Below, piece by piece: positions 1-64,000 of a DNA stretch of 64,000 bases (position 1 is the stretch's first letter; the number at the start of each line of letters is the position of its first letter). A program made the position numbers and the translations under genes. The stretch is taken from NCBI GenBank assembly GCA_013911065.1, contig JACERV010000026.1:1-64000 (forward strand), in the 5' to 3' direction. The notes beneath the pieces were generated by a model. That model saw only the letters and a list, made by a program, of their open reading frames with translations. It did no database searches and was not told the origin of the DNA. Source of the DNA: Ruminococcus sp. GTDB lineage: Bacteria > Bacillota > Clostridia > Lachnospirales > Lachnospiraceae.

Positions 1-101
1 GGCAATACACTCCTTCAAATAGTTAAAGCTATAGGTCTTTATAAAAAGTCCACAGTGTCACTATTGATTATAACAAAGTTGAAAAGAAAGGAGAGTATGG
101 T

Positions 102-449
102 GTGGAACTAACTACATCATACAAGGTCTATATGGCAGAGGCAAGACGTAAAACAACCATTGAAGAACGTAAAGAAATTGTAGAATACTGTCTTAAACAC
201 AACCGAGATTATAAAGAAACTTCAAGTATTTATGCTGTTTCTTATAGTCAAGTTTATTCTTGGGTGAAAAAATATGAGGCTTATGGAGAAGAAAGCTTAT
301 CAGATAAACGTGGTCGTCACAAAACTGATGATGAGGTAGATGAATTAGAACTTTTACGACGAGAGAATCTCAGGCTTAAACGCCAGCTTGAGGAAAAGGA
401 TATGGTAGTAGAATTATTAAAAAAAGTGAAGGAATTCGAAAGGATGTGA
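102..449 (+). CDS. IS3-family transposase OrfA (helix-turn-helix)
   Basis: HTH (ERKEIVEYCLKHNRDYKETSSIYAVSYSQVYSWVKKYEAYGEESL) plus C-terminal leucine zipper-like region. Confidence 0.9.
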   Translation: MELTTSYKVYMAEARRKTTIEERKEIVEYCLKHNRDYKETSSIYAVSYSQVYSWVKKYEAYGEESLSDKRGRHKTDDEVDELELLRRENLRLKRQLEEKDMVVELLKKVKEFERM

Positions 450-1411
450 GACTTGGAAAACTGCGCTACGAGCCTAAATATTTAGCTATTAGGCATTTCC
501 ATGAAACAAAAAATTGGAGTATTGAATGGATGTGTAAACAGCTTGAAATATCTAGAGCTGCTTATTATAAATGGTTGTACCGTGAACCTCCGGAACAGGA
601 GTTAGAAAATATGAAGCTGGCAGAACTTATTATAGAATACGATGAACGCTTTAGTCATATCTTAGGCTATCGCAGAATGACTTCATGGATTAACCACTTC
701 AATCATACTAACTGTAGTAAAAATAAAGTTCATAGGGTTATGAAGAAGTGTGGCATTCATTCTGTAATCAGAAGGAAAAAGAGAAAATATAACTCTTCTA
801 CTCCTGAGATAATAACTGAGAATAAGCTTAGTAGAGATTTTTATGCAACTGCTCCAAATCAGAAGTGGGTTACAGATGTAACCGAGTTTAAAATTCCGGG
901 CGAAAAGAAGAAACTGTATCTAAGTGCCATCCTTGATTTATACGATAGATATCCGATTTCATATGTTATTAGCTGCCGTAACGATAATAATCTAATATTT
1001 AAAACTTTTGATAAAGCAATTGCCTCTAATCCAGATGCAAAACCCGTCTTTCATAGCCATAGAGGCTTCCAATATACAAGTAAAGTTTTTCAAAAGAGAC
1101 TTAAGGAACAGGAAATGGAACAATCAATGTCCAGGGTTGGCCATTGTATTGATAATGGTCCTACAGAAGGCTTTTGGGGGATTATTAAAACAGAAATGTA
1201 TCAAATGTATGAAATCACTGACGAAGCATCAATGAGACATGCAATACAGGATTATATAAAGTTTTACAGTGAAGAACGACCTCAAGATAGATATCATTGT
1301 AAGACACCTCTGGAAGTAAGAACAGAAGCATTATCATCGAAGAAACCGAAGGAATATCCTATTCCTGAAAACAAACGGATAGAGAAATATAAAGAAAAAT
1401 GGTGTGCGTAG
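446..1411 (+). CDS. IS3-family transposase OrfB (DDE/rve integrase core)
   Basis: WVTDVTEFK, FHSHRGFQYTS, MSRVGHCIDNGPTEGFWGIIKTEM motifs; in -1 frame relative to OrfA. Confidence 0.9.
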   Translation: MRLGKLRYEPKYLAIRHFHETKNWSIEWMCKQLEISRAAYYKWLYREPPEQELENMKLAELIIEYDERFSHILGYRRMTSWINHFNHTNCSKNKVHRVMKKCGIHSVIRRKKRKYNSSTPEIITENKLSRDFYATAPNQKWVTDVTEFKIPGEKKKLYLSAILDLYDRYPISYVISCRNDNNLIFKTFDKAIASNPDAKPVFHSHRGFQYTSKVFQKRLKEQEMEQSMSRVGHCIDNGPTEGFWGIIKTEMYQMYEITDEASMRHAIQDYIKFYSEERPQDRYHCKTPLEVRTEALSSKKPKEYPIPENKRIEKYKEKWCA

Positions 1412-1554
1412 AAAAACGGCCACAAAAATCGTGCGACCGTTCATCAGCACCTAATTTAGATATTTAACATGTCTACTTGACAGGGGGCATATCATTTCGT
1501 AGTTAGTAGTTCTTTGGCCTCTTTTCAGTGTTAAATTGAAATTAACGATATTAA

Positions 1555-1962
1555 TTAACTATATCTCTGTTCATATATTTCTTTTGGTATTGGAATAATG
1601 CAAAAAGGATGTCCTGATATGTCTATCATTACTTTCCAACTATTTGAAAATTGGCTTTCTGACATTTTAGCTCCACACCTAATTGCGTGTTCTATTTTAC
1701 TTTCAAATTCATCCGTACTAACATAAAAATCCAAATGTATCATTTGTTGTTGTTCTGTTTTATTTGATGGCCATTTTGGTTTTCTATAATCAGGATTTTC
1801 TTGAAATACCAAAGGTGTCTCACTATAATCATCTTTTATCACAGTTATCCATTTTTCTCCTTCATTAATTTGGCTACTTTTAGTCCATCCTAATAGTCTT
1901 GCATAAAAATCAGACAATTCTTCAATGTTATCACTATCTAATACTATTGCACCTAATCTCAT
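1555..1962 (-). CDS. VOC/glyoxalase-family protein
   Basis: MRLGAIVLDSDNIEELSDFYARLLGWTKS... with IHLDFYV and DISGHPFCII motifs typical of the VOC fold. Confidence 0.8.
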   Translation of the reverse strand: MRLGAIVLDSDNIEELSDFYARLLGWTKSSQINEGEKWITVIKDDYSETPLVFQENPDYRKPKWPSNKTEQQQMIHLDFYVSTDEFESKIEHAIRCGAKMSESQFSNSWKVMIDISGHPFCIIPIPKEIYEQRYS

Positions 1963-2279
1963 GATGATTTCTCCTTGTCAACAAATTGAAATTTATACAT
2001 TTAGGATACAGCAATCTCTACTAACTATCAATATTAAATTGTCAATGTACAATAGGTTAACTAAATTCTAATTCAGTAAAAAATGGACTATTTATTTTGT
2101 TCGCGACCATTTTCGCGGCAAACTTTCTCCTCCCATTCTTCCCAATACAAAATCCTTTTCCGACATGGCTTTTTTCAGATTTTCTTTCCACTCTCTCAAA
2201 CCCCAGTATTTTTAAGGATTTTTAAGCACAAAAAAACACCGTCCCCGACGCTCCAACTCGTCAAAAACAGTGCCTTGAG

Positions 2280-2352
2280 TACGCGATTGGGGGTTCGAAC
2301 CCCAGACACCCTGATTAAGAGTCAGGTGCTCTACCAACTGAGCTAATCGCGC
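2280..2352 (-). tRNA. tRNA-Lys(CTT)
   Basis: Minus strand GCGCGATTAGCTCAGTTGGTAGAGCACCTGACTCTTAATCAGGGTGTCTGGGGTTCGAACCCCCAATCGCGTA folds as a cloverleaf; anticodon loop CTCTTAA; CCA not encoded. Confidence 0.93.
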
Positions 2353-2524
2353 ATACGCTTTTATTCAATTAACGTTGTCTCTAAATAAGTAACGCAAGTA
2401 ATACTATAAATCATACAACCAAAAATTGCAAGCGTTTTTTTACAAATTTTTTAACAATTTTTTACTTTTATAAACATTTTAAAAACAAATAACTTCGGAG
2501 CTTCTTTCGGGAAAGATTTTTCAA

Positions 2525-2561
2525 AAAGGGAACTGCCTTCTATCAAGACAGTTCCCTTTAT
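2525..2561 (-). terminator. Intrinsic terminator of the thioredoxin-like gene
   Basis: aaagggaactg...cagttcccttt inverted repeat; minus-strand product followed by a T-run. Confidence 0.75.
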
Positions 2562-2565
2562 CTAT

Positions 2566-2889
2566 CTATGTCTTAATCATATCCACTAATACATTCTTAC
2601 TCAGAATCCCACTGGCCGCAGCTACAGGTTTTCCCCATTTGAAAACGACAAATGTGGGGACTACCCCAATACCAATTTCTGCTGCCAGGGCTTTATTATC
2701 GTCAATATTAATTTGGCATACCTTAACCCTGCCGTCATACTCGTCAGCAAGTTCATCCAGGATACTCTCCATCATAGCACACTTCCTGCACCATGCGGCA
2801 TAAAATTCAACCAATACGGGCGTTTTCGATTTCAGAACCTCCTGTGGATAACTTTTCGCAGTCACTTTGATTTTCATAGCAAACACCAC
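2566..2889 (-). CDS. Thioredoxin-family protein
   Basis: VLVEFYAAWCRKCAMMESILDELADEY...GIGVVPTFVVFKWGK; CxxC present as CRKC. Confidence 0.88.
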   Translation of the reverse strand: MVFAMKIKVTAKSYPQEVLKSKTPVLVEFYAAWCRKCAMMESILDELADEYDGRVKVCQINIDDNKALAAEIGIGVVPTFVVFKWGKPVAAASGILSKNVLVDMIKT

Positions 2890-3130
2890 ATTTCTTCTTA
2901 AACTCTATTTGCCACAGCGGCTCCCATTATTCAAAATTTCACACACTTCTACAAAAGAACGTTTCAGGCACATTAATTTGCGGTTCAAGTCCGGCCTGCA
3001 GTACATCTTACGGCAGACATAATCTTTCCAGCTTCTTCTTCTCATCCATACCCCTATCCGCCTGAGACGCTGTACCAGGCTTCATCTACTCATAGTTATA
3101 TTATGATAGATATGAGAAAATGTGACTCCT

Positions 3131-3781
3131 CTATTTTCGAATCGCAATCATCTTATTAATAGGATTTCCCTTTGAAGAAAATTTCTCCTCATATTCCGTC
3201 CTCACATTGTCTCTGTTAAGCGTTTCGTGATGATGCAGGTCATATGTGTATTTGCTGATTGTCCATCCTGCCTCCTTCGCCTGTCCCAGAGAGAAATTAA
3301 ACAGCTCTGTATTATCTGTTTTAAATTCAATCTGCCCGCAAGGCTCCAGAACCTCCTCATAGCGCGCCAGAAATTCCTTGGAAGTCAGCCGCCGCTTTGC
3401 ATGACGTGCCTTAGGCCACGGGTCCGAAAAATTCAGGTAAATCCGTTCTACCTCATTATGTGAAAAGACATCCCCGATATTTTGAGCATCCATACAGACA
3501 AAACGTACATTTTTCAATTCCTTGAACTCTTCCGTATCAAATTTTTCTACAGCCCGCAGCAAGACACTGGAATATCTTTCTATTCCTATATAATTAATAT
3601 CCGGATGCATAAGAGCCATATTTAATATGAAGCCTCCCTTTCCCATGCCAATCTCAATGTGTATGGGATTTTTATTACTAAACACCTGTCTCCAGCATCC
3701 TCTTTGAGCCTCAGGCCTTTTAATCACTGCAGGATGGGTCTGGATTGTCCCTTCTGCACGTGGAATATTTCTTAATCTCAT
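3131..3781 (-). CDS. trmB: tRNA (guanine-N7-)-methyltransferase
   Basis: IEIGMGKGGFILNMA, YLNFSDPWPKARHAKRRLTSKEFL, FKTDN motifs of TrmB. Confidence 0.95.
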   Translation of the reverse strand: MRLRNIPRAEGTIQTHPAVIKRPEAQRGCWRQVFSNKNPIHIEIGMGKGGFILNMALMHPDINYIGIERYSSVLLRAVEKFDTEEFKELKNVRFVCMDAQNIGDVFSHNEVERIYLNFSDPWPKARHAKRRLTSKEFLARYEEVLEPCGQIEFKTDNTELFNFSLGQAKEAGWTISKYTYDLHHHETLNRDNVRTEYEEKFSSKGNPINKMIAIRK

Positions 3782-4015
3782 ATTTATTACTCCTTTTTAT
3801 TTCTCTCCCCAAATTATGTTTTATGGTAAGTATAATACAGATTAGTTAAAAATCAATCCTCTTCTTGTGAAAAATCAAAATTTTTTCAATTTTTTTGTTT
3901 TAAAAATAAGTCCGGTCTAAACCGGTCGAAATAACGTCCTGTACTCACCTTGCTTTTTTTCCGAAATGGTGTATGATTAAAACAACTACTAATAACAAAC
4001 TACGGGAGGCTTACT

Positions 4016-4327
4016 ATGGACTCTATTGTGAAGAGGTTATCAGAAATAGAATCTGCTGCCGCTGCCATTGTGAACCATGCAGAAGCGCAGAAGGCGGCCC
4101 TGGATGAGGAGTACCAGGAGGCACGCCGCAAGTTTGATAAAAAACTGGAAGCAAAAACACAGGACAGAATTGCAAAAATACGGGATGAATTAGAGCGCAG
4201 CAAGGCAAAACTTATTGCAAGTCAGGCCGGAACGAACAATGATTTTATCACAGCTCTACAAAAGGAATATAATGAAAAGCATACGGATTATGCTCAGGAA
4301 ATCCTAAAACGGATTACAGAGGTGTAG
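4016..4327 (+). CDS. V-type ATPase peripheral-stalk-like subunit (G/H-like coiled coil)
   Basis: Helical coiled-coil ORF at the head of the V-ATPase operon. Confidence 0.7.
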   Translation: MDSIVKRLSEIESAAAAIVNHAEAQKAALDEEYQEARRKFDKKLEAKTQDRIAKIRDELERSKAKLIASQAGTNNDFITALQKEYNEKHTDYAQEILKRITEV

Positions 4328-4330
4328 CCT

Positions 4331-5377
4331 ATGGGAAATCTGCTTGTTTACAGTGGAATTGTGACTAAAATCCGCGCTATGGAAGCCCGGCTTTTAAAAC
4401 TGGAGCAATTTGAGGAGATTGCAGGTCTTCACAGTGTACCAGAAGTGTTTACCTATCTGAAGGAGAACTCTTCCTATGCTGATGTTTTAGAGGCAATTGA
4501 CGAAACAAGGCTTCACCGCGGCGATATCGAAAAGATTTTAATCCAATCCTTATATCTGGATTATCAGAAAATTTTTGCCTTTTGCAACCTGGAACAGCGA
4601 AAATTTTTAAAAGTTTATATGAAGCGCTACGAAATTGATTTGATCAATTATTGTTTTCGCATTGTAATTAATCATTATGACCAACCCTTTGATTTAGACT
4701 ATAAAAAACCTTTCTTTGACAAGTATTCCAACATTTCTATTGAGAAGCTGATTACATCAAAAACAACGGATGAACTTGTTGAAAACCTGAAAGGTACAGA
4801 ATACCACTCACCATTGAAGAAGCTTAAGGACAGCCACCCGGTCACCCTATTTGATTATGACCTGACTCTGGATTTGTATTATTTTTCTTCTATATGGAAA
4901 AGCAGAAAAAAGATGCTAAAAAAGAAGGAATTAGAAATTTTTACCCGTGACTGCGGTTCGAAGATTGATTTGCTGAACCTAGAATGGATATATAGGGCGA
5001 AAAAGTACTATGATATGGTACCGGCAGACATTTATTCTCTTCTTATTCCTATACACTACAAGATTTCTACGACTTTAATTAAGGAGCTTGTAGAATCATC
5101 TAATATAGAAGAATTTTATTTGTCGATGCAGAAAACATCCTATTCCCGTCACTATGATTTTGAGCAAAACCTAACAATTGAACAGATGTATACAAACTGC
5201 CTGCATCACCTTTATACCATAGACAGAAGGCGCAACCCCTATTCCATTGCCACAATTAATACCTATTTATTCCTGAAAGAAGAAGAGCTCAGAAAGCTGA
5301 CGACCGCTATAGAATGTATCCGTTACAGTCTTACACCCAGCGAAACGTTAGCGTACGTTGGAGGTATAACGCAATGA
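4331..5377 (+). CDS. ntpC: V-type ATP synthase subunit C
   Basis: MGNLLVYSGIVTKIRAMEARLL... and position in the V-ATPase operon. Confidence 0.88.
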   Translation: MGNLLVYSGIVTKIRAMEARLLKLEQFEEIAGLHSVPEVFTYLKENSSYADVLEAIDETRLHRGDIEKILIQSLYLDYQKIFAFCNLEQRKFLKVYMKRYEIDLINYCFRIVINHYDQPFDLDYKKPFFDKYSNISIEKLITSKTTDELVENLKGTEYHSPLKKLKDSHPVTLFDYDLTLDLYYFSSIWKSRKKMLKKKELEIFTRDCGSKIDLLNLEWIYRAKKYYDMVPADIYSLLIPIHYKISTTLIKELVESSNIEEFYLSMQKTSYSRHYDFEQNLTIEQMYTNCLHHLYTIDRRRNPYSIATINTYLFLKEEELRKLTTAIECIRYSLTPSETLAYVGGITQ

Positions 5378-7320
5378 TTGTTAAAATGAAATTCATTAAC
5401 ATCTCTGGCCCTCGGAACGACATAGACCGGGTAACAGATCTTTACTTGTCTCGCTATGAAATCCAGTTGGAGTCAGCCCTCTCCGAACTGAAGACAATTG
5501 ATGATCTGAGACCTTTCGTAGAAATAAATCCGTACCGGGATGCTTTGAATAAGGCTATACTATTTGTAGACTATCTGCAGAATCCAGAAGATATTATACC
5601 AGATGATTCCCTTGGCTTGAATGATATGTTTGAGGTTATACGAAAAGCAAATGAAAGCTATATGGAATTACAGGAAAAGAAAGAGGAACACAAGAAGAAA
5701 ATTGACAGTCTGAGAAAAAAACAGCAGATTATTTCTCCTTTCCGCCCTATCGACTGTGAGTTAGGACAAGTCTTGAACTATAAGTATATCGCATACCGGT
5801 TTGGACGGATTGCGGTAGAATATTACAACAAGATGAACAAGTACCTGATGGATGGACTCAGTGCTATTTTTGTGGAGGGAGAGCGGGATGAAAGTTATGT
5901 GTACGGAGCATATTTTGTATCTCCGGGAGAATCCCAAAAGGTAGATGCCGTGTTCCGTTCCCTTCATTTTGAAACAATACGGCTGTCTGACGAATTTCGC
6001 AAGACTCCTGCTGAAGAGTATCATAGGCTGGTCCGGGAGATTTACAATGTGACTCAGAAAGTTGAAGAACTGGACAAAGCGGCAGGCAAAATGCTCCTTA
6101 CACATGCATCTCAGCTCATTGCCGCAAGAAACCGCCTGGAAGAGCTTGCTAATAACTTTGATGTCCGTAAAATGGCAGCCAGGGTTGAAAACCAAAAGGA
6201 AGATTACTATATTTTGTGCGGCTGGATGTCAGAAAAGGACATTGAGATGTTTTTGCTGGAAGTAGAAAATGATGACAAAGTTTTTGTAGTTGTAGAGGAT
6301 ATTCCCAATACTTATTTTAGTGAACCTCCCACAAAATTAAAAAATCCAGGGATTTTTAAGCCCTTTGAAATGTTTATCGAGATGTATGGCCTGCCCTCTC
6401 ATAATGAGATGGATCCCACCATATTTGTGGGCCTGACTTATTCCTTTATATTTGGAGTTATGTTTGGAGATGTGGGGCAAGGACTTTTGCTTCTTATCGG
6501 CGGCGGATTAATCTATTGCTTCAAGAAAATTCCTCTGGCAGGAATTATCGCAACAACCGGTATTTTTTCTATGATTTTTGGGTTTATGTTTGGCAGTGTG
6601 TTTGGGTTTGAAAATGTCATTCCCCCATTGTGGCTAAGACCTATTGATAATATGACCATGCTGCCGTTTATCGGGAAATTAAATACTGTTTTCATTGTAT
6701 CGGTAGCTTTTGGTATGGGCATCATTCTAATTGCAATGCTCCTGCACATTATCAATGCCATCCGGGCACACGATACAGAAAATATCTGGTTCGATTCCAA
6801 TGGAATTGCCGGATTCATATTTTATCTTTCTGCCGTAGTTACCATTGTGTTATTCATGACAGGCCATAAACTCCCAGGAGGAATTGTAATGGCTGTTATG
6901 TTTGGTTTACCACTTTTGTTTATTTTATTTAAAGAGCCAATCACAAGGAAACTTCAGAAACGTGCAGATACAATGGAAGGAAGTGCGGGCATGTTTCTCA
7001 TACAAGGTTTTTTTGAATTGTTTGAGACACTTTTGAGTTACTTTTCCAACACACTCTCTTTCGTTCGTATTGGCGCTTTTGCTGTCAGCCATACTGCCAT
7101 TATGGAAGTGGTGCTGCTCCTGGCTGGTGCAGAAAGCGGCTCTCCGAACTGGGCCGGCGTTATACTGGGTAATCTGTTCGTATGTGGGTTTGAAGGGCTG
7201 ATTGTGGGAATCCAAGTGCTCCGTCTGGAATATTATGAGATGTTCAGCCGCTTTTACAAAGGAGGAGGCAGAGCTTTTGAGCCATATACTAAGAAAACGA
7301 AAAAAGCAATGAGAAAGTAG
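5374..7320 (+). CDS. ntpI: V-type ATP synthase subunit I
   Basis: Long cytoplasmic N-terminus and polytopic C-terminus (GLTYSFIFGVMFGDVGQGLLLLIGG, LSYFSNTLSFVRIGAFAVSHTAIM); ATG at 5374 overlaps the ntpC stop. Confidence 0.92.
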   Translation: MIVKMKFINISGPRNDIDRVTDLYLSRYEIQLESALSELKTIDDLRPFVEINPYRDALNKAILFVDYLQNPEDIIPDDSLGLNDMFEVIRKANESYMELQEKKEEHKKKIDSLRKKQQIISPFRPIDCELGQVLNYKYIAYRFGRIAVEYYNKMNKYLMDGLSAIFVEGERDESYVYGAYFVSPGESQKVDAVFRSLHFETIRLSDEFRKTPAEEYHRLVREIYNVTQKVEELDKAAGKMLLTHASQLIAARNRLEELANNFDVRKMAARVENQKEDYYILCGWMSEKDIEMFLLEVENDDKVFVVVEDIPNTYFSEPPTKLKNPGIFKPFEMFIEMYGLPSHNEMDPTIFVGLTYSFIFGVMFGDVGQGLLLLIGGGLIYCFKKIPLAGIIATTGIFSMIFGFMFGSVFGFENVIPPLWLRPIDNMTMLPFIGKLNTVFIVSVAFGMGIILIAMLLHIINAIRAHDTENIWFDSNGIAGFIFYLSAVVTIVLFMTGHKLPGGIVMAVMFGLPLLFILFKEPITRKLQKRADTMEGSAGMFLIQGFFELFETLLSYFSNTLSFVRIGAFAVSHTAIMEVVLLLAGAESGSPNWAGVILGNLFVCGFEGLIVGIQVLRLEYYEMFSRFYKGGGRAFEPYTKKTKKAMRK

Positions 7321-7334
7321 GGAGGACTTTAATT

Positions 7335-7763
7335 ATGACTTTAGCAACAAAAAGTATTTTTATTGCAGCTTTAATTTTAAGCATTATCATTCCATTTGGG
7401 TACTATTTAATTGGAGAAAAGAATAAAAAACGTTACAAAAAAACCATTGGTGTAAATGTATTTTTCTTCTTTAGCTCTCTTGTTATTGCGTCTATTATGA
7501 TGCTGGGCGGTGAAGTACAGGCAGCCGATGCTGCCGCTGCCGCTTCTACTGCAACAGGACTTGGCTATCTCGCTGCCGCTCTGGTTACCGGTTTATCCTG
7601 TATCGGCGGAGGTATTGCCGTGGCAAGCGCTTCCAGTGCCGCTCTTGGAGCACTCACTGAGGATTCCAGCGTACTCGGTAAATCCCTCATTTTCGTAGGT
7701 CTTGCAGAAGGTGTCTGCCTGTATGGATTAATCATCTCCTTCATGATCTTAGGAAAGTTATAA
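7335..7763 (+). CDS. ntpK: V-type ATP synthase subunit K (proteolipid) with long N-terminal extension
   Basis: GLGYLAAALVTGLSCIGGGIAVASASSAALGALTEDSSVLGKSLIFVGLAEGVCLYGLIISFMIL is one c-ring hairpin. Confidence 0.92.
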   Translation: MTLATKSIFIAALILSIIIPFGYYLIGEKNKKRYKKTIGVNVFFFFSSLVIASIMMLGGEVQAADAAAAASTATGLGYLAAALVTGLSCIGGGIAVASASSAALGALTEDSSVLGKSLIFVGLAEGVCLYGLIISFMILGKL

Positions 7764-7764
7764 T

Positions 7765-8073
7765 ATGAAAATGTATTTAATCAGTGATAATGTTGACACT
7801 TACACAGGAATGCGTCTTGCAGGGATAGAAGGTATCGTGGTTCATGAGCGGGAAGAGCTTCATGAAGCCCTTCAGAAAGTCCTGCAGGATAAAAGCATAG
7901 GCATTGTTCTCCTCACAGAAAAATTTGGACAGGAATTTCCTGATGTTATCAATGAATTCCGCCTGGAGCGAAAAATGCCCCTTCTTATTGAGATTCCTGA
8001 CAGACACGGAACCGGACGTAAAAAAGACTTTATCACATCTTATATTACTGAAGCCATAGGGTTAAAACTGTAG
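7765..8073 (+). CDS. ntpF: V-type ATP synthase subunit F
   Basis: MKMYLISDNVDTYTGMRLAGIEGIVVHEREEL...IGIVLLTEKF subunit F pattern. Confidence 0.9.
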   Translation: MKMYLISDNVDTYTGMRLAGIEGIVVHEREELHEALQKVLQDKSIGIVLLTEKFGQEFPDVINEFRLERKMPLLIEIPDRHGTGRKKDFITSYITEAIGLKL

Positions 8074-8136
8074 CAAAAAGCAACTGTTCATGGTTCTGAA
8101 CAGATACAGTGAAAAATATAAAAGGAGGTACCCCTC

Positions 8137-8724
8137 TTGACTCTGGAAGAAAAAATTGCACGCCTGCGGACCACCTCTATGAAAGAGGCGAGAGCCGAAG
8201 GGAATGCCATCATTGACAACTACCGGGAGGCGTTACAAAAAGTATTGGAGGATCATAAGGAAGAAGCTCTGCGCCAGTCCGAAACCCGGATCAAGGCTGA
8301 AACGGTCAGTGCCAGACAGAAATTAAATCAGGCACAGGCTCGTTCACAGCTTGAATTAAAGCGGATACAATGGAAGGTGCGGCAGGATTTAAAGGACAAA
8401 GTCTTTGAAGAAGCTTCTGCTTTAATACAGGATTTTATGAAAACAGAAGCATACACGGACTATCTTACAAAATGCATTCGTAAAGCGGCCGCTTTTGCCG
8501 GGGAAGATTCTATGGTAATTTACATCAACCCCTCCGATGAGGGGCTTCTTTCTAAACTGGAGGAAGCTTCCGGAGTAAAGCTCACGGTCAGTGAAGAAGA
8601 TTTTATAGGCGGTATCCGTACTGTCATACGAAGCCGCAATGTTTTAATAGATGATTCCTTTAAAACAGCTCTTAGAAATGAATACGACAAGTTCTTTTTT
8701 TTAGGAGGTGGCTGCATTGGTTAA
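8137..8724 (+). CDS. ntpE: V-type ATP synthase subunit E
   Basis: Coiled-coil N-terminus and GGIRTVIRSRNVLIDDSFKTALR C-terminus. Confidence 0.88.
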   Translation: MTLEEKIARLRTTSMKEARAEGNAIIDNYREALQKVLEDHKEEALRQSETRIKAETVSARQKLNQAQARSQLELKRIQWKVRQDLKDKVFEEASALIQDFMKTEAYTDYLTKCIRKAAAFAGEDSMVIYINPSDEGLLSKLEEASGVKLTVSEEDFIGGIRTVIRSRNVLIDDSFKTALRNEYDKFFFLGGGCIG

Positions 8725-10483
8725 TACTGGAACTATATATGGAATCAATGGTCCCATCATTTATATACAAGGTAACACGGGCTTTCGAATGTCAGAAATG
8801 GTACATGTTGGAAAAGAAAAGCTTATAGGCGAAGTAATTGCCCTGGATAAAGATTTAACTACAGTACAAGTTTATGAAGAGACAACAGGACTGTATCCCG
8901 GCGAAGAGGTTATTGCAACAGGAAACCCTGTTTCTGTAACTCTTGCACCTGGTATTTTGAATAATATTTTTGATGGTATCGAACGTCCTCTGGAAAAAAT
9001 TTCAGAGACAAGCGGCGCATTTATTTCCCGGGGTATCAGTGTCGACTCCCTGAACCAGGAAAAAAAATGGCAGACTCACATTACCGTATCAAAAGGGGAT
9101 TATTTAAATGGAGGAGATATTATTGCAGAGGTTCCGGAAACGAATGCCATTGTGCATAAATGCATGGTTCCCCCCTTTTTAGAAGGTACCGTTGTAGATG
9201 CGGTGGAAGACGGTGAGTATACAATTGATGAAACACTCATTACGCTGGAGCTCTCGGATGGCACCCGAAAAAACCTGACCATGACACAGTACTGGCCCAT
9301 ACGGGTAGCCCGCCCGGTCCGTCAGCGTTTTTCCGCCTCCACTCCGCTGATTACCGGACAACGTATCATTGACACCATGTTCCCCATTGCAAAAGGCGGA
9401 ACTGCTGCTGTTCCCGGGGGATTTGGAACCGGAAAAACAATGACACAGCACCAGATTGCAAAATGGTCTGACTCGGACATTATTATTTATATTGGCTGCG
9501 GGGAGCGTGGAAATGAGATGACCCAGGTTTTGGAGGAATTTGGAAGCCTCACAGACCCGAAAACCGGAAATCCTCTTATGGATAGAACTGTTCTTATTGC
9601 CAACACATCCAATATGCCTGTAGCTGCCCGGGAGGCCAGTATTTATACCGGTCTGACACTGGCTGAATACTATCGGGATATGGGATATGATGTGGCTATT
9701 ATGGCGGATTCTACCTCCCGATGGGCAGAGGCGCTGCGCGAATTATCCGGACGTTTGGAAGAGATGCCTGCGGAAGAAGGCTTTCCTGCATATCTTGCAT
9801 CCAGGCTTTCCACATTTTACGAAAGAGCTGGTATGATGCATAATCTAAACGATACAGAAGGCTCTGTTACAATCATCGGTGCAGTATCTCCCCAGGGCGG
9901 TGACTTTTCCGAGCCTGTCACTCAAAACACCAAGCGTTTTGTGCGCTGTTTTTGGGGGCTGGACAAGAGCCTGGCATACGCAAGGCACTTTCCGGCAATC
10001 CACTGGCTGACCAGTTACAGCGAATATTTGGGTGATTTGGCTTTTTGGTATCACGACCACGTTTCTCCCAAATTTGTAGATTACAGAAACCGCTTAATGG
10101 CACTTCTGAATCAGGAAAGCAGTCTTTTGGAAATTGTAAAGCTGATAGGGAGTGACGTATTACCTGATGACCAAAAACTGGTACTTGAAATTTCCCGGGT
10201 TATCCGCCTTGGATTTCTGCAGCAAAACGCCTTCCACAAGGATGATACCTGCGTGTCTATGGAAAAGCAGTTTCTTATGATGGACATTATTTTATATCTT
10301 TATAAACAATCTCGTGCTCTTGTAACAATGGGACATCCCATGTCCGTGCTGAAATCAGAAAATATTTTTGAGCGAGTCATTGCTATCAAATACGATGTGC
10401 CCAATGACAGGCTGGAGATGTTTACTCAGTACAGACGTGATATTGATACCTTTTATCAGAGGGTACTGGAAAAGAATGCGTAA
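8708..10483 (+). CDS. ntpA: V-type ATP synthase catalytic subunit A
   Basis: [43 protein letters not shown] Walker A and catalytic motifs. Confidence 0.98.
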
Positions 10484-10500
10484 GGAGGGATTACAAGCTC

Positions 10501-11886
10501 ATGTCAATAGAATATTTGGGACTCAGTAGTATCAACGGCCCTCTGGTCGCATTGGAGGGTGTACAGGATGCCTTCTTTAACGAACTGGTAGAATTTGTCG
10601 TAGGCGGCACAGAACGTAAAATCGGACGTATTGTAGAGATTTATGAAGACAAAGCAATCATACAGGTATTTGAGGGCTCGGAAAACATGTCCCTGAAAAA
10701 TACCCATACACGCCTTACCGGGCATCCTATGGAAATTGCCCTTTCACCGGATATGCTGGGACGGACTTTCAATGGCATCGGACATCCCATCGATGACCTG
10801 GGGCAGATTACCTCCACATTAAAAAGAGACGTAAATGGCCTGCCTCTAAATCCGGTTATGCGGGAATATCCCCGAAATTATATCAACACCGGTATTTCCG
10901 CTATAGACGGCCTGACAACCTTAATCCGGGGACAAAAACTCCCCATTTTTTCTGGTAACGGACTTCCTCACGACCAACTGGCAGCTCAAATCGTAAAACA
11001 AGCTTCCCTGGGAGGCGATTCGGAAGAACAATTTGCCATTGTATTCGCGGCTATGGGCGTCAAACATGACGTAGCAGACTTTTTCCGCCGTACATTCGAA
11101 GAAAACGGAGTTTCCGACCATGTAGCCATGTTCCTGAATCTGGCAAATGATCCGGTGGTGGAGCGTCTGATAACGCCAAAAGTAGCCCTCACGGCGGCAG
11201 AATACCTAGCCTTCGATCAGAACATGCATATCCTGGTTATCCTCACCGATATGACATCCTTTGCCGAGGCCATGCGTGAAGTATCCTCATCCAAAGGAGA
11301 GATTCCCAGCCGTAAAGGCTTTCCCGGATACTTATACAGTGAACTTGCAGCCATATACGAGCGTGCAGGCATCGTACACGGTGCAGGCGGCTCCGTGACC
11401 CAGCTTCCAATTCTGACCATGCCCAACGATGATATCACCCACCCAATCCCCGATTTAACGGGGTACATTACCGAAGGTCAAATTGTGCTGGAACGAGAAC
11501 TACACGGGCAGGCCATCTACCCGCCAATCAACATCCTCCCCTCCCTCTCCCGCCTCATGAAAGACGGCATCGGAGAAGGCTATACCCGGGAAGACCATCA
11601 GGATTTAGCAAACCAGCTTTTCTCTGCCTACGCAAAAGTAGGAGATGCCAGAAACCTGGCATCCGTTATTGGCGAAGACGAACTTTCTCCCATCGATAAA
11701 AAATACCTGGAATTCGGAAGATCTTTCGAAGAGAAATACATCGGACAGGGGAAAAACGAAAACCGCAGCATGGAAGAAACATTAAACCTGGGATGGGAAC
11801 TCCTCAGGCTGCTGCCCAAAGAAGAACTTGACCGCGTAGATACGAAAATACTCGATAAGTATTACAACGCAAAAGAGGACGCATAG
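10501..11886 (+). CDS. ntpB: V-type ATP synthase subunit B
   Basis: [42 protein letters not shown] and [11 protein letters not shown]. Confidence 0.98.
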
Positions 11887-11913
11887 AAGGGGACGCACAA
11901 AAGGGGAACACCC

Positions 11914-11978
11914 AAAAAGGGACAGACCCTTTTGAAAGGGGACTGTCCCCTTTGCAACCCGTTTTCAGAATATTCTGA
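11914..11978. repeat. Dispersed palindromic repeat, copy A (between ntpB and ntpD)
   Basis: aaaaagggacagacccttttg + aaaggggactgtcccctttgcaacccgttttcagaatattctga; same pattern as 22603-22667, 28785-28831 and 30382-30425. Confidence 0.8.
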
Positions 11979-12005
11979 AATCTGTATTTGAAAAGGAGGA
12001 ACTGA

Positions 12006-12632
12006 ATGGATCCGCGTACTTTCCCTACCAAAGGAAATCTCATACTTGCCAAGAATTCTCTTGCGCTTGCCAGGCAGGGCTATGACCTGATGGACCGAAA
12101 AAGAAATATCCTGATTCGGGAACTGATGAATTTAATTGATGAAGCCCGCGATATCCAGAATGAGATAGACAACACATTTACTTATGCTTACCGCTGCCTG
12201 CAGAGCGCGAACATTGAACATGGTATTAGTATGGTGGCGCAGCTTGCTTATACTATGCCTATCGAGAACTCCATCACAATACAAACCCGCAGCATTATGG
12301 GCACTGAGATTCCTCATGTGAAATATACTCCTGGAAATAATACTCCTACCTATTCCTTTCATACAACGAGGGAATCTATAGATGTTGCCGTACAGGCTTT
12401 CCGCAAAGTAAAAGACTTGACTGTGAAGCTTTCCATGGTGGAAAATGCTGCCTACCGCCTGGCTGCTAATGTAAAAAAGACACAAAAACGTGCAAACGCC
12501 CTGCAAAATATTACAATTCCCAAATACTCCCAGCTTGTATATGATATTACAAATGCGCTGGAGGAGAAAGACAGAGAGGAATTTACACGTCTGAAAGTAA
12601 TCAAACGTATGAAGGAAAAAAGAGGGGCCTGA
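12006..12632 (+). CDS. ntpD: V-type ATP synthase subunit D
   Basis: PTKGNLILAKNSLALARQGYDLMDRKRNILIREL; VKKTQKRANALQNITIPKY. Confidence 0.96.
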   Translation: MDPRTFPTKGNLILAKNSLALARQGYDLMDRKRNILIRELMNLIDEARDIQNEIDNTFTYAYRCLQSANIEHGISMVAQLAYTMPIENSITIQTRSIMGTEIPHVKYTPGNNTPTYSFHTTRESIDVAVQAFRKVKDLTVKLSMVENAAYRLAANVKKTQKRANALQNITIPKYSQLVYDITNALEEKDREEFTRLKVIKRMKEKRGA

Positions 12633-12684
12633 GAAAATGAAAACAGCAGTTATTCAGTTAATTCTAAATTTACCGAGGTGACTT

Positions 12685-13410
12685 ATGAGCAACATCTATG
12701 ATGACAGACAATTTTTTGATGAATATGCGAAAATGTCAAGAAGCATGCAAGGCTTATCTGGCGCAGGGGAATGGCATCAGCTCAAGCCCCTGTTTCCGGA
12801 CTTGAGCGGTAAACGGGTACTTGATTTGGGGTGTGGTTACGGCTGGCACTGTAAATACGCCGTTGAATGTGGTGCAGAGCAGGTGCTGGGCATCGACCTA
12901 AGTGAGAAAATGATCCATGCAGCAAAAGATAAAAATATGGATCACAAGATTACGTATCAGGTCTGCGGAGTAGATGACTATGATTATCCCATGGATTCCT
13001 ATGACTGTGTAATTTCCAATCTAGTGCTTCACTACATTGCGGACATCGCTGCAATTTTCAGAAATATATACCGGACGCTGGGAGCAAACGGCGTTTTTCT
13101 TCTCAACATAGAACATCCTGTCTTCACAGCAGGTGTGAATCAGGACTGGATTTACGATTCAGACGGAAAACCACAATATTGGCCTGTGGATAACTACTTC
13201 TATCCCGGAGAGCGGGTCACACATTTTCTTGGACAATCTGTCACAAAACAACATCATACTCTGTCACAGATACTGATGGGACTAATAAATGCCGGATTCC
13301 ATCTGGAAGCGGTAGAAGAAGCAGTTCCCAGCGCCGGCATGATGGACATCCCAGGTATGCCGGATGAAATGCGCCGCCCGATGATGCTATTAATTAAGGC
13401 TGTAAAGTAG
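12685..13410 (+). CDS. Class I SAM-dependent methyltransferase
   Basis: VLDLGCGYGWHCKYAVECGAEQVLGIDLSEKMI motif I. Confidence 0.92.
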   Translation: MSNIYDDRQFFDEYAKMSRSMQGLSGAGEWHQLKPLFPDLSGKRVLDLGCGYGWHCKYAVECGAEQVLGIDLSEKMIHAAKDKNMDHKITYQVCGVDDYDYPMDSYDCVISNLVLHYIADIAAIFRNIYRTLGANGVFLLNIEHPVFTAGVNQDWIYDSDGKPQYWPVDNYFYPGERVTHFLGQSVTKQHHTLSQILMGLINAGFHLEAVEEAVPSAGMMDIPGMPDEMRRPMMLLIKAVK

Positions 13411-13517
13411 GAACTTTTATTGATTCGCAGCCCTTTTGCCCAATACCGGGCAGCCTTGGAGCAAGGGCTATTTACGACGATCTGGGGTGCCGCTTCTTTA
13501 TTGAGGAGGTTATTAAA

Positions 13518-15024
13518 TTGAATATATTTATTTGGTTCATGCTTATCTCAACGGCAGCCTCTGTCATACTTCTGATATACTCCGTTGCAAGTCACAATTC
13601 TGAACGGTCATTTTTTCTAATCTTCACTTCCATCTGTGGCTTTTTGTACACCTTAGGCTACCTTTTGGAAATCATTTCCCCTACACTGGAATCCGCCTTT
13701 ATAGGGGTTCGGGTTCAAAAAATGGGCTCCCTGCTCATTGTTCCCCTGCATTATCTTTTTGTACGGGATGTTTATGGAAAAAAGCGGTTCAGTATGCGCG
13801 CACACTGCCTTCTGTTTGCCCTGCCCGTTTTTAATCTCTTTACTGCCCAGGCATTTTCGCTGGTGCGGCTGCATTATACATCTATTGAATATTTTCACAG
13901 TGGTTTGATTGCCAACTGCCACGGATATCCGGGTGTGGTAAATTATATAGCCATTGTTTATAATCTTTTCCTTGTCCTTTTGAATCTCTTGCTTATTATA
14001 AAACACCTAAGGGCAGGAAGCCGGCTGCAAAAGCGGCAAAGCCTTTGTCTGCTTGCATCGGTTCTGATTCCACTTTTTGTTAACATTTACCACACGTTTT
14101 CCTATAGTTATCTTCGGATTGACTTAAACCCCTTTGCGGTTTCTGTTTACCTGGCACTGCTTTTATACTCTGTCCGGACGCAAAACCTGCTGAATGTAGT
14201 ACCGCTGGCACGGGCTCAGGTAATTGAATCTATGGCCGATGCCTATTGTCTGCGGTAAGGATTTCAGTTTTTTAGATGCAAACCAGGCCGCCAGACAGCT
14301 GTTCCCTGCGTTAAACACCTTGCTTCCAGGTGAGACTATAGAGCAGGTAAAGCAATTTGAAAATAAAAGTGAATTGTGCCTTCTAATAGATGGTAAGGTA
14401 AAATTTTATAAAATAACCCAAACATCTATCCTGCAAAACAATAAAATCAGCGCTATCTGTATCGTACTCCATGACATTACTGATAAAGAAAATGAGTTAA
14501 AAAACCTGTATGAAAAAGCAACTTTTGACCCTTTGATGCATATCTACAACAGGGCTACCTTTTTTGACCTTGCTGATTTTATGCTGAATTCTGATAAGGC
14601 AAAAAACCGCTCCTATGCTTTACTAATGATTGATTTAGATCATTTTAAATTAGTGAACGACACCTATACTCACTCCTGCGGCGATATTGTACTGGAAACC
14701 ATTGCTGCCATTGTGAAAGACCATTTCTTCCAGAACGACATCGTAGGGCGTTACGGCGGGGAGGAAATTGTGGTCCTGCTGGAGGGTATCTCTGTCAAGC
14801 AAGCAATTGACAAAGTGGAAACGCTCCGTAAAAGTATTGAAGATACAATTATTACTTATCAGGAAAATAAGTTATGTATCACAGTTAGTATCGGGATTGC
14901 ACATTCTCCCGCCGGAAGTGCTCATTTACTTGACGATATGTTGGTCCAGGCGGATTCGGCATTGTACAAAGCTAAAAACAGCGGGCGTAACCGGACCTGG
15001 CTGTACGGAGAATCCCCCGATTAA
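13518..15024 (+). pseudogene. 7TM-sensor diguanylate cyclase, split by a frameshift near 14245-14255
   Basis: ORF 13518-14258 is a 7TM N-terminal sensor region; ORF 14224-15024 carries PAS-like and GGDEF (GRYGGEEIVVLLEG) regions in another frame; the two join naturally at ...ESMADAY/VCGKDFSFLDANQAA. Confidence 0.75.
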
Positions 15025-15100
15025 TAAAATTGCAGTTCGCCGGTCTTTCTGTTATGTTTTTTCTCCCCATGAACTAACAAAATTGTTATTGCTAATAAAC

Positions 15101-15143
15101 AAGCGGCGATATGCTCCCAAAGAGGGTAAGCATATCGCCGCTT
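15101..15143. terminator. Long hairpin between convergent genes (possible terminator; no clear T-run)
   Basis: Perfect 15-bp inverted repeat aagcggcgatatgct / agcatatcgccgctt with 13-nt loop. Confidence 0.5.
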
Positions 15144-15247
15144 ATTGCCGAGGTTTCCATAGGGGATTTCCCCTTTACATATAACCCTGGTATATCTTTC
15201 AAACCTCATAATCTGCTTTTTCCATTTTCAATTGATACATTTCGGCT

Positions 15248-15985
15248 TTACACTGTCTTTCTTCGAGCTTTTTTGAAAACCACCAAGACTATAACATAAA
15301 GGATACTCAATATACTAAAGAAAGGAATATATTTCGAAAAGTCCAATGCTGCATGTACCAGAATAGCATTGATAATGTTTTCTGTGGACGCGTAAATAAA
15401 CAAGAAAAACATGGTCCCTATTACACCACCACCCAGATGGTTGAATACCCCGTACCACGGTGCGTTGTTCCATACCATTGGAGCTATCTGATGCATTGCG
15501 CCAAATAATGAGCCGGTTATGATAAGTGCAGCTAATGGACTATCGAACATTTTCGCTACTCTCGGATACGCCACTCCCCGAAATAGTATCTCCTCACCCC
15601 CGCCTACCACAATTAAATAAAAAAACCATCTGCCCATTATTTCATTGTTCTCTTTCCATACTGCACAAACAACGGCAAGTATAGTAAAAACTCCAACTGT
15701 AATGTAAGGAACCGCCTCTTTCTTAAACCCTATACTGGACAGCCCTTGTTTTCTCAGGACAACAATCAAAATAATGGCCCCAATCCATAGAGAGTGAATG
15801 GCAAGCTGGTAATAAATATAGCTGCCGTTCAACGGTATCCATTTCAGCAAAAAGAACATTCCAATAGCCTCGATTGCTATAAGTATAAAAGCACCTATCC
15901 CATCCCTTTTGCCCACTTGATTGATTGCATCCACTTCTATAAGTGAAAGAAAAGAATTGAAAATCACAATCACCTTCTTTAACAC
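15248..15985 (-). CDS. CPBP-family intramembrane metalloprotease (CAAX protease-like)
   Basis: GGGEEILFRGVAYPRV, SLFGAMHQIAP, NAILVHAALDF; multiple TM helices. Confidence 0.9.
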   Translation of the reverse strand: MLKKVIVIFNSFLSLIEVDAINQVGKRDGIGAFILIAIEAIGMFFLLKWIPLNGSYIYYQLAIHSLWIGAIILIVVLRKQGLSSIGFKKEAVPYITVGVFTILAVVCAVWKENNEIMGRWFFYLIVVGGGEEILFRGVAYPRVAKMFDSPLAALIITGSLFGAMHQIAPMVWNNAPWYGVFNHLGGGVIGTMFFLFIYASTENIINAILVHAALDFSKYIPFFSILSILYVIVLVVFKKARRKTV

Positions 15986-16020
15986 ATAATTATCATTAGC
16001 TTACCGACATAGTTTCCTTA

Positions 16021-17946
16021 TCAGAACTCGAACACCGCAACCCCATATCCTGGCAGCGGATAAGCAAAGGAATATGTCCTGCCGTCGCAGTCTTGTTTCT
16101 CTGCCTTATAAACAACAGGTCTCTCTTCCCCTGTACCTCCATACTCCTTATCATCGCTGTTCAAAATCAGTTTGTACTGTTTTCTCTTTGGAACCCCCAC
16201 TCTATAATCCGGACGTTCAACAGGAGTAAAATTACACACAAACAAAAGGTTCTTTTTATTGTCCTTTGAATGTCTTACAAAGCTGAAAACGCTTCTAAAT
16301 GTATCATCCTTATTAATCCACTCAAAGCCTTCCGGGGCGTTATCTATCTCATACAACGCTTTATTCTTTTTGTACAGACGGAGCAAATCCCGGTAAAACT
16401 TCTGTATCTGCTGATGAGGTTCTTCTAACAGCAGGAACCAGTCCAGCTCTCTCTCCTCACTCCATTCACGAAGCTGTGCAAACTCCTGCCCCATAAATAG
16501 CAGTTTCTTCCCAGGATGTCCCATCATAAATGCATAGGCTACCTTCAGATTCGCAAACTTGTCAAATCCCACTCCGGGCATTTTATTAATCATGGAGCAT
16601 TTTAAGTGTACCACTTCATCATGAGACAACACCAAAATATAATTCTCACTGTAGGCATACTCCATAGAAAATGCCATCTGATAATGTGCATTCTTTCGAA
16701 ACAAAGGATCTAATTTCATGTATTCTATAAAATCATGCATCCATCCCATGTTCCATTTTAGGCTGAATCCCAGCCCATCATCCTCCGGTACTCCTGTAAC
16801 TTTGGGCCATGCAGTAGATTCCTCTGCAATCATCATAGCTCCGGCATTTCTGCCCAGCACTACAGAATTCAGATGCCGGAAGAATGTAATCGCCTCCAGA
16901 TTCTGATTTCCTCCAAATTTATTTGGAACCCACTGGCCCTCCTGTTTCCCGTAATCAAGATAGAGCATCGAGGCCACAGCATCAACCCGCAGACCATCCA
17001 CATGATAATGTTCAATCCAAAACAGCGCATTAGCTATCAGGAAATTCTGCACCTCTGGTTTTGCATAATCAAAGATTTTAGTTCCCCAGTCCGGATGCTC
17101 CCCCTTTCTAGGGTCTGCATATTCAAATACAGGCGTACCGTCGAAAAGAGCAAGCCCATGTGTGTCCCGCGGAAAATGCGCAGGTACCCAGTCAAGTATG
17201 ACTCCTATCTTATTCTTGTGGAGATAATTAATCATATAAGCAAAGTCTTCCGGCGTCCCGTACCTGGATGTAGGCGCATAATATCCTGTCACCTGATATC
17301 CCCAGGAACCATCAAAAGGATGCTCCGCTACCCCCATCAGCTCCACATGAGTATACCCCATATCCTTAACATACTTCACAATGGCTTTTGCAAAATCCCT
17401 GTATGTATAAAAGCCTTCATCCTCTCTGCCTGGATGCCTCATCCATGAGCCTATATGGACCTCATAAATAGATAAGGGATTCTCCTTGCTGTCCCATTCC
17501 TTCCTGCGTTCCATCCATACATCATCCGTCCACGTAAAATTCAGGATATCCGTAACCCTGGAAGCAGTCCCCGGACGCAGTTCTGCGTAATTAGCAAATG
17601 GATCTGCCTTAAAAGTGCGCTTTCCCTGGGCTGTCTCTATGCAGAACTTATATAAATCTCCTTCCTTTACTCCTGGAATAAAGCAGGTATAAATTCCGCC
17701 TTCCCCCTGACGCTCCATGTAATTCTTTTCAAAATCCCAATCATTGAAATCGCCGACAACAGCTACACGCCTTGCATTGGGAGCCCAGACCGCAAAATAA
17801 ACACCTTCCTTTCCTCTTACCGTTGCCTTGTGGGCACCAAGCTTTTTGTAAATCTCATAATGTGTCCCATGGCCGAACAGATACTGATCTAATTCCCCGA
17901 TTTCATAAGGTTTTACTTTCCTTTGTACGGTTTTATTCTTTCCCAT
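16021..17946 (-). CDS. glgB: 1,4-alpha-glucan branching enzyme
   Basis: YFAVWAPNARRVAVVGDFNDWD, HFDGSWGYQVTGYYAPTSRYGTPED, DGLRVDAVASMLYLDYG; likely start at MGKNKTVQRK (17946), since the longer ORF overlaps the upstream gene. Confidence 0.95.
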   Translation of the reverse strand: MGKNKTVQRKVKPYEIGELDQYLFGHGTHYEIYKKLGAHKATVRGKEGVYFAVWAPNARRVAVVGDFNDWDFEKNYMERQGEGGIYTCFIPGVKEGDLYKFCIETAQGKRTFKADPFANYAELRPGTASRVTDILNFTWTDDVWMERRKEWDSKENPLSIYEVHIGSWMRHPGREDEGFYTYRDFAKAIVKYVKDMGYTHVELMGVAEHPFDGSWGYQVTGYYAPTSRYGTPEDFAYMINYLHKNKIGVILDWVPAHFPRDTHGLALFDGTPVFEYADPRKGEHPDWGTKIFDYAKPEVQNFLIANALFWIEHYHVDGLRVDAVASMLYLDYGKQEGQWVPNKFGGNQNLEAITFFRHLNSVVLGRNAGAMMIAEESTAWPKVTGVPEDDGLGFSLKWNMGWMHDFIEYMKLDPLFRKNAHYQMAFSMEYAYSENYILVLSHDEVVHLKCSMINKMPGVGFDKFANLKVAYAFMMGHPGKKLLFMGQEFAQLREWSEERELDWFLLLEEPHQQIQKFYRDLLRLYKKNKALYEIDNAPEGFEWINKDDTFRSVFSFVRHSKDNKKNLLFVCNFTPVERPDYRVGVPKRKQYKLILNSDDKEYGGTGEERPVVYKAEKQDCDGRTYSFAYPLPGYGVAVFEF

Positions 17947-18088
17947 AAGCCCACCTCGCAGCTCGTATTTTATACTTACAATTATACTTGAAATGACTGG
18001 AAAAAGAAAGAGGAATCCACCCGATATAAACGAAAGAATAGACAGGCCCTTTGCAGACCTGTCTATTACCTTTACTCTCATATAAATC

Positions 18089-21000
18089 TTATGCATTAAA
18101 ATCCTTTTCGGATAAGATAATTCTATCAGCATCATCCGTATTCTTTCCGAATACCCGCTTCACTAGTTTCTTGGCGGAAGCTTTCTGGGAATGATCCATC
18201 GCTTCATCCATAACTTCCTTCACTTCAGCAACCGTCACTGCATGATCTTCTCTTTGCAGTGCATCAATCCTGCTGTAAAGCGCAAGAATCCCCATCTCAT
18301 CAATCCGATAGCCGTTTTCCTGAGCATATGTCTGACCAAAGGTTACAAGCTCATCATTGATAAAAATAGGTACTTCCAAACGGCTGGTAAACTTTCTCCG
18401 GAACTCTCTGTTGGAAGAAAGCAGTCTGTCCAAAGGCTTTCTCTGCTCTTCAAGTACAATCAGCATCTCTCCGGTATCCCGTTCCATTGCCTTGTTCAGC
18501 CTTGCCACTGTTTTCTCGTTCAGCTTTCCTGCTTTTTCAATAATCAGTGCACCGCCATGAAGCTTCGTGAATATATCACTGATCTTTTTCTTATTCAAGG
18601 AATCTCCAGTTACAATCGCAACCTTGCCCTGACGGATATTCCTTTGCTTCTGAATGGCTTTTACAACATCCACTGCTAAAACAGTCTTACCATTTCCCTT
18701 ATTTCCTATAATCAGAAGATTTCCTGTGCGGGAAGTGCCGTTACGGTTCGTACAATTGAGATCCTGCTCTAAAACATCAACAAGCTGTTCGCTCATCCCT
18801 CTTACTGGTACAAAATAGGAGAACAACTTTTTCTGTTCTTCTGTAAGACCGGCTCTAATCCCAATACCGCTCTGAGTCTCCAGATCATAACGGCCGTGTA
18901 CAATAAACCCTGTATCTGACATTGAAAGTGCATTAGAAATATCATCCAAAGGAAGAGGCGCTGTCTTTCCGGTAGCAATCATCTTGGCAGTTTCCTTGCG
19001 GCTCAAAGGAGTTGTCGCGGATAAAATATCCATATCGTCATCGTCCTCATCCGGAATCTCTCTTTCATCCGGCCCGCCGGCATGTTCTGGATTTGGACGG
19101 AACTCCTCTTCAAAGCTTGCCTCAATGTCATCCAAATCATGTTCGGCTACTTCCCCTGAATCATGGTCCTCATAATCCTCTTCGTATGCTTCCTCGTACT
19201 CATCGTCAAAATAATCCTCTTCCTCAGATTCGTCATATTCCTCTTCGCCGAAATCGTCCTCTAACTCGTCGTATTCTTCTTCGTCGAGGTCATCCTCAGA
19301 TTCATCGTATTCCTCTTCGTCGAGGTCATCCTCAGATTCATCATACTCCTCTTCATCGAAATCGTCTTCAGATTCATCGTATTCTTCTTCGAAATCATCC
19401 TCTAACTCGTCATACTCTTCTTCTTCAAAATCATCCTCAGATTCGTCATACTCTTCTTCTTCGAAATCGTCCTCTAATTCATCATACTCCTCTTCATAGG
19501 AATCATCTTCTAATTCGTCATACTCCTCTTCATAGGAATCATCTTCTAATTCGTCATACTCTTCTTCATAAGAATCGTCCTCTAATTCATCATAGTCCTC
19601 TTCATCCAGAACATCCTCATATTCTTCAGAAGGACTATCAGCAAGCGCATCCGATTCCTCTTCAAAATCATCCTCTTCCTCAAGAAAGGCCTCTATATCA
19701 TCAATCCGCAGTTGCTCCGTAATCGCTCCCATATTTTCATGAAGCTCTTCTACTTTTTTCACAGGTGCTGGGACTGGTGCGGCTTCTTCAGGAAGTACTC
19801 CCTCAATCTCATCAATCATGCGCTGTATATCGGGCGGTAGTAATGGCTCCGCCTGTTTTTCTTTATCTTCCATCCTCACCTCTTCCACCGGTTCTTCATC
19901 ACTATCCCAGCCCATCAAAATATCCTCAATACTGAGCTGACCTTCAATCTGATCATTTTCTTCCGGCTTCTTATAGTCTTGCTGTATATTCTCTGCTGTA
20001 GATGGGTCTTCTATTCCATCTGTCCCATCCTTCTCTATATTTTCATCCTCTTCCACTTCTGCATCTTCCGCAGTCTCATCAAGAGGTTCCGCTTTCAGTT
20101 CTTCTAAATCTGTATCAAAAGGCACATCCTTATCATTTTTTCCTGTGAGCTCATTTACAAGTTCGAGGTCAATTACTGATTCAATCTCCTCAATTGCAGT
20201 TTCCAGCCCGGAAACATTTTCCTCTTCATCCGTCTGGTTCTCTGGTTCTTCCTTATCCTCGGGCTCTTCTTTGCTCTTCGGATGCAGAAGGCTCTGCAGA
20301 GCTTCTTCCAGCTTCATAGTACTGCCTATTCCTTTTTTGGTCAATCTCAGTATACTTTCATCCTCCTGAATCGACTCATCGTCCTCTATATCATCCTCAG
20401 CGGAAACTTCTTCAACTTCAGATTCACCTAATGTGCTTTCCTGGAACTCTTCATCGTCTTCCTCATAATCTTCTTCATTCTCTTCAATTCCAGCCTTCAT
20501 ACCTGCCTCAGCTATATTCGCCTTCCTTGCCTGATATTGTGTCAGATCAGGAATCTCCTCCGTTGCCGATTCAACCTTTTCATAACGGTGGTCATATTTT
20601 TCCTGCTGTGAAGGCGTCAATTGCTTGTACTGCATTTTAAGTTCCATTGCTTTATATACGTACTTACCCTCACTGAACCAAAGGATCAAATCATCGCATT
20701 CTTCCAAACACTCTGCCGTCATCCCTGCTTCCTGATATAACCTGGCCAGCTCGAATGCCCACTCCTCAATATACTCTGCCTTCTTAAACTCCTCAAGAGC
20801 TTCAATCTGCTGCTCAATCGGTGCCCTGCGGGCTCTTAGCATCTTATATTTTAAAATGTGCTGATTCGGGTCCTTGGGCGCAACCTGCATAAAATCATCG
20901 TAATAATCTATGGCTTCATCAACATTTCCTGTTTTAAGTGCAAGAGCACATAACCGGTAAATAACTTTTCTGCTGCCTTCCGCACGATGATAAGCAATAT

Positions 21001-21199
21001 TCAGAACCTCATAACTTTTTTGATAGTCTCCACTTCTCTCATATATATCGCTGACATTCACCAGCATTGTAGCATTCCTGACTCTTTTCCAGTCGATGGT
21101 ATCCGCAATCTCTGCCGCTTTGTTATATACACCGCTTTCCATAAGTTCAAGCATCTGTTCTGTCTTTAACTTATATTCGTACTTATCCACAGCACTCAC
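18089..21199 (-). CDS. TPR-like N-terminus + Asp/Glu repeat linker + C-terminal P-loop (AAA-like) domain protein
   Basis: N-terminal helical repeats; tandem (E/D)EEYDE(L/S)EDD repeats; Walker A LLIIGNKGNGKTVLAVDVVKAIQ. Confidence 0.85.
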   Translation of the reverse strand: MSAVDKYEYKLKTEQMLELMESGVYNKAAEIADTIDWKRVRNATMLVNVSDIYERSGDYQKSYEVLNIAYHRAEGSRKVIYRLCALALKTGNVDEAIDYYDDFMQVAPKDPNQHILKYKMLRARRAPIEQQIEALEEFKKAEYIEEWAFELARLYQEAGMTAECLEECDDLILWFSEGKYVYKAMELKMQYKQLTPSQQEKYDHRYEKVESATEEIPDLTQYQARKANIAEAGMKAGIEENEEDYEEDDEEFQESTLGESEVEEVSAEDDIEDDESIQEDESILRLTKKGIGSTMKLEEALQSLLHPKSKEEPEDKEEPENQTDEEENVSGLETAIEEIESVIDLELVNELTGKNDKDVPFDTDLEELKAEPLDETAEDAEVEEDENIEKDGTDGIEDPSTAENIQQDYKKPEENDQIEGQLSIEDILMGWDSDEEPVEEVRMEDKEKQAEPLLPPDIQRMIDEIEGVLPEEAAPVPAPVKKVEELHENMGAITEQLRIDDIEAFLEEEDDFEEESDALADSPSEEYEDVLDEEDYDELEDDSYEEEYDELEDDSYEEEYDELEDDSYEEEYDELEDDFEEEEYDESEDDFEEEEYDELEDDFEEEYDESEDDFDEEEYDESEDDLDEEEYDESEDDLDEEEYDELEDDFGEEEYDESEEEDYFDDEYEEAYEEDYEDHDSGEVAEHDLDDIEASFEEEFRPNPEHAGGPDEREIPDEDDDDMDILSATTPLSRKETAKMIATGKTAPLPLDDISNALSMSDTGFIVHGRYDLETQSGIGIRAGLTEEQKKLFSYFVPVRGMSEQLVDVLEQDLNCTNRNGTSRTGNLLIIGNKGNGKTVLAVDVVKAIQKQRNIRQGKVAIVTGDSLNKKKISDIFTKLHGGALIIEKAGKLNEKTVARLNKAMERDTGEMLIVLEEQRKPLDRLLSSNREFRRKFTSRLEVPIFINDELVTFGQTYAQENGYRIDEMGILALYSRIDALQREDHAVTVAEVKEVMDEAMDHSQKASAKKLVKRVFGKNTDDADRIILSEKDFNA
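19190..19610 (-). repeat. Acidic coding tandem repeat (EEEYDELEDDSY/F type)
   Basis: Repeated ctcttcatcgaaatcgtcttcagattcatcgtattc-like units on the + strand. Confidence 0.85.
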
Positions 21200-21554
21200 C
21201 TCGTAATATAATAATATTATTTATATCGTTTATCCGGCATACGCCCGTTTATACGCACATGTGCAGATAAATTCTGTCCTTAGTTTACCATAAGCACCCC
21301 GTAATGTCAAAAAAATGCATTTCCAATTACTACAGAAAATGCATCTTGATTTTCATTAAAAGCCACCTGTCAACAATACCCTTTATCCGCTGTTTCTCGG
21401 GGTTTTGTCACTAATATAATGCCATAAACCAAATATTTTATAGATATAAAACCTTTATAAAATATACCATTTTACGACGTATAAATACAGTTTTTTATTT
21501 TAGGAAATTTTTGGAAAACGCGTAAGTTTTTTCCGACTTAGTTGTTTACTTAAC

Positions 21555-21705
21555 AAAGGAACTAATCTCCTCACCATTTATTAGTTCCTTTCCCACCACA
21601 AAGCCCGGATTCCTCACCAGATTCCGGGCTGTTCCTATTATTTTTATAGAACTTCTACTGAAGACAACTAAGGCCGGTATATATGTTAATATACATCGGC
21701 CTCAG
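21555..21705. other. Cluster of three hairpins in an ORF-free intergenic region
   Basis: aaaggaactaat...attagttccttt; agcccgga...tccgggct; aaggccggtatatatg...atacatcggcct. Confidence 0.55.
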
Positions 21706-22245
21706 TTTATTTTATTCAATTTTTTCATTCTATATATTTTATAAATCGGAGGAATCTTTTAATTTATCGTTCCTGTAAGACCTTTACCGCTTTGTTTATT
21801 GACACTTCAGTCTGCTTATTAAATCTACTTACTAAACCTCCTGTTCTTCAATATACAAATCGATTATAGCCAAAACCCAATCACTTTCGTTCTTGGTATC
21901 AATTCATATCTAATTGAACATTGGCATTTCAATTAGGTTGCCTTATTGAACTAATAATTTTCAATAAGTATAATTTTGAAGTATAACACTAAGTTATTCA
22001 TCCTATAACCTTTCAGCTTCCGCAGTATTGTATTGCAATATTCCAGCAGCTCATTCAGTTATTTATTCTATAACCCCGTATACTCTTTATGAATGATATC
22101 CCTTTTATGTTTCTTTACACATTTTAGGAATTTTGTTATATGTGGTATCTATATTCAATACGTTTGCAAATGTTAAATCTTTTATGTTCATCCAGTCTCG
22201 AACGCTCCGACTAATCCTTTTTATTATTCTATGTACTGGATCCCT

Positions 22246-22338
22246 TTATCTTACCATGGTAAAGGTCTCTTCTTCACAGGAACTTCCATTTGCCGTACCA
22301 CTAACATATTGAATTATAAATGATGATGTATTGTCCAT
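22246..22338 (-). CDS. Candidate 30-aa small protein MDNTSSFIIQYVSGTANGSSCEEETFTMVR
   Basis: ATG at 22338 preceded by AAGGAGGC RBS and a consensus promoter; not in the supplied ORF track (below length cutoff). Confidence 0.45.
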   Translation of the reverse strand: MDNTSSFIIQYVSGTANGSSCEEETFTMVR

Positions 22339-22458
22339 CGGACCCTTGCCTCCTTAATCTTATATTTTAATCCAATTAAACATCTGTTATTTATGTTCTT
22401 TTAGATAATATGCTTTGAAATACTTTTCACTTTTTATTATCTCTTTTGGATTGAGTAC

Positions 22459-22487
22459 ATAATATCACAACATGTTTTATTTGTCAA
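22459..22487 (-). promoter_or_regulatory. Consensus sigma-A promoter upstream of the 30-codon ORF
   Basis: Minus strand TTGACA-N17-TATTAT. Confidence 0.75.
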
Positions 22488-22602
22488 CGCATTTTATATA
22501 TATTTTAAAAGTAAATTTATAATTGTATATATTAGCTTGAATTGTCTGACTACTCCTCTTGAATAAGCAGCCCCTTCTTATTAAAAGTTTGGAGTTTATA
22601 AA

Positions 22603-22667
22603 CAATTCTGAAAACGGACAGCAAAAGGGTCAGTCCCTTTTGCTGTCCGTTTTGATGTCAATTCTGC
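22603..22667. repeat. Dispersed palindromic repeat, copy B (19-bp perfect arms)
   Basis: aaaacggacagcaaaaggg-tcagt-cccttttgctgtccgtttt at 22611-22653, flanked by caattctg on both sides. Confidence 0.85.
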
Positions 22668-22679
22668 TATCTGTTTTGT

Positions 22680-24590
22680 TTAGCAGATTTCCGCTCCCGC
22701 AGGCATTGTCTTTTCTGGTGTCATCAGTGCCAGATTGCCTTCTGCATCTTCTGCGCAGAGAAGCATTCCTTCTGATAATACCCCAGCCAGTTTTGCAGGT
22801 TTCAGGTTTACAAGTACCATTACTTTTTTACCAACCATCTCTTCCGGTTTGTAATAAGCCTTAATACCGGATACGATTTGTTTTACCTGACTTCCAATTT
22901 TTACCTGAGAACAAAGTAATTTTTTGGACTTAGGCACTTCCTCACAGGCTATAATCTCACCAACCTGGAACTGCATTGCTCCGAACTGCTCAAATGTGAT
23001 TTCCGGTTTTGCTTCAATGTCAATCACATTTTCATCTTCCTTGCTTTCTTCCTCTTCATTCACAGGAGGATGAAGTTCCTCTACTTTCTTCAGAACTTCT
23101 TCAATGTCCAGTCTCTGGAACAGTATTTCTGGTTTATCTGTGACGTGACCCTCGTTTAGCTGAGCCAGAATTTTTTCGCTGGTGGATGGCATGAAAGACT
23201 TCAGCAGCTCTGCACCTGCGGATATGCTCTCTATCAGGTTCCAAAGCACGGTCTCCAGTCTGTCTTTTTTCTCCTCATCCTTTGCCAGCACCCATGGCAT
23301 TGTCTCATCAATATATTTATTGCAGCGTTTGAAAAGATTAAAGATTTCTGTGATTGCATCGGCGACACGTAAATCATTCATCTTTGCTTCTACTACTTTT
23401 GGAGTGTTTTCCACAACTCCTTTCAGTTCAGCATCTACAGCTTCTGCTGCCCCCCTATCAGTTACTACACCATCAAAATATTTATTTGTCATAGATACGG
23501 TACGGTTTACCAGATTTCCTAATGTATTTGCCAAATCGGAATTCATACGCTCTACCATCAGTTCCCAGGTGATGACACCATCATTTTCAAAGGGCATTTC
23601 ATGAAGTACAAAATAGCGTACCGCATCTACTCCAAAGAAATCCACCAGCTCATCGGCATACAGTACATTTCCTCTGGATTTGCTCATTTTGCCATCTCCC
23701 TGCAGCAGCCACGGATGTCCAAAAATCTGTTTAGGCAGCGGCAAATCCAAAGCCATCAGGAAAATTGGCCAGTAAATTGTATGGAAACGGATGATATCCT
23801 TTCCAATTAAGTGTAAATCGGCCGGCCAGTCTTTTTTAAACTGTTCCGTACAATTGCCTTCGCAGTCATAACCAATTCCGGTAATATAGTTGGTCAAAGC
23901 GTCCAGCCACACGTAGACAACATGTCTCGGGTCAAAGTCCACAGGAATTCCCCATTTAAAAGACGTCCTGGATACACATAAATCCTGCAGGCCCGGAAGC
24001 AGGAAATTGTTCATCATCTCATTTTTGCGGGATACCGGCTGAATAAATTCAGGATGATTCTGAATGTGCTCAATCAGGCGGTCTGCATACTTGCTCATTT
24101 TGAAGAAGTAGGCTTCCTCTTTCGCCGGCAGCACCTCGCGTCCGCAATCAGGACATTTTCCATCTACAAGCTGTGACTCTGTAAAGAAAGATTCACACGG
24201 AGTACAGTACATCCCTTCATAGTGCCCTTTGTAAATATCTCCCTGGTCATATAACTTTTTAAAGATCTTCTGAACCTGTGTCTCATGATCCGCATCTGTA
24301 GTACGGATAAATTTATCATAAGACGTATTCATTAAATCCCATATTCCTCTAATTTGATCGGCAATCTTATCCACAAACTCTTTGGGTGTAACGCCTGCTT
24401 CTTCTGCCTTCAGCTCAATCTTCTGACCATGCTCATCTGTTCCGGTCTGAAAAAACACATCATAGCCCTGGCTTCTCTTGTACCTTGCAATTGCATCTGC
24501 AAGAACAATCTCATACGTGTTTCCGATATGCGGCTTACCTGACGTATAGGCAATCGCAGTAGTAATGTAATACTTTGGTTTCTGTGACAT
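22680..24590 (-). CDS. metG: Methionyl-tRNA synthetase with C-terminal tRNA-binding domain
   Basis: YYITTAIAYTSGKPHIGNTYE, GKMSKSRGN, C-terminal FQVGEIIACEEVPKSKKLLCSQVKIG. Confidence 0.98.
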   Translation of the reverse strand: MSQKPKYYITTAIAYTSGKPHIGNTYEIVLADAIARYKRSQGYDVFFQTGTDEHGQKIELKAEEAGVTPKEFVDKIADQIRGIWDLMNTSYDKFIRTTDADHETQVQKIFKKLYDQGDIYKGHYEGMYCTPCESFFTESQLVDGKCPDCGREVLPAKEEAYFFKMSKYADRLIEHIQNHPEFIQPVSRKNEMMNNFLLPGLQDLCVSRTSFKWGIPVDFDPRHVVYVWLDALTNYITGIGYDCEGNCTEQFKKDWPADLHLIGKDIIRFHTIYWPIFLMALDLPLPKQIFGHPWLLQGDGKMSKSRGNVLYADELVDFFGVDAVRYFVLHEMPFENDGVITWELMVERMNSDLANTLGNLVNRTVSMTNKYFDGVVTDRGAAEAVDAELKGVVENTPKVVEAKMNDLRVADAITEIFNLFKRCNKYIDETMPWVLAKDEEKKDRLETVLWNLIESISAGAELLKSFMPSTSEKILAQLNEGHVTDKPEILFQRLDIEEVLKKVEELHPPVNEEEESKEDENVIDIEAKPEITFEQFGAMQFQVGEIIACEEVPKSKKLLCSQVKIGSQVKQIVSGIKAYYKPEEMVGKKVMVLVNLKPAKLAGVLSEGMLLCAEDAEGNLALMTPEKTMPAGAEIC

Positions 24591-24626
24591 AATACTCTCT
24601 CCTTTATTCTTCTGATTACAAAATAA

Positions 24627-24743
24627 AGAGTCTGGTAAGCCAGACTCTCGCGCCGAAGCGCGGTCGCTTTAGCGGCCATTTTCCTTATGCGCGTAGTGCG
24701 CATCCCCCGGATGGGTTTTATATAATAGGAAACGCAGTTTCCT
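24627..24743 (-). other. String of five short hairpins between the T-box terminator and metG
   Basis: agagtctgg-taag-ccagactct; cgcgc-cgaa-gcgcg; ggtcgc-ttta-gcggcc; atgcgc-gtagt-gcgcat; aggaaac-gca-gtttcct. Confidence 0.7.
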
Positions 24744-24751
24744 AATTATAT

Positions 24752-25058
24752 AAAAAAACCGCCTTCTTACTATATAAATAAGAAGACGGATCAATTCCGT
24801 GTTACCACTTCTAGTTCGCTCTGTCCTCACGGACAAAACCTCAGTGAGTGCCTGCCAGCACTCCTCCGCTGTAAAGGGCGGACCCATCGCAGCCTTGCAT
24901 AGAACGCTTTGTCCTGTGTTCGGTGCGCCGCTCAAAAGCCATATTCATCTGCATTTCATCCATCCCTCTCAGCACTGGTCTTTCATTAAAGAACCAACAG
25001 GATTTCTCTGTAAGATGTCCCTCAGACTACTCTCTTCGTCACTGCGTTTATTTTCTAA
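24752..25058 (-). promoter_or_regulatory. T-box riboswitch leader of metG, putative specifier ATG (24940-24942)
   Basis: Minus strand GACGAAGAGAGTAG (stem I base), AACTAGAAGTGGTAACACGG (T-box/antiterminator), then CCGTCTTCTTATTTATATAGTAAGAAGGCGGTTTTTTT terminator. Confidence 0.87.
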
Positions 25059-25145
25059 TCTGCTAAAAAGCGTATCACAGCCATTTATAAATGTCAAGGG
25101 TGCTTTCATAAACCCTGAATGGTTCCTAAATGATTACTTTAGCCC

Positions 25146-25682
25146 TTACTTTTCACCGTCTACATCTTTTACCTCATGAACAAGATATCCTTTACTGCGA
25201 AGCATTTCCTTTATCATATCTAAGGTCTCTTCATTATCAGCTTCTACCCTGTGATAGTGGTAGTTTGATGTAATATTTTTTAAAGGGCTGGATTTGCCAC
25301 TTTTCATATCTTCTATAAATTCCGCTACTTTCCTTCTGGAATTAATTTGAAGTTCTGCCTCCATGCGTCCATACACCCGGTGATTTACCATGACATTAAC
25401 AACACGGCCCCCTAAATCTACAATAGCGCATAGTTCATTTTCCAGCTCATCGTCTGTATGATGGACCTTGAACACTCTGTATGGGGCATAAGAAGCATTC
25501 AGTATATATCCCCGGTTTGTAGAAATGATATCATATCCGGCTGCCCGGATTAAGGCAATATCCTGTACGATGACCTGCCGGCTCACTTCATAATCCCTGG
25601 CCAATGTCCCGCCGGATACAGGTACCACACTGGTTTTTATTTGATTTATTATGGCATCCCTGCGCTCAGAACCTGTCATCAT
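25146..25682 (-). CDS. niaR: NiaR-type NAD biosynthesis transcriptional repressor (HTH_11 + 3H domain)
   Basis: RRDAIINQIKTSVVPVSGGTLARDYEVSRQVIVQDIALIRAAGYDIISTNRGYIL and conserved His residues; in nad operon. Confidence 0.9.
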   Translation of the reverse strand: MMTGSERRDAIINQIKTSVVPVSGGTLARDYEVSRQVIVQDIALIRAAGYDIISTNRGYILNASYAPYRVFKVHHTDDELENELCAIVDLGGRVVNVMVNHRVYGRMEAELQINSRRKVAEFIEDMKSGKSSPLKNITSNYHYHRVEADNEETLDMIKEMLRSKGYLVHEVKDVDGEK

Positions 25683-25717
25683 ATGGTGCTGTCACCTTCC
25701 TTTCTTTCCACTTATCC

Positions 25718-26569
25718 TTACACTGCATGGAGGCTTTTCAGAGAGATATCTAAAATCGGAGCAGAATGTGTCAGAGCTCCGCTGGATACATAATCTACCC
25801 CAAGAGCAGTAATTCTGCTTATATTTTCCTTCGTTACGTTCCCCGAGCATTCGGTCTCTGCCCTTCCATCTATAATACGGATAGCTTCCTGCATCTCTTC
25901 TGTTGTCATATTATCCAGCATAATAATATCGGCACCTGCTTCCACAGCCTCTCTTACCATGTCCAGATTTTCAACCTCAACTTCAATTTTCCTTACAAAG
26001 GAAGCATATGCTTTTGCCATCTGTACCGCCTTTGTCACACTTCCTGCCGCTCCAATATGATTATCCTTTAGCAGCACTCCGTCTGACAAATTATATCTAT
26101 GATTATAACCTCCGCCTGCCCGGACTGCATACTTTTCAAAAATACGCATATTCGGTGTCGTTTTTCTTGTGTCAAGTAACTTTGTTTTTGTACCTTTTAA
26201 AAGTTCCGCTACAGTGTGTGTATAGGTTGCGATTCCGCTCATTCTCTGCAAGTAATTCAGCGCCACCCGTTCACCCGACAAAAGAACCCGGATGTCACCT
26301 GTAACTTTTCCCAGAAGCTGTCCATTCTGCACTTCATCACCGTCTTTACAGTAAAACTCAACCTTTACAGAGTCGTCCAGCAGTTCAAACACTCTTTTAA
26401 ATACTGCCAGCCCGGCAATAATTCCATCCTGCTTGCAGATTAACTCTACCTCTCCTGTAACTGCTTCTTTCATCACTGCATTGGTAGTAACATCTTCGCT
26501 GGAGATATCTTCCTCTAATGCTGCCAAAATCAGGTGGTCAACCTGCAATGTCATTGTAATTTCGTTCAT
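25718..26569 (-). CDS. nadC: Nicotinate-nucleotide pyrophosphorylase (carboxylating)
   Basis: ALNYLQRMSGIATYT, LLDTRKTTPNMRIFEKYAVRAGGGYNHRYNLSDGVLLKDNHI. Confidence 0.97.
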   Translation of the reverse strand: MNEITMTLQVDHLILAALEEDISSEDVTTNAVMKEAVTGEVELICKQDGIIAGLAVFKRVFELLDDSVKVEFYCKDGDEVQNGQLLGKVTGDIRVLLSGERVALNYLQRMSGIATYTHTVAELLKGTKTKLLDTRKTTPNMRIFEKYAVRAGGGYNHRYNLSDGVLLKDNHIGAAGSVTKAVQMAKAYASFVRKIEVEVENLDMVREAVEAGADIIMLDNMTTEEMQEAIRIIDGRAETECSGNVTKENISRITALGVDYVSSGALTHSAPILDISLKSLHAV

Positions 26570-26573
26570 TTAT

Positions 26574-27788
26574 CTATATTGCCCTTCCTTTCGTACACAC
26601 TCTTTCCTCTTCATACAGCCTTTTAATTTTCACCGCCGCCCGTTTAGAAAAAACAAGACTTTCCAGCAAGGAATTACTTGCTAAACGGTTTGCTCCGTGA
26701 ACGCCGTTACAGCTTGTTTCTCCTACCGCAAACAACCGCTCCATTGAAGTCCGGCTGTCCAGGTCTACCCAAATTCCACCCATAAAATAGTGCTGGGCCG
26801 GAACTACCGGAATGCATTCCTTTGTCACATCATAGCCTTCCTCCAGGCAGTGTTGGTAAATATTAGGAAAATGTTTCAGAATCGCTTCTTTTTCAATATG
26901 TTCCATCGACAGCCATACGTGATCTGTCCCATCCTTTTCCATCTGCCCGCAGATTTCCTTCGTTACAACATCCCGGGGAAGCAGCTCGTTGACAAACCGC
27001 TCTTTATTTTTATTATAAAGAACAGCGCCTTCTCCTCTTACAGACTCCGATATCAAAAAACGCCGTCCCGGTTTCTTTGAGTATAACGTAGTTGGATGAA
27101 TCTGTACATAGTCCAAATTCTCCAATTTGACTCCATGCCTCCTGGATATTTCTATTGCATCACCGGTCAGATGAGGAAAATTGGTAGAATTTCTGTATCT
27201 GCCGCCTATTCCCCCGGTTGCCAGGATTGTATAGTCCGCATAGATTTTAATATTTTTTTCAGTCTCATTCTCTGCCACAATACCCGCGCACTTGCCATTC
27301 TCTTCAATCACATCAATCATAGTCGTATATTCGGCTATAGTGACGTTTTTAAGCTTCTTTACCTTTTCAAGCAGCCTATTTGTAATCTCTTTTCCGGTAA
27401 TATCCTTATGATATAAAATCCTTGGTCTGGAATGAGCTCCTTCCCTTGTGTAAGCAAAATTGCCGTCTTTTTTTTCAAACTCCACACCATATCCTATCAG
27501 GTCGTTTATAATTTCCCGAGAACTCCGAATCATAATCTCCACGGATTCTTTCCGATTTTCATAATGTCCCGCTTTCATCGTATCCTCAAAATAATTCTGA
27601 TAATCTTCCTCATCCCGCATAACACAAATACCGCCCTGTGCGAGAAACGAATCACTGCTCTCAATATCCGACTTTGTAATTATCAAAATGTCTTTATTCT
27701 TTGGAAGATTAAGTGCGGCAAAAAGACCTGATATGCCAGTTCCAACAATCACAATATTTTTTTTCATTTCCATAGCCAGAGCCTCCAT
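26574..27788 (-). CDS. nadB: L-aspartate oxidase
   Basis: IVGTGISGLFAALNL FAD motif; EGAHSRPRILYHKDITGKEI; GANRLASNSLLESLVFSKRAA. Confidence 0.96.
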   Translation of the reverse strand: MEALAMEMKKNIVIVGTGISGLFAALNLPKNKDILIITKSDIESSDSFLAQGGICVMRDEEDYQNYFEDTMKAGHYENRKESVEIMIRSSREIINDLIGYGVEFEKKDGNFAYTREGAHSRPRILYHKDITGKEITNRLLEKVKKLKNVTIAEYTTMIDVIEENGKCAGIVAENETEKNIKIYADYTILATGGIGGRYRNSTNFPHLTGDAIEISRRHGVKLENLDYVQIHPTTLYSKKPGRRFLISESVRGEGAVLYNKNKERFVNELLPRDVVTKEICGQMEKDGTDHVWLSMEHIEKEAILKHFPNIYQHCLEEGYDVTKECIPVVPAQHYFMGGIWVDLDSRTSMERLFAVGETSCNGVHGANRLASNSLLESLVFSKRAAVKIKRLYEEERVCTKGRAI

Positions 27789-27796
27789 AGTCCTTC

Positions 27797-28711
27797 TTAC
27801 TTTGTCAGCTCCAGCATTCTCTCCAGAGGTTTCCGGGAACCCTCTCTGAGAGTATCTGTAACATGAACTTCATTTTCTCCTGTTTCTAATACATGCAGAA
27901 CTTTTTCCAATGTAATCGTTTTCATATCCTTACAGACCGGTTCGGTCTCTGTAAAATAAAACTTCTTTTCCGGATAGTCCTGCTCCAGTTTATAGCGGAC
28001 TCCGTTTTCTGTACAGATAATAAATTCCTCATTTTGGCTTTTCCCTGCATACTTGATAATTCCAGTTGTACTTCCAATATAGTCGGAAATCTCCAGTATT
28101 TCCTTTGGACACTCTGGATGAGAAAGTACCAGGGCAGACGGATATTCTTTTTTCGCCTTTTTAATTTCCTCTACACTTATTTTCTCATGAACAGGGCAGT
28201 ATCCCTCGTTGTATACAAAATGCTTCTCCGGTACCTGCTCGGCCACAAAGTGCGCCAGATTCCTGTCTGGAATAAAGAAAATATTCTTCTGAGGCAATGC
28301 TTTCACAATATCTACCGCATTTGCAGAAGTTACACAAACATCCGAGAGGGCTTTCATAGAGGCAGTGGAATTAATATAACAAACCACTGCAAGATCCTCA
28401 TATTCATCATGTACCTTCTTTAACATTTCCTCATCTACCATATGCGCCATGGCACAGTCCGCAGAGGCATCCGGCATCAGTACCGTCTTCTCCGGATTCA
28501 GCACCTTGGCACTCTCACCCATAAACGAAACACCGCAAAATACAATGGTCTGCTCCTTCAAACCCACCGCCACTTTACTCAGATAAAAAGAATCCCCTAT
28601 GTAATCAGCAATATCCTGTATCTCTGGATTCACATAGTAATGGGCAAGAATCACTGCATTCTTTTCCTCTTTTAACACATTAATTTCATCAGTAATTGTC
28701 ATCTTCGTCAC
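27797..28711 (-). CDS. nadA: Quinolinate synthase A
   Basis: AVILAHYYVNPEIQDIADYIGDSFYLS, GVSFMGESAKVLNPEKTVLMPDASADCAMA. Confidence 0.97.
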   Translation of the reverse strand: MTKMTITDEINVLKEEKNAVILAHYYVNPEIQDIADYIGDSFYLSKVAVGLKEQTIVFCGVSFMGESAKVLNPEKTVLMPDASADCAMAHMVDEEMLKKVHDEYEDLAVVCYINSTASMKALSDVCVTSANAVDIVKALPQKNIFFIPDRNLAHFVAEQVPEKHFVYNEGYCPVHEKISVEEIKKAKKEYPSALVLSHPECPKEILEISDYIGSTTGIIKYAGKSQNEEFIICTENGVRYKLEQDYPEKKFYFTETEPVCKDMKTITLEKVLHVLETGENEVHVTDTLREGSRKPLERMLELTK

Positions 28712-28743
28712 ACCTCTCCCCGCTGTTGCGGTAAACTCACGCT

Positions 28744-28772
28744 ATTATAACACATAAGTTTACATGTGACAA
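28744..28772 (-). promoter_or_regulatory. nadABC-niaR promoter with a palindromic candidate NiaR operator in the spacer (28751-28768)
   Basis: Minus strand TTGTCA-N17-TATAAT; spacer contains CACATGTAAACTTATGTG. Confidence 0.7.
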
Positions 28773-28784
28773 GACAGTAAGAAA

Positions 28785-28864
28785 GCAAAAGGGACTGTCC
28801 CTTTTGCACTCCATTTTCCCGCAATTCTGACAATTTGAAGCAAAGGGGTCAGTCCCTTTTGAAA
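28785..28864. repeat. Dispersed palindromic repeat, copies C1 and C2
   Basis: gcaaaagggactgtcccttttgcactccattttcccgcaattctgac (28785-28831) and gcaaaggggtcagtcccttttgaaa (28840-28864). Confidence 0.82.
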
Positions 28865-29823
28865 TTTTTGTTGTAAACCGCCCAGTTCTGTTCTCCATCA
28901 TCTCTAATCTGAATTTCCGGAAAACTTTGTACATACTGTTTAAATTGGGAATATCCGTAATCCCTTACCTTAAAATCTCCGAACCGGTTTCTGATTTTAT
29001 TTCCCAATGTCCCCAATGAGACTCCATGATCACCTGCATTTTGTACCAGTAAGATCATATACTCTTCCAGCATTTCCTGCTTACTTTTATCTTCATAAAG
29101 TGTAACTGTAACCTGTGTTCCATCCTGCTGTAGGTTTAACTTTGGAAATGTTTCAAGAAACTTTGACAACAGGCTGTAGCCGTAACGGCGCACATCAAAA
29201 TCAGGGTATAATTTGACCAGGCGGCTTCCTACCTCCCCCAGACCTGTTTCTTTATCATTATTCTGATTCTCTGTAATGATCTTAACAACTGCCTCTTCTA
29301 TCTCGTTCTTTGAAACCACATCCGTGTGACTTTTCCGATTCTCTCTGGAAGCTGCATGTACAACATTCTTTTCTTCCTTCTCTATGGTGTTATCCTCTAA
29401 CAGCAATTCCAAAACTGTAAAGATATCACATGCCTTCCTGAACGGTGCCGGAGTTTTATCTTCCCCCATACCTATAACAGTTTTCCCGCTTTCTCTGAGA
29501 CGGCTGGCAAGCTTGGTGAAATCGCTGTCACTGGATACAAGGCAGAAACCTTCCAGGTCACTTGTATACAACATGTCCATTGCATCAATTATCATAGCAG
29601 AATCCGTCGCGTTTTTACCGTGAGTATAGCTGAACTGCTGGATAGGCGTAATGGAGTTTTGCAGAAGCTCCTCCTTCCAACTTGAATTATACGTGCTCGT
29701 CCAGTCTCCATATATTCTTTTATATGTTACATTTCCATACTTAGATAGCTCATCTAATATGGGCTTAATATATTTTGCAGAAACATTATCTGCGTCAATC
29801 AGCATTGCATATTTGTCTTCCAT
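28849..29823 (-). CDS. NYN-domain (LabA/Vlf-like nuclease fold) protein with two C-terminal OST-HTH/LOTUS-like domains
   Basis: YAMLIDADNVSAKYIKPILDEL, TDSAMIIDAMDMLYTSDLEGFCLVSSDSDFTKLASRLRE; two repeats ending VRRYGYSLLSKFLETFP / VRDYGYSQFKQYVQSFP; likely start MEDKYAM. Confidence 0.85.
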   Translation of the reverse strand: MEDKYAMLIDADNVSAKYIKPILDELSKYGNVTYKRIYGDWTSTYNSSWKEELLQNSITPIQQFSYTHGKNATDSAMIIDAMDMLYTSDLEGFCLVSSDSDFTKLASRLRESGKTVIGMGEDKTPAPFRKACDIFTVLELLLEDNTIEKEEKNVVHAASRENRKSHTDVVSKNEIEEAVVKIITENQNNDKETGLGEVGSRLVKLYPDFDVRRYGYSLLSKFLETFPKLNLQQDGTQVTVTLYEDKSKQEMLEEYMILLVQNAGDHGVSLGTLGNKIRNRFGDFKVRDYGYSQFKQYVQSFPEIQIRDDGEQNWAVYNKNFKRD

Positions 29824-30353
29824 GTCTGGTACACCTCTCCATTTATATCTTTCCATTCAAATATATTCTTATCATATATCATATAGCTATGCACCGAATT
29901 TTCCTTTGGAATGGAAACGGAACCCGGATTCATATAAATATACGACTCTTTCTCTTCACATGCGGGGACATGCGTGTGCCCATTGAGCAGTATGTCTCCT
30001 TTTTTCAACATTGGCAGGTGATTTGGATTAAAGTTATGGCCGTGGATAGCAAAAATAGTCACACCATCCAAATCCAGCAGACAGTATTCCGCCATAATTG
30101 GAAATTCCAATACCATCTGGTCCACTTCCGTATCACAATTTCCCCGTACACAAAGCAAATTCTCTTTCACAGGATTCAGCATCCCAATCACTTGTTTGGG
30201 ATCGTATTCCCTGGGCAGGTCATTACGAGGTCCGTGGTATAAAATATCCCCCAGCAGCAATAACCTGTCCGCCTTCTCTCTTTCATATGCTTCCAGCATC
30301 TGCCTGCAGTAAAAGGCAGAGCCATGAATATCTGACGCAATCATTAACCTCAT
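29799..30353 (-). CDS. yfcE: YfcE-type metallophosphodiesterase
   Basis: MRLMIASDIHGS, LLLGDILYHGPRN, VRGNCD, INGHTHVP-like motifs. Confidence 0.93.
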   Translation of the reverse strand: MRLMIASDIHGSAFYCRQMLEAYEREKADRLLLLGDILYHGPRNDLPREYDPKQVIGMLNPVKENLLCVRGNCDTEVDQMVLEFPIMAEYCLLDLDGVTIFAIHGHNFNPNHLPMLKKGDILLNGHTHVPACEEKESYIYMNPGSVSIPKENSVHSYMIYDKNIFEWKDINGEVYQTWKTNMQC

Positions 30354-30381
30354 ATTTGCAGCTCCTTATATAATATATTTC

Positions 30382-30425
30382 AAAAGGGTCTGACCCTTTT
30401 GCTTTCCATTTTCAGAGTATTCTGA
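30382..30425. repeat. Dispersed palindromic repeat, copy D
   Basis: aaaagggtctgacccttttgctttccattttcagagtattctgac. Confidence 0.8.
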
Positions 30426-30554
30426 CTACTTTGTTTTTTTATTTCTCTTTTAAGTATAGTGGAAAAAAACCCCGTCCGTCAAATCATTTATTTCCTATAT
30501 TTATATAAAAAGCAGTTGGAAAGGTGTAATGCCTTCCCAACTGCACAGTATTAA

Positions 30555-30920
30555 TCACTCCTTCAATAAGCTCATAATTGTCCCACCCATAATTTTATCG
30601 AATTCCTTTTCATTTTCCAGCGCCACCTCTATTGCCAGTTCCCACTGCCAGAAGAATCCTGAATGTGCCATAATTAATGGAACCTTTGGAAATCGTCCTG
30701 CCATGCGGTCAAACTCCAGCGGGCAGTTGTAGAGATCGGCAGACCCGCGGACAATCACGACCCCGCCATATGACTCTGCCACTTCGAAAATGGGGGTTAC
30801 CAATTTCTTGTTACTTAGATGGAACCCACACAGAGCCGGATGTAATTTTACCCCTTTAAAACCCTTTTTAAAGCAGTTTTCCAGATCATCAATCGCTTCC
30901 CGTTCATTCCAGGGATTCAC
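30555..30920 (-). pseudogene. Truncated amidohydrolase-family (TIM-barrel) C-terminal fragment
   Basis: NPWNEREAIDDLENCFKKGFKGVKLHPALCGF...IMAHSGFFWQWELAIEVA lacks the N-terminal metal-binding part. Confidence 0.65.
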
Positions 30921-31098
30921 TGCACAGGCTGCTATGGCACTGGATATAGACCCGCTCTGCGAAAATGCCTGGAAAACGCTGCTTACAAATTATAACTTGT
31001 CTGCAAATAAGACACACTATGAAACCACCATGCTCAACCGTCAGGCAGCATACCAAAACCGCGGTCTCCCCGTATTGGAATTAGGATAAAACAAGCAG

Positions 31099-31122
31099 TG
31101 AAAGGGACTGCTCCCTTTTCAC
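31099..31122. terminator. Hairpin / related palindrome (copy E)
   Basis: gtgaaaggga-ctgc-tcccttttcac. Confidence 0.55.
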
Positions 31123-31799
31123 TATGAATTTCCACTGGGCAGAAATGGACGGATAGATGCTGCCACACTGGAAATAGGCATTGTTTGCAGCCAGACTTTT
31201 CCAGGACCTGTCAATAAAGTATTAAATAGTCCTTCCCCGCCGAGCAGTTTATTCTTTAAACCGGGAACTTGCTGGATGTCCATCTGTACCCCAATCTCAA
31301 ATCCTGCAACATTCCCCGTATCTACGACAATCTGCTGCCCGGCTTCCAATTGGTACTCTACCAATTCACCATCAATTTCAATAAAAGCCAGCCCTGTTCC
31401 TGACAACCTCTGCATAATGAAGCCTTCACCGCCAAAGAAGCCTGCTCCCAGTTTTTTATTAAAATGAATCGAAAGTTCTATCCCTGCCTGGGATGCGAGG
31501 AACGCACTTTTTTGTACAATCATCTCTTTATCAGGTGTAATCTCAAGAGGCAGAATCTTCCCCGGAAAGCTGGACCCAAACGCGATAAGCCCCGCACCAT
31601 GTGCCGTGTAAATATTCTGGAACATACTCTCACCTGAAAATGCCTTGGAAAACATCTTTCCAATTCCTCCTCCGGCCGTGTCCATCTGCATATTAGGGCT
31701 CATCCAAACCATTGAACCCTTTTCAGTAATCATTTGCTCCCCATCATCAAGCCGGCACACAACTACAGGAAATGCGCCTCCTTTAATCTCATAATTCAT
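31122..31799 (-). CDS. AIM24/TIGR00266-family protein
   Basis: MNYEIKGGAFPVVVCRLDDGEQMITEKGSMVWMSPNMQMDT; GEGFIMQRLSGTGLAFIEIDG. Confidence 0.88.
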   Translation of the reverse strand: MNYEIKGGAFPVVVCRLDDGEQMITEKGSMVWMSPNMQMDTAGGGIGKMFSKAFSGESMFQNIYTAHGAGLIAFGSSFPGKILPLEITPDKEMIVQKSAFLASQAGIELSIHFNKKLGAGFFGGEGFIMQRLSGTGLAFIEIDGELVEYQLEAGQQIVVDTGNVAGFEIGVQMDIQQVPGLKNKLLGGEGLFNTLLTGPGKVWLQTMPISSVAASIRPFLPSGNS

Positions 31800-31875
31800 A
31801 TTAACCTCCGTTCGAAGTTCATGTGTACAAGTTCCTTAAATTTATCCTACTTTACAGATATAACCTTGTCAAGTT

Positions 31876-32394
31876 TTAGGTTATTCTCCCAATATAAATC
31901 CAAATTTTTCCTCTTATCTGTTTTCGTATGACAGCACCAAAATCACGGGAATCCTTAGATTCTTCGCGGTTATCCCCCATAACAAAAACCTTTCCTTCTT
32001 CGACTGTATAGGGAAATTCCACGCCCCCTGACTTCTTCTTTGTCTCACCAATAACATACGGCTCGTCGGTTTCTTCACCGTTCACATACAGCTTTCCATT
32101 CTTAATGTCCACTGTATCACCACCTACCGCCGCAACCCGTTTCACATAGTATTCTCCGGAAGGCATTTTCACAGACAGGATATCCCCCCGTTCAAACCTG
32201 GGAACTATCCGGGTGTAAAAAGCAAGCTCGTTATTATGCAGCGTGGGATACATGGAAACGCCCTTTACAAATGATATACCTACAATAAAATGAAACAAGA
32301 TAAAAGCGGCCAGGAAGATAATAATAAGCTCTATGATATTATGAAGCCACCCCTGCTTTTTCCCATCATATTTTTTCAATACTCTTTTTGGCAT
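31876..32394 (-). CDS. lepB: Signal peptidase I
   Basis: GVSMYPTLHNNE (Ser), VKRVAAVGGDTVDIKNG (Lys), VFVMGDNREESKDSRDFG. Confidence 0.96.
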   Translation of the reverse strand: MPKRVLKKYDGKKQGWLHNIIELIIIFLAAFILFHFIVGISFVKGVSMYPTLHNNELAFYTRIVPRFERGDILSVKMPSGEYYVKRVAAVGGDTVDIKNGKLYVNGEETDEPYVIGETKKKSGGVEFPYTVEEGKVFVMGDNREESKDSRDFGAVIRKQIRGKIWIYIGRIT

Positions 32395-32607
32395 GTAATT
32401 TATTCCCTGCTTTCTATCGTTACTTAGCTAATATTATAACTCAAATTATTAAAAATGAAAATAGAATAAAAGGGCGTGAGTCTACTGTTCTGCAGTGACA
32501 TAGCCGTGCTCACTTCCTGTCAAGAAGTATGTACTTGGTCAATTTCAAAACCCCAGGAGTTTCCTCCCGGGGTTCAATGTAAATATACTTTTAATATAAA
32601 TGAATAC

Positions 32608-32799
32608 TTATGCCTTACTGTCAATCCCTACAGTCTCATCTGTATACAGCTCGGAGAGCTGGTCTTCCAGATCTTTTTCCTTTTTTTTCATATTGTGGTG
32701 TTTTACCGCAAATGCAGCAATAACAACAATCAAAACGATTAATGCAGGAAGATCCCACCAGCAAAAGCCAAGCACTGTGTGTGATAAAATATATGACAT
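32608..32799 (-). CDS. Small single-pass membrane protein (paralogue 1)
   Basis: MSYILSHTVLGFCWWDLPALIVLIVVIAAFAVKHHNMKKKEKDLEDQLSELYTDETVGIDSKA. Confidence 0.8.
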   Translation of the reverse strand: MSYILSHTVLGFCWWDLPALIVLIVVIAAFAVKHHNMKKKEKDLEDQLSELYTDETVGIDSKA

Positions 32800-32866
32800 A
32801 TGAATACCTCCTTTTCATTTTATGCTGCCTGCTGCCGGATAGCTCCGGCAGCATCAGCCTTTGTTG

Positions 32867-33076
32867 TTACGCCTTTACATTTCCCCCGGATATGCCCTCC
32901 TGAATTGCTTTTATCTTTTCTTCCAGCTCATCCTCGAAATCTTTTTCACGCTTCTTTTGATTATTCCTGTGTACTGCAAACACAACTATCATGATGACTC
33001 CAACTAGAAGCGCTGGTATATCCCAGAAATGCAGTCCTAAGCTGTTGTGTACAAATTGATATAAATTATACAACAT
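32867..33076 (-). CDS. Small single-pass membrane protein (paralogue 2)
   Basis: MLYNLYQFVHNSLGLHFWDIPALLVGVIMIVVFAVHRNNQKKREKDFEDELEEKIKAIQEGISGGNVKA; likely start 33076 with GGAGG upstream. Confidence 0.8.
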   Translation of the reverse strand: MLYNLYQFVHNSLGLHFWDIPALLVGVIMIVVFAVHRNNQKKREKDFEDELEEKIKAIQEGISGGNVKA

Positions 33077-33125
33077 ATCGTTTCCTCCTTTCCCATCCTG
33101 CACGCCTTATGAATTCAGCGTCATC

Positions 33126-36100
33126 TTACTCTTCTCCGCCTAAGCCATTTCTCGCCTTTTTAAGTTCCAGCTCTTCTCTTAGTTCGAAGATTCTTGCCTG
33201 CCGTTTCTTCATATTCTTTGTATAAAGTATTAATATGAGTAATGCAAGCAGCATCAGTAAGAAATGAAGGATACAGCAAGCGTGGTCATCGAGGTCTGTA
33301 TTTGCCAACGGTGTCTCTGTGTCTTCTATTGGTGTCAGCTCATAACTGCCGTCTTCATTTTCTGTTACTTCAGCATCTATTGCTCCTGCCGGTGTTTGGG
33401 TCGGCGGAATCACTACTGTAGGTGCCGCAGGTATAAGTGCTCCCGGTGTTGGTACTGCCGGAGCTGCCGGTGCGGCTGGAGTAACCGATGTTACTGGTGT
33501 TACAGGTGATGTTGGCGTAGTAGGTGTTGTTGGCTCTGTTGGTGTTACAGGCACTTCTATCTCTTCCCCTGTCCATACTCCTGTTACTGTTACATCAGAA
33601 TCTCCCATAATTCCGCTGTTGGGGTCATTCCATTCACCGAATGTGTAACTTCCGTTCCTGTTGCCATTCGCATCGTGAGTGTAGACTACTGTTGCCGGCA
33701 TTTCATTGTCAATTGTATACTCCTGACCATTTACAAGACCGGTTATGCTGGCTGGTAATCCAGGTACTATTACATTTCCAGCTTCGTCATACAGTGTGGT
33801 GCCTTCTGGTAAACCGCTCCAGCTGTAGATTATGTTGTGGGATGCCACTGCAGTCTCTGTAAAGCTCCATGTACCTCTGATGGTCATATCTGATGTAATG
33901 CTGCTTCCCGGCTTTGTATCCCAGCCGCCGAAAGTGTATGCTCCATTTACATTTCCATATGCATCATGGGTTGTTACTGTGTAACCATTTGAGAACTTGC
34001 TATCCACTTCGTATGGTGCGTTATTGATATAAGCTTTTGTGTCTGTCGGCAATGTCTGTGCATAAGCTCCACCCGGTATATCACCTGACCACTGGTAGGT
34101 AATGTTCCATGTGTTAACTTCTACATTTCCTGCTGCCCATACACCTGTTACCGTTACATCATCATCTCCCATAATTCCGTTATTCGGATCATTCCAGTTA
34201 CTCAATGTGTAACTCTGGTTTATGTTACCATATGCATCATGAGTGTAAACGACCTTTGGCATTTCATTGTCAATGATGTATTCCTGGCCATTTCTAAGGC
34301 CCGTTAAGCTTGCTGGTAAAACAGGTACTACTACATTTCCGGCTCCGTCATACAGTGTGGTGCCTTCCGGCAAACCGCTCCAGCTATAATTTACATTGCG
34401 AAGTGGCTTATAAGTTACTGTAAACTCTAAATCATCTGCCGGCATACCATTCTCACCGCTGCTGATGGATGCATAATCCATTGTGTATCCGTCAATTGCC
34501 GGTGACTGAACTGAGAATGCTTCTCCAACTGCAAATTCGCCTGTATAGTCAGGTGCTGCGGTTGCTGATGTTCCACTGTATACATAGTGGATTGTCAGAG
34601 TATATAATCTTTCTACCGGTATCCCGCCAGTTGTACCTTCCTCTGGCTCCGGTGTCTCATCTGAAGTACCTGTTGCTGTATTCGTAATGGTCTTTCCAGA
34701 ATCTGCTCTTGTCACCTCATAACTGCAATTTATAGTAACAGATTTGCCCGGTGCAAGCTGGCCAATCAATACTGTACTTCCATCAACCGTGTATCCATCA
34801 CCTTCGGCGAATACTACATTTCCAGATGCATTTGAAAGCTGATCTGAAATCACTAAATTATTTAATGTAGTATTTCCGTCATTTGCCACCTTAATCTGAT
34901 ACTGGATGGTATCTCCAATGTGGTAGAGCTCCTGCTCATCAAGGATAGACTTGGTGACATTCATACTTGGGTTTTTGGTTTCTACCGGTATCGGTGTTTC
35001 AGGATTCTGCGGGTCAGTTCCATCTGCTTTTACAATGGCAACATTCATGAGTCCCTCACCATTGTCAATATCTGCCTGAGTTACTGTGTATTCTGCATTT
35101 ACTGTGACTGTGGTTCCTACCGTAAGTCTGTCAATCTTTGCCACACCATTTTCAACAGTATAGCCGCTTCCCGGCAGAATTACCGCTCCACTGAGCCCTT
35201 CCTCAACTGTTATGTTTCTCTGGGTTACATTTCCGGCATTCGTTACCTTAATTTCAAAAATTGCCGTATCGTCTGCCTTAAATGCTCCCTCCTCTCCGGT
35301 GCCTTGATTTGTCACTTCCTTAGAGGTTACTATTTCAGGTTTCTGTGTATCCGTTGGTACGTCCACTGAAGGATTCTGCGGCTCTGGCTGGTTTTCACCT
35401 GGTACAGTTACCGCTGCTACATTTTTTACGCCACCATTGTCTACATCCTCCTGAGTTACTTTATACCGGGCATATACAACGGTACTGGTATTTGGTGCCA
35501 TATTTGTAATAACTGCACTTCCATCTTCTTCTACTGTATACCCTGTTCCACTTGTAATTACTGCGCCTTCTAACTGGTCAGCTACTGTGATATTCTTTAA
35601 TGTGGTATTTCCAGTATTTGTTACTGTGATAGTAAATGTTGCTGTCTCATCTGCCTTGAACGCTCCGTTTTCACCTGTTCCATTATTGCTGACAGCCTTC
35701 ACTGCCGTAAATGCCGGTGCTTTTGTTTCTGGAGTAATAGGCGTTGGCTCACTTGGTGTTGGTTCTTCGGTTCCTGGGGCTGTCGCTGTTGCGATGTTAT
35801 TGATCTCTTCTCCCTTATCTACATCAGCCTGTGTAACTGTGTAGGAAGCCGCCAGTGTTTTGCTTTCCTTTGGCTCCAGTTTCTCAATGACTGCCTCAGC
35901 AGAATTGGTACTATCAAAGGTCGCACCTGTGAGGGTTTCGTTCACCGGAATATTTTCCAGCGTTACATTACCGCTGTTGGTTACGGTAATTGTATAATAT
36001 GCTACATCTCCTGCTTTATAGGTTCCATTTTCACCAGTTCCCAATGTTCCGGCTGTGACTTCTTTAGCTACTGTCACCTCTGGATTCTTATCTTCAGGGG

Positions 36101-39100
36101 TAATTGGAGTCGGTTCACTTGGCGTTGGTTCTTCAGTTCCAGGTGCTGTCGCTGTTGCCACATTGTTTATAACCTCTCCCCTATCCACATCTGCCTGTGT
36201 CACTGTGTAGGAGGCTGCCAGTGTTGTACTTTCCTTTGGCTCCAGTTTCACAATAACTGCCTCAGCGGAGTTAGTACTATCAAAGGTTGCACCTGTGAGA
36301 GTCTCGTTCACCGGAATATTTTCCAGCGTCACATTACCACTGTTGGTTACGGTAATTGTATAATGCGCTACATCTCCTGCCTTATAGGTTCCGTTTTCAC
36401 CTGTTCCTTCCGTTCCTGCTGTAACTTTTTTGGTCACTGTCACCTCTGGATTCTTATCTTCAGGGGTAATCGGAGTCGGCTCACTTGGTGTTGGTTCTTC
36501 AGTTCCAGGTGCTGTCGCTGTTGCCACGTTATTGATAACCTCTCCCTTATCCACATCTGCCTGTGTCACTGTGTAGGAGGCTGCCAGTGTTGTACTTTCC
36601 TTTGGCTCCAGTTTCTCGATAACTGCCTCAGCGGAGTTAGTACTATCAAAGGTTGCACCTGCAAGAGTTTCGTTCACCGGGATATTTTCCAGTGTCACAT
36701 TGCCACTGTTGGTTACGGTAATTGTATAATGTGCTACATCTCCTGCTTTGTAAGTTCCGTTTTCACCTGTTCCCGCTGTTCCTTCTGTGATTTCTTTGGT
36801 CACTGTTACCTCTGGACTCTTATCTTCAGGGGTAATCGGAGTCGGTTCACTTGGTGTTGGTTCTTCGGTTCCCGGTGCTGTCGCTGTGGCAATATTATTA
36901 ATCACTTCACCCTTATCCACATCTGCCTGTGTCACTGTGTAGGAGGCTGCCAGTGTTGTACTTTCCGTTGGCCTCAGTTCCGCAATGACTGCCTCAGCAG
37001 AGTTAGTACTATCAAAGGTTGCACCTGTAAGCATTTCATTCACCGGAATGTTTTCCAGTGTTACATTACCACTGTTGGTTACGGTAATTGTGTAATGTGC
37101 AACTTCTCCTGCTTTGTAGGTTCCATTTTCACCAGTTCCCGATGTGCCTGCTGTGATTTCTTTGGTCACTGTTACCTCTGGCTTCTTATCCTCAGGGGTA
37201 ATCGGAGTCGGTTCACTTGGTGTTGGTTCTTCGGTTCCCGGTACAGTTGCTGTCGCAACGTTATTGATCTCTTCTCCCTTATCTACATCTGCCTGTGTCA
37301 CTGTGTAAGAGGCTGCCAATGTAGTACTTTCCTTTGGCTCCAGCTTCGCAATAATTGCCTCTGCAGCGTTGGTACTATCAAAGGTTGCACCTATAAGGGT
37401 TTCATTCACCGGAATGTTTTCCAGTGTTACATTACCACTGTTCGTTACGGTAATTGTATACTGTGCTACATCTCCTGCCTTGTAAGTTCCATTTTCCCCA
37501 GTTCCTTGCGTTCCTGCCTTAACAGCTTTTGCCACTGTCAATGCCGGGTTCTTTGTTTCCGGAGTTACAGGAGTTGGGTTACTGGGCACTGGATTGGTAG
37601 TTCCCGGTACTGTTGCTGCTGCAATGTTGTTAATCACTTCACCTTTATTCACATCTGTCTGGGTTACTGTATAGGAAGCTGCTAATGTCACACTTTGCTG
37701 TGGCTCCAGTTTAGCAATACTTTCTGCAGCAGTTCCGGTTGCGTCAAAGGTTGCTCCTGGCAATGTTTCTTCTACCGGGATATTTTCCAGTGTTACATTA
37801 CCATTATTGGTTACTGTAATTGTATAGTGTGCAACTTCTCCTGCTTTATAGGTTCCGTCTTCACCGGTCCCGCCAGTTCCCTGTGTGATTTCCTTCTTAA
37901 CTGTAACTGCCGGATTTTTAGGTTCCGGATAGGTTGGGGTAGGGTTGCTTGGAGTCGGTTCTTCGGTTCCTGGTGCAGTTGCTGTTGCAATATTGTTAAT
38001 CACTTCACCTTTATCCACATCTGCCTGCGTCACTGTGTAGGAGGCTGCTAATGCAGCACTTTCCTGCGGCTCCAGTTTTGCGATAGATGCGGTATCCGTT
38101 CCAGTTGTATCAAAGGTTGCACCTGCAAGAGTTTCATTCACCGGAATATCTTCCAGTGTTACATTACCTGTATTTGTCACTGTAATTGTATAATGTGCAA
38201 CTTCTCCTGCCTTATAAGTTCCGTTTAAACCAGTTCCGGCCGTATCCTCTGTGATTTTCTTTGTCACTGTGACTTCCGGATTTTTCTTTTCCGGGGTAAT
38301 CGGGGTCGGCTCACTTGGTGTAGGCTCCTCAGTTCCCGGTACAGTTGCTGTTGCAACGTTATTAACTACTTCTCCCTTATCTACATCTGCCTGTGTCACT
38401 GTGTAGGAAGCTGCTAATGCAGCACTTTCCTGTGGTGCCAGTTTTGCAATAGATGCTGTATCTGTTCCAGTTGTGTCAAAGGTTGTTCCTGGGAGAGTTT
38501 CATTCACCGGAATGTTTTCCAGTGTTACATTACCTGTATTGGTTACTGTAATTGTGTAGTGCGCAACATCTCCTGCTTTATAAGTTCCGTCCGCGCCATT
38601 CCCGGAGGTTCCTTCTGTAATCTTCTTCGTTACTGTTACTGCTGGTTTTACTTTCTCTACATGAACAGTAACTTCCCCTGATTCTGTGGGGTCTGTTCCC
38701 GGAGCTTTCACAGTTGCCGTATTGGTGATAGTACCCTGTGCATCAACATCTGCCTGTGTTACAGTATATTCTGCTTTGACAACTACGTCTTCTCCTTTTG
38801 CAAGTTTTGCTATCTCTGCGGTTCCATTTTCATTGATGCTATATGCATTGCCATTAGCAACAATCTGAACTGCTCCGGTTCCGCCATTTAAGATATCAGA
38901 TACCGTTACATTTTCAATATCAAATTTGCTGTTGTTTGTAACTGTGATATCAAACTTCGCGGTTTCACCTGCCTTGAATGCACCATTCTCTCCAGTGCCT
39001 TCATTTGTAAGGCTCTTCGTAATACTGAAGTCAGGTGATTCTATTGTAAAGGTTCCAGGTGTAAAGTTAAGTGTGTAGTTGGAAGCCTTGAACGAACCGT

Positions 39101-42100
39101 TATCGGTCAGATTAAGCGTACCTTGACCGATTTCGTATGTTTTAGCCGTCTCACCAGGCTCCCTGCTTACGTTTCCTGTAAATGCAGCCGTTTCGCCGTT
39201 TACAGCACTATCTTTTGTTACCTGATAAGTTAATGAGGGATCTGTCTGTCCAAGCCCCTTGCCATTATCAACTGCCTTAACCTCTATTACTGCCGGTGTT
39301 ACTTGCAATGTTCCTGGCATGTAGATAACATTCTCGTAGTTGTCAGTCACATTAACAATCTGACCGCTTTGATTTCTTATTATTACACTGGCGATTTCAT
39401 TTGTCTTACTTCCCACATCTGTAATTTGAGAAGTATCTTTCATAAGTATCATTGAGATGGTGTCTCCTGCTGTTAATCCAGAAACACTCTTGTATCCACT
39501 TGCTTTCAAAGCTTCTCCGTTGTAAACCTGCTGCGCGTCTTTTGCTGTAATAATAAGTGGAGTCACATTTTTAACAATCTTCAATGTGCCTGGTACATAA
39601 GTAATATCGTAGTTGGTAGTCTGTGATACTGCCGACTCCGGCTTAAATGTAATCGGATAATCACCTGCGGGACTTACTTTTCCTGCGGTTGTGCTTAATT
39701 CCGGTGCTACATTAATACCATCCAGCGTCTCGTTATTTACTAAACCTGACACCTGATAGGTAAGAGACGGATTATCCAAACCATATTGTTTTGCCTTATT
39801 ATCTGCAGTTATTGTAACAACTACTCTTTTTACAGTAAGCATTCCATCCTGTTTATTGATGGTATATTTTCCTGTTACATCAGTCGTAGTTCCATCACCA
39901 TTATCATGTATAATCTTCACGCTGCTGACAGTATTTGCTGATGTACCGGCATTTGTAATGCTGCCGCTTATAGTTGCTATTAAGGAATCACCTTCTGCTA
40001 AAGCACTTTCAGGGCTCACACTATAACCAGATGCTGTCAGTGCTGTTCCGTCATAATACTTCTCTGCACTGTCTGCTGTAACTGTAATAGGTGTTTTACT
40101 CTTAAAGTGTGCTACAAACGTAGCGGCTGCATAAAGACCATTTACTTTTGCGTAATTGTTAATAACTGCAGCACTCAGCTCCTTGTCTGTAGATATTACC
40201 TGCTGTGAACCTTGTAATGTCCATCCTGTAAAGTAATATCCATCAGCCGCAGCAGCTGTGGAACGTGTACCTGAAAGATTTCCGGTAACTGCCAGAACAC
40301 TGTCTTTAGCCGGACTTACCGTACCTGCTGCTGTATTTTCGGAAATATACTGAATATCTACTTTATTTTCTTTCCATGTTGCATAAAGAATATTGGTATC
40401 CGCAGTATATTGTTCCAAATTATCAATCTGGATTGTGCTGCCTGGCTGAACCTTCGTTCCTGTTCCATCAGCCTTTGTATTCCAGCTATCAAAGGTGTAA
40501 CCTGTACGAGTACTGCCATTTGCTGCTGCTGTTATTCTGCTGTTCTCCAGACTGGTGATAACCGAACTTTGTGTATTATTATTTGAATCGATTCCTCCAT
40601 TATAGTCATATATCAGCTTTGTCGTTGCTGCTTTCTTCGCCCATTGTGCTGTCAGAGTCACATTGGCATTTGAAATCTGAACCAGACTTCCCGGATAATA
40701 AACTTTATTATCTGAACTTGACTTCCATCCGATAAATACTTCCCCTGTTGGAGCTGTCAGTCCATTGTTTGACGCTGCCGGAGCCTTCGCCCCGTCTGTA
40801 TAAGTGTTGGAATCCACAGGGACGGTTCCACTTCCTCTGCCCGCATTATATTTAACCTGATAGGACGGTCCGCCAACCCATGTAGCATAAATTTTCATAT
40901 TTGATATAATCTGCTGGTCAAAGCTGAAAGGTGTTCCATCTTCTTTTACCCAGCCTGCAAATATTTTACCAGCCATTGTCGGCGGTTCAAGAGCAGTTAC
41001 CTTCTCTCCCGCTTTTATGGTCTGCTGTGTACCGAATGGTATATCTGTATCTGTGTAGAATTCTACAGTAAATTCCGGTGCTATCCATTTTGCATAGATT
41101 GTCACACCTGCTGCCGGCATAACACCGCTAAAGTCGTACTCTTGCGTAAGGCTTGCGTCTGCATACCACCCGTCAAATGTATAGTAATCTGCCAACCCTG
41201 ACGGACGAGGCGGTACATAACCCGCTTTAGAGTTAAGGGGTTCTTCATATTTCACACTATCCTGCTTTTCTACCTTATTGTAATTGTAGTAAGCAAAGTT
41301 ATAAGAGTTTCTTGTATAGCGTACTCTCAGGTTAGAATTTGATAATGAAACAGAACCACCAGCACTTGCGTTTCTCCATGTCCTGCCATCAGTGCTGTAC
41401 TCTGATATGGTAAAGCCATTATATTTATTCGTAAAAGTAAATGAACCATTACCGCTTGCACTTGTAGTATTCGCTGCCTGAGCGGAATAAGTTCCATCCA
41501 ACTGCTGTTTATAATGTGAAATAGTAGTGCCGGAATTAAGACTGGTCTGCTTAAAATTAATTGTCGTACCTGATATAGGGAAAATGAAAGCATCCAGGAA
41601 TGTCATATAAGTTGTAGAACTTCCATTCTGATAATTCCAGCCGAAAGTATTCGGCCATGTATATCCGTTTGCTTCCAGTGATGAACCATATAGTCCTGTA
41701 AAGACTATAGATGGATTACTCTCCCAGATTGTATTGCCCCACCAATCCTTGCCTGTTGATCTGTAAAAATTCATCGTCATTAACTGACGGTCATAGTATA
41801 CGTTCAGCACGGTGGTTCCATCGGCCTTTACAGTTACGGAAGTTGACTTTGATCCATTATATTTGAACCCTTCCCAACTCTTGCCCGTATCAGTGCTATT
41901 TGCTGAAACGGTAGCTCCTACATTTGCTGTTCTTGTGATATCTGAACTATCATAGTCATAGGTTTTTTGACTATCTGCCGTGTTTTTATTGTCTGTTATC
42001 TTTTGTTTCCAGTATACAACTGTATAACCAACCTTTTGTGCTGTCCATGTAGCTTTAATGGTTGTATCCGCAGATAATGCATTCCCAAATGAAAATGCCG

Positions 42101-43811
42101 AGCTATTTAATGTCCAATTTTTAAAGGTGTATCCTGGTTTTTTCGGGTCTTCCGGTTTTACTGTTTTCTGACCTGCTGCTACAAACTGAGGATCAATATA
42201 AGACCCGCCGTCCGTATCAAATTTCAGCCAGTAACCCCTTTTTATAATGGGATTCAATGTCATATCCGCTGTAACTGCTATTCCATTGCTTACCGGAGTG
42301 TTTATATTCGTTACATACCAGCCGGTAATAGCCTCATCCGGTCTCACAGCAAATTGGACATTTGTATAATCCAGCCTGTCTCCATTTGCATAAGTCTGTG
42401 TGTAAACAATTTTGCCGTCACCATCTTTATAATATACGTGCCATTCTGTCCTATACTGTGCATACAAATTCACTGTTTTGTCTGCTGTCAGGGTGCCAAC
42501 GTTTCCGAAGGTAAATTTATTTCCGCCTGTCTGAGCTGTATACCATCCGGAGAAAACTTTGCCAGTCACCGCAGGAACCTCTGGTTCCGATACAATCTCA
42601 TTACTTTTTACAATCTGTGTAGCATTTGCAATCTGACTGCCATTTATATCGAAAAAGTTATAAGTAGTTATATATGGAGTGCCCACTGCCCCCACAACAT
42701 AAATAGAAAAACTATCCGCATTTACAGAAACTGTAGTATCTGAGGAATCATTCGCTGCTACTGTAGTGCTAACCGGGTCTGCCGCACTTCTTTCATCTTC
42801 CATGTGGAAAACCTGTAACTTTGAATCCTCTCCGTTTGTAAGGGAAGAACTTGCTGAAACAGTGAAATCCACTGCTACCTGATGCCCTTCTGCCGGTTGA
42901 ATCTCATTGCCCGATTTATCATAGAAGGTAATGTCAAATGCAACCGTCCCATTTACCTCTTTTCCTTCACCAACTACATCCGATATTGCATTGTCAATTT
43001 TAGAAGAGTTTACTGGTTTAATATCTAAAGTAGTCCCGTTTGGAAAAGTACCTTCGGGAGCATTCACATTTACAGTAACCCCACCGTTTGTAAGACTGCC
43101 TGTAATAGGAACAGATGGCTCTTCACTCACTGTTGTTTCACTATTATCCTTTTCCGGTGTATCCTGAGAAACTTCCTTGTATACTGCGGTGATTTCTTTA
43201 TTCTCAGAAACTTCTATCTGATAAGTGAACACATTTCCGTTTACAGCCACTGGAGCAATTACATTGCCATTTTGGTCTTTAACCATGTCAACAGTATGTT
43301 TTCCATCGACAGTAACTTCTGCATTTAACAGAGCGCCCTCTGTATATTTTCCGTCCTCTTCATATGTAACATCTCTCTTTTCACTTCCATCCGTCCAAAT
43401 CTTGATAGAACCACCTTCAACTGCTGGCTTGTGGAATACTACATTATATTCCTGTTCTACATTCTCAGATGGTGTTACCTCCGCAGTCTGATCATTTGGA
43501 TTTGATTGCTCCTCTGCGTCAGAAACCTTTGGCTGTTCACCCAGCACGATCTCCTGTGTAGCAGTTGATCCGGTCTCGCCAGTTCCCTGGGTCCCTGCAT
43601 CCGAATCATTCGTCTCAACATTTGCCTCGCCGGCTCCTTCATCAGCAGTCGGTGGTCCGGCTTGTAAGTCTTCCTGTCCAACTGTATCCTCGCTGGTAGC
43701 CAGCAAAGATGTACCAGATGAATATACAGCACTTGTAGCTACCATAACCACTGCTAAAAGAAGGGCCAGCCAACGCTTAAAATTCTTCTTCATAGTCCTC
43801 TCTCCTTCCAT
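33126..43811 (-). CDS. Giant (3561 aa) secreted repeat-rich surface protein / adhesin
   Basis: N-terminal signal peptide; Listeria-Bacteroides-like repeats; MBG-like repeats; tandem DUF11/DUF7507-like repeats; SHIRT-like repeats; Pro/Thr-rich stretch; C-terminal TM with KKRQ tail. Confidence 0.95.
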   Translation of the reverse strand: MEGERTMKKNFKRWLALLLAVVMVATSAVYSSGTSLLATSEDTVGQEDLQAGPPTADEGAGEANVETNDSDAGTQGTGETGSTATQEIVLGEQPKVSDAEEQSNPNDQTAEVTPSENVEQEYNVVFHKPAVEGGSIKIWTDGSEKRDVTYEEDGKYTEGALLNAEVTVDGKHTVDMVKDQNGNVIAPVAVNGNVFTYQIEVSENKEITAVYKEVSQDTPEKDNSETTVSEEPSVPITGSLTNGGVTVNVNAPEGTFPNGTTLDIKPVNSSKIDNAISDVVGEGKEVNGTVAFDITFYDKSGNEIQPAEGHQVAVDFTVSASSSLTNGEDSKLQVFHMEDERSAADPVSTTVAANDSSDTTVSVNADSFSIYVVGAVGTPYITTYNFFDINGSQIANATQIVKSNEIVSEPEVPAVTGKVFSGWYTAQTGGNKFTFGNVGTLTADKTVNLYAQYRTEWHVYYKDGDGKIVYTQTYANGDRLDYTNVQFAVRPDEAITGWYVTNINTPVSNGIAVTADMTLNPIIKRGYWLKFDTDGGSYIDPQFVAAGQKTVKPEDPKKPGYTFKNWTLNSSAFSFGNALSADTTIKATWTAQKVGYTVVYWKQKITDNKNTADSQKTYDYDSSDITRTANVGATVSANSTDTGKSWEGFKYNGSKSTSVTVKADGTTVLNVYYDRQLMTMNFYRSTGKDWWGNTIWESNPSIVFTGLYGSSLEANGYTWPNTFGWNYQNGSSTTYMTFLDAFIFPISGTTINFKQTSLNSGTTISHYKQQLDGTYSAQAANTTSASGNGSFTFTNKYNGFTISEYSTDGRTWRNASAGGSVSLSNSNLRVRYTRNSYNFAYYNYNKVEKQDSVKYEEPLNSKAGYVPPRPSGLADYYTFDGWYADASLTQEYDFSGVMPAAGVTIYAKWIAPEFTVEFYTDTDIPFGTQQTIKAGEKVTALEPPTMAGKIFAGWVKEDGTPFSFDQQIISNMKIYATWVGGPSYQVKYNAGRGSGTVPVDSNTYTDGAKAPAASNNGLTAPTGEVFIGWKSSSDNKVYYPGSLVQISNANVTLTAQWAKKAATTKLIYDYNGGIDSNNNTQSSVITSLENSRITAAANGSTRTGYTFDSWNTKADGTGTKVQPGSTIQIDNLEQYTADTNILYATWKENKVDIQYISENTAAGTVSPAKDSVLAVTGNLSGTRSTAAAADGYYFTGWTLQGSQQVISTDKELSAAVINNYAKVNGLYAAATFVAHFKSKTPITVTADSAEKYYDGTALTASGYSVSPESALAEGDSLIATISGSITNAGTSANTVSSVKIIHDNGDGTTTDVTGKYTINKQDGMLTVKRVVVTITADNKAKQYGLDNPSLTYQVSGLVNNETLDGINVAPELSTTAGKVSPAGDYPITFKPESAVSQTTNYDITYVPGTLKIVKNVTPLIITAKDAQQVYNGEALKASGYKSVSGLTAGDTISMILMKDTSQITDVGSKTNEIASVIIRNQSGQIVNVTDNYENVIYMPGTLQVTPAVIEVKAVDNGKGLGQTDPSLTYQVTKDSAVNGETAAFTGNVSREPGETAKTYEIGQGTLNLTDNGSFKASNYTLNFTPGTFTIESPDFSITKSLTNEGTGENGAFKAGETAKFDITVTNNSKFDIENVTVSDILNGGTGAVQIVANGNAYSINENGTAEIAKLAKGEDVVVKAEYTVTQADVDAQGTITNTATVKAPGTDPTESGEVTVHVEKVKPAVTVTKKITEGTSGNGADGTYKAGDVAHYTITVTNTGNVTLENIPVNETLPGTTFDTTGTDTASIAKLAPQESAALAASYTVTQADVDKGEVVNNVATATVPGTEEPTPSEPTPITPEKKNPEVTVTKKITEDTAGTGLNGTYKAGEVAHYTITVTNTGNVTLEDIPVNETLAGATFDTTGTDTASIAKLEPQESAALAASYTVTQADVDKGEVINNIATATAPGTEEPTPSNPTPTYPEPKNPAVTVKKEITQGTGGTGEDGTYKAGEVAHYTITVTNNGNVTLENIPVEETLPGATFDATGTAAESIAKLEPQQSVTLAASYTVTQTDVNKGEVINNIAAATVPGTTNPVPSNPTPVTPETKNPALTVAKAVKAGTQGTGENGTYKAGDVAQYTITVTNSGNVTLENIPVNETLIGATFDSTNAAEAIIAKLEPKESTTLAASYTVTQADVDKGEEINNVATATVPGTEEPTPSEPTPITPEDKKPEVTVTKEITAGTSGTGENGTYKAGEVAHYTITVTNSGNVTLENIPVNEMLTGATFDSTNSAEAVIAELRPTESTTLAASYTVTQADVDKGEVINNIATATAPGTEEPTPSEPTPITPEDKSPEVTVTKEITEGTAGTGENGTYKAGDVAHYTITVTNSGNVTLENIPVNETLAGATFDSTNSAEAVIEKLEPKESTTLAASYTVTQADVDKGEVINNVATATAPGTEEPTPSEPTPITPEDKNPEVTVTKKVTAGTEGTGENGTYKAGDVAHYTITVTNSGNVTLENIPVNETLTGATFDSTNSAEAVIVKLEPKESTTLAASYTVTQADVDRGEVINNVATATAPGTEEPTPSEPTPITPEDKNPEVTVAKEVTAGTLGTGENGTYKAGDVAYYTITVTNSGNVTLENIPVNETLTGATFDSTNSAEAVIEKLEPKESKTLAASYTVTQADVDKGEEINNIATATAPGTEEPTPSEPTPITPETKAPAFTAVKAVSNNGTGENGAFKADETATFTITVTNTGNTTLKNITVADQLEGAVITSGTGYTVEEDGSAVITNMAPNTSTVVYARYKVTQEDVDNGGVKNVAAVTVPGENQPEPQNPSVDVPTDTQKPEIVTSKEVTNQGTGEEGAFKADDTAIFEIKVTNAGNVTQRNITVEEGLSGAVILPGSGYTVENGVAKIDRLTVGTTVTVNAEYTVTQADIDNGEGLMNVAIVKADGTDPQNPETPIPVETKNPSMNVTKSILDEQELYHIGDTIQYQIKVANDGNTTLNNLVISDQLSNASGNVVFAEGDGYTVDGSTVLIGQLAPGKSVTINCSYEVTRADSGKTITNTATGTSDETPEPEEGTTGGIPVERLYTLTIHYVYSGTSATAAPDYTGEFAVGEAFSVQSPAIDGYTMDYASISSGENGMPADDLEFTVTYKPLRNVNYSWSGLPEGTTLYDGAGNVVVPVLPASLTGLRNGQEYIIDNEMPKVVYTHDAYGNINQSYTLSNWNDPNNGIMGDDDVTVTGVWAAGNVEVNTWNITYQWSGDIPGGAYAQTLPTDTKAYINNAPYEVDSKFSNGYTVTTHDAYGNVNGAYTFGGWDTKPGSSITSDMTIRGTWSFTETAVASHNIIYSWSGLPEGTTLYDEAGNVIVPGLPASITGLVNGQEYTIDNEMPATVVYTHDANGNRNGSYTFGEWNDPNSGIMGDSDVTVTGVWTGEEIEVPVTPTEPTTPTTPTSPVTPVTSVTPAAPAAPAVPTPGALIPAAPTVVIPPTQTPAGAIDAEVTENEDGSYELTPIEDTETPLANTDLDDHACCILHFLLMLLALLILILYTKNMKKRQARIFELREELELKKARNGLGGEE
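33560..34420 (-). repeat. Three SHIRT-like coding repeats (YSWSGLPEGTTLYD...YTHDAYGN...VTVTGVW)
   Basis: Three related blocks in the C-terminal part of the giant protein. Confidence 0.7.
35731..38658 (-). repeat. Eight tandem 366-bp (122-aa) DUF7507/DUF11-like coding repeats with exact period
   Basis: Equivalent motif starts at 35731, 36097, 36463, 36829, 37195, 37561, 37927, 38293 (each +366). Confidence 0.92.
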
Positions 43812-43980
43812 TTTAATTCATTGCTCTATTATTAAAATCAAAAACCCTTAAAATATTCTTGAATACGCTCAACTTGAAGGATTTACAGATTGATAAGTTA
43901 CATATATAAAGAGAGGCCTTGAATGTAAAAGGGGTCAAATTTTTTATACTTTTTTAACTTTTTGCCAGAAAAGCATAAAA

Positions 43981-44016
43981 GAGTGTGAATCCTTAATACC
44001 TTCAGGATTCACACTC
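43981..44016. terminator. Hairpin gagtgtgaatcct/aggattcacactc
   Basis: Perfect 13-bp inverted repeat with 10-nt loop. Confidence 0.65.
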
Positions 44017-44043
44017 TCCTTATATATGTATATATTCAGTTAA

Positions 44044-44187
44044 TTATGAAACTTTACCTTGTTCTAATTTATGAACCCTTTCCTGTAAATTTGATACATT
44101 TTTAGATAGCAGATTCACTGTATCATAATCAATTTTAATGGTTAAAATTCCAAACTTATCAGATTTATTTGTGACTATTTTCTATCA
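44044..44187 (-). pseudogene. C-terminal remnant of the coiled-coil gene found intact at 50804-51565
   Basis: Minus frame DKFGILTIKIDYDTVNLLSKNVSNLQERVHKLEQGKVS* matches LRVIVNGIKIDHDTVNLLSENVSNLHYEIHKLKIKLS*. Confidence 0.75.
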
Positions 44188-44265
44188 CTCCGTTAAAACC
44201 AAAAATCCGAAAATATTATTCTGCTAACGGGATATAATATGTCTAAAACCATAAGATTTCTGCCG

Positions 44266-44296
44266 CTCGCCATCTCCTGTGGATAGGCGAGTTTTT
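44266..44296 (+). terminator. Terminator-like hairpin in the leader of the cellulose-type operon
   Basis: ctcgcc-N14-ggcgag followed by ttttt. Confidence 0.5.
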
Positions 44297-44370
44297 AAAT
44301 GTATGGAAATGGAATAGAACAAAGGAGATTATAGAGTACTTCTTCTCAAGTCGTTTGGAGGTTGAACATC

Positions 44371-45468
44371 ATGCATTATTGGGATAATAATATCATAATT
44401 TTAATTCCTTCTTTAGAACCTGATAAAAAGTTACCGATATATGTGGATCAATTGTGTGAACTAGGCCTGAATCATATTCTGGTGGTGGACGATGGGTCCG
44501 GCCCAAGCTATCAATCCATCTTTTCTGAGTTGGAAACAAAGGGTTGCGCCGTATTGCATCACGAACAAAATCAAGGAAAAGGCTGTGCATTGAAAACCGG
44601 ATTAACCTATATTCAGGAGAAAATACCCGGCTTTGCCTGCGTCGTTACAGCAGACGCAGATGGTCAACATGTACCAGAGGACGTGCTTTCCGTGGCGGAG
44701 CTATCCAAGCAGCATCCGAATGCGCTGGTACTCGGCGTGCGTGATTTTTCAGGTTCTGATGTACCCCCGAAATCATTGATAGGCAACCACATTTCAGCAG
44801 TGCTGTTTGCTGCATTATACGGAAAATATCTATCGGACACCCAGACAGGATTGCGTGCTTTTACACGGAAATTGCTGCGTTGCATGATGGAAGTGCGTGG
44901 TGAGCGCTTTGAATACGAAATTCAGATGCTCATTACCTGCGTGCAAATGCACATTCCCATACTCACTCAACCAATTCAAGTCATTTATGAAAATCAGAAT
45001 AAAGGTACACACTTTAGGCCATTGCGTGATAGTACAAAGGTTATTGGCACAATACTAGGCAGCTTTGTGCGGTTCGCATTGGCTTCATTGCTGGGCGCAG
45101 TGGTGGATCTTGGATTGGCGTGGATATTATTGGATGTTTTGCGCCCTCTTATTTGGGATGATTATCTGCGCATCCTACTGGCGACTGCCGCTGCACGGGT
45201 TTTTTCAATCTCTGTGAATTATTGTATCAACCGTTTTGTGGTTTTCCGTGTGCAATCTTCGGCGGAGAAAAGTCTGTCTCGCTACCTGCTTTTGACTGCG
45301 CTGCTGATGCTGCTATCCGGCAGCGGTGTATATGTATTAAACACGGTGCTGCAAATTGATGAGAAAATCGCAAAAATCATCTGCGATACATGTTTGTTTT
45401 TGCTTAGCTTCAGAGTACAGCAAAAGTGGGTTTTTGCAAAGAGAGGAGGAACCCAAAATGGAGAATAA
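44371..45468 (+). CDS. GT2 glycosyltransferase fused to a C-terminal GtrA-like membrane domain
   Basis: ILVVDDGSG, HEQNQGKGCALKTGL, TADADGQHVPED; FVRFALASLLGAVVDLGLAWILL...NYCINRFVVF. Confidence 0.9.
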   Translation: MHYWDNNIIILIPSLEPDKKLPIYVDQLCELGLNHILVVDDGSGPSYQSIFSELETKGCAVLHHEQNQGKGCALKTGLTYIQEKIPGFACVVTADADGQHVPEDVLSVAELSKQHPNALVLGVRDFSGSDVPPKSLIGNHISAVLFAALYGKYLSDTQTGLRAFTRKLLRCMMEVRGERFEYEIQMLITCVQMHIPILTQPIQVIYENQNKGTHFRPLRDSTKVIGTILGSFVRFALASLLGAVVDLGLAWILLDVLRPLIWDDYLRILLATAAARVFSISVNYCINRFVVFRVQSSAEKSLSRYLLLTALLMLLSGSGVYVLNTVLQIDEKIAKIICDTCLFLLSFRVQQKWVFAKRGGTQNGE

Positions 45469-47737
45469 GGAAAAACAAAAGAGAGACATCCTTTTCATTG
45501 CGACGATGATTTTAATGTCAGTTTATCTGATCTGGCGCATGCTGTTTACGATTCCATTTCAAAGAGGTATTTTGAACGTTATTTTTGGTATACTATTGAT
45601 TGTTGCCGAAACCATGACGGTATTTACGACCTTTGAGTTGTTTATTCAAAAAATGCAAAAAAAAGTTGACCGCTTGGAGCTTCCTGTAATACCGAATGAA
45701 TTTTATCCAGATGTGGATGTATTCATTGCCACACACAACGAACCGGTTAACTTGCTTTATAAGACCGTGAATGCCTGTACACATATGGATTATCCGGATA
45801 AGAGTAAGGTTCATATCTATTTCTGCGATGATGGCAACCGCCAAGCGGTGGCAGAGCTTGCTGCACAATTTGATGCAGGGTATATTCCATTGGCAGAAAA
45901 CAAGCATGCCAAATCAGGAAACCTGAACAATGCGCTTGCTCACACGACCTCCCCACTGATTGTCACATTTGATGCAGACATGATTCCCCAGCACACATTT
46001 TTAATGAAGACCGTGCCTTATTTTTTGTTGCCGAAGTTCATCAAGGAAGAGGATGGATGGAGGCTGCGATGTGAAGAGGATCCGCCATACAAAGGGCGCA
46101 GACTGGGACTGGTACAAACTCCACAGAGCTTCTATAATCCAGATTTGTTCCAGTTTAATCTTTATGCCGAGCAAAATATTCCCAATGAGCAGGACTTCTT
46201 TTCAATGGAAATCAACCGGATACGCAATGCTTCCAATGCCATTGCTTACACCGGCAGCAACACCGTGATTTCCCGCCAGGCGATGGAGGAAATCGGCGGC
46301 TTCCCTTGTCATACCATCACGGAAGATTTTGAAACCAGCATCCGTCTGCAACAGGCAAACTATCTAACCTATGCTACTGATGAGGTACAGGCAGCGGGTC
46401 TTACCACCACAACGATATCCAGTATGCTGAAGCAACGTGTCCGTTGGGCACGGGGCATCATACAGAGCTTGCACAACACCGGTGCTATCTTCTCCCGAAA
46501 GCTGCCATTCGCCGCAAACATTACCTACCTGAACAGTTTTCTGTATTGGTGGTCGTTCTTTAATCGGCTGGTCTTTATCCTGTCTCCCATTTTGTTTGCA
46601 TTGTTTGACTTTCAGATCGTCAATGCTGGATTTTGGGACATCCTCTTGTTATGGCTGCCTTCCTATGCACTGTATTCAATAGCAATGCGATTTTTGTCGG
46701 GCAACATCCGAAATCAACGTTGGAGTCAGGTAATAGACACCATTCTTATGCCCTACTTAATTCTCCCGACACTTTTAGAAATGTTGCATATCCGTGAGAC
46801 AAAGTTCAAGGTTACCAACAAGAAAAAAGAGAATGTGGAAGACCGTTGGCACAACTTTAAGTTTGCCCTCCCACATATATTCCTGCTAGCGCTTTCCATT
46901 GCAGCGATGATACGTTTTGTTAGTGGTAAATACGGCTGGGCATTGGTATACAGCAGCATTATTATATTCTGGCTGGCATACAATACGGTGGCACTTTGCT
47001 ATGCTATCTTCTTTATGTTGGGACGGCCCGCATTTCGTGAAACAGAGCGAATACGAGCCCAAGAAAATGTCACAGTACAAACTCATGGGCGCACCTATGA
47101 TGCGGTAAGCGCAGACCTGTCCGAAACCGGCATGGCCTTTTATTCGGCAAAACCCATTTATGTACCCGAAGACAGTATTGTTTCACTGAGCATCCAGACG
47201 ATGCGCTACAAAGCACAACTGGAAGGAAGCATTGTCTATGTCCGCCAGGAGAAACCGCAGAATCAATCACGGTGGCGGTATGCAGTTTCGGTAAAACCGA
47301 TATCGGAAGAGGATAAGCGCCAGTATATGCAGATTATCTATGACCGTATGCACTCTTTGCCAAAGCAGCTGAATTTTTGGATCACGGCCTATGACGATGT
47401 GGTACGCAATATTCGCAAGCGTATTGAAAAACAATTTTCGGATAAACGAAAGCTGCCGCGCATACAGATTGCTTACCCGGTAACGTTTCACAACGGACAG
47501 CAGTGTGTGCTGTATAGCTTCAACTATCGCTATTTTTCCGCAACCGGCTTAATCGTTCCAGACGGTCCGCTAAGCTTTACATCACCCAGCGGCATTGAGG
47601 TGCAGCTTCACCGGGCAGATATCGCCGCTGCCAACAAAGAGGAAGTACTGCTTGAGGTAGAGAACCTTCAAGCTCTCGAAAAAGGCGGATTGCTTGACAA
47701 GTTACTCGAAGAACTACAGGAAGGAGGAGTCAAATGA
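45458..47737 (+). CDS. Cellulose synthase-like GT2 with C-terminal PilZ domain (BcsA/CcsA-like)
   Basis: DVFIATHNEP, FCDDGNR, FDADMIP, TGSN, TITEDFETSIRLQ, QRVRWARG; PilZ RETER and DLSETG motifs. Confidence 0.92.
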   Translation: MENKEKQKRDILFIATMILMSVYLIWRMLFTIPFQRGILNVIFGILLIVAETMTVFTTFELFIQKMQKKVDRLELPVIPNEFYPDVDVFIATHNEPVNLLYKTVNACTHMDYPDKSKVHIYFCDDGNRQAVAELAAQFDAGYIPLAENKHAKSGNLNNALAHTTSPLIVTFDADMIPQHTFLMKTVPYFLLPKFIKEEDGWRLRCEEDPPYKGRRLGLVQTPQSFYNPDLFQFNLYAEQNIPNEQDFFSMEINRIRNASNAIAYTGSNTVISRQAMEEIGGFPCHTITEDFETSIRLQQANYLTYATDEVQAAGLTTTTISSMLKQRVRWARGIIQSLHNTGAIFSRKLPFAANITYLNSFLYWWSFFNRLVFILSPILFALFDFQIVNAGFWDILLLWLPSYALYSIAMRFLSGNIRNQRWSQVIDTILMPYLILPTLLEMLHIRETKFKVTNKKKENVEDRWHNFKFALPHIFLLALSIAAMIRFVSGKYGWALVYSSIIIFWLAYNTVALCYAIFFMLGRPAFRETERIRAQENVTVQTHGRTYDAVSADLSETGMAFYSAKPIYVPEDSIVSLSIQTMRYKAQLEGSIVYVRQEKPQNQSRWRYAVSVKPISEEDKRQYMQIIYDRMHSLPKQLNFWITAYDDVVRNIRKRIEKQFSDKRKLPRIQIAYPVTFHNGQQCVLYSFNYRYFSATGLIVPDGPLSFTSPSGIEVQLHRADIAAANKEEVLLEVENLQALEKGGLLDKLLEELQEGGVK

Positions 47738-49572
47738 TTGGAATTACGTTACCCCTTGTCATCCTATCCTTTCTGGGGTATATGCTGCTCGCACGAAAAG
47801 CGCTGATGCTGCGCTGGGAATTCATCCCTGTCTTTGTGTTTTCGTCAACTTCCTGTGCTGTGTTTTTTTTCGGGGTGGCTGGTGTGCTGCCGGAAGGGTC
47901 GATTGTGGTGATGTCGGCAGGAGTACTCGCCTTTGTGTGGTTTGTGCTTGCTTTTTGGCAGGGGTACATTCGGCTGCAGATACACATAACGCTGTTTCAC
48001 TGCTTTTTCATGGCAGGAATCCTGCTTTTCTTTGTGGTTTTGATTCGCAGCAGACTGACACACTACGACAACTTTTCTCATTGGGGCATTGTCGTGAAAC
48101 AGATGTTGAGCACCCATGCTTTTCCGACGGCGGAATCTGCACTTGTGGACTTCAAAAACTATCCGCTGGGCACTGCCTCTTTTCTCTATTATGTCTGCCG
48201 TTTTTCCGGCCACAGTGAGTCCACCATGCTGATAGCACAGGCGATGCTAGTGTTTTCCTGCTTCTATGCAATGTTTGGCATCATATCAGAGAAGAAACGG
48301 TTTTTGCTATATGCGTTTATGGGTTCGGGGCTTGCGGCTCTGTCTTTCTTCAACCTCACCATTCGCATTAATAACCTGTTAGTCGATTTTCTGCTGCCTA
48401 TCTTTACATTGGCTATCTTCGCCGCTGCTTATCAATATCGAAAGGACCCCTTACGTTCCTTGCTCATTTTTACGCCGATTGCAGGACTATTAACTGTGAC
48501 CAAGAGCACTGGCATTATCTTTGCTGCGTTTGGACTTATGTATATATTCTATATGTTAATCAAGCACCGTGAAGCACCCTTCTGGGGAAGGTTTGCATGG
48601 CTGTCACCAACTGCGCTGTTGGGGGTGTTCGCCCCATATCTGCTCTGGTTGCTGCATATGAAAACCGCATTTTCCGGTGTGGTGAATAAATTTGATATGC
48701 AAAAACTACCGATTCAAAAAACAGCGGAGCAGATGAACGAAATTACCTCTTTGTTTTGGCGCTCTGCCACCGACCTAACCACTCGCCCCGCTATCGGCAT
48801 CTTGGGTTTTAACCTACTTGCAATTGGTGCATCGATTTTTGCTGCCCGGGTTATGAAGAAAAAGTGGAGGCTGCGGAAAGGATTAATTGCACTCAACGCA
48901 GTGCTGATTCTATACTATGCGGGTATCCTGGGACTATATCTGTTTTCTATGCCTTGGGATGAGGCATCATGGCTGGCAGGATTTGAGCGCTATGCTTCCA
49001 GCATTGTAGTTCTGTTTGCGGGCGCACTGGTAATGTGTGCCACAGTGGATATTGAAAACACCTTTCATTACAGAATTGGTGAGGTGCCCGATGAGCAGGC
49101 ATTCCACAGCCCTGCCAGTAAAAACCGCTATCAAAAAGGGGTTTTGGCCTGTACTGCGCTTGCCATCATCATGCTGCTGTCCGAATATAATGGAATGAAA
49201 TGGAATATAAATGCCTATGGCGCTTCTCTGCCGCAGCAGGTCCAGTCTGTGGTGGGGGATCGATGGGTGAAAGGCGGAGAAGCAGACACACACCGCTACC
49301 TGCTTTATGCATCGGACAAAGATGCACAAGTGACCAATTATTACATGCAGTATGTGGGGCGGTACTTTCTCTATGCCCCGGCTGTGGATGGCATCTGTTT
49401 GTTTTGGGAAGACAACATGGATAATTTACTCAGCGGGTATGACTATTTCGTGATGGTGGAAAGTGATGTGAATGCAAGGCATCTGCTCCACAAGCACTAT
49501 GGTGTGACAGGAGAGGAGGGGCTGTATCGCATTGATAAAACAAATGGCAAGATATCGCTGGTTTTGGAGTAG
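47734..49572 (+). CDS. Polytopic membrane protein of the cellulose-type operon
   Basis: 612 aa, many hydrophobic helices; overlaps the upstream stop and the downstream start. Confidence 0.7.
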   Translation: MIGITLPLVILSFLGYMLLARKALMLRWEFIPVFVFSSTSCAVFFFGVAGVLPEGSIVVMSAGVLAFVWFVLAFWQGYIRLQIHITLFHCFFMAGILLFFVVLIRSRLTHYDNFSHWGIVVKQMLSTHAFPTAESALVDFKNYPLGTASFLYYVCRFSGHSESTMLIAQAMLVFSCFYAMFGIISEKKRFLLYAFMGSGLAALSFFNLTIRINNLLVDFLLPIFTLAIFAAAYQYRKDPLRSLLIFTPIAGLLTVTKSTGIIFAAFGLMYIFYMLIKHREAPFWGRFAWLSPTALLGVFAPYLLWLLHMKTAFSGVVNKFDMQKLPIQKTAEQMNEITSLFWRSATDLTTRPAIGILGFNLLAIGASIFAARVMKKKWRLRKGLIALNAVLILYYAGILGLYLFSMPWDEASWLAGFERYASSIVVLFAGALVMCATVDIENTFHYRIGEVPDEQAFHSPASKNRYQKGVLACTALAIIMLLSEYNGMKWNINAYGASLPQQVQSVVGDRWVKGGEADTHRYLLYASDKDAQVTNYYMQYVGRYFLYAPAVDGICLFWEDNMDNLLSGYDYFVMVESDVNARHLLHKHYGVTGEEGLYRIDKTNGKISLVLE

Positions 49573-50641
49573 TGTGATTCTGCTCGCGTTTCTACTATTA
49601 TTCATGTGGTGGCGTTGGCAGACCACAGAAGCTTTGCGTTTTGTACGCAATCTGGGAATCGGGTTTAATTTAGGCAACACACTGGATGTGCATGACCTAC
49701 ATTTTGATACGAATCAACCCACTGATTTTGAAATCTATTGGGGCAACCCAGTTACCACGAAGGAGATGATTGCTGATATCAAGGAAGCCGGCTTTGGTGT
49801 GCTGCGCATACCCGTAAGCTGGGAAGAACATTTAGACGAGAATGGAGTCGTCCACAAAGAGTGGATGGATCGAGTACAACAGCTGGTGGATTATGCAATA
49901 TCAGAGGATTTGCACGTCATTATCAATGCCCACCACGACAGCTGGTATACGCCGGATGATGCTCACCTTGATTCAGCCAAAAAGAGGATGAGCCAACTAT
50001 GGTCTCAAATTTCCGAACGTTTTGCAGCCTATGATGAACGATTATTATTTGAAAGCATGAATGAGCCACGCTTGATTGGTACCGACGAGGAATGGACGGT
50101 TGGAACGCCGAGAGCACGAGAAATTGTCAATGAACTAAATGAGGTATTTGTAAGAACAGTCCGTAAAAGCGGCGGCATGAATGAAAAACGGTACTTGCTG
50201 CTGCCTACATACTGTGCACGAGTTGAGACCGCTGCATTGGAGGATTTTCGTCTGCCGCAGAATGAAAGGCTCATTCTTTCGGTGCATTTGTATGTACCTT
50301 TTGACTTTGCTCTAAATCCAACCGGGACACAACGCTTTTCACCAGAGGATACTTTAGCGATTGACCAGATATTCAAAGATTTGCACAGACTCTTTACTAG
50401 TAAGAATATTCCGGCCATCATCACGGAATTTGGCGCTGTTGATAAGAAAAACGAGCACGAACGTTCTATTTGGGTGCACCATATACTAGGGCAAGCAAGA
50501 AAGGCCGATATTTCCTGCATTTGGTGGGATGCCGGCGGTCCGCCGGAGGAAGATAAGCCCTATCCACTCTACAATCGTGTTGCCCGGGAATGGTTGTTCC
50601 CCGATTTACTCAAAACGCTGACTGGTCATGCAGAGAAATAG
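49532..50641 (+). CDS. Membrane-anchored GH5-type endoglucanase (CcsZ-like)
   Basis: GIGFNLGNTLDVHD, GFGVLRIPVSW, HVIINAHHD, LLFESMNEPR, IITEFGAVD; N-terminal TM. Confidence 0.92.
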   Translation: MIKQMARYRWFWSSVILLAFLLLFMWWRWQTTEALRFVRNLGIGFNLGNTLDVHDLHFDTNQPTDFEIYWGNPVTTKEMIADIKEAGFGVLRIPVSWEEHLDENGVVHKEWMDRVQQLVDYAISEDLHVIINAHHDSWYTPDDAHLDSAKKRMSQLWSQISERFAAYDERLLFESMNEPRLIGTDEEWTVGTPRAREIVNELNEVFVRTVRKSGGMNEKRYLLLPTYCARVETAALEDFRLPQNERLILSVHLYVPFDFALNPTGTQRFSPEDTLAIDQIFKDLHRLFTSKNIPAIITEFGAVDKKNEHERSIWVHHILGQARKADISCIWWDAGGPPEEDKPYPLYNRVAREWLFPDLLKTLTGHAEK

Positions 50642-50743
50642 CAAAAAAATCTTAAAACTTGATTCGTCCTTCCATTTATAATTGAAAGTTCTCAAACGTG
50701 TATTCCTTAAAGATGCTTAATAAATTGAGATGTTATACAAATG

Positions 50744-50785
50744 AAAGAGCGTGGTCCTTAACACTTTTCGGACTCATGCTCTTTT
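50744..50785. terminator. Hairpin terminator between convergent genes
   Basis: aaagagcgtggtcc...ggactcatgctcttt; same arrangement as 43981-44016. Confidence 0.65.
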
Positions 50786-50803
50786 ATGCATATATTTAGT
50801 TAA

Positions 50804-51565
50804 TTATGAGAGCTTAATTTTTAACTTATGAATCTCGTAATGTAAATTTGATACATTCTCAGACAGTAGATTCACTGTATCATGGTCAATCTTAATGCCA
50901 TTAACTATAACCCTTAAACCTTCAAGCTTATCTTCCAGCATGTGGTAATTATTATTAGACTTTTCCTGTACAATGTCTAACTGCTGCAAGATACTATTCT
51001 CCGTACTCCTTAGGCGCTTATTAAACCTCTCTTCCATCTCCTCAAAGCGGCTGTCAATCTTATTAAACCTCGTTTCCAGGCCCCCAAAGCGGCTGTCAAT
51101 CTTATTAAATCTCGTTTCCAGGCCCTCAAAGCGGCTGTCAATCTTATTAAACCTCGTTTCCAGGCCCCCAAAGCGGCTGTCAATCTTATTAAATCTCGTT
51201 TCCAGGCCCTCAAAGCGGCTGTCAATCTTATTAAACCTCGTTTCCAGACCCCCAAAGCGGCTGTCAATCTTATTAAACCTCGCTTCCAGACCCTCAACGC
51301 GGCTGTCAATTTTATTAACCCCCGCTTCCAGACCCTCAACGCGGCTGTCAATCTTATTAAACCCCGCTTCCAGACCCTCAAAGCGGCTGTCAAGCTTATT
51401 AAACCTCGTTTCCAGCCCTCCAAAGCGGCTGTCAAGCATGTTCGATATAGCCTGCAATAATTCACGATCTACCATTCTAATTACCTCGCCTTCCTCTGTT
51501 CTCTTAATTTTTACTCTTTGTACTGCTATAAAGAGAGATTTGTCGTCGGCTTTTGCAAATCCCAA
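50804..51565 (-). CDS. Coiled-coil protein with ten 14-aa tandem repeats (SRFxGLETRFNKID)
   Basis: Repeated SRFGGLETRFNKID / SRFEGLETRFNKID. Confidence 0.85.
   Translation of the reverse strand: MGFAKADDKSLFIAVQRVKIKRTEEGEVIRMVDRELLQAISNMLDSRFGGLETRFNKLDSRFEGLEAGFNKIDSRVEGLEAGVNKIDSRVEGLEARFNKIDSRFGGLETRFNKIDSRFEGLETRFNKIDSRFGGLETRFNKIDSRFEGLETRFNKIDSRFGGLETRFNKIDSRFEEMEERFNKRLRSTENSILQQLDIVQEKSNNNYHMLEDKLEGLRVIVNGIKIDHDTVNLLSENVSNLHYEIHKLKIKLS
51020..51440 (-). repeat. 42-bp coding tandem repeat, ten units, partly in an alternating 84-bp pattern
   Basis: gcggctgtcaatcttattaaacctcgtttccaggccc(c/t)caaa repeats. Confidence 0.92.
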
Positions 51566-51982
51566 GATAAAAGCCCTTCTAATTATTACGGTGGATATGA
51601 GTTTTCTATAGATTTATAGTGCCCGCTCTCTTTAAAATTGTCAAGTCGTGCAGAAACAGACTTTTTTGTTATTTTCCCTATAAGAATACCTCCTTTTTCA
51701 TTGAATAAAACGCTTGCTTTTTAATACAGTAATAATTGTTCATCCATGAATAGTGCTCCGATATGGAGATGTTGAAATGATTTTCACAACTTGAATATGG
51801 CAAGAATGCCTGCTGCTTGATATAATCTAGAATAACACAAAGGCTTTGTCTTAACAAGTTGGCACATTTTACAAAATATGCTATACTAACTACAGCTATC
51901 AATAATTTTCTGCCTTAATATTATAAATACGGCAGCCGAAATATCTTTAGATTTTGTCCTAAGAAATAGGGAGGGTTTACTT

Positions 51983-52669
51983 ATGAGGAAGCTTGATATT
52001 TTCAAAACTATACAACTGATTGTTTATATCATTCTAACCGGTCTCTGCGTTTTCAGAGTCATGACAGATTCTGAAGTCTATCATTATATTGCAACGAATT
52101 CTTCTATACGCATGATATGTGTTCTTTTATGGGTGGTGTTAGGAGTTTCCTTCTTATTTTTGTTTATTGATTTTAGCTTCTTTTCTTCTTTTAAAAGAGA
52201 TTACAGAGATTTAGATTTTGCCGTGCATTCGGACCCTCTTTCCGGTATTCCCAACCGTTTTAGCTGCGATGCTTTGATTGAAAAATACATGGACCAGCCT
52301 TTACCTGAGGATATTGGCTGTATTATGTTTGAGTTATCCAATATTGGGGAAATTAACCGCCTGTATGGTCATATTGAGGGAAATGCCCTTATCAAAGACT
52401 TTTCTAACATCCTTAAAACTGCTTCCATTAATTTATGTTTTATAGGGCGCAACGGGGGAAATAAATTTATAGCTTTATTTGAAGAAGGAAGCGAAAAGAA
52501 AATAGAAACTTTCCTTGAACGCATTTATTTTAAAGTGGACTCTCACAATTCAGGCTCTGACACCCGTCCAATTAATTATAAATATGGACGTGCCTTTCAT
52601 GAAGGAACTGAAGTCAGCACAATTACCGACCTGGTTGCACTTGCAAACAAACGGATTTACAATGATTAA
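51983..52669 (+). CDS. Degenerate GGDEF-domain protein (GGNKF) with two N-terminal TM helices
   Basis: SDPLSGIPNRFSCDALIEKY, FIGRNGGNKFIALFEEG. Confidence 0.82.
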   Translation: MRKLDIFKTIQLIVYIILTGLCVFRVMTDSEVYHYIATNSSIRMICVLLWVVLGVSFLFLFIDFSFFSSFKRDYRDLDFAVHSDPLSGIPNRFSCDALIEKYMDQPLPEDIGCIMFELSNIGEINRLYGHIEGNALIKDFSNILKTASINLCFIGRNGGNKFIALFEEGSEKKIETFLERIYFKVDSHNSGSDTRPINYKYGRAFHEGTEVSTITDLVALANKRIYND

Positions 52670-52711
52670 TTTCACTTGCTGCAGGACTGTATATGGAAGG
52701 TAGGTAGGTAG

Positions 52712-53281
52712 ATGGCAGAATTAGATTATCAATATATATCAACCTTGGTAATCCATGCGAGAACCGGGGACAGTGATTCCTTCGCAGAATTATATGCAGC
52801 AACATATCAGAAGGTATACCGCTTTGCATACAATTATTTGAAAGATGAATATCTGGCACAGGATGCCCTGCAGGAAACATACATACTTGCTCTCAAAAAT
52901 CTATATACTCTGAAGGATTCCAAGCTTTTTATATCCTGGCTGAATCAGATTAGCTTCAGGGTCTGCTTTAATATGCATCAAAAGAGAAAACGTTATAACA
53001 AAGAATTATCTGATTATGATAACAGCAGAACTCAAGAACATACAAAGCATCACGGAGACGTTGAATACCTGGAAGACCAAATTGTTAAAATAGATGAAAA
53101 AAATTACATTATGAAAAAAATTCTGGATCTTCCCCCGGCGGAGTCTCAAGCCATAGTTATGAAATATTATGAGAATATGAAACTGGACGAAATTGCCCAG
53201 GTAATGGACGTAAGCGGCAGTACGGTAAAACGTTATCTAAACCGTGGACGGGCAACATTAGGACAGCTGCTGGAACGTTAA
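52712..53281 (+). CDS. ECF-type RNA polymerase sigma factor
   Basis: FAELYAATYQKVYRFAYNYLKDEYLAQDALQETYI; LPPAESQAIVMKYYENMKLDEIAQVMDVSGSTVKRYLNRG. Confidence 0.93.
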   Translation: MAELDYQYISTLVIHARTGDSDSFAELYAATYQKVYRFAYNYLKDEYLAQDALQETYILALKNLYTLKDSKLFISWLNQISFRVCFNMHQKRKRYNKELSDYDNSRTQEHTKHHGDVEYLEDQIVKIDEKNYIMKKILDLPPAESQAIVMKYYENMKLDEIAQVMDVSGSTVKRYLNRGRATLGQLLER

Positions 53282-53296
53282 GGAGGTGCCTTACCT

Positions 53297-54022
53297 ATGT
53301 TAATAGACAAATTTAAGAAAGACAACGGACCTGTGCTGGATGAGAAAACAGCGGGGCAAATGTTGGAGAACATATTTGATGCATGTGAGGTAGAACCTAA
53401 TTCTGTTCCGCTTTCTGTGCTTACCTCCTACAGTAACTACCGTAGAGAACGTTTTTTGCTGCAAAGGCTCCTTCTCGCTATCATCATGTTATGTTTCTGT
53501 CTGGTGCCCTTGCTATTTATAACGCCTGATATACAATTGAATCCTCAGGGCAGTGCCCCGAAAGGAAAGCCCTCCTATGAACTTGTTGTGAATTCCCTGA
53601 TACCTGTCAGCAGAATAACAGCAACTGTGGATGGCAATCATGTTCCGGTATATGAGGTAGGTGATAAAACTTATTCTGTTGAACCGGTATCAAATGGAAC
53701 TATGACCGTTACCGTAACACTGAAAAACCGTCAATTTTCCTCGGAATCCCTAAATGTCTCCGGAGTTGACACGTCTTCACCCATAGTTTTATCAGACCGC
53801 CTGGCAGGAGACCTTGTTTACTTATATATCTCAGACCCGGATTCCGGGATTGACTATGAAGGAATCTCTGCAATGGATATTGATGGAAAAGAAATACTAC
53901 CTGCTTCTTATGATGAATCAGAAAATTATGTAGTCTTTGACCATCCCGAAAAGTCATTAAATATTTATATTCCCGATAAGGTCGGAAACACTCTTCATTT
54001 AATTCTTACAGTCAAGGAGTGA
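53297..54022 (+). CDS. Single-pass membrane protein, putative anti-sigma partner
   Basis: Cytoplasmic N-terminus, one TM (LLLAIIMLCFCLVPLLFI), extracytoplasmic beta-rich domain; directly after the sigma gene. Confidence 0.6.
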   Translation: MLIDKFKKDNGPVLDEKTAGQMLENIFDACEVEPNSVPLSVLTSYSNYRRERFLLQRLLLAIIMLCFCLVPLLFITPDIQLNPQGSAPKGKPSYELVVNSLIPVSRITATVDGNHVPVYEVGDKTYSVEPVSNGTMTVTVTLKNRQFSSESLNVSGVDTSSPIVLSDRLAGDLVYLYISDPDSGIDYEGISAMDIDGKEILPASYDESENYVVFDHPEKSLNIYIPDKVGNTLHLILTVKE

Positions 54023-54069
54023 GCTCACCGCACTCAATAATTTTAACTTTTGAAAGGGGGTTTGATGCG

Positions 54070-55005
54070 ATGAAGAGAAAAACACAGTTTATAAGTGTAT
54101 TTCTTATCATTTTCATCATGCTCCCTTTTTTTGCCGGCTGCTCCGGAAAAAGTAGCGATGTCTCCAATACTTCCGCTGCAGAAGTTAAAAAAAGAGAGAG
54201 TGCACTCCAGATTCTGCTTCCACAGTCAGGAGGTACTGTTACTTATGGAAATGAAATTGTTTCTATTGATGCCTCAAACACAAGCGAAGGATACGTGATG
54301 GTACAATACAATGGCGGGGCAGAAAAAGTAAAGCTTCAGATTACCATACCTGATGGAACGGTCTATACTTACACTTTATCCTCAGGTACCTATGAGACAT
54401 TTCCCCTCACTGGAGGAAATGGCCCGTATCACCTGGATGTACTGGAAAATGTAAGAGATGATCTTTATGCCCTTTCATTTGCCCAGGATATGGATGTTGC
54501 TGTTCATGATGAATTCCGGCCTTTCCTGTATCCAAATCAATATGTGTGGTTTACAGAAACTTCCAAAGCTGTAGAGCTTGGAAAAAAACTCTCTGATAAA
54601 TCAACAGACGATTTGAGTTATGTACAAAATGTATATTATTATGTAATTGAGAATATTTCCTATGATTATGAGATCGCAGAGAATACCCCCACCGATTATC
54701 TTCCAAACCTGGACAAGACCCTGGAGAAGAAAAAGGGAATCTGCTTCGACTATGCCTCCCTTATGGCTGCTATGCTGCGCTCCCAATCCATTCCCACAAA
54801 GCTGGAAGTAGGATACTCCGGTACGGCATATCATGCCTGGGTCAGTGTCTATTTAAAAGAAAGGGGATGGATAGATAAGATTATTGAATTTGATGGAGAA
54901 AACTGGTCTTTAATGGATCCGACTTTAGCCGCAAACAACAGTAAAAAATCTGTAGGTAAATATATTGGTGACGGAAACAACTATATCGTAAAGTATTCTT
55001 ATTAA
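54070..55005 (+). CDS. Transglutaminase-like lipoprotein
   Basis: Lipobox FFAGCSG; KGICFDYASLMAAMLRSQSIPTKLEVGY, YHAWVSV, WSLMDPTL (Cys-His-Asp triad). Confidence 0.9.
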   Translation: MKRKTQFISVFLIIFIMLPFFAGCSGKSSDVSNTSAAEVKKRESALQILLPQSGGTVTYGNEIVSIDASNTSEGYVMVQYNGGAEKVKLQITIPDGTVYTYTLSSGTYETFPLTGGNGPYHLDVLENVRDDLYALSFAQDMDVAVHDEFRPFLYPNQYVWFTETSKAVELGKKLSDKSTDDLSYVQNVYYYVIENISYDYEIAENTPTDYLPNLDKTLEKKKGICFDYASLMAAMLRSQSIPTKLEVGYSGTAYHAWVSVYLKERGWIDKIIEFDGENWSLMDPTLAANNSKKSVGKYIGDGNNYIVKYSY

Positions 55006-55023
55006 AATAACGGAGGACAGGCT

Positions 55024-56076
55024 ATGGATAAACAGGTGCAGGGAAAACCATTTTCAAATATGGAGATCTCCTCATTTTGCGGGCAGGTTGCTATGATTTT
55101 GCGTTCTGGAATTTCATCTATTGAGGGGATTACCATTATGCTGGAGGATGCTTCTTCCCCGGAGGAAAAAAAAATACTGCAGACTATTTTGGAAAATGTG
55201 CAGGAAACGGGGAGTTTGTACCAGGCACTGGCTGACACAAAGCTTTTTCCCTCTTATATGCTGCATATGATACAAATTGGAGAGGAAACCGGAACGCTGG
55301 ACGAGGTAATGTCTGCCTTGAACTTACATTATGACAGGGAAGATTCCATTGCCAAAAGTATCCGCAATGCCGTTACCTATCCTTTGATTATGTCAGGTAT
55401 GATGGTAATTGTAATCATTGTCCTCCTTGTAAAGGTAATGCCCATATTTAACCAGGTCTTTATTCAGCTTGGTACAGAAATGACCGGGTTTTCAAGGACG
55501 CTTATGAATCTTGGCAATACGATCAACCGGTACTCCATTGTATTTGCTGCCGCCTTAATCCTAATTACAGGTCTTATCCTGCTTGGAACCAGGACAGCAT
55601 CAGGCCGGCAGATTTCCAGAAGCTTTGGATATAGATTCAAATTTACCCGTATGATCTATGAGGAAATTGCTGCCTGCCGTTTTGCAGGGGGAATGGCTCT
55701 TACATTAAGCAGCGGACTGAATCCGGAGCGCAGCATGGAGCTGGTCAGCTCTTTAAATGAAGACACCCGTTTCCAGGAGAAAATTAATTCCTGCCGGCAT
55801 TTGCTTGATGAGGGCAAGGCTTTGCCGGAGGCACTGCATACCACAGGAATATTTACCGGGATGTATGCACATATGGTTTCTATTGGCGGAAAAACTGGTA
55901 CTATGGACCAGGTCATGGATAAAATCGCAGGACTTTATCAAGATGATATTGATACCCGGATGAATAATGGGCTTGCAGTGCTGGAGCCTACGCTGGTCAT
56001 CGCATTATCCCTGATTGTAGGAGTAATTTTACTGTCTGTCATGCTCCCTTTAATGGGAATCATGTCCAGCATTTAA
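55024..56076 (+). CDS. pilC: PilC/GspF-family inner-membrane platform protein
   Basis: FCGQVAMILRSGISSIEGITIMLED, MIQIGEETGTLDEVM, MVSIGGKTGTMDQVMDKIAGLYQDDIDTRMNNGLAVLEPTLVI. Confidence 0.92.
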   Translation: MDKQVQGKPFSNMEISSFCGQVAMILRSGISSIEGITIMLEDASSPEEKKILQTILENVQETGSLYQALADTKLFPSYMLHMIQIGEETGTLDEVMSALNLHYDREDSIAKSIRNAVTYPLIMSGMMVIVIIVLLVKVMPIFNQVFIQLGTEMTGFSRTLMNLGNTINRYSIVFAAALILITGLILLGTRTASGRQISRSFGYRFKFTRMIYEEIAACRFAGGMALTLSSGLNPERSMELVSSLNEDTRFQEKINSCRHLLDEGKALPEALHTTGIFTGMYAHMVSIGGKTGTMDQVMDKIAGLYQDDIDTRMNNGLAVLEPTLVIALSLIVGVILLSVMLPLMGIMSSI

Positions 56077-56077
56077 A

Positions 56078-56428
56078 TTGCAGGAGGCTATTATGACACG
56101 TTTTCAATACAAGAAAAACCAGTACACATACCGCAGGCTCATTCTCTCCATCTGTGTTTTCCTGCTTATTGTGATTTTCTTTTACCAGGGTATTGACTCT
56201 CTGTCTGAAAGCTCTCTCCGGCGTCAGAGGGAAAGCCTGGAAAATGCTCTGAACAGAAGTATTACTTACTGTTACGCGGTGGAAGGAAGCTACCCGCAAA
56301 GCCTGGCTTACCTAAAAGAACATTATGGACTTACTTACAATGAAAACAAGTTTTTTGTGGATTATAGAGTCAGCGGGGCAAATGTTCTTCCCGATGTGAC
56401 GGTAATTGAAATGGAGGAGGGAGACTGA
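56078..56428 (+). CDS. Pilin-like single-pass membrane protein 1
   Basis: N-terminal TM RRLILSICVFLLIVIFFYQG followed by helix and small globular domain. Confidence 0.6.
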   Translation: MQEAIMTRFQYKKNQYTYRRLILSICVFLLIVIFFYQGIDSLSESSLRRQRESLENALNRSITYCYAVEGSYPQSLAYLKEHYGLTYNENKFFVDYRVSGANVLPDVTVIEMEEGD

Positions 56429-56430
56429 TT

Positions 56431-56916
56431 ATGCGCTTTCGAAGCCAAAAGAATCACATGATTGATTTTTTATTTCCTGTAGCACTGCTTTTTGTATTTG
56501 CCGTTTCTGCACTGACAGTCATCCTGCTTGCTGCAAACATTTACCGCTCTGCAACGGAAAACTCTTCTTTGAACTATACCGCCGGAACTTCTCTTTCCTA
56601 TATTGCTGAGAAAATACATCAAAACGATGAAAAGGGAAATGTTTCTCTTGGAACCTTTGACGGACATGATTCTCTCATATTGAAACAGGAGTATAATGGG
56701 ACTGTCTATTTTACTTACATTTATACTGATGGAAATACATTAAAAGAATTATATGTAAAAGATGGCGCGCAGGTTACCGCTGATTCCGGCAAGCCTATTC
56801 TGATAGTGAAGTCTTTTACCATGGACACCGTTAATGAACATACTTTCCGTTTTACCTGCGTTGACGAAAAGGAGCAAAAGGTCTCCACAGTCGTCAGTGT
56901 CAGAAGCACACCATAA
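56431..56916 (+). CDS. DUF4860-like membrane protein / pilin-like 2
   Basis: IDFLFPVALLFVFAVSALTVILLAANIYRSATE, small beta-rich domain. Confidence 0.65.
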   Translation: MRFRSQKNHMIDFLFPVALLFVFAVSALTVILLAANIYRSATENSSLNYTAGTSLSYIAEKIHQNDEKGNVSLGTFDGHDSLILKQEYNGTVYFTYIYTDGNTLKELYVKDGAQVTADSGKPILIVKSFTMDTVNEHTFRFTCVDEKEQKVSTVVSVRSTP

Positions 56917-56927
56917 AGGAGAACACT

Positions 56928-57389
56928 ATGATACGCAGAAACCGGGCAAATTCATCCAGCCTGTTCCTCTTAGAACTGATTCTTGCAATCTTATTTTTTT
57001 CTATTGCAAGTGCTGTTTGCGTACAATTTTTTGTGAAATCCCATTTGCTCAGCCAGGATGCATGGAAATTGAACATTTCTGTCAATGAAGTTTCCAGTGC
57101 GACAGAATTAATACAGGTTTCCCCGGACGCCCGGTCTGCAATAGATTTGATTCATACAGAATACCCTGACTCAGAGATTTCTGATGTCTCAAAAATTTCT
57201 GTATACTATGACAGAGATTTTCTTTCCTGTGCGAAGGCCCAGGCGGTCTATTGCCTGGAAATAAGTTTTATACAAAAAGGTTCCATGCTGGATGCTGCGT
57301 TAAATATGAAAGAACAAAAGGATGAGAAAATCATCTATTCCCTTACCATATCCCATCATCTGCAAAGGAGGCCCGGAAATGGACAATAA
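56928..57389 (+). CDS. Pseudopilin-like membrane protein 3
   Basis: SSLFLLELILAILFFSIASAVCVQFF resembles a prepilin N-terminal helix but without Gly at -1. Confidence 0.7.
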   Translation: MIRRNRANSSSLFLLELILAILFFSIASAVCVQFFVKSHLLSQDAWKLNISVNEVSSATELIQVSPDARSAIDLIHTEYPDSEISDVSKISVYYDRDFLSCAKAQAVYCLEISFIQKGSMLDAALNMKEQKDEKIIYSLTISHHLQRRPGNGQ

Positions 57390-57888
57390 AAAGAAACAGA
57401 TTTCTATTGTAAATATTGGTTCTTCCTCCCTGCTTGTTGTGTTTCTTGTACTTTGCCTGGTAACCTTTTCCACATTATCCTTATCCAGTGCCAAAAGTAA
57501 TTATAATTTCAGTCAAAGGCTTGCGGACAGAAGAGCAGATTATTATGAAGCTTCCAGAAAAGCCGAACTTCTTCTGGATTCTATTGATAATGTCCTTGCA
57601 GAAATTTATGAAGCCTCCACCCTGCCTTACTATTCTGAAGCAGAGAAACGGCTTTCTGAATTAACTTTGAATGAAGATGTGAAGGACATTGTGCTGGAAA
57701 CAAACTTCTCCGCAAAGACTCCTTCCGTATCCTATGCCATATCTATCAATAAAAACCAGGCATTATCCGTTGTGCTTGAATTGACACCTGTGGACAATAC
57801 AGCGGAGGGATTCTATCAGATTAAACAGTGGAAGGCTGTTTCCACTGCTGATTGGGAAGGAAACAATACATTAAAACTAATCCAATGA
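57379..57888 (+). CDS. Pilin-like membrane protein 4
   Basis: N-terminal TM SSLLVVFLVLCLVTFSTLSLSSA followed by extended helix; likely start MDNKKKQ at 57379. Confidence 0.6.
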   Translation: MDNKKKQISIVNIGSSSLLVVFLVLCLVTFSTLSLSSAKSNYNFSQRLADRRADYYEASRKAELLLDSIDNVLAEIYEASTLPYYSEAEKRLSELTLNEDVKDIVLETNFSAKTPSVSYAISINKNQALSVVLELTPVDNTAEGFYQIKQWKAVSTADWEGNNTLKLIQ

Positions 57889-57905
57889 TTTAAAGGAGAT
57901 TCTAT

Positions 57906-58961
57906 ATGAACGCAAGATCAATCCTGGAGCAGGCCGTCACTGACGGAGCATCTGATGTATTTATTGTAGCAGGTCTTCCCGTGGCCTGCCGGAAAAATGG
58001 GCTTACCGCCCGTCTCTACAAAGATAAGCTGCTCCCCGTGGATACAGAAACTTTATTAGGTGAAATTTACCAGATGGCAGAAAACCGGGACATCAGCAGA
58101 CTTTATCAACATGGGGATGATGACTTTTCCTTTGCAATCCAGGGAGTATCACGTTTCCGTGTCAGCGCCTACAAACAAAGGGGTACCTTATCTGCGGTAA
58201 TTCGAATTATAACCTTTCAGCTCCCTGACCCGAAGGAGTTAGGAATCCCGGACCATATCATACAGCTTGGAAACAGCAGTAAAGGCATGACTCTTGTGAC
58301 AGGCCCTGCCGGAAGCGGGAAGTCTACCACTCTTGCCTGTATTATTCACCAGATAAATAAAACAAAATGCGGACATATTATCACCCTGGAAGACCCTTTA
58401 GAATTTCTTCACCGGCATAACCAAAGTATCGTAAGCCAGCGGGAAATTAACGTAGACACAGACAGCTATGTAAACGCTCTGCGGGCTGCCCTGAGGCAAA
58501 GCCCCGATGTTATTCTTCTCGGAGAGATGAGAGACTATGAAACAATAAACGTTGCCATGACGGCCGCAGAGACCGGGCACCTGCTCTTTTCTACCCTTCA
58601 CACAATCGGAGCCGCCAACACAATTGACAGAATCATAGATGTATTTCCGCCTAACCAGCAAAAGCAAATTGGCGTACAGCTATCCATGGTTTTGAATTCC
58701 GTTGTGTCACAGCAGCTGGTGCCTACAGTAGACGGCAAAGTGGTTCCCGCATTTGAGATCATGACTGTAACACCGGCTATCCGCAATATGATACGAGATA
58801 ATAAGGTGCATCAGATTGACGGCCTTATTTATTCTTCTGTAAAAGAAGACATGGTCTCCATGGACACCAGCCTGCTGAAGTTGTATCAGGCCGGCACCAT
58901 TAGCAAAGAGACTGCCTTAACATATGCTGCAAATCCGGAAATGCTGAGCAAAAAGCTTTAA
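57906..58961 (+). CDS. pilT: PilT-family twitching ATPase
   Basis: GPAGSGKSTTLACII Walker A; DVILLGEMRDYETINVAMTAAETGHLLFSTLHT; AIRNMIRDNKVHQI. Confidence 0.96.
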   Translation: MNARSILEQAVTDGASDVFIVAGLPVACRKNGLTARLYKDKLLPVDTETLLGEIYQMAENRDISRLYQHGDDDFSFAIQGVSRFRVSAYKQRGTLSAVIRIITFQLPDPKELGIPDHIIQLGNSSKGMTLVTGPAGSGKSTTLACIIHQINKTKCGHIITLEDPLEFLHRHNQSIVSQREINVDTDSYVNALRAALRQSPDVILLGEMRDYETINVAMTAAETGHLLFSTLHTIGAANTIDRIIDVFPPNQQKQIGVQLSMVLNSVVSQQLVPTVDGKVVPAFEIMTVTPAIRNMIRDNKVHQIDGLIYSSVKEDMVSMDTSLLKLYQAGTISKETALTYAANPEMLSKKL

Positions 58962-61684
58962 CTGTGCTCCTGCCTGACTTCATTTATTACCTTTCCCTTA
59001 GCATCCTGAGAACGCAGCGTTTCTAAAAGCACAAATATTTCATGTGCAAGAACCGGGAATGCTGCCAGTATAACCAAAGCTCCCCATTCTTCAAGAGAGA
59101 GTGCTGCCGTACCAAACATAGCAGTCAGGGCTGGAACTTCCGTCACTGCTGCCTGCAAAAGGAAACCAACTCCAAATGCAGCGGCCATAACCGGGTTAAA
59201 TCCTCTTTTACGGGAAAATATGGATGTATGCACATCCTGCATCCCCTGTGCATGGAACAACTGAGAAATTCCCAATACCGTAAATGCATATGTCTGCGCC
59301 CGCGTAAGTAATTCCGTGGACTGAAATACCACAGAAATATTCTCCAGCGTAAATGCTTTCTGCTGTTCCGCAAGAACTTCCCACGGAAGTTTTAAGAAAG
59401 CAGTCAGGCTGATGGCTGCTATCAGACAGCCGTAAAAAATAGTACATGCAGTTCCCCCGTTAGAAAACAAGCCTTCTTTTGCCTTTCTGGGGGGACGCTT
59501 CATTAGAGCCTCTTTATCATTCTTATCGACTCCCAGCGCCAGCGCCGGAAGAGAATCCGTAATTAAATTAATCCATAAAATATGACTTGCTTTAAGGGGA
59601 GAAGCCATTCCCAAAATCACTGCAATAAACATTGTAATAATTTCACCAAAATTCGATGATAAAAGAAACAGCACTGTTTTTCTAATATTCTCATAGATGC
59701 TGCGCCCTTCCTCTATTGCCTTCTCAATGGTAGCAAAATTATCATCTGTTAATATCATATCTGCTGCATTCTTTGCCACATCGGTTCCCGTAATCCCCAT
59801 AGCAATTCCAATGTCTGCCATACGCAGAGAGGGCGCATCATTCACACCATCTCCTGTCATAGCAGCAATATTTCCGGTCTCTTTGAGAGCCTTTACAATA
59901 CGCACCTTATGTTCCGGCGACACCCTGGCAAAAACGTTGATTTTCTTCAGCTTTTCTTTCAACTTTACATCCGAAATCTTTTCCAGTTCTTCCCCCGTCA
60001 TACACTCATCTATTTTTTTTGCAATTCCCAATTCTCTGGCAATGGCAAATGCAGTATCAATGTGGTCTCCCGTTATCATAATTGTACGGACTGATGCGAG
60101 CTTAAACTGCTCAACTGCCGTCTTTGCCTCCGGCCTGATAGGGTCAATCATCCCTGCCAGCCCGACAAAGGTCAGGCCATCCTCACACACCTCTTTTTCT
60201 CCCCGCCGCACCGCAACAGCAAGAACCCTCAAAGCCTGTGCTGAAAACACATCCACAGTCTGCCGTATCTGCCTTTTGTGCACTTCCGTAAGTGACTGGA
60301 CCTTCCCATTTACCATGATTTTACTGCACCTGTCCAGCAGCATTTCCGGTGCACCCTTTGTATATGATATAAATCCCTGAGAACTACGGTGTACAGTAGT
60401 CATCATCTTCCTTTGTGAATCAAATGCCTTTTCTTCTACTCTCGGCAGCCTTGTTTCCAGATTTTTCTTTATGAAACGGTTTCCTTCCGCGAATCTAAGC
60501 AATGCCAGTTCCGTTGGGTCACCCAGCTCCTCCTGATTTGTAATCACCGCGTCATTGCATAGAGCCATGCCTTCCAGAAATTCTTCCGGTATATTCGGAG
60601 CTGTCTCACTGGCTTTGTAAATATTCTGATTCACATAATACCTGATTACAGTCATTTTATTCTGAGTCAATGTCCCTGTCTTATCAGAACAAACAACATT
60701 CACTGCCCCCAGTGTTTCTACTGACGGAAGCTTTCGGACAATGGTATGAACCTTCACCATTTTAGATACACTCAATGCCAGCACGATTGTAACAATGGCA
60801 GGAAGCCCCTCCGGAACCGCCGCCACAGCCAATGATATCGCCGTAATAAGCATTTCCATAATATTCCGGTGTTGAAGTACCGCAATCCCAAATAGGGCAG
60901 CACACAGGAGAATGGACACAATACTGAGTATTTTCCCCAGGTCTGCCAACTTTTTTTGAAGCGGTGTGAATTCTTTTGGGACAGCACTGATAATAGATGC
61001 AATTTTCCCAATCTCTGTTTCCATGCCCGCCCCTATCACTACGCCCTCTCCTCTTCCGCTTGTCACAAGAGTGGACATAAATGCCTCATTCTTTCTATCT
61101 CCCACTGGCAGCGCCTTTGCAGCCTGAAAGGCCGCATCCTTATTTACAGGAAGAGATTCTCCTGTCAGGGCGGATTCTTCAATCTTCAGATTCCACGTCC
61201 TCACAAGGCGCAAATCCGCGGCTACCTGGGCACCTGTTTCCAGAATTACTACATCTCCTTTTACTAACTCCGATGCAGGGAGTTCCCGTATCGTTCCGCC
61301 CCTGCGCACGACAGCCTTGGGGCTTGTCAGTTTTTTAAGCGCTTCCAGCGCTTTTTGTGCCTTTCCCTCCTGTATCACTCCAACGGTAGCATTTACAATG
61401 ATAACAACTGCAATAATCGCAGCGTCACTAACCTCCTTTAATAAGAAAGAAACCAGAGCTGCTACTAGAAGAACGCAAATAAGCGGATCATTCAACTGCT
61501 CCAGAAATGATTCCGCCGCAGTCTTCTTTTTGCCCTCCTTCAGAACATTTGGTCCATCCTCCTGAAGCCTTTTTGCCGCCTCCTCTTCTGTCAAGCCTTT
61601 CTCTGTATCTGTATGCAGTGCATCCAATATCTCTCGCATTGACTTCTCTTCAAACAAAATATCCCTCCTCCCGCACTTGTACAA
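58958..61684 (-). CDS. Calcium-type P-type ATPase (PMCA/SERCA-like)
   Basis: CSDKTGTLTQNKMTV, MTGDGVNDAPSLRMADIGIAMG, TGES, VAAVPEGLPA. Confidence 0.97.
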   Translation of the reverse strand: MYKCGRRDILFEEKSMREILDALHTDTEKGLTEEEAAKRLQEDGPNVLKEGKKKTAAESFLEQLNDPLICVLLVAALVSFLLKEVSDAAIIAVVIIVNATVGVIQEGKAQKALEALKKLTSPKAVVRRGGTIRELPASELVKGDVVILETGAQVAADLRLVRTWNLKIEESALTGESLPVNKDAAFQAAKALPVGDRKNEAFMSTLVTSGRGEGVVIGAGMETEIGKIASIISAVPKEFTPLQKKLADLGKILSIVSILLCAALFGIAVLQHRNIMEMLITAISLAVAAVPEGLPAIVTIVLALSVSKMVKVHTIVRKLPSVETLGAVNVVCSDKTGTLTQNKMTVIRYYVNQNIYKASETAPNIPEEFLEGMALCNDAVITNQEELGDPTELALLRFAEGNRFIKKNLETRLPRVEEKAFDSQRKMMTTVHRSSQGFISYTKGAPEMLLDRCSKIMVNGKVQSLTEVHKRQIRQTVDVFSAQALRVLAVAVRRGEKEVCEDGLTFVGLAGMIDPIRPEAKTAVEQFKLASVRTIMITGDHIDTAFAIARELGIAKKIDECMTGEELEKISDVKLKEKLKKINVFARVSPEHKVRIVKALKETGNIAAMTGDGVNDAPSLRMADIGIAMGITGTDVAKNAADMILTDDNFATIEKAIEEGRSIYENIRKTVLFLLSSNFGEIITMFIAVILGMASPLKASHILWINLITDSLPALALGVDKNDKEALMKRPPRKAKEGLFSNGGTACTIFYGCLIAAISLTAFLKLPWEVLAEQQKAFTLENISVVFQSTELLTRAQTYAFTVLGISQLFHAQGMQDVHTSIFSRKRGFNPVMAAAFGVGFLLQAAVTEVPALTAMFGTAALSLEEWGALVILAAFPVLAHEIFVLLETLRSQDAKGKVINEVRQEHS

Positions 61685-61756
61685 TACCTGAATGAATATT
61701 GGTATTGTATCTTATGCGGGACAAGGGATGGTTAGTCCTATTTTTAATGATATGAT

Positions 61757-62977
61757 TTACAACCTGCGGTTTTTGTAGATTCTTCGGAGCGATTCATCCA
61801 GCCGTTTTTCTGAAATCACATGATTATTTACTGCATCTAAAACTGCCTGACGTGCCGTAAGAAAATCCTGTGGCATCAATATCATATCGCCGCCTGCCTG
61901 AAGCACCATAACAGCTGCCTGGTTCGGATCGTAATAATTTACGATAGCCCCCATGCTCATAGAGTCTGTTATTACAATCCCTTCATATCCCAGCTCATTC
62001 CTAAGACATCCCGTAATTATCTGCTCTGACAGGGAAGCTGGTGTATTGTCACCAGTCATAGCCGGTACTGAAATATGCCCGGTCATTATCATATCTGCTC
62101 CGGCGTCAATTCCTGCTCTAAATGGCAAAAACTCTGTACTTCTTAATTCATCTGCCGTTTTGTTCAGGACTGCCGCCTGTGTGTGGCTATCTTCACTGGT
62201 ATCTCCATGACCCGGAAAATGTTTTAGCACCGCACTGACACCCTGCTTCTGCATTCCTTCCACTTCCTTTGCTACCATCTGCGAAACCAGATTTGCATCA
62301 TTGCCAAAAGAACGTTCTCCAATCACCGGGTTCTCAGGATTCAAGGCAATATCCGCCACTGGTGCAAAGTCTACATTAAATCCCAGGCTCTTTAAATACC
62401 CTCCGATTGTTTCTCCTACCTCGTGTGCTTTTTCCGGTTGAAGTGTATTACCTATCTCCAGCATACTGGGAAAAGATGGAACCTGAATTACCCCGCTATT
62501 TGCAATTCTTGACACAAGAGGGCCACCCTCCTCATCTACACCAAGAAACAATGGGTATTTGCTGTATGATTGCAGATTAGAAAGCATGCTCCGAAGCTGT
62601 TCTTCATTTTCAATATTTTCTGAAAACAAGATAATCCCTCCCACCGGGTAGGATTCCAGAGCCCCTTTTGTCACATCTGTAGCCTGTGTCGCCGTATCTA
62701 CACCAGTCAAATCCTGCGGACGCACAAAAAATAATTGGGATACCTTGTCCTCCAGAGACATACTCTTCAGGGTTCTGTCAATTTCCAGCTCCCGCTTCTC
62801 TTCTTCCGTAATCTCCTTCTTTTCTGTTTCTTCTGTCTTTTTAGATTGCGCCCTTCCTTCTTTTTCTGCCTTCTGATCTTGTATTTCTTTCAGGATAAGA
62901 CTTCCTCCTGCAAACAAGATTACTAAAAGTACTGCTATCCCTGCCAGTAACTTCTTCTTTTTACGCTTTTTTCGCAT
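61757..62977 (-). CDS. nagZ: GH3-family beta-N-acetylhexosaminidase-like protein (membrane anchored)
   Basis: GVDEEGGPLVSRI, KHFPGHGDTSEDSH, IVITDSMSMGAI. Confidence 0.92.
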   Translation of the reverse strand: MRKKRKKKKLLAGIAVLLVILFAGGSLILKEIQDQKAEKEGRAQSKKTEETEKKEITEEEKRELEIDRTLKSMSLEDKVSQLFFVRPQDLTGVDTATQATDVTKGALESYPVGGIILFSENIENEEQLRSMLSNLQSYSKYPLFLGVDEEGGPLVSRIANSGVIQVPSFPSMLEIGNTLQPEKAHEVGETIGGYLKSLGFNVDFAPVADIALNPENPVIGERSFGNDANLVSQMVAKEVEGMQKQGVSAVLKHFPGHGDTSEDSHTQAAVLNKTADELRSTEFLPFRAGIDAGADMIMTGHISVPAMTGDNTPASLSEQIITGCLRNELGYEGIVITDSMSMGAIVNYYDPNQAAVMVLQAGGDMILMPQDFLTARQAVLDAVNNHVISEKRLDESLRRIYKNRRL

Positions 62978-63297
62978 GACGGTCCCCCTCTAAGAGCTCT
63001 CTTTTGTACAAACTTCATTGCATAGAGCGGTACTCCAAAAAATTCTTCCACATATTCAAAGCCGCCTCGCCGTCGCTTCCCCAGCCAAACCCTCCGGCAG
63101 AAAAAGCAAAATACTTGTTCCCCGGCAAAAGCTTCATCTTTTCAATCTTTTGACCTTTGCTGCTTCATACAATTACCTGAATAATATCATCTCTCGCACT
63201 TATATTCAAGGAGCCTAATTTACCCACTTTACTACATGCTTTTCCCTCTATAGATTGAAGTAAGAAGGCAGCTTAATTTCCTCTTTAAATATAACAC

Positions 63298-63326
63298 AAA
63301 AGCGAAGCCTCTCAGCTTCGCTTTCT
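63298..63326 (-). terminator. Hairpin at the 3' end of spmA
   Basis: aaagcgaagcctctcagcttcgcttt inverted repeat. Confidence 0.6.
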
Positions 63327-63920
63327 GTCCATCACTTTGCAATATATTGTTGCTGCCACCGTACTCGCGGCGGTAGCTACTATCCCCGCCCCTACAATTG
63401 CCGCCGGATTCACACTCCCATACTGGCTCCGGTAAGCAATTACATTTACTGAAATTAATTGTAAAGATGAAATATTCATAATCAGAAATGTACACATCTC
63501 GTTGGACGCAGTTCCGGGCTTCACAGTCTGAATCCCCTGACTTCTCCGCTCCTTCTCCAAATCCGCCAGTGCAGCCATACCCTGTAATCCCGCGGGTGTA
63601 GCTGCCCATCCAAGTCCCAGAAAGTTAGCAATAAAATTTGTAGTTATGTACTCATTTGCTTTATGCCCTTTTGGAATTCTCGGAAATAAGAAGTGTATAA
63701 CTGGTCCCATCTTTTTTGATGCCATTTGAATAATCCCTGCTCTGGTTGCTATCTCCATCATTCCCACCCAGAACGACATAACTCCCATCATTGTAATACA
63801 TAGGGAAACCGCCTCCCTGGCAGAATCCAGCGCTGCATTTGTGATCTCAGGCATTTTCCCATTAAAAGCCCCAAAAATAATACCTACAATAATCATTCCT
63901 GCCCATAAGTAATTTAACAT
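63312..63920 (-). CDS. spmA: Spore maturation protein A
   Basis: MLNYLWAGMIIVGIIFGAFNGKMPEITNAALDSAREAVSLCITMMGVMSFWVGMMEIA; NFLGLGWAATPAGLQGM; likely start 63920. Confidence 0.9.
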   Translation of the reverse strand: MLNYLWAGMIIVGIIFGAFNGKMPEITNAALDSAREAVSLCITMMGVMSFWVGMMEIATRAGIIQMASKKMGPVIHFLFPRIPKGHKANEYITTNFIANFLGLGWAATPAGLQGMAALADLEKERRSQGIQTVKPGTASNEMCTFLIMNISSLQLISVNVIAYRSQYGSVNPAAIVGAGIVATAASTVAATIYCKVMDRKRS

Positions 63921-64000
63921 TCTTTTCTCCTGAAACCTTTGTTTTATCTTATGAGCACCAAAAAACCAATATGCGTCCAAAACACCCTTTTCTAAGTCTT

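Follow-up and report, generated by a model that had tools for sequence, protein, structure and literature searches.

PilT is usually viewed as the motor that retracts what PilB has assembled, and every type IV filament is taken to start with prepilin cleavage. An operon in the window (the whole 64,000-nucleotide stretch of DNA analyzed here) raises the question of what PilT can do when the genes beside it encode a PilC platform and four small pilin-like proteins, but neither PilB nor a subunit with a full prepilin signal. PilT and PilB both act on PilC to move pilins, and in S. sanguinis piliation needs ten proteins, including the extension ATPase, the peptidase and PilMNO (PMC6916266, PMC11656802).

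The operon and its upstream genes

The original prediction described a reduced type IV pilus-like operon of nine co-directional genes. We confirmed all nine at their coordinates and added a tenth, encoding a GGDEF-domain protein, at the upstream end. The operon occupies 51983-58961 on the + strand in the order GGDEF, ECF sigma, anti-sigma candidate, transglutaminase lipoprotein (TG), PilC, S1, DUF4860, S3, S4 and PilT, where S1, S3 and S4 are small pilin-like proteins and PilC-S1-DUF4860-S3-S4 is referred to below as the cassette. Intergenic gaps are at most 47 bp, there is a single 11-bp overlap, and PilT is the last gene. The features are as follows:

51983..52669, +: membrane GGDEF-domain protein with the degenerate signature GGNKF (GGDEF 1.1e-14)
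52712..53281, +: ECF sigma factor (Sigma70_r4_2 1.5e-13; TIGR02937 1e-22)
53297..54022, +: single-span membrane protein adjoining the sigma gene, anti-sigma candidate (relatives encode homologues next to their sigma gene)
54070..55005, +: TG, lipoprotein with a transglutaminase/protease-like domain (Transglut_core 3.2e-21; triad C225-H255-D283; FAGC lipobox)
55024..56076, +: PilC/GspF platform protein (T2SSF 1.4e-45, two copies; NCBIfam GspF/PilC)
56093..56428, +: S1, pilin-shaped, without a cleavage site (AlphaFold2 model, pLDDT 87; at least 511 relatives)
56431..56916, +: DUF4860 protein, GspJ/PilW-like minor pseudopilin (PF16152 2.6e-31; model pLDDT 86; Foldseek XcpW/GspJ/EpsJ)
56928..57389, +: S3, pilin homologue in the PilV/GspI position (S↓LFLLE replaces G↓FTLIE; L068 homologue matches N_methyl and TIGR02532)
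57379..57888, +: S4, pilin homologue in the GspK/PilX position (G↓SSSLL, with Gly at −1 and without Glu+5)
57906..58961, +: PilT retraction-type ATPase (TIGR01420 405 bits, cut-off 319; Walker A, GEMRD Walker B, AIRNMIR)

Profile scores bear out the identities first proposed for the ECF sigma factor, TG, PilC and PilT. For S1 (start codon ATG 56093), S3, S4 and the anti-sigma candidate, nothing in the Pfam and NCBIfam families scored above cut-off, and neither PilN nor PilO was found within the operon. A promoter and terminator scan gave a signal no better than shuffled sequence, and PADLOC returned weak generic P-loop matches only, with no defence system found. The gene 3′ of PilT is convergent and, judged by its sequence, encodes a P-type ATPase.

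The GGDEF gene lies 42 bp upstream of the sigma gene and recurs upstream of the sigma or TG gene in many relatives; it is probably the first gene of the operon. Most relatives of its product carry a GGN[EK]F motif, and the protein is probably not a cyclase. Separately, 120-aa ‘GGDEF’ matches downstream of S4 in Butyrivibrio were rejected as CheY-like receivers mislabelled by the profile. Among the matches listed, the TG gene precedes PilC in 57 of 58 named loci with enough flank, whereas an upstream ECF sigma gene occurs in 26 of 58. TG is the more constant companion of the cassette, and the dedicated sigma control that had been proposed would hold for a subset of loci but not in general. The Cys-His-Asp triad of TG is invariant in 109 of 109 relatives, which places the enzyme under catalytic constraint.

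With DUF4860 as the marker, the system was detected in 74 of 246 genomes of the order, spread over 44 of 117 genera, and phylum-wide in 14 of 399 genomes. Scanning the GTDB species genomes with an S1 profile built from a close alignment gave at least 511 relatives. The 80 kept of these belong to Lachnospiraceae and other Clostridia-type genomes, and carriers among the matches listed include Butyrivibrio hungatei DSM 14810, Faecalicatena contorta, Mediterraneibacter, Acetatifactor and Roseburia. Conservation of gene order had been suggested as a check, and the cassette order proved near-constant wherever the contig allows, in 40 order-wide loci and 80 named loci. Against the nearest relative (VE202-21, L089), pN is 0.09-0.26 and pS 0.64-0.85 across all ten genes, with dS at or near saturation; pN well below pS in every gene indicates purifying selection.

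The loci fall into two classes. Class A, which includes the window locus, has TG, a PilT gene that is downstream or relocated, and a decayed cleavage glycine. Class B (family f22, part of family f16, and locus L085) has PilT upstream, usually lacks TG, and carries an S3 with a canonical G↓F[TS]L.E.

Pilin homology and the cleavage site

The pilin-like nature of the four small proteins rests on homologues with canonical prepilin motifs and on predicted folds, both of which uphold the original assignment. S3 of loci L068 and L067 and the DUF4860 protein of locus L070 match N_methyl or TIGR02532 above the curated cut-off, and the L070 DUF4860 homologue adjoins PilB, PilT, PilC and ordinary pilins. 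The DUF4860 model (pLDDT 86) has a long helix and eight strands, and among its top ten Foldseek matches seven are GspJ/XcpW/EpsJ-like minor pseudopilins of the T2SS or complexes containing them, and two more are a pilin-like protein from Thermus (E 0.05-0.23, probability 0.75-0.99). The S1 model (AlphaFold2, pLDDT 87) consists of one 54-residue helix and a small alpha/beta end, giving a pilin silhouette. Foldseek returned nothing significant for S1, type IV pilins appearing only among chance-level matches, and neither S1 nor DUF4860 had a meaningful match in PDB profile searches. By homology, then, the small proteins are type IV pilin relatives in which the cleavage glycine has decayed and the acid at +5 has been retained.

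This decay is uneven across the subunits. A Ser had been remarked on where S3 should carry Gly; in class A relatives residue −1 of S3 is Ser in 52, Gly in 27 or one of several others, with Glu+5 in 106 of 106. In class A DUF4860 proteins, Asp or Glu occupies +5 in 100 of 108, and the residue at −1 is mostly basic or polar. S4 has Gly at −1 in 103 of 104 class A and 11 of 11 class B sequences, and Glu+5 in neither class. Since genomes without a peptidase retain this Gly of S4 too, Gly alone is no evidence of cleavage. The class III signal motif (G↓FxxxE) was found only in other lineages. The prediction that all four proteins lack a canonical cleavage site is thus correct for the full class III signal, but it overlooked the glycine of S4. 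A probably uncleaved state, also predicted, is well supported for DUF4860 and S1 and likely for S3. Given the Gly of S4, the Gly of S3 in a quarter of relatives and the presence of three small A24 peptidases, some subunits of the window genome could be cleaved.

Motor, platform and peptidase across genomes

The window PilT matches a solved PilT with a phmmer E-value of 1.8e-96. This match, together with its Walker A, GEMRD and AIRNMIR motifs, suggests that it should be an active retraction-class motor. In the window genome assembly, which is 95.6% complete, a PF00437 (T2SSE) profile search pointed to six places: the cassette PilT, two ATPases of Tad loci, two ATPases adjoining a TadB/C-like fusion and apparently on mobile elements, and one weak match within a 749-aa frame. 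No PilB was found genome-wide with TIGR02538, extending to the whole assembly what had been claimed for the window. N_methyl pilins had no match anywhere in this genome, and the PilM profile gave only a partial 9e-4 match, below cut-off. The sole PilC-type platform is that of the cassette, and PilT is also single. The reported lack of a prepilin peptidase holds for full-length PilD, which was not found in the window genome, but three small A24 peptidases are present there, two inside Tad loci and one alone (PF01478, a profile that a very divergent peptidase could escape).

We also looked for a complete pilB/pilD/major-pilin locus elsewhere that could make use of this PilC and PilT. Besides the window genome lacking PilB, 33 of 74 cassette genomes have none; 22 of these are ≥95% complete, and G193, G022, G045 and G232 are single-contig, the other genomes compared being drafts. 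PilB occurs in 41 of 74 cassette genomes versus 89 of 172 others and, being no commoner with the cassette than without it, is unlinked to it. PilT, in turn, is present in all 48 cassette genomes tested: 29 combine a single PilT with the absence of PilB, and in 14 of the 19 with PilB the PilT count equals the PilB count plus one. In two nearly or fully complete genomes, G019 (100%) and G244 (99%), no T2SSE ATPase other than the cassette PilT scored confidently, and PF01478 detected no A24 peptidase. G037 and G114 follow the same pattern in less complete genomes, and G057, also without an A24 match, has one more weak T2SSE match. Butyrivibrio-type genomes have the cassette without a PilT of its own; an orphan PilT of another clade adjoins comM-dprA, and its pairing with the cassette is therefore only presumed.

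In the PilT tree, class A forms one clade (100/100) and class B another (100/98), both separate from most PilTs encoded beside PilB. Class A PilC is likewise a single clade (100/100). Class A and f22 class B PilC have 11-36 residues before the point where type IV pilus PilC has 64-76, with ≤25 residues before this N-terminal reference point in 36 of 37 class A proteins, and the window PilC is without the ~50-residue N-terminal extension of type IV pilus PilC. Class B genomes G022, G058, G155 and G045 lack PilB as well, which indicates that PilB loss and motif decay are separate events. At the level of gene content, comparative genomics shows the PilT-only state of the machine.

A candidate machine and its relation to known systems

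Comparison across genomes supports the original interpretation of a reduced PilT-only machine in its gene content, its conservation, the presence of PilT without PilB, the pilin homology of its subunits, the loss of Gly with the +5 acid kept, and purifying selection. We consider it moderately likely that the system represents a pared-down branch of the type IV filament superfamily that works without PilB and in which PilT moves a mostly uncleaved pilin-like bundle on PilC. S1, DUF4860, S3 and S4, as inner-membrane proteins of pilin architecture, would be held by the PilC platform, with the latter three in GspJ-, GspI- and GspK-like roles, respectively. Most subunits would go unprocessed by a prepilin peptidase and so keep their short basic cytoplasmic N-termini, making a short bundle of fixed composition, rather than a long polymer, the expected product. 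Prepilins that have not been cleaved normally fail to polymerise, and the minor pseudopilins GspI-J-K form a preassembled tip; since PilT and PilC act on pilins, we infer a short S1-S4 bundle, a pseudopilus or tip complex, rather than a filament. A PilT hexamer, the sole dedicated motor, would dock on PilC and rotate or pull this bundle, ATP hydrolysis powering a piston-like movement across the thick Gram-positive wall. The outer ends of the bundle would probably cooperate with TG, whose catalytic residues are intact, or hand something over to it, and the ECF sigma/membrane anti-sigma pair may control the operon in a Lachnospiraceae subset that includes the window genome. Such a machine may serve secretion, wall modification, sensing or DNA uptake. 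More tentatively, and at somewhat less than even chances, these features may define a new functional class, with PilT alone driving uncleaved pilin-fold subunits that stay permanently anchored in the membrane, and with this drive coupled to a transglutaminase/protease-like enzyme outside the cell.

One alternative is a true retractable filament without an extension motor, formed by spontaneous polymerisation or by a bidirectional PilT and then retracted by PilT. Precedents blurring the role of PilT make this conceivable: extension of V. cholerae MSHA requires PilT (PMC9815625), and force-driven elongation without extension activity in Neisseria and single bifunctional motors such as CpaF have been reviewed (PMC11656802). 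The S1 model resembles a small major pilin in size and shape, and S3 and S4 can retain the Gly at −1. We nonetheless regard a filament as unlikely, as G019 and G244 have no detected prepilin peptidase, normal helical pili would not be expected from uncleaved prepilins, and no subunit in this lineage carries the full class III signal.

We give slightly less credence to a DNA-uptake pseudopilus in place of ComG, with PilT pulling DNA-bound pilin-like proteins inward to ComEC. Uptake needs the retraction direction, ComEC is present in 25 of 26 cassette genomes, including those without another type IV filament machine, and the orphan PilT of Butyrivibrio-type genomes is a neighbor of comM and dprA. 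However, ComEC is also found in 10 of 14 control genomes and, being near-universal, does not discriminate for DNA uptake, while comM-dprA is a common housekeeping neighborhood. No com genes were seen in the cassette, and competence has no known place for a transglutaminase lipoprotein or an ECF sigma factor.

About half of cassette genomes also have PilB, usually in a full pilB-pilT-pilC-pilin locus, and the cassette might then be an accessory minor-pilin set of a conventional type IV pilus, borrowing PilB and PilD encoded elsewhere. We rejected this as very improbable: it is contradicted by the 33 PilB-less cassette genomes (22 of them ≥95% complete), some genomes lack any A24 peptidase, and both the PilC and, in most cases, the PilT clade belong to the cassette itself. 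The loss of PilB, PilD and cleavage sites in the lineage could suggest that the operon is the decaying remnant of a type IV pilus, a reading we rejected as scarcely credible: reading frames are intact, many species share a near-constant gene order, pN stays well below pS in every gene, and the TG triad is invariant.

The more tentative reading, a new functional class, would make PilT a source of force in its own right and more than the reverse gear of PilB. The system is conserved in many gut and rumen species, with PilT and PilC kept, PilB often absent and the peptidase absent in some genomes, and would be a so far overlooked envelope machine of abundant gut bacteria (Butyrivibrio, Roseburia-like, Acetatifactor, Mediterraneibacter and Faecalicatena). 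It makes testable what PilT and PilC do alone, which subunit contacts need cleavage, and why Glu+5 stays when the cleavage Gly goes. The machine appears to be undescribed. Searches of open-access papers for DUF4860, PilT without PilB and Lachnospiraceae pili gave no description of it, and DUF4860 (PF16152, a domain of unknown function) went unmentioned in the literature searched. The excerpts of Denise et al. 2019 that were available report repeated PilT loss, and contain no description of a PilB-less, PilT-only class (PMC6668835).

Among known systems, the monoderm type IVa pilus (Clostridia, S. sanguinis) shares the PilC platform, a PilT with all motifs and pilin-family subunits. The window genome differs in having no PilB, N_methyl pilin or full-length PilD and only a sub-cut-off PilM match, and the cassette in its decayed cleavage sites, N-terminally shorter PilC and added TG. 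The T2SS pseudopilus tip (GspH-I-J-K) with GspF offers a GspJ-like fold comparable to that of DUF4860, a GspK that, like S4, lacks Glu+5, and a small minor-pseudopilin set beside the platform gene, but the cassette machine has PilT for GspE, no secretin and no canonical processing. The Tad (type IVc) pilus likewise has one motor ATPase per machine, CpaF driving both directions; a Tad component was rejected, as the cassette ATPase belongs to the PilT family and not to TadA/CpaF, a single two-domain PilC stands in place of TadB/TadC, and there is no Flp pilin. The window genome also carries separate Tad loci. The monoderm competence pilus ComG resembles the cassette machine in its few small pilins, one ATPase, lack of a secretin and monoderm host, and differs in having ComGA where the cassette has PilT, in the peptidase that some cassette genomes are missing, and in the com genes absent from the operon. 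In the broad sense of the type IV filament superfamily, a T2SSE ATPase, a T2SSF platform and pilin-family subunits, the last assigned by homology and fold, are all present.

Genes at the upstream edge of the operon

50804-51565, (-) strand: repeat protein gene, array at 51017-51435
51983-52669, (+) strand: GGDEF protein, signature GGN[EK]F

The GGDEF gene is found together with the cassette (PilC and the pilin-like small proteins S1, DUF4860, S3 and S4) in many Lachnospiraceae, and its GGN[EK]F signature is degenerate, yet conserved. Directly upstream of the operon, on the opposite strand, lies the repeat-protein gene, whose array holds ten near-identical 42-bp (14-aa) units of the type RFNKIDSRFGGLET. 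These repeats are coiled-coil-like, and their copy number may vary from strain to strain.

Cassette copies and the place of PilT

Genome G066 carries three cassettes, on contigs C7, C26 and C25 (L059, L060, L087): two of class A, the window type (one without the retraction ATPase PilT), and one of class B, the type with PilT upstream, with canonical motifs. In another class B locus, L085 (G172), S1 is duplicated in tandem (9717-10696) and the transglutaminase lipoprotein gene is also present, after S4. In Butyrivibrio loci (L110, L113, L114, L116, L117, L122, L123, L129, L145, L148 and others), a gene for a 120-aa CheY-like receiver comes after S4, occupying PilT's place. Orphan PilT genes at L169-L174 (G234, G166, G083, G222, G005, G150), with no adjoining PilC, belong to a separate clade, most in a lepA-hemW-comM-dprA-type neighbourhood; the extension ATPase PilB is absent from three of these genomes (G234, G166, G083).

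Peptidase and ATPase modules elsewhere in the window genome (G000)

C44, 18395-18706 (L012): standalone small A24 prepilin peptidase
C34, 5171-7743 (L009): VirB11/TadA-like ATPase module
C9, 4478-7059 (L010): VirB11/TadA-like ATPase module

The A24 peptidase, which no pilus gene adjoins, could act for the cassette or the Tad systems. The two ATPase modules are paralogous, each combining a VirB11/TadA-like ATPase with a single TadB/C-like fusion of 504-508 aa, and a VirD4-like coupling protein near the C9 copy suggests that they belong to mobile elements.
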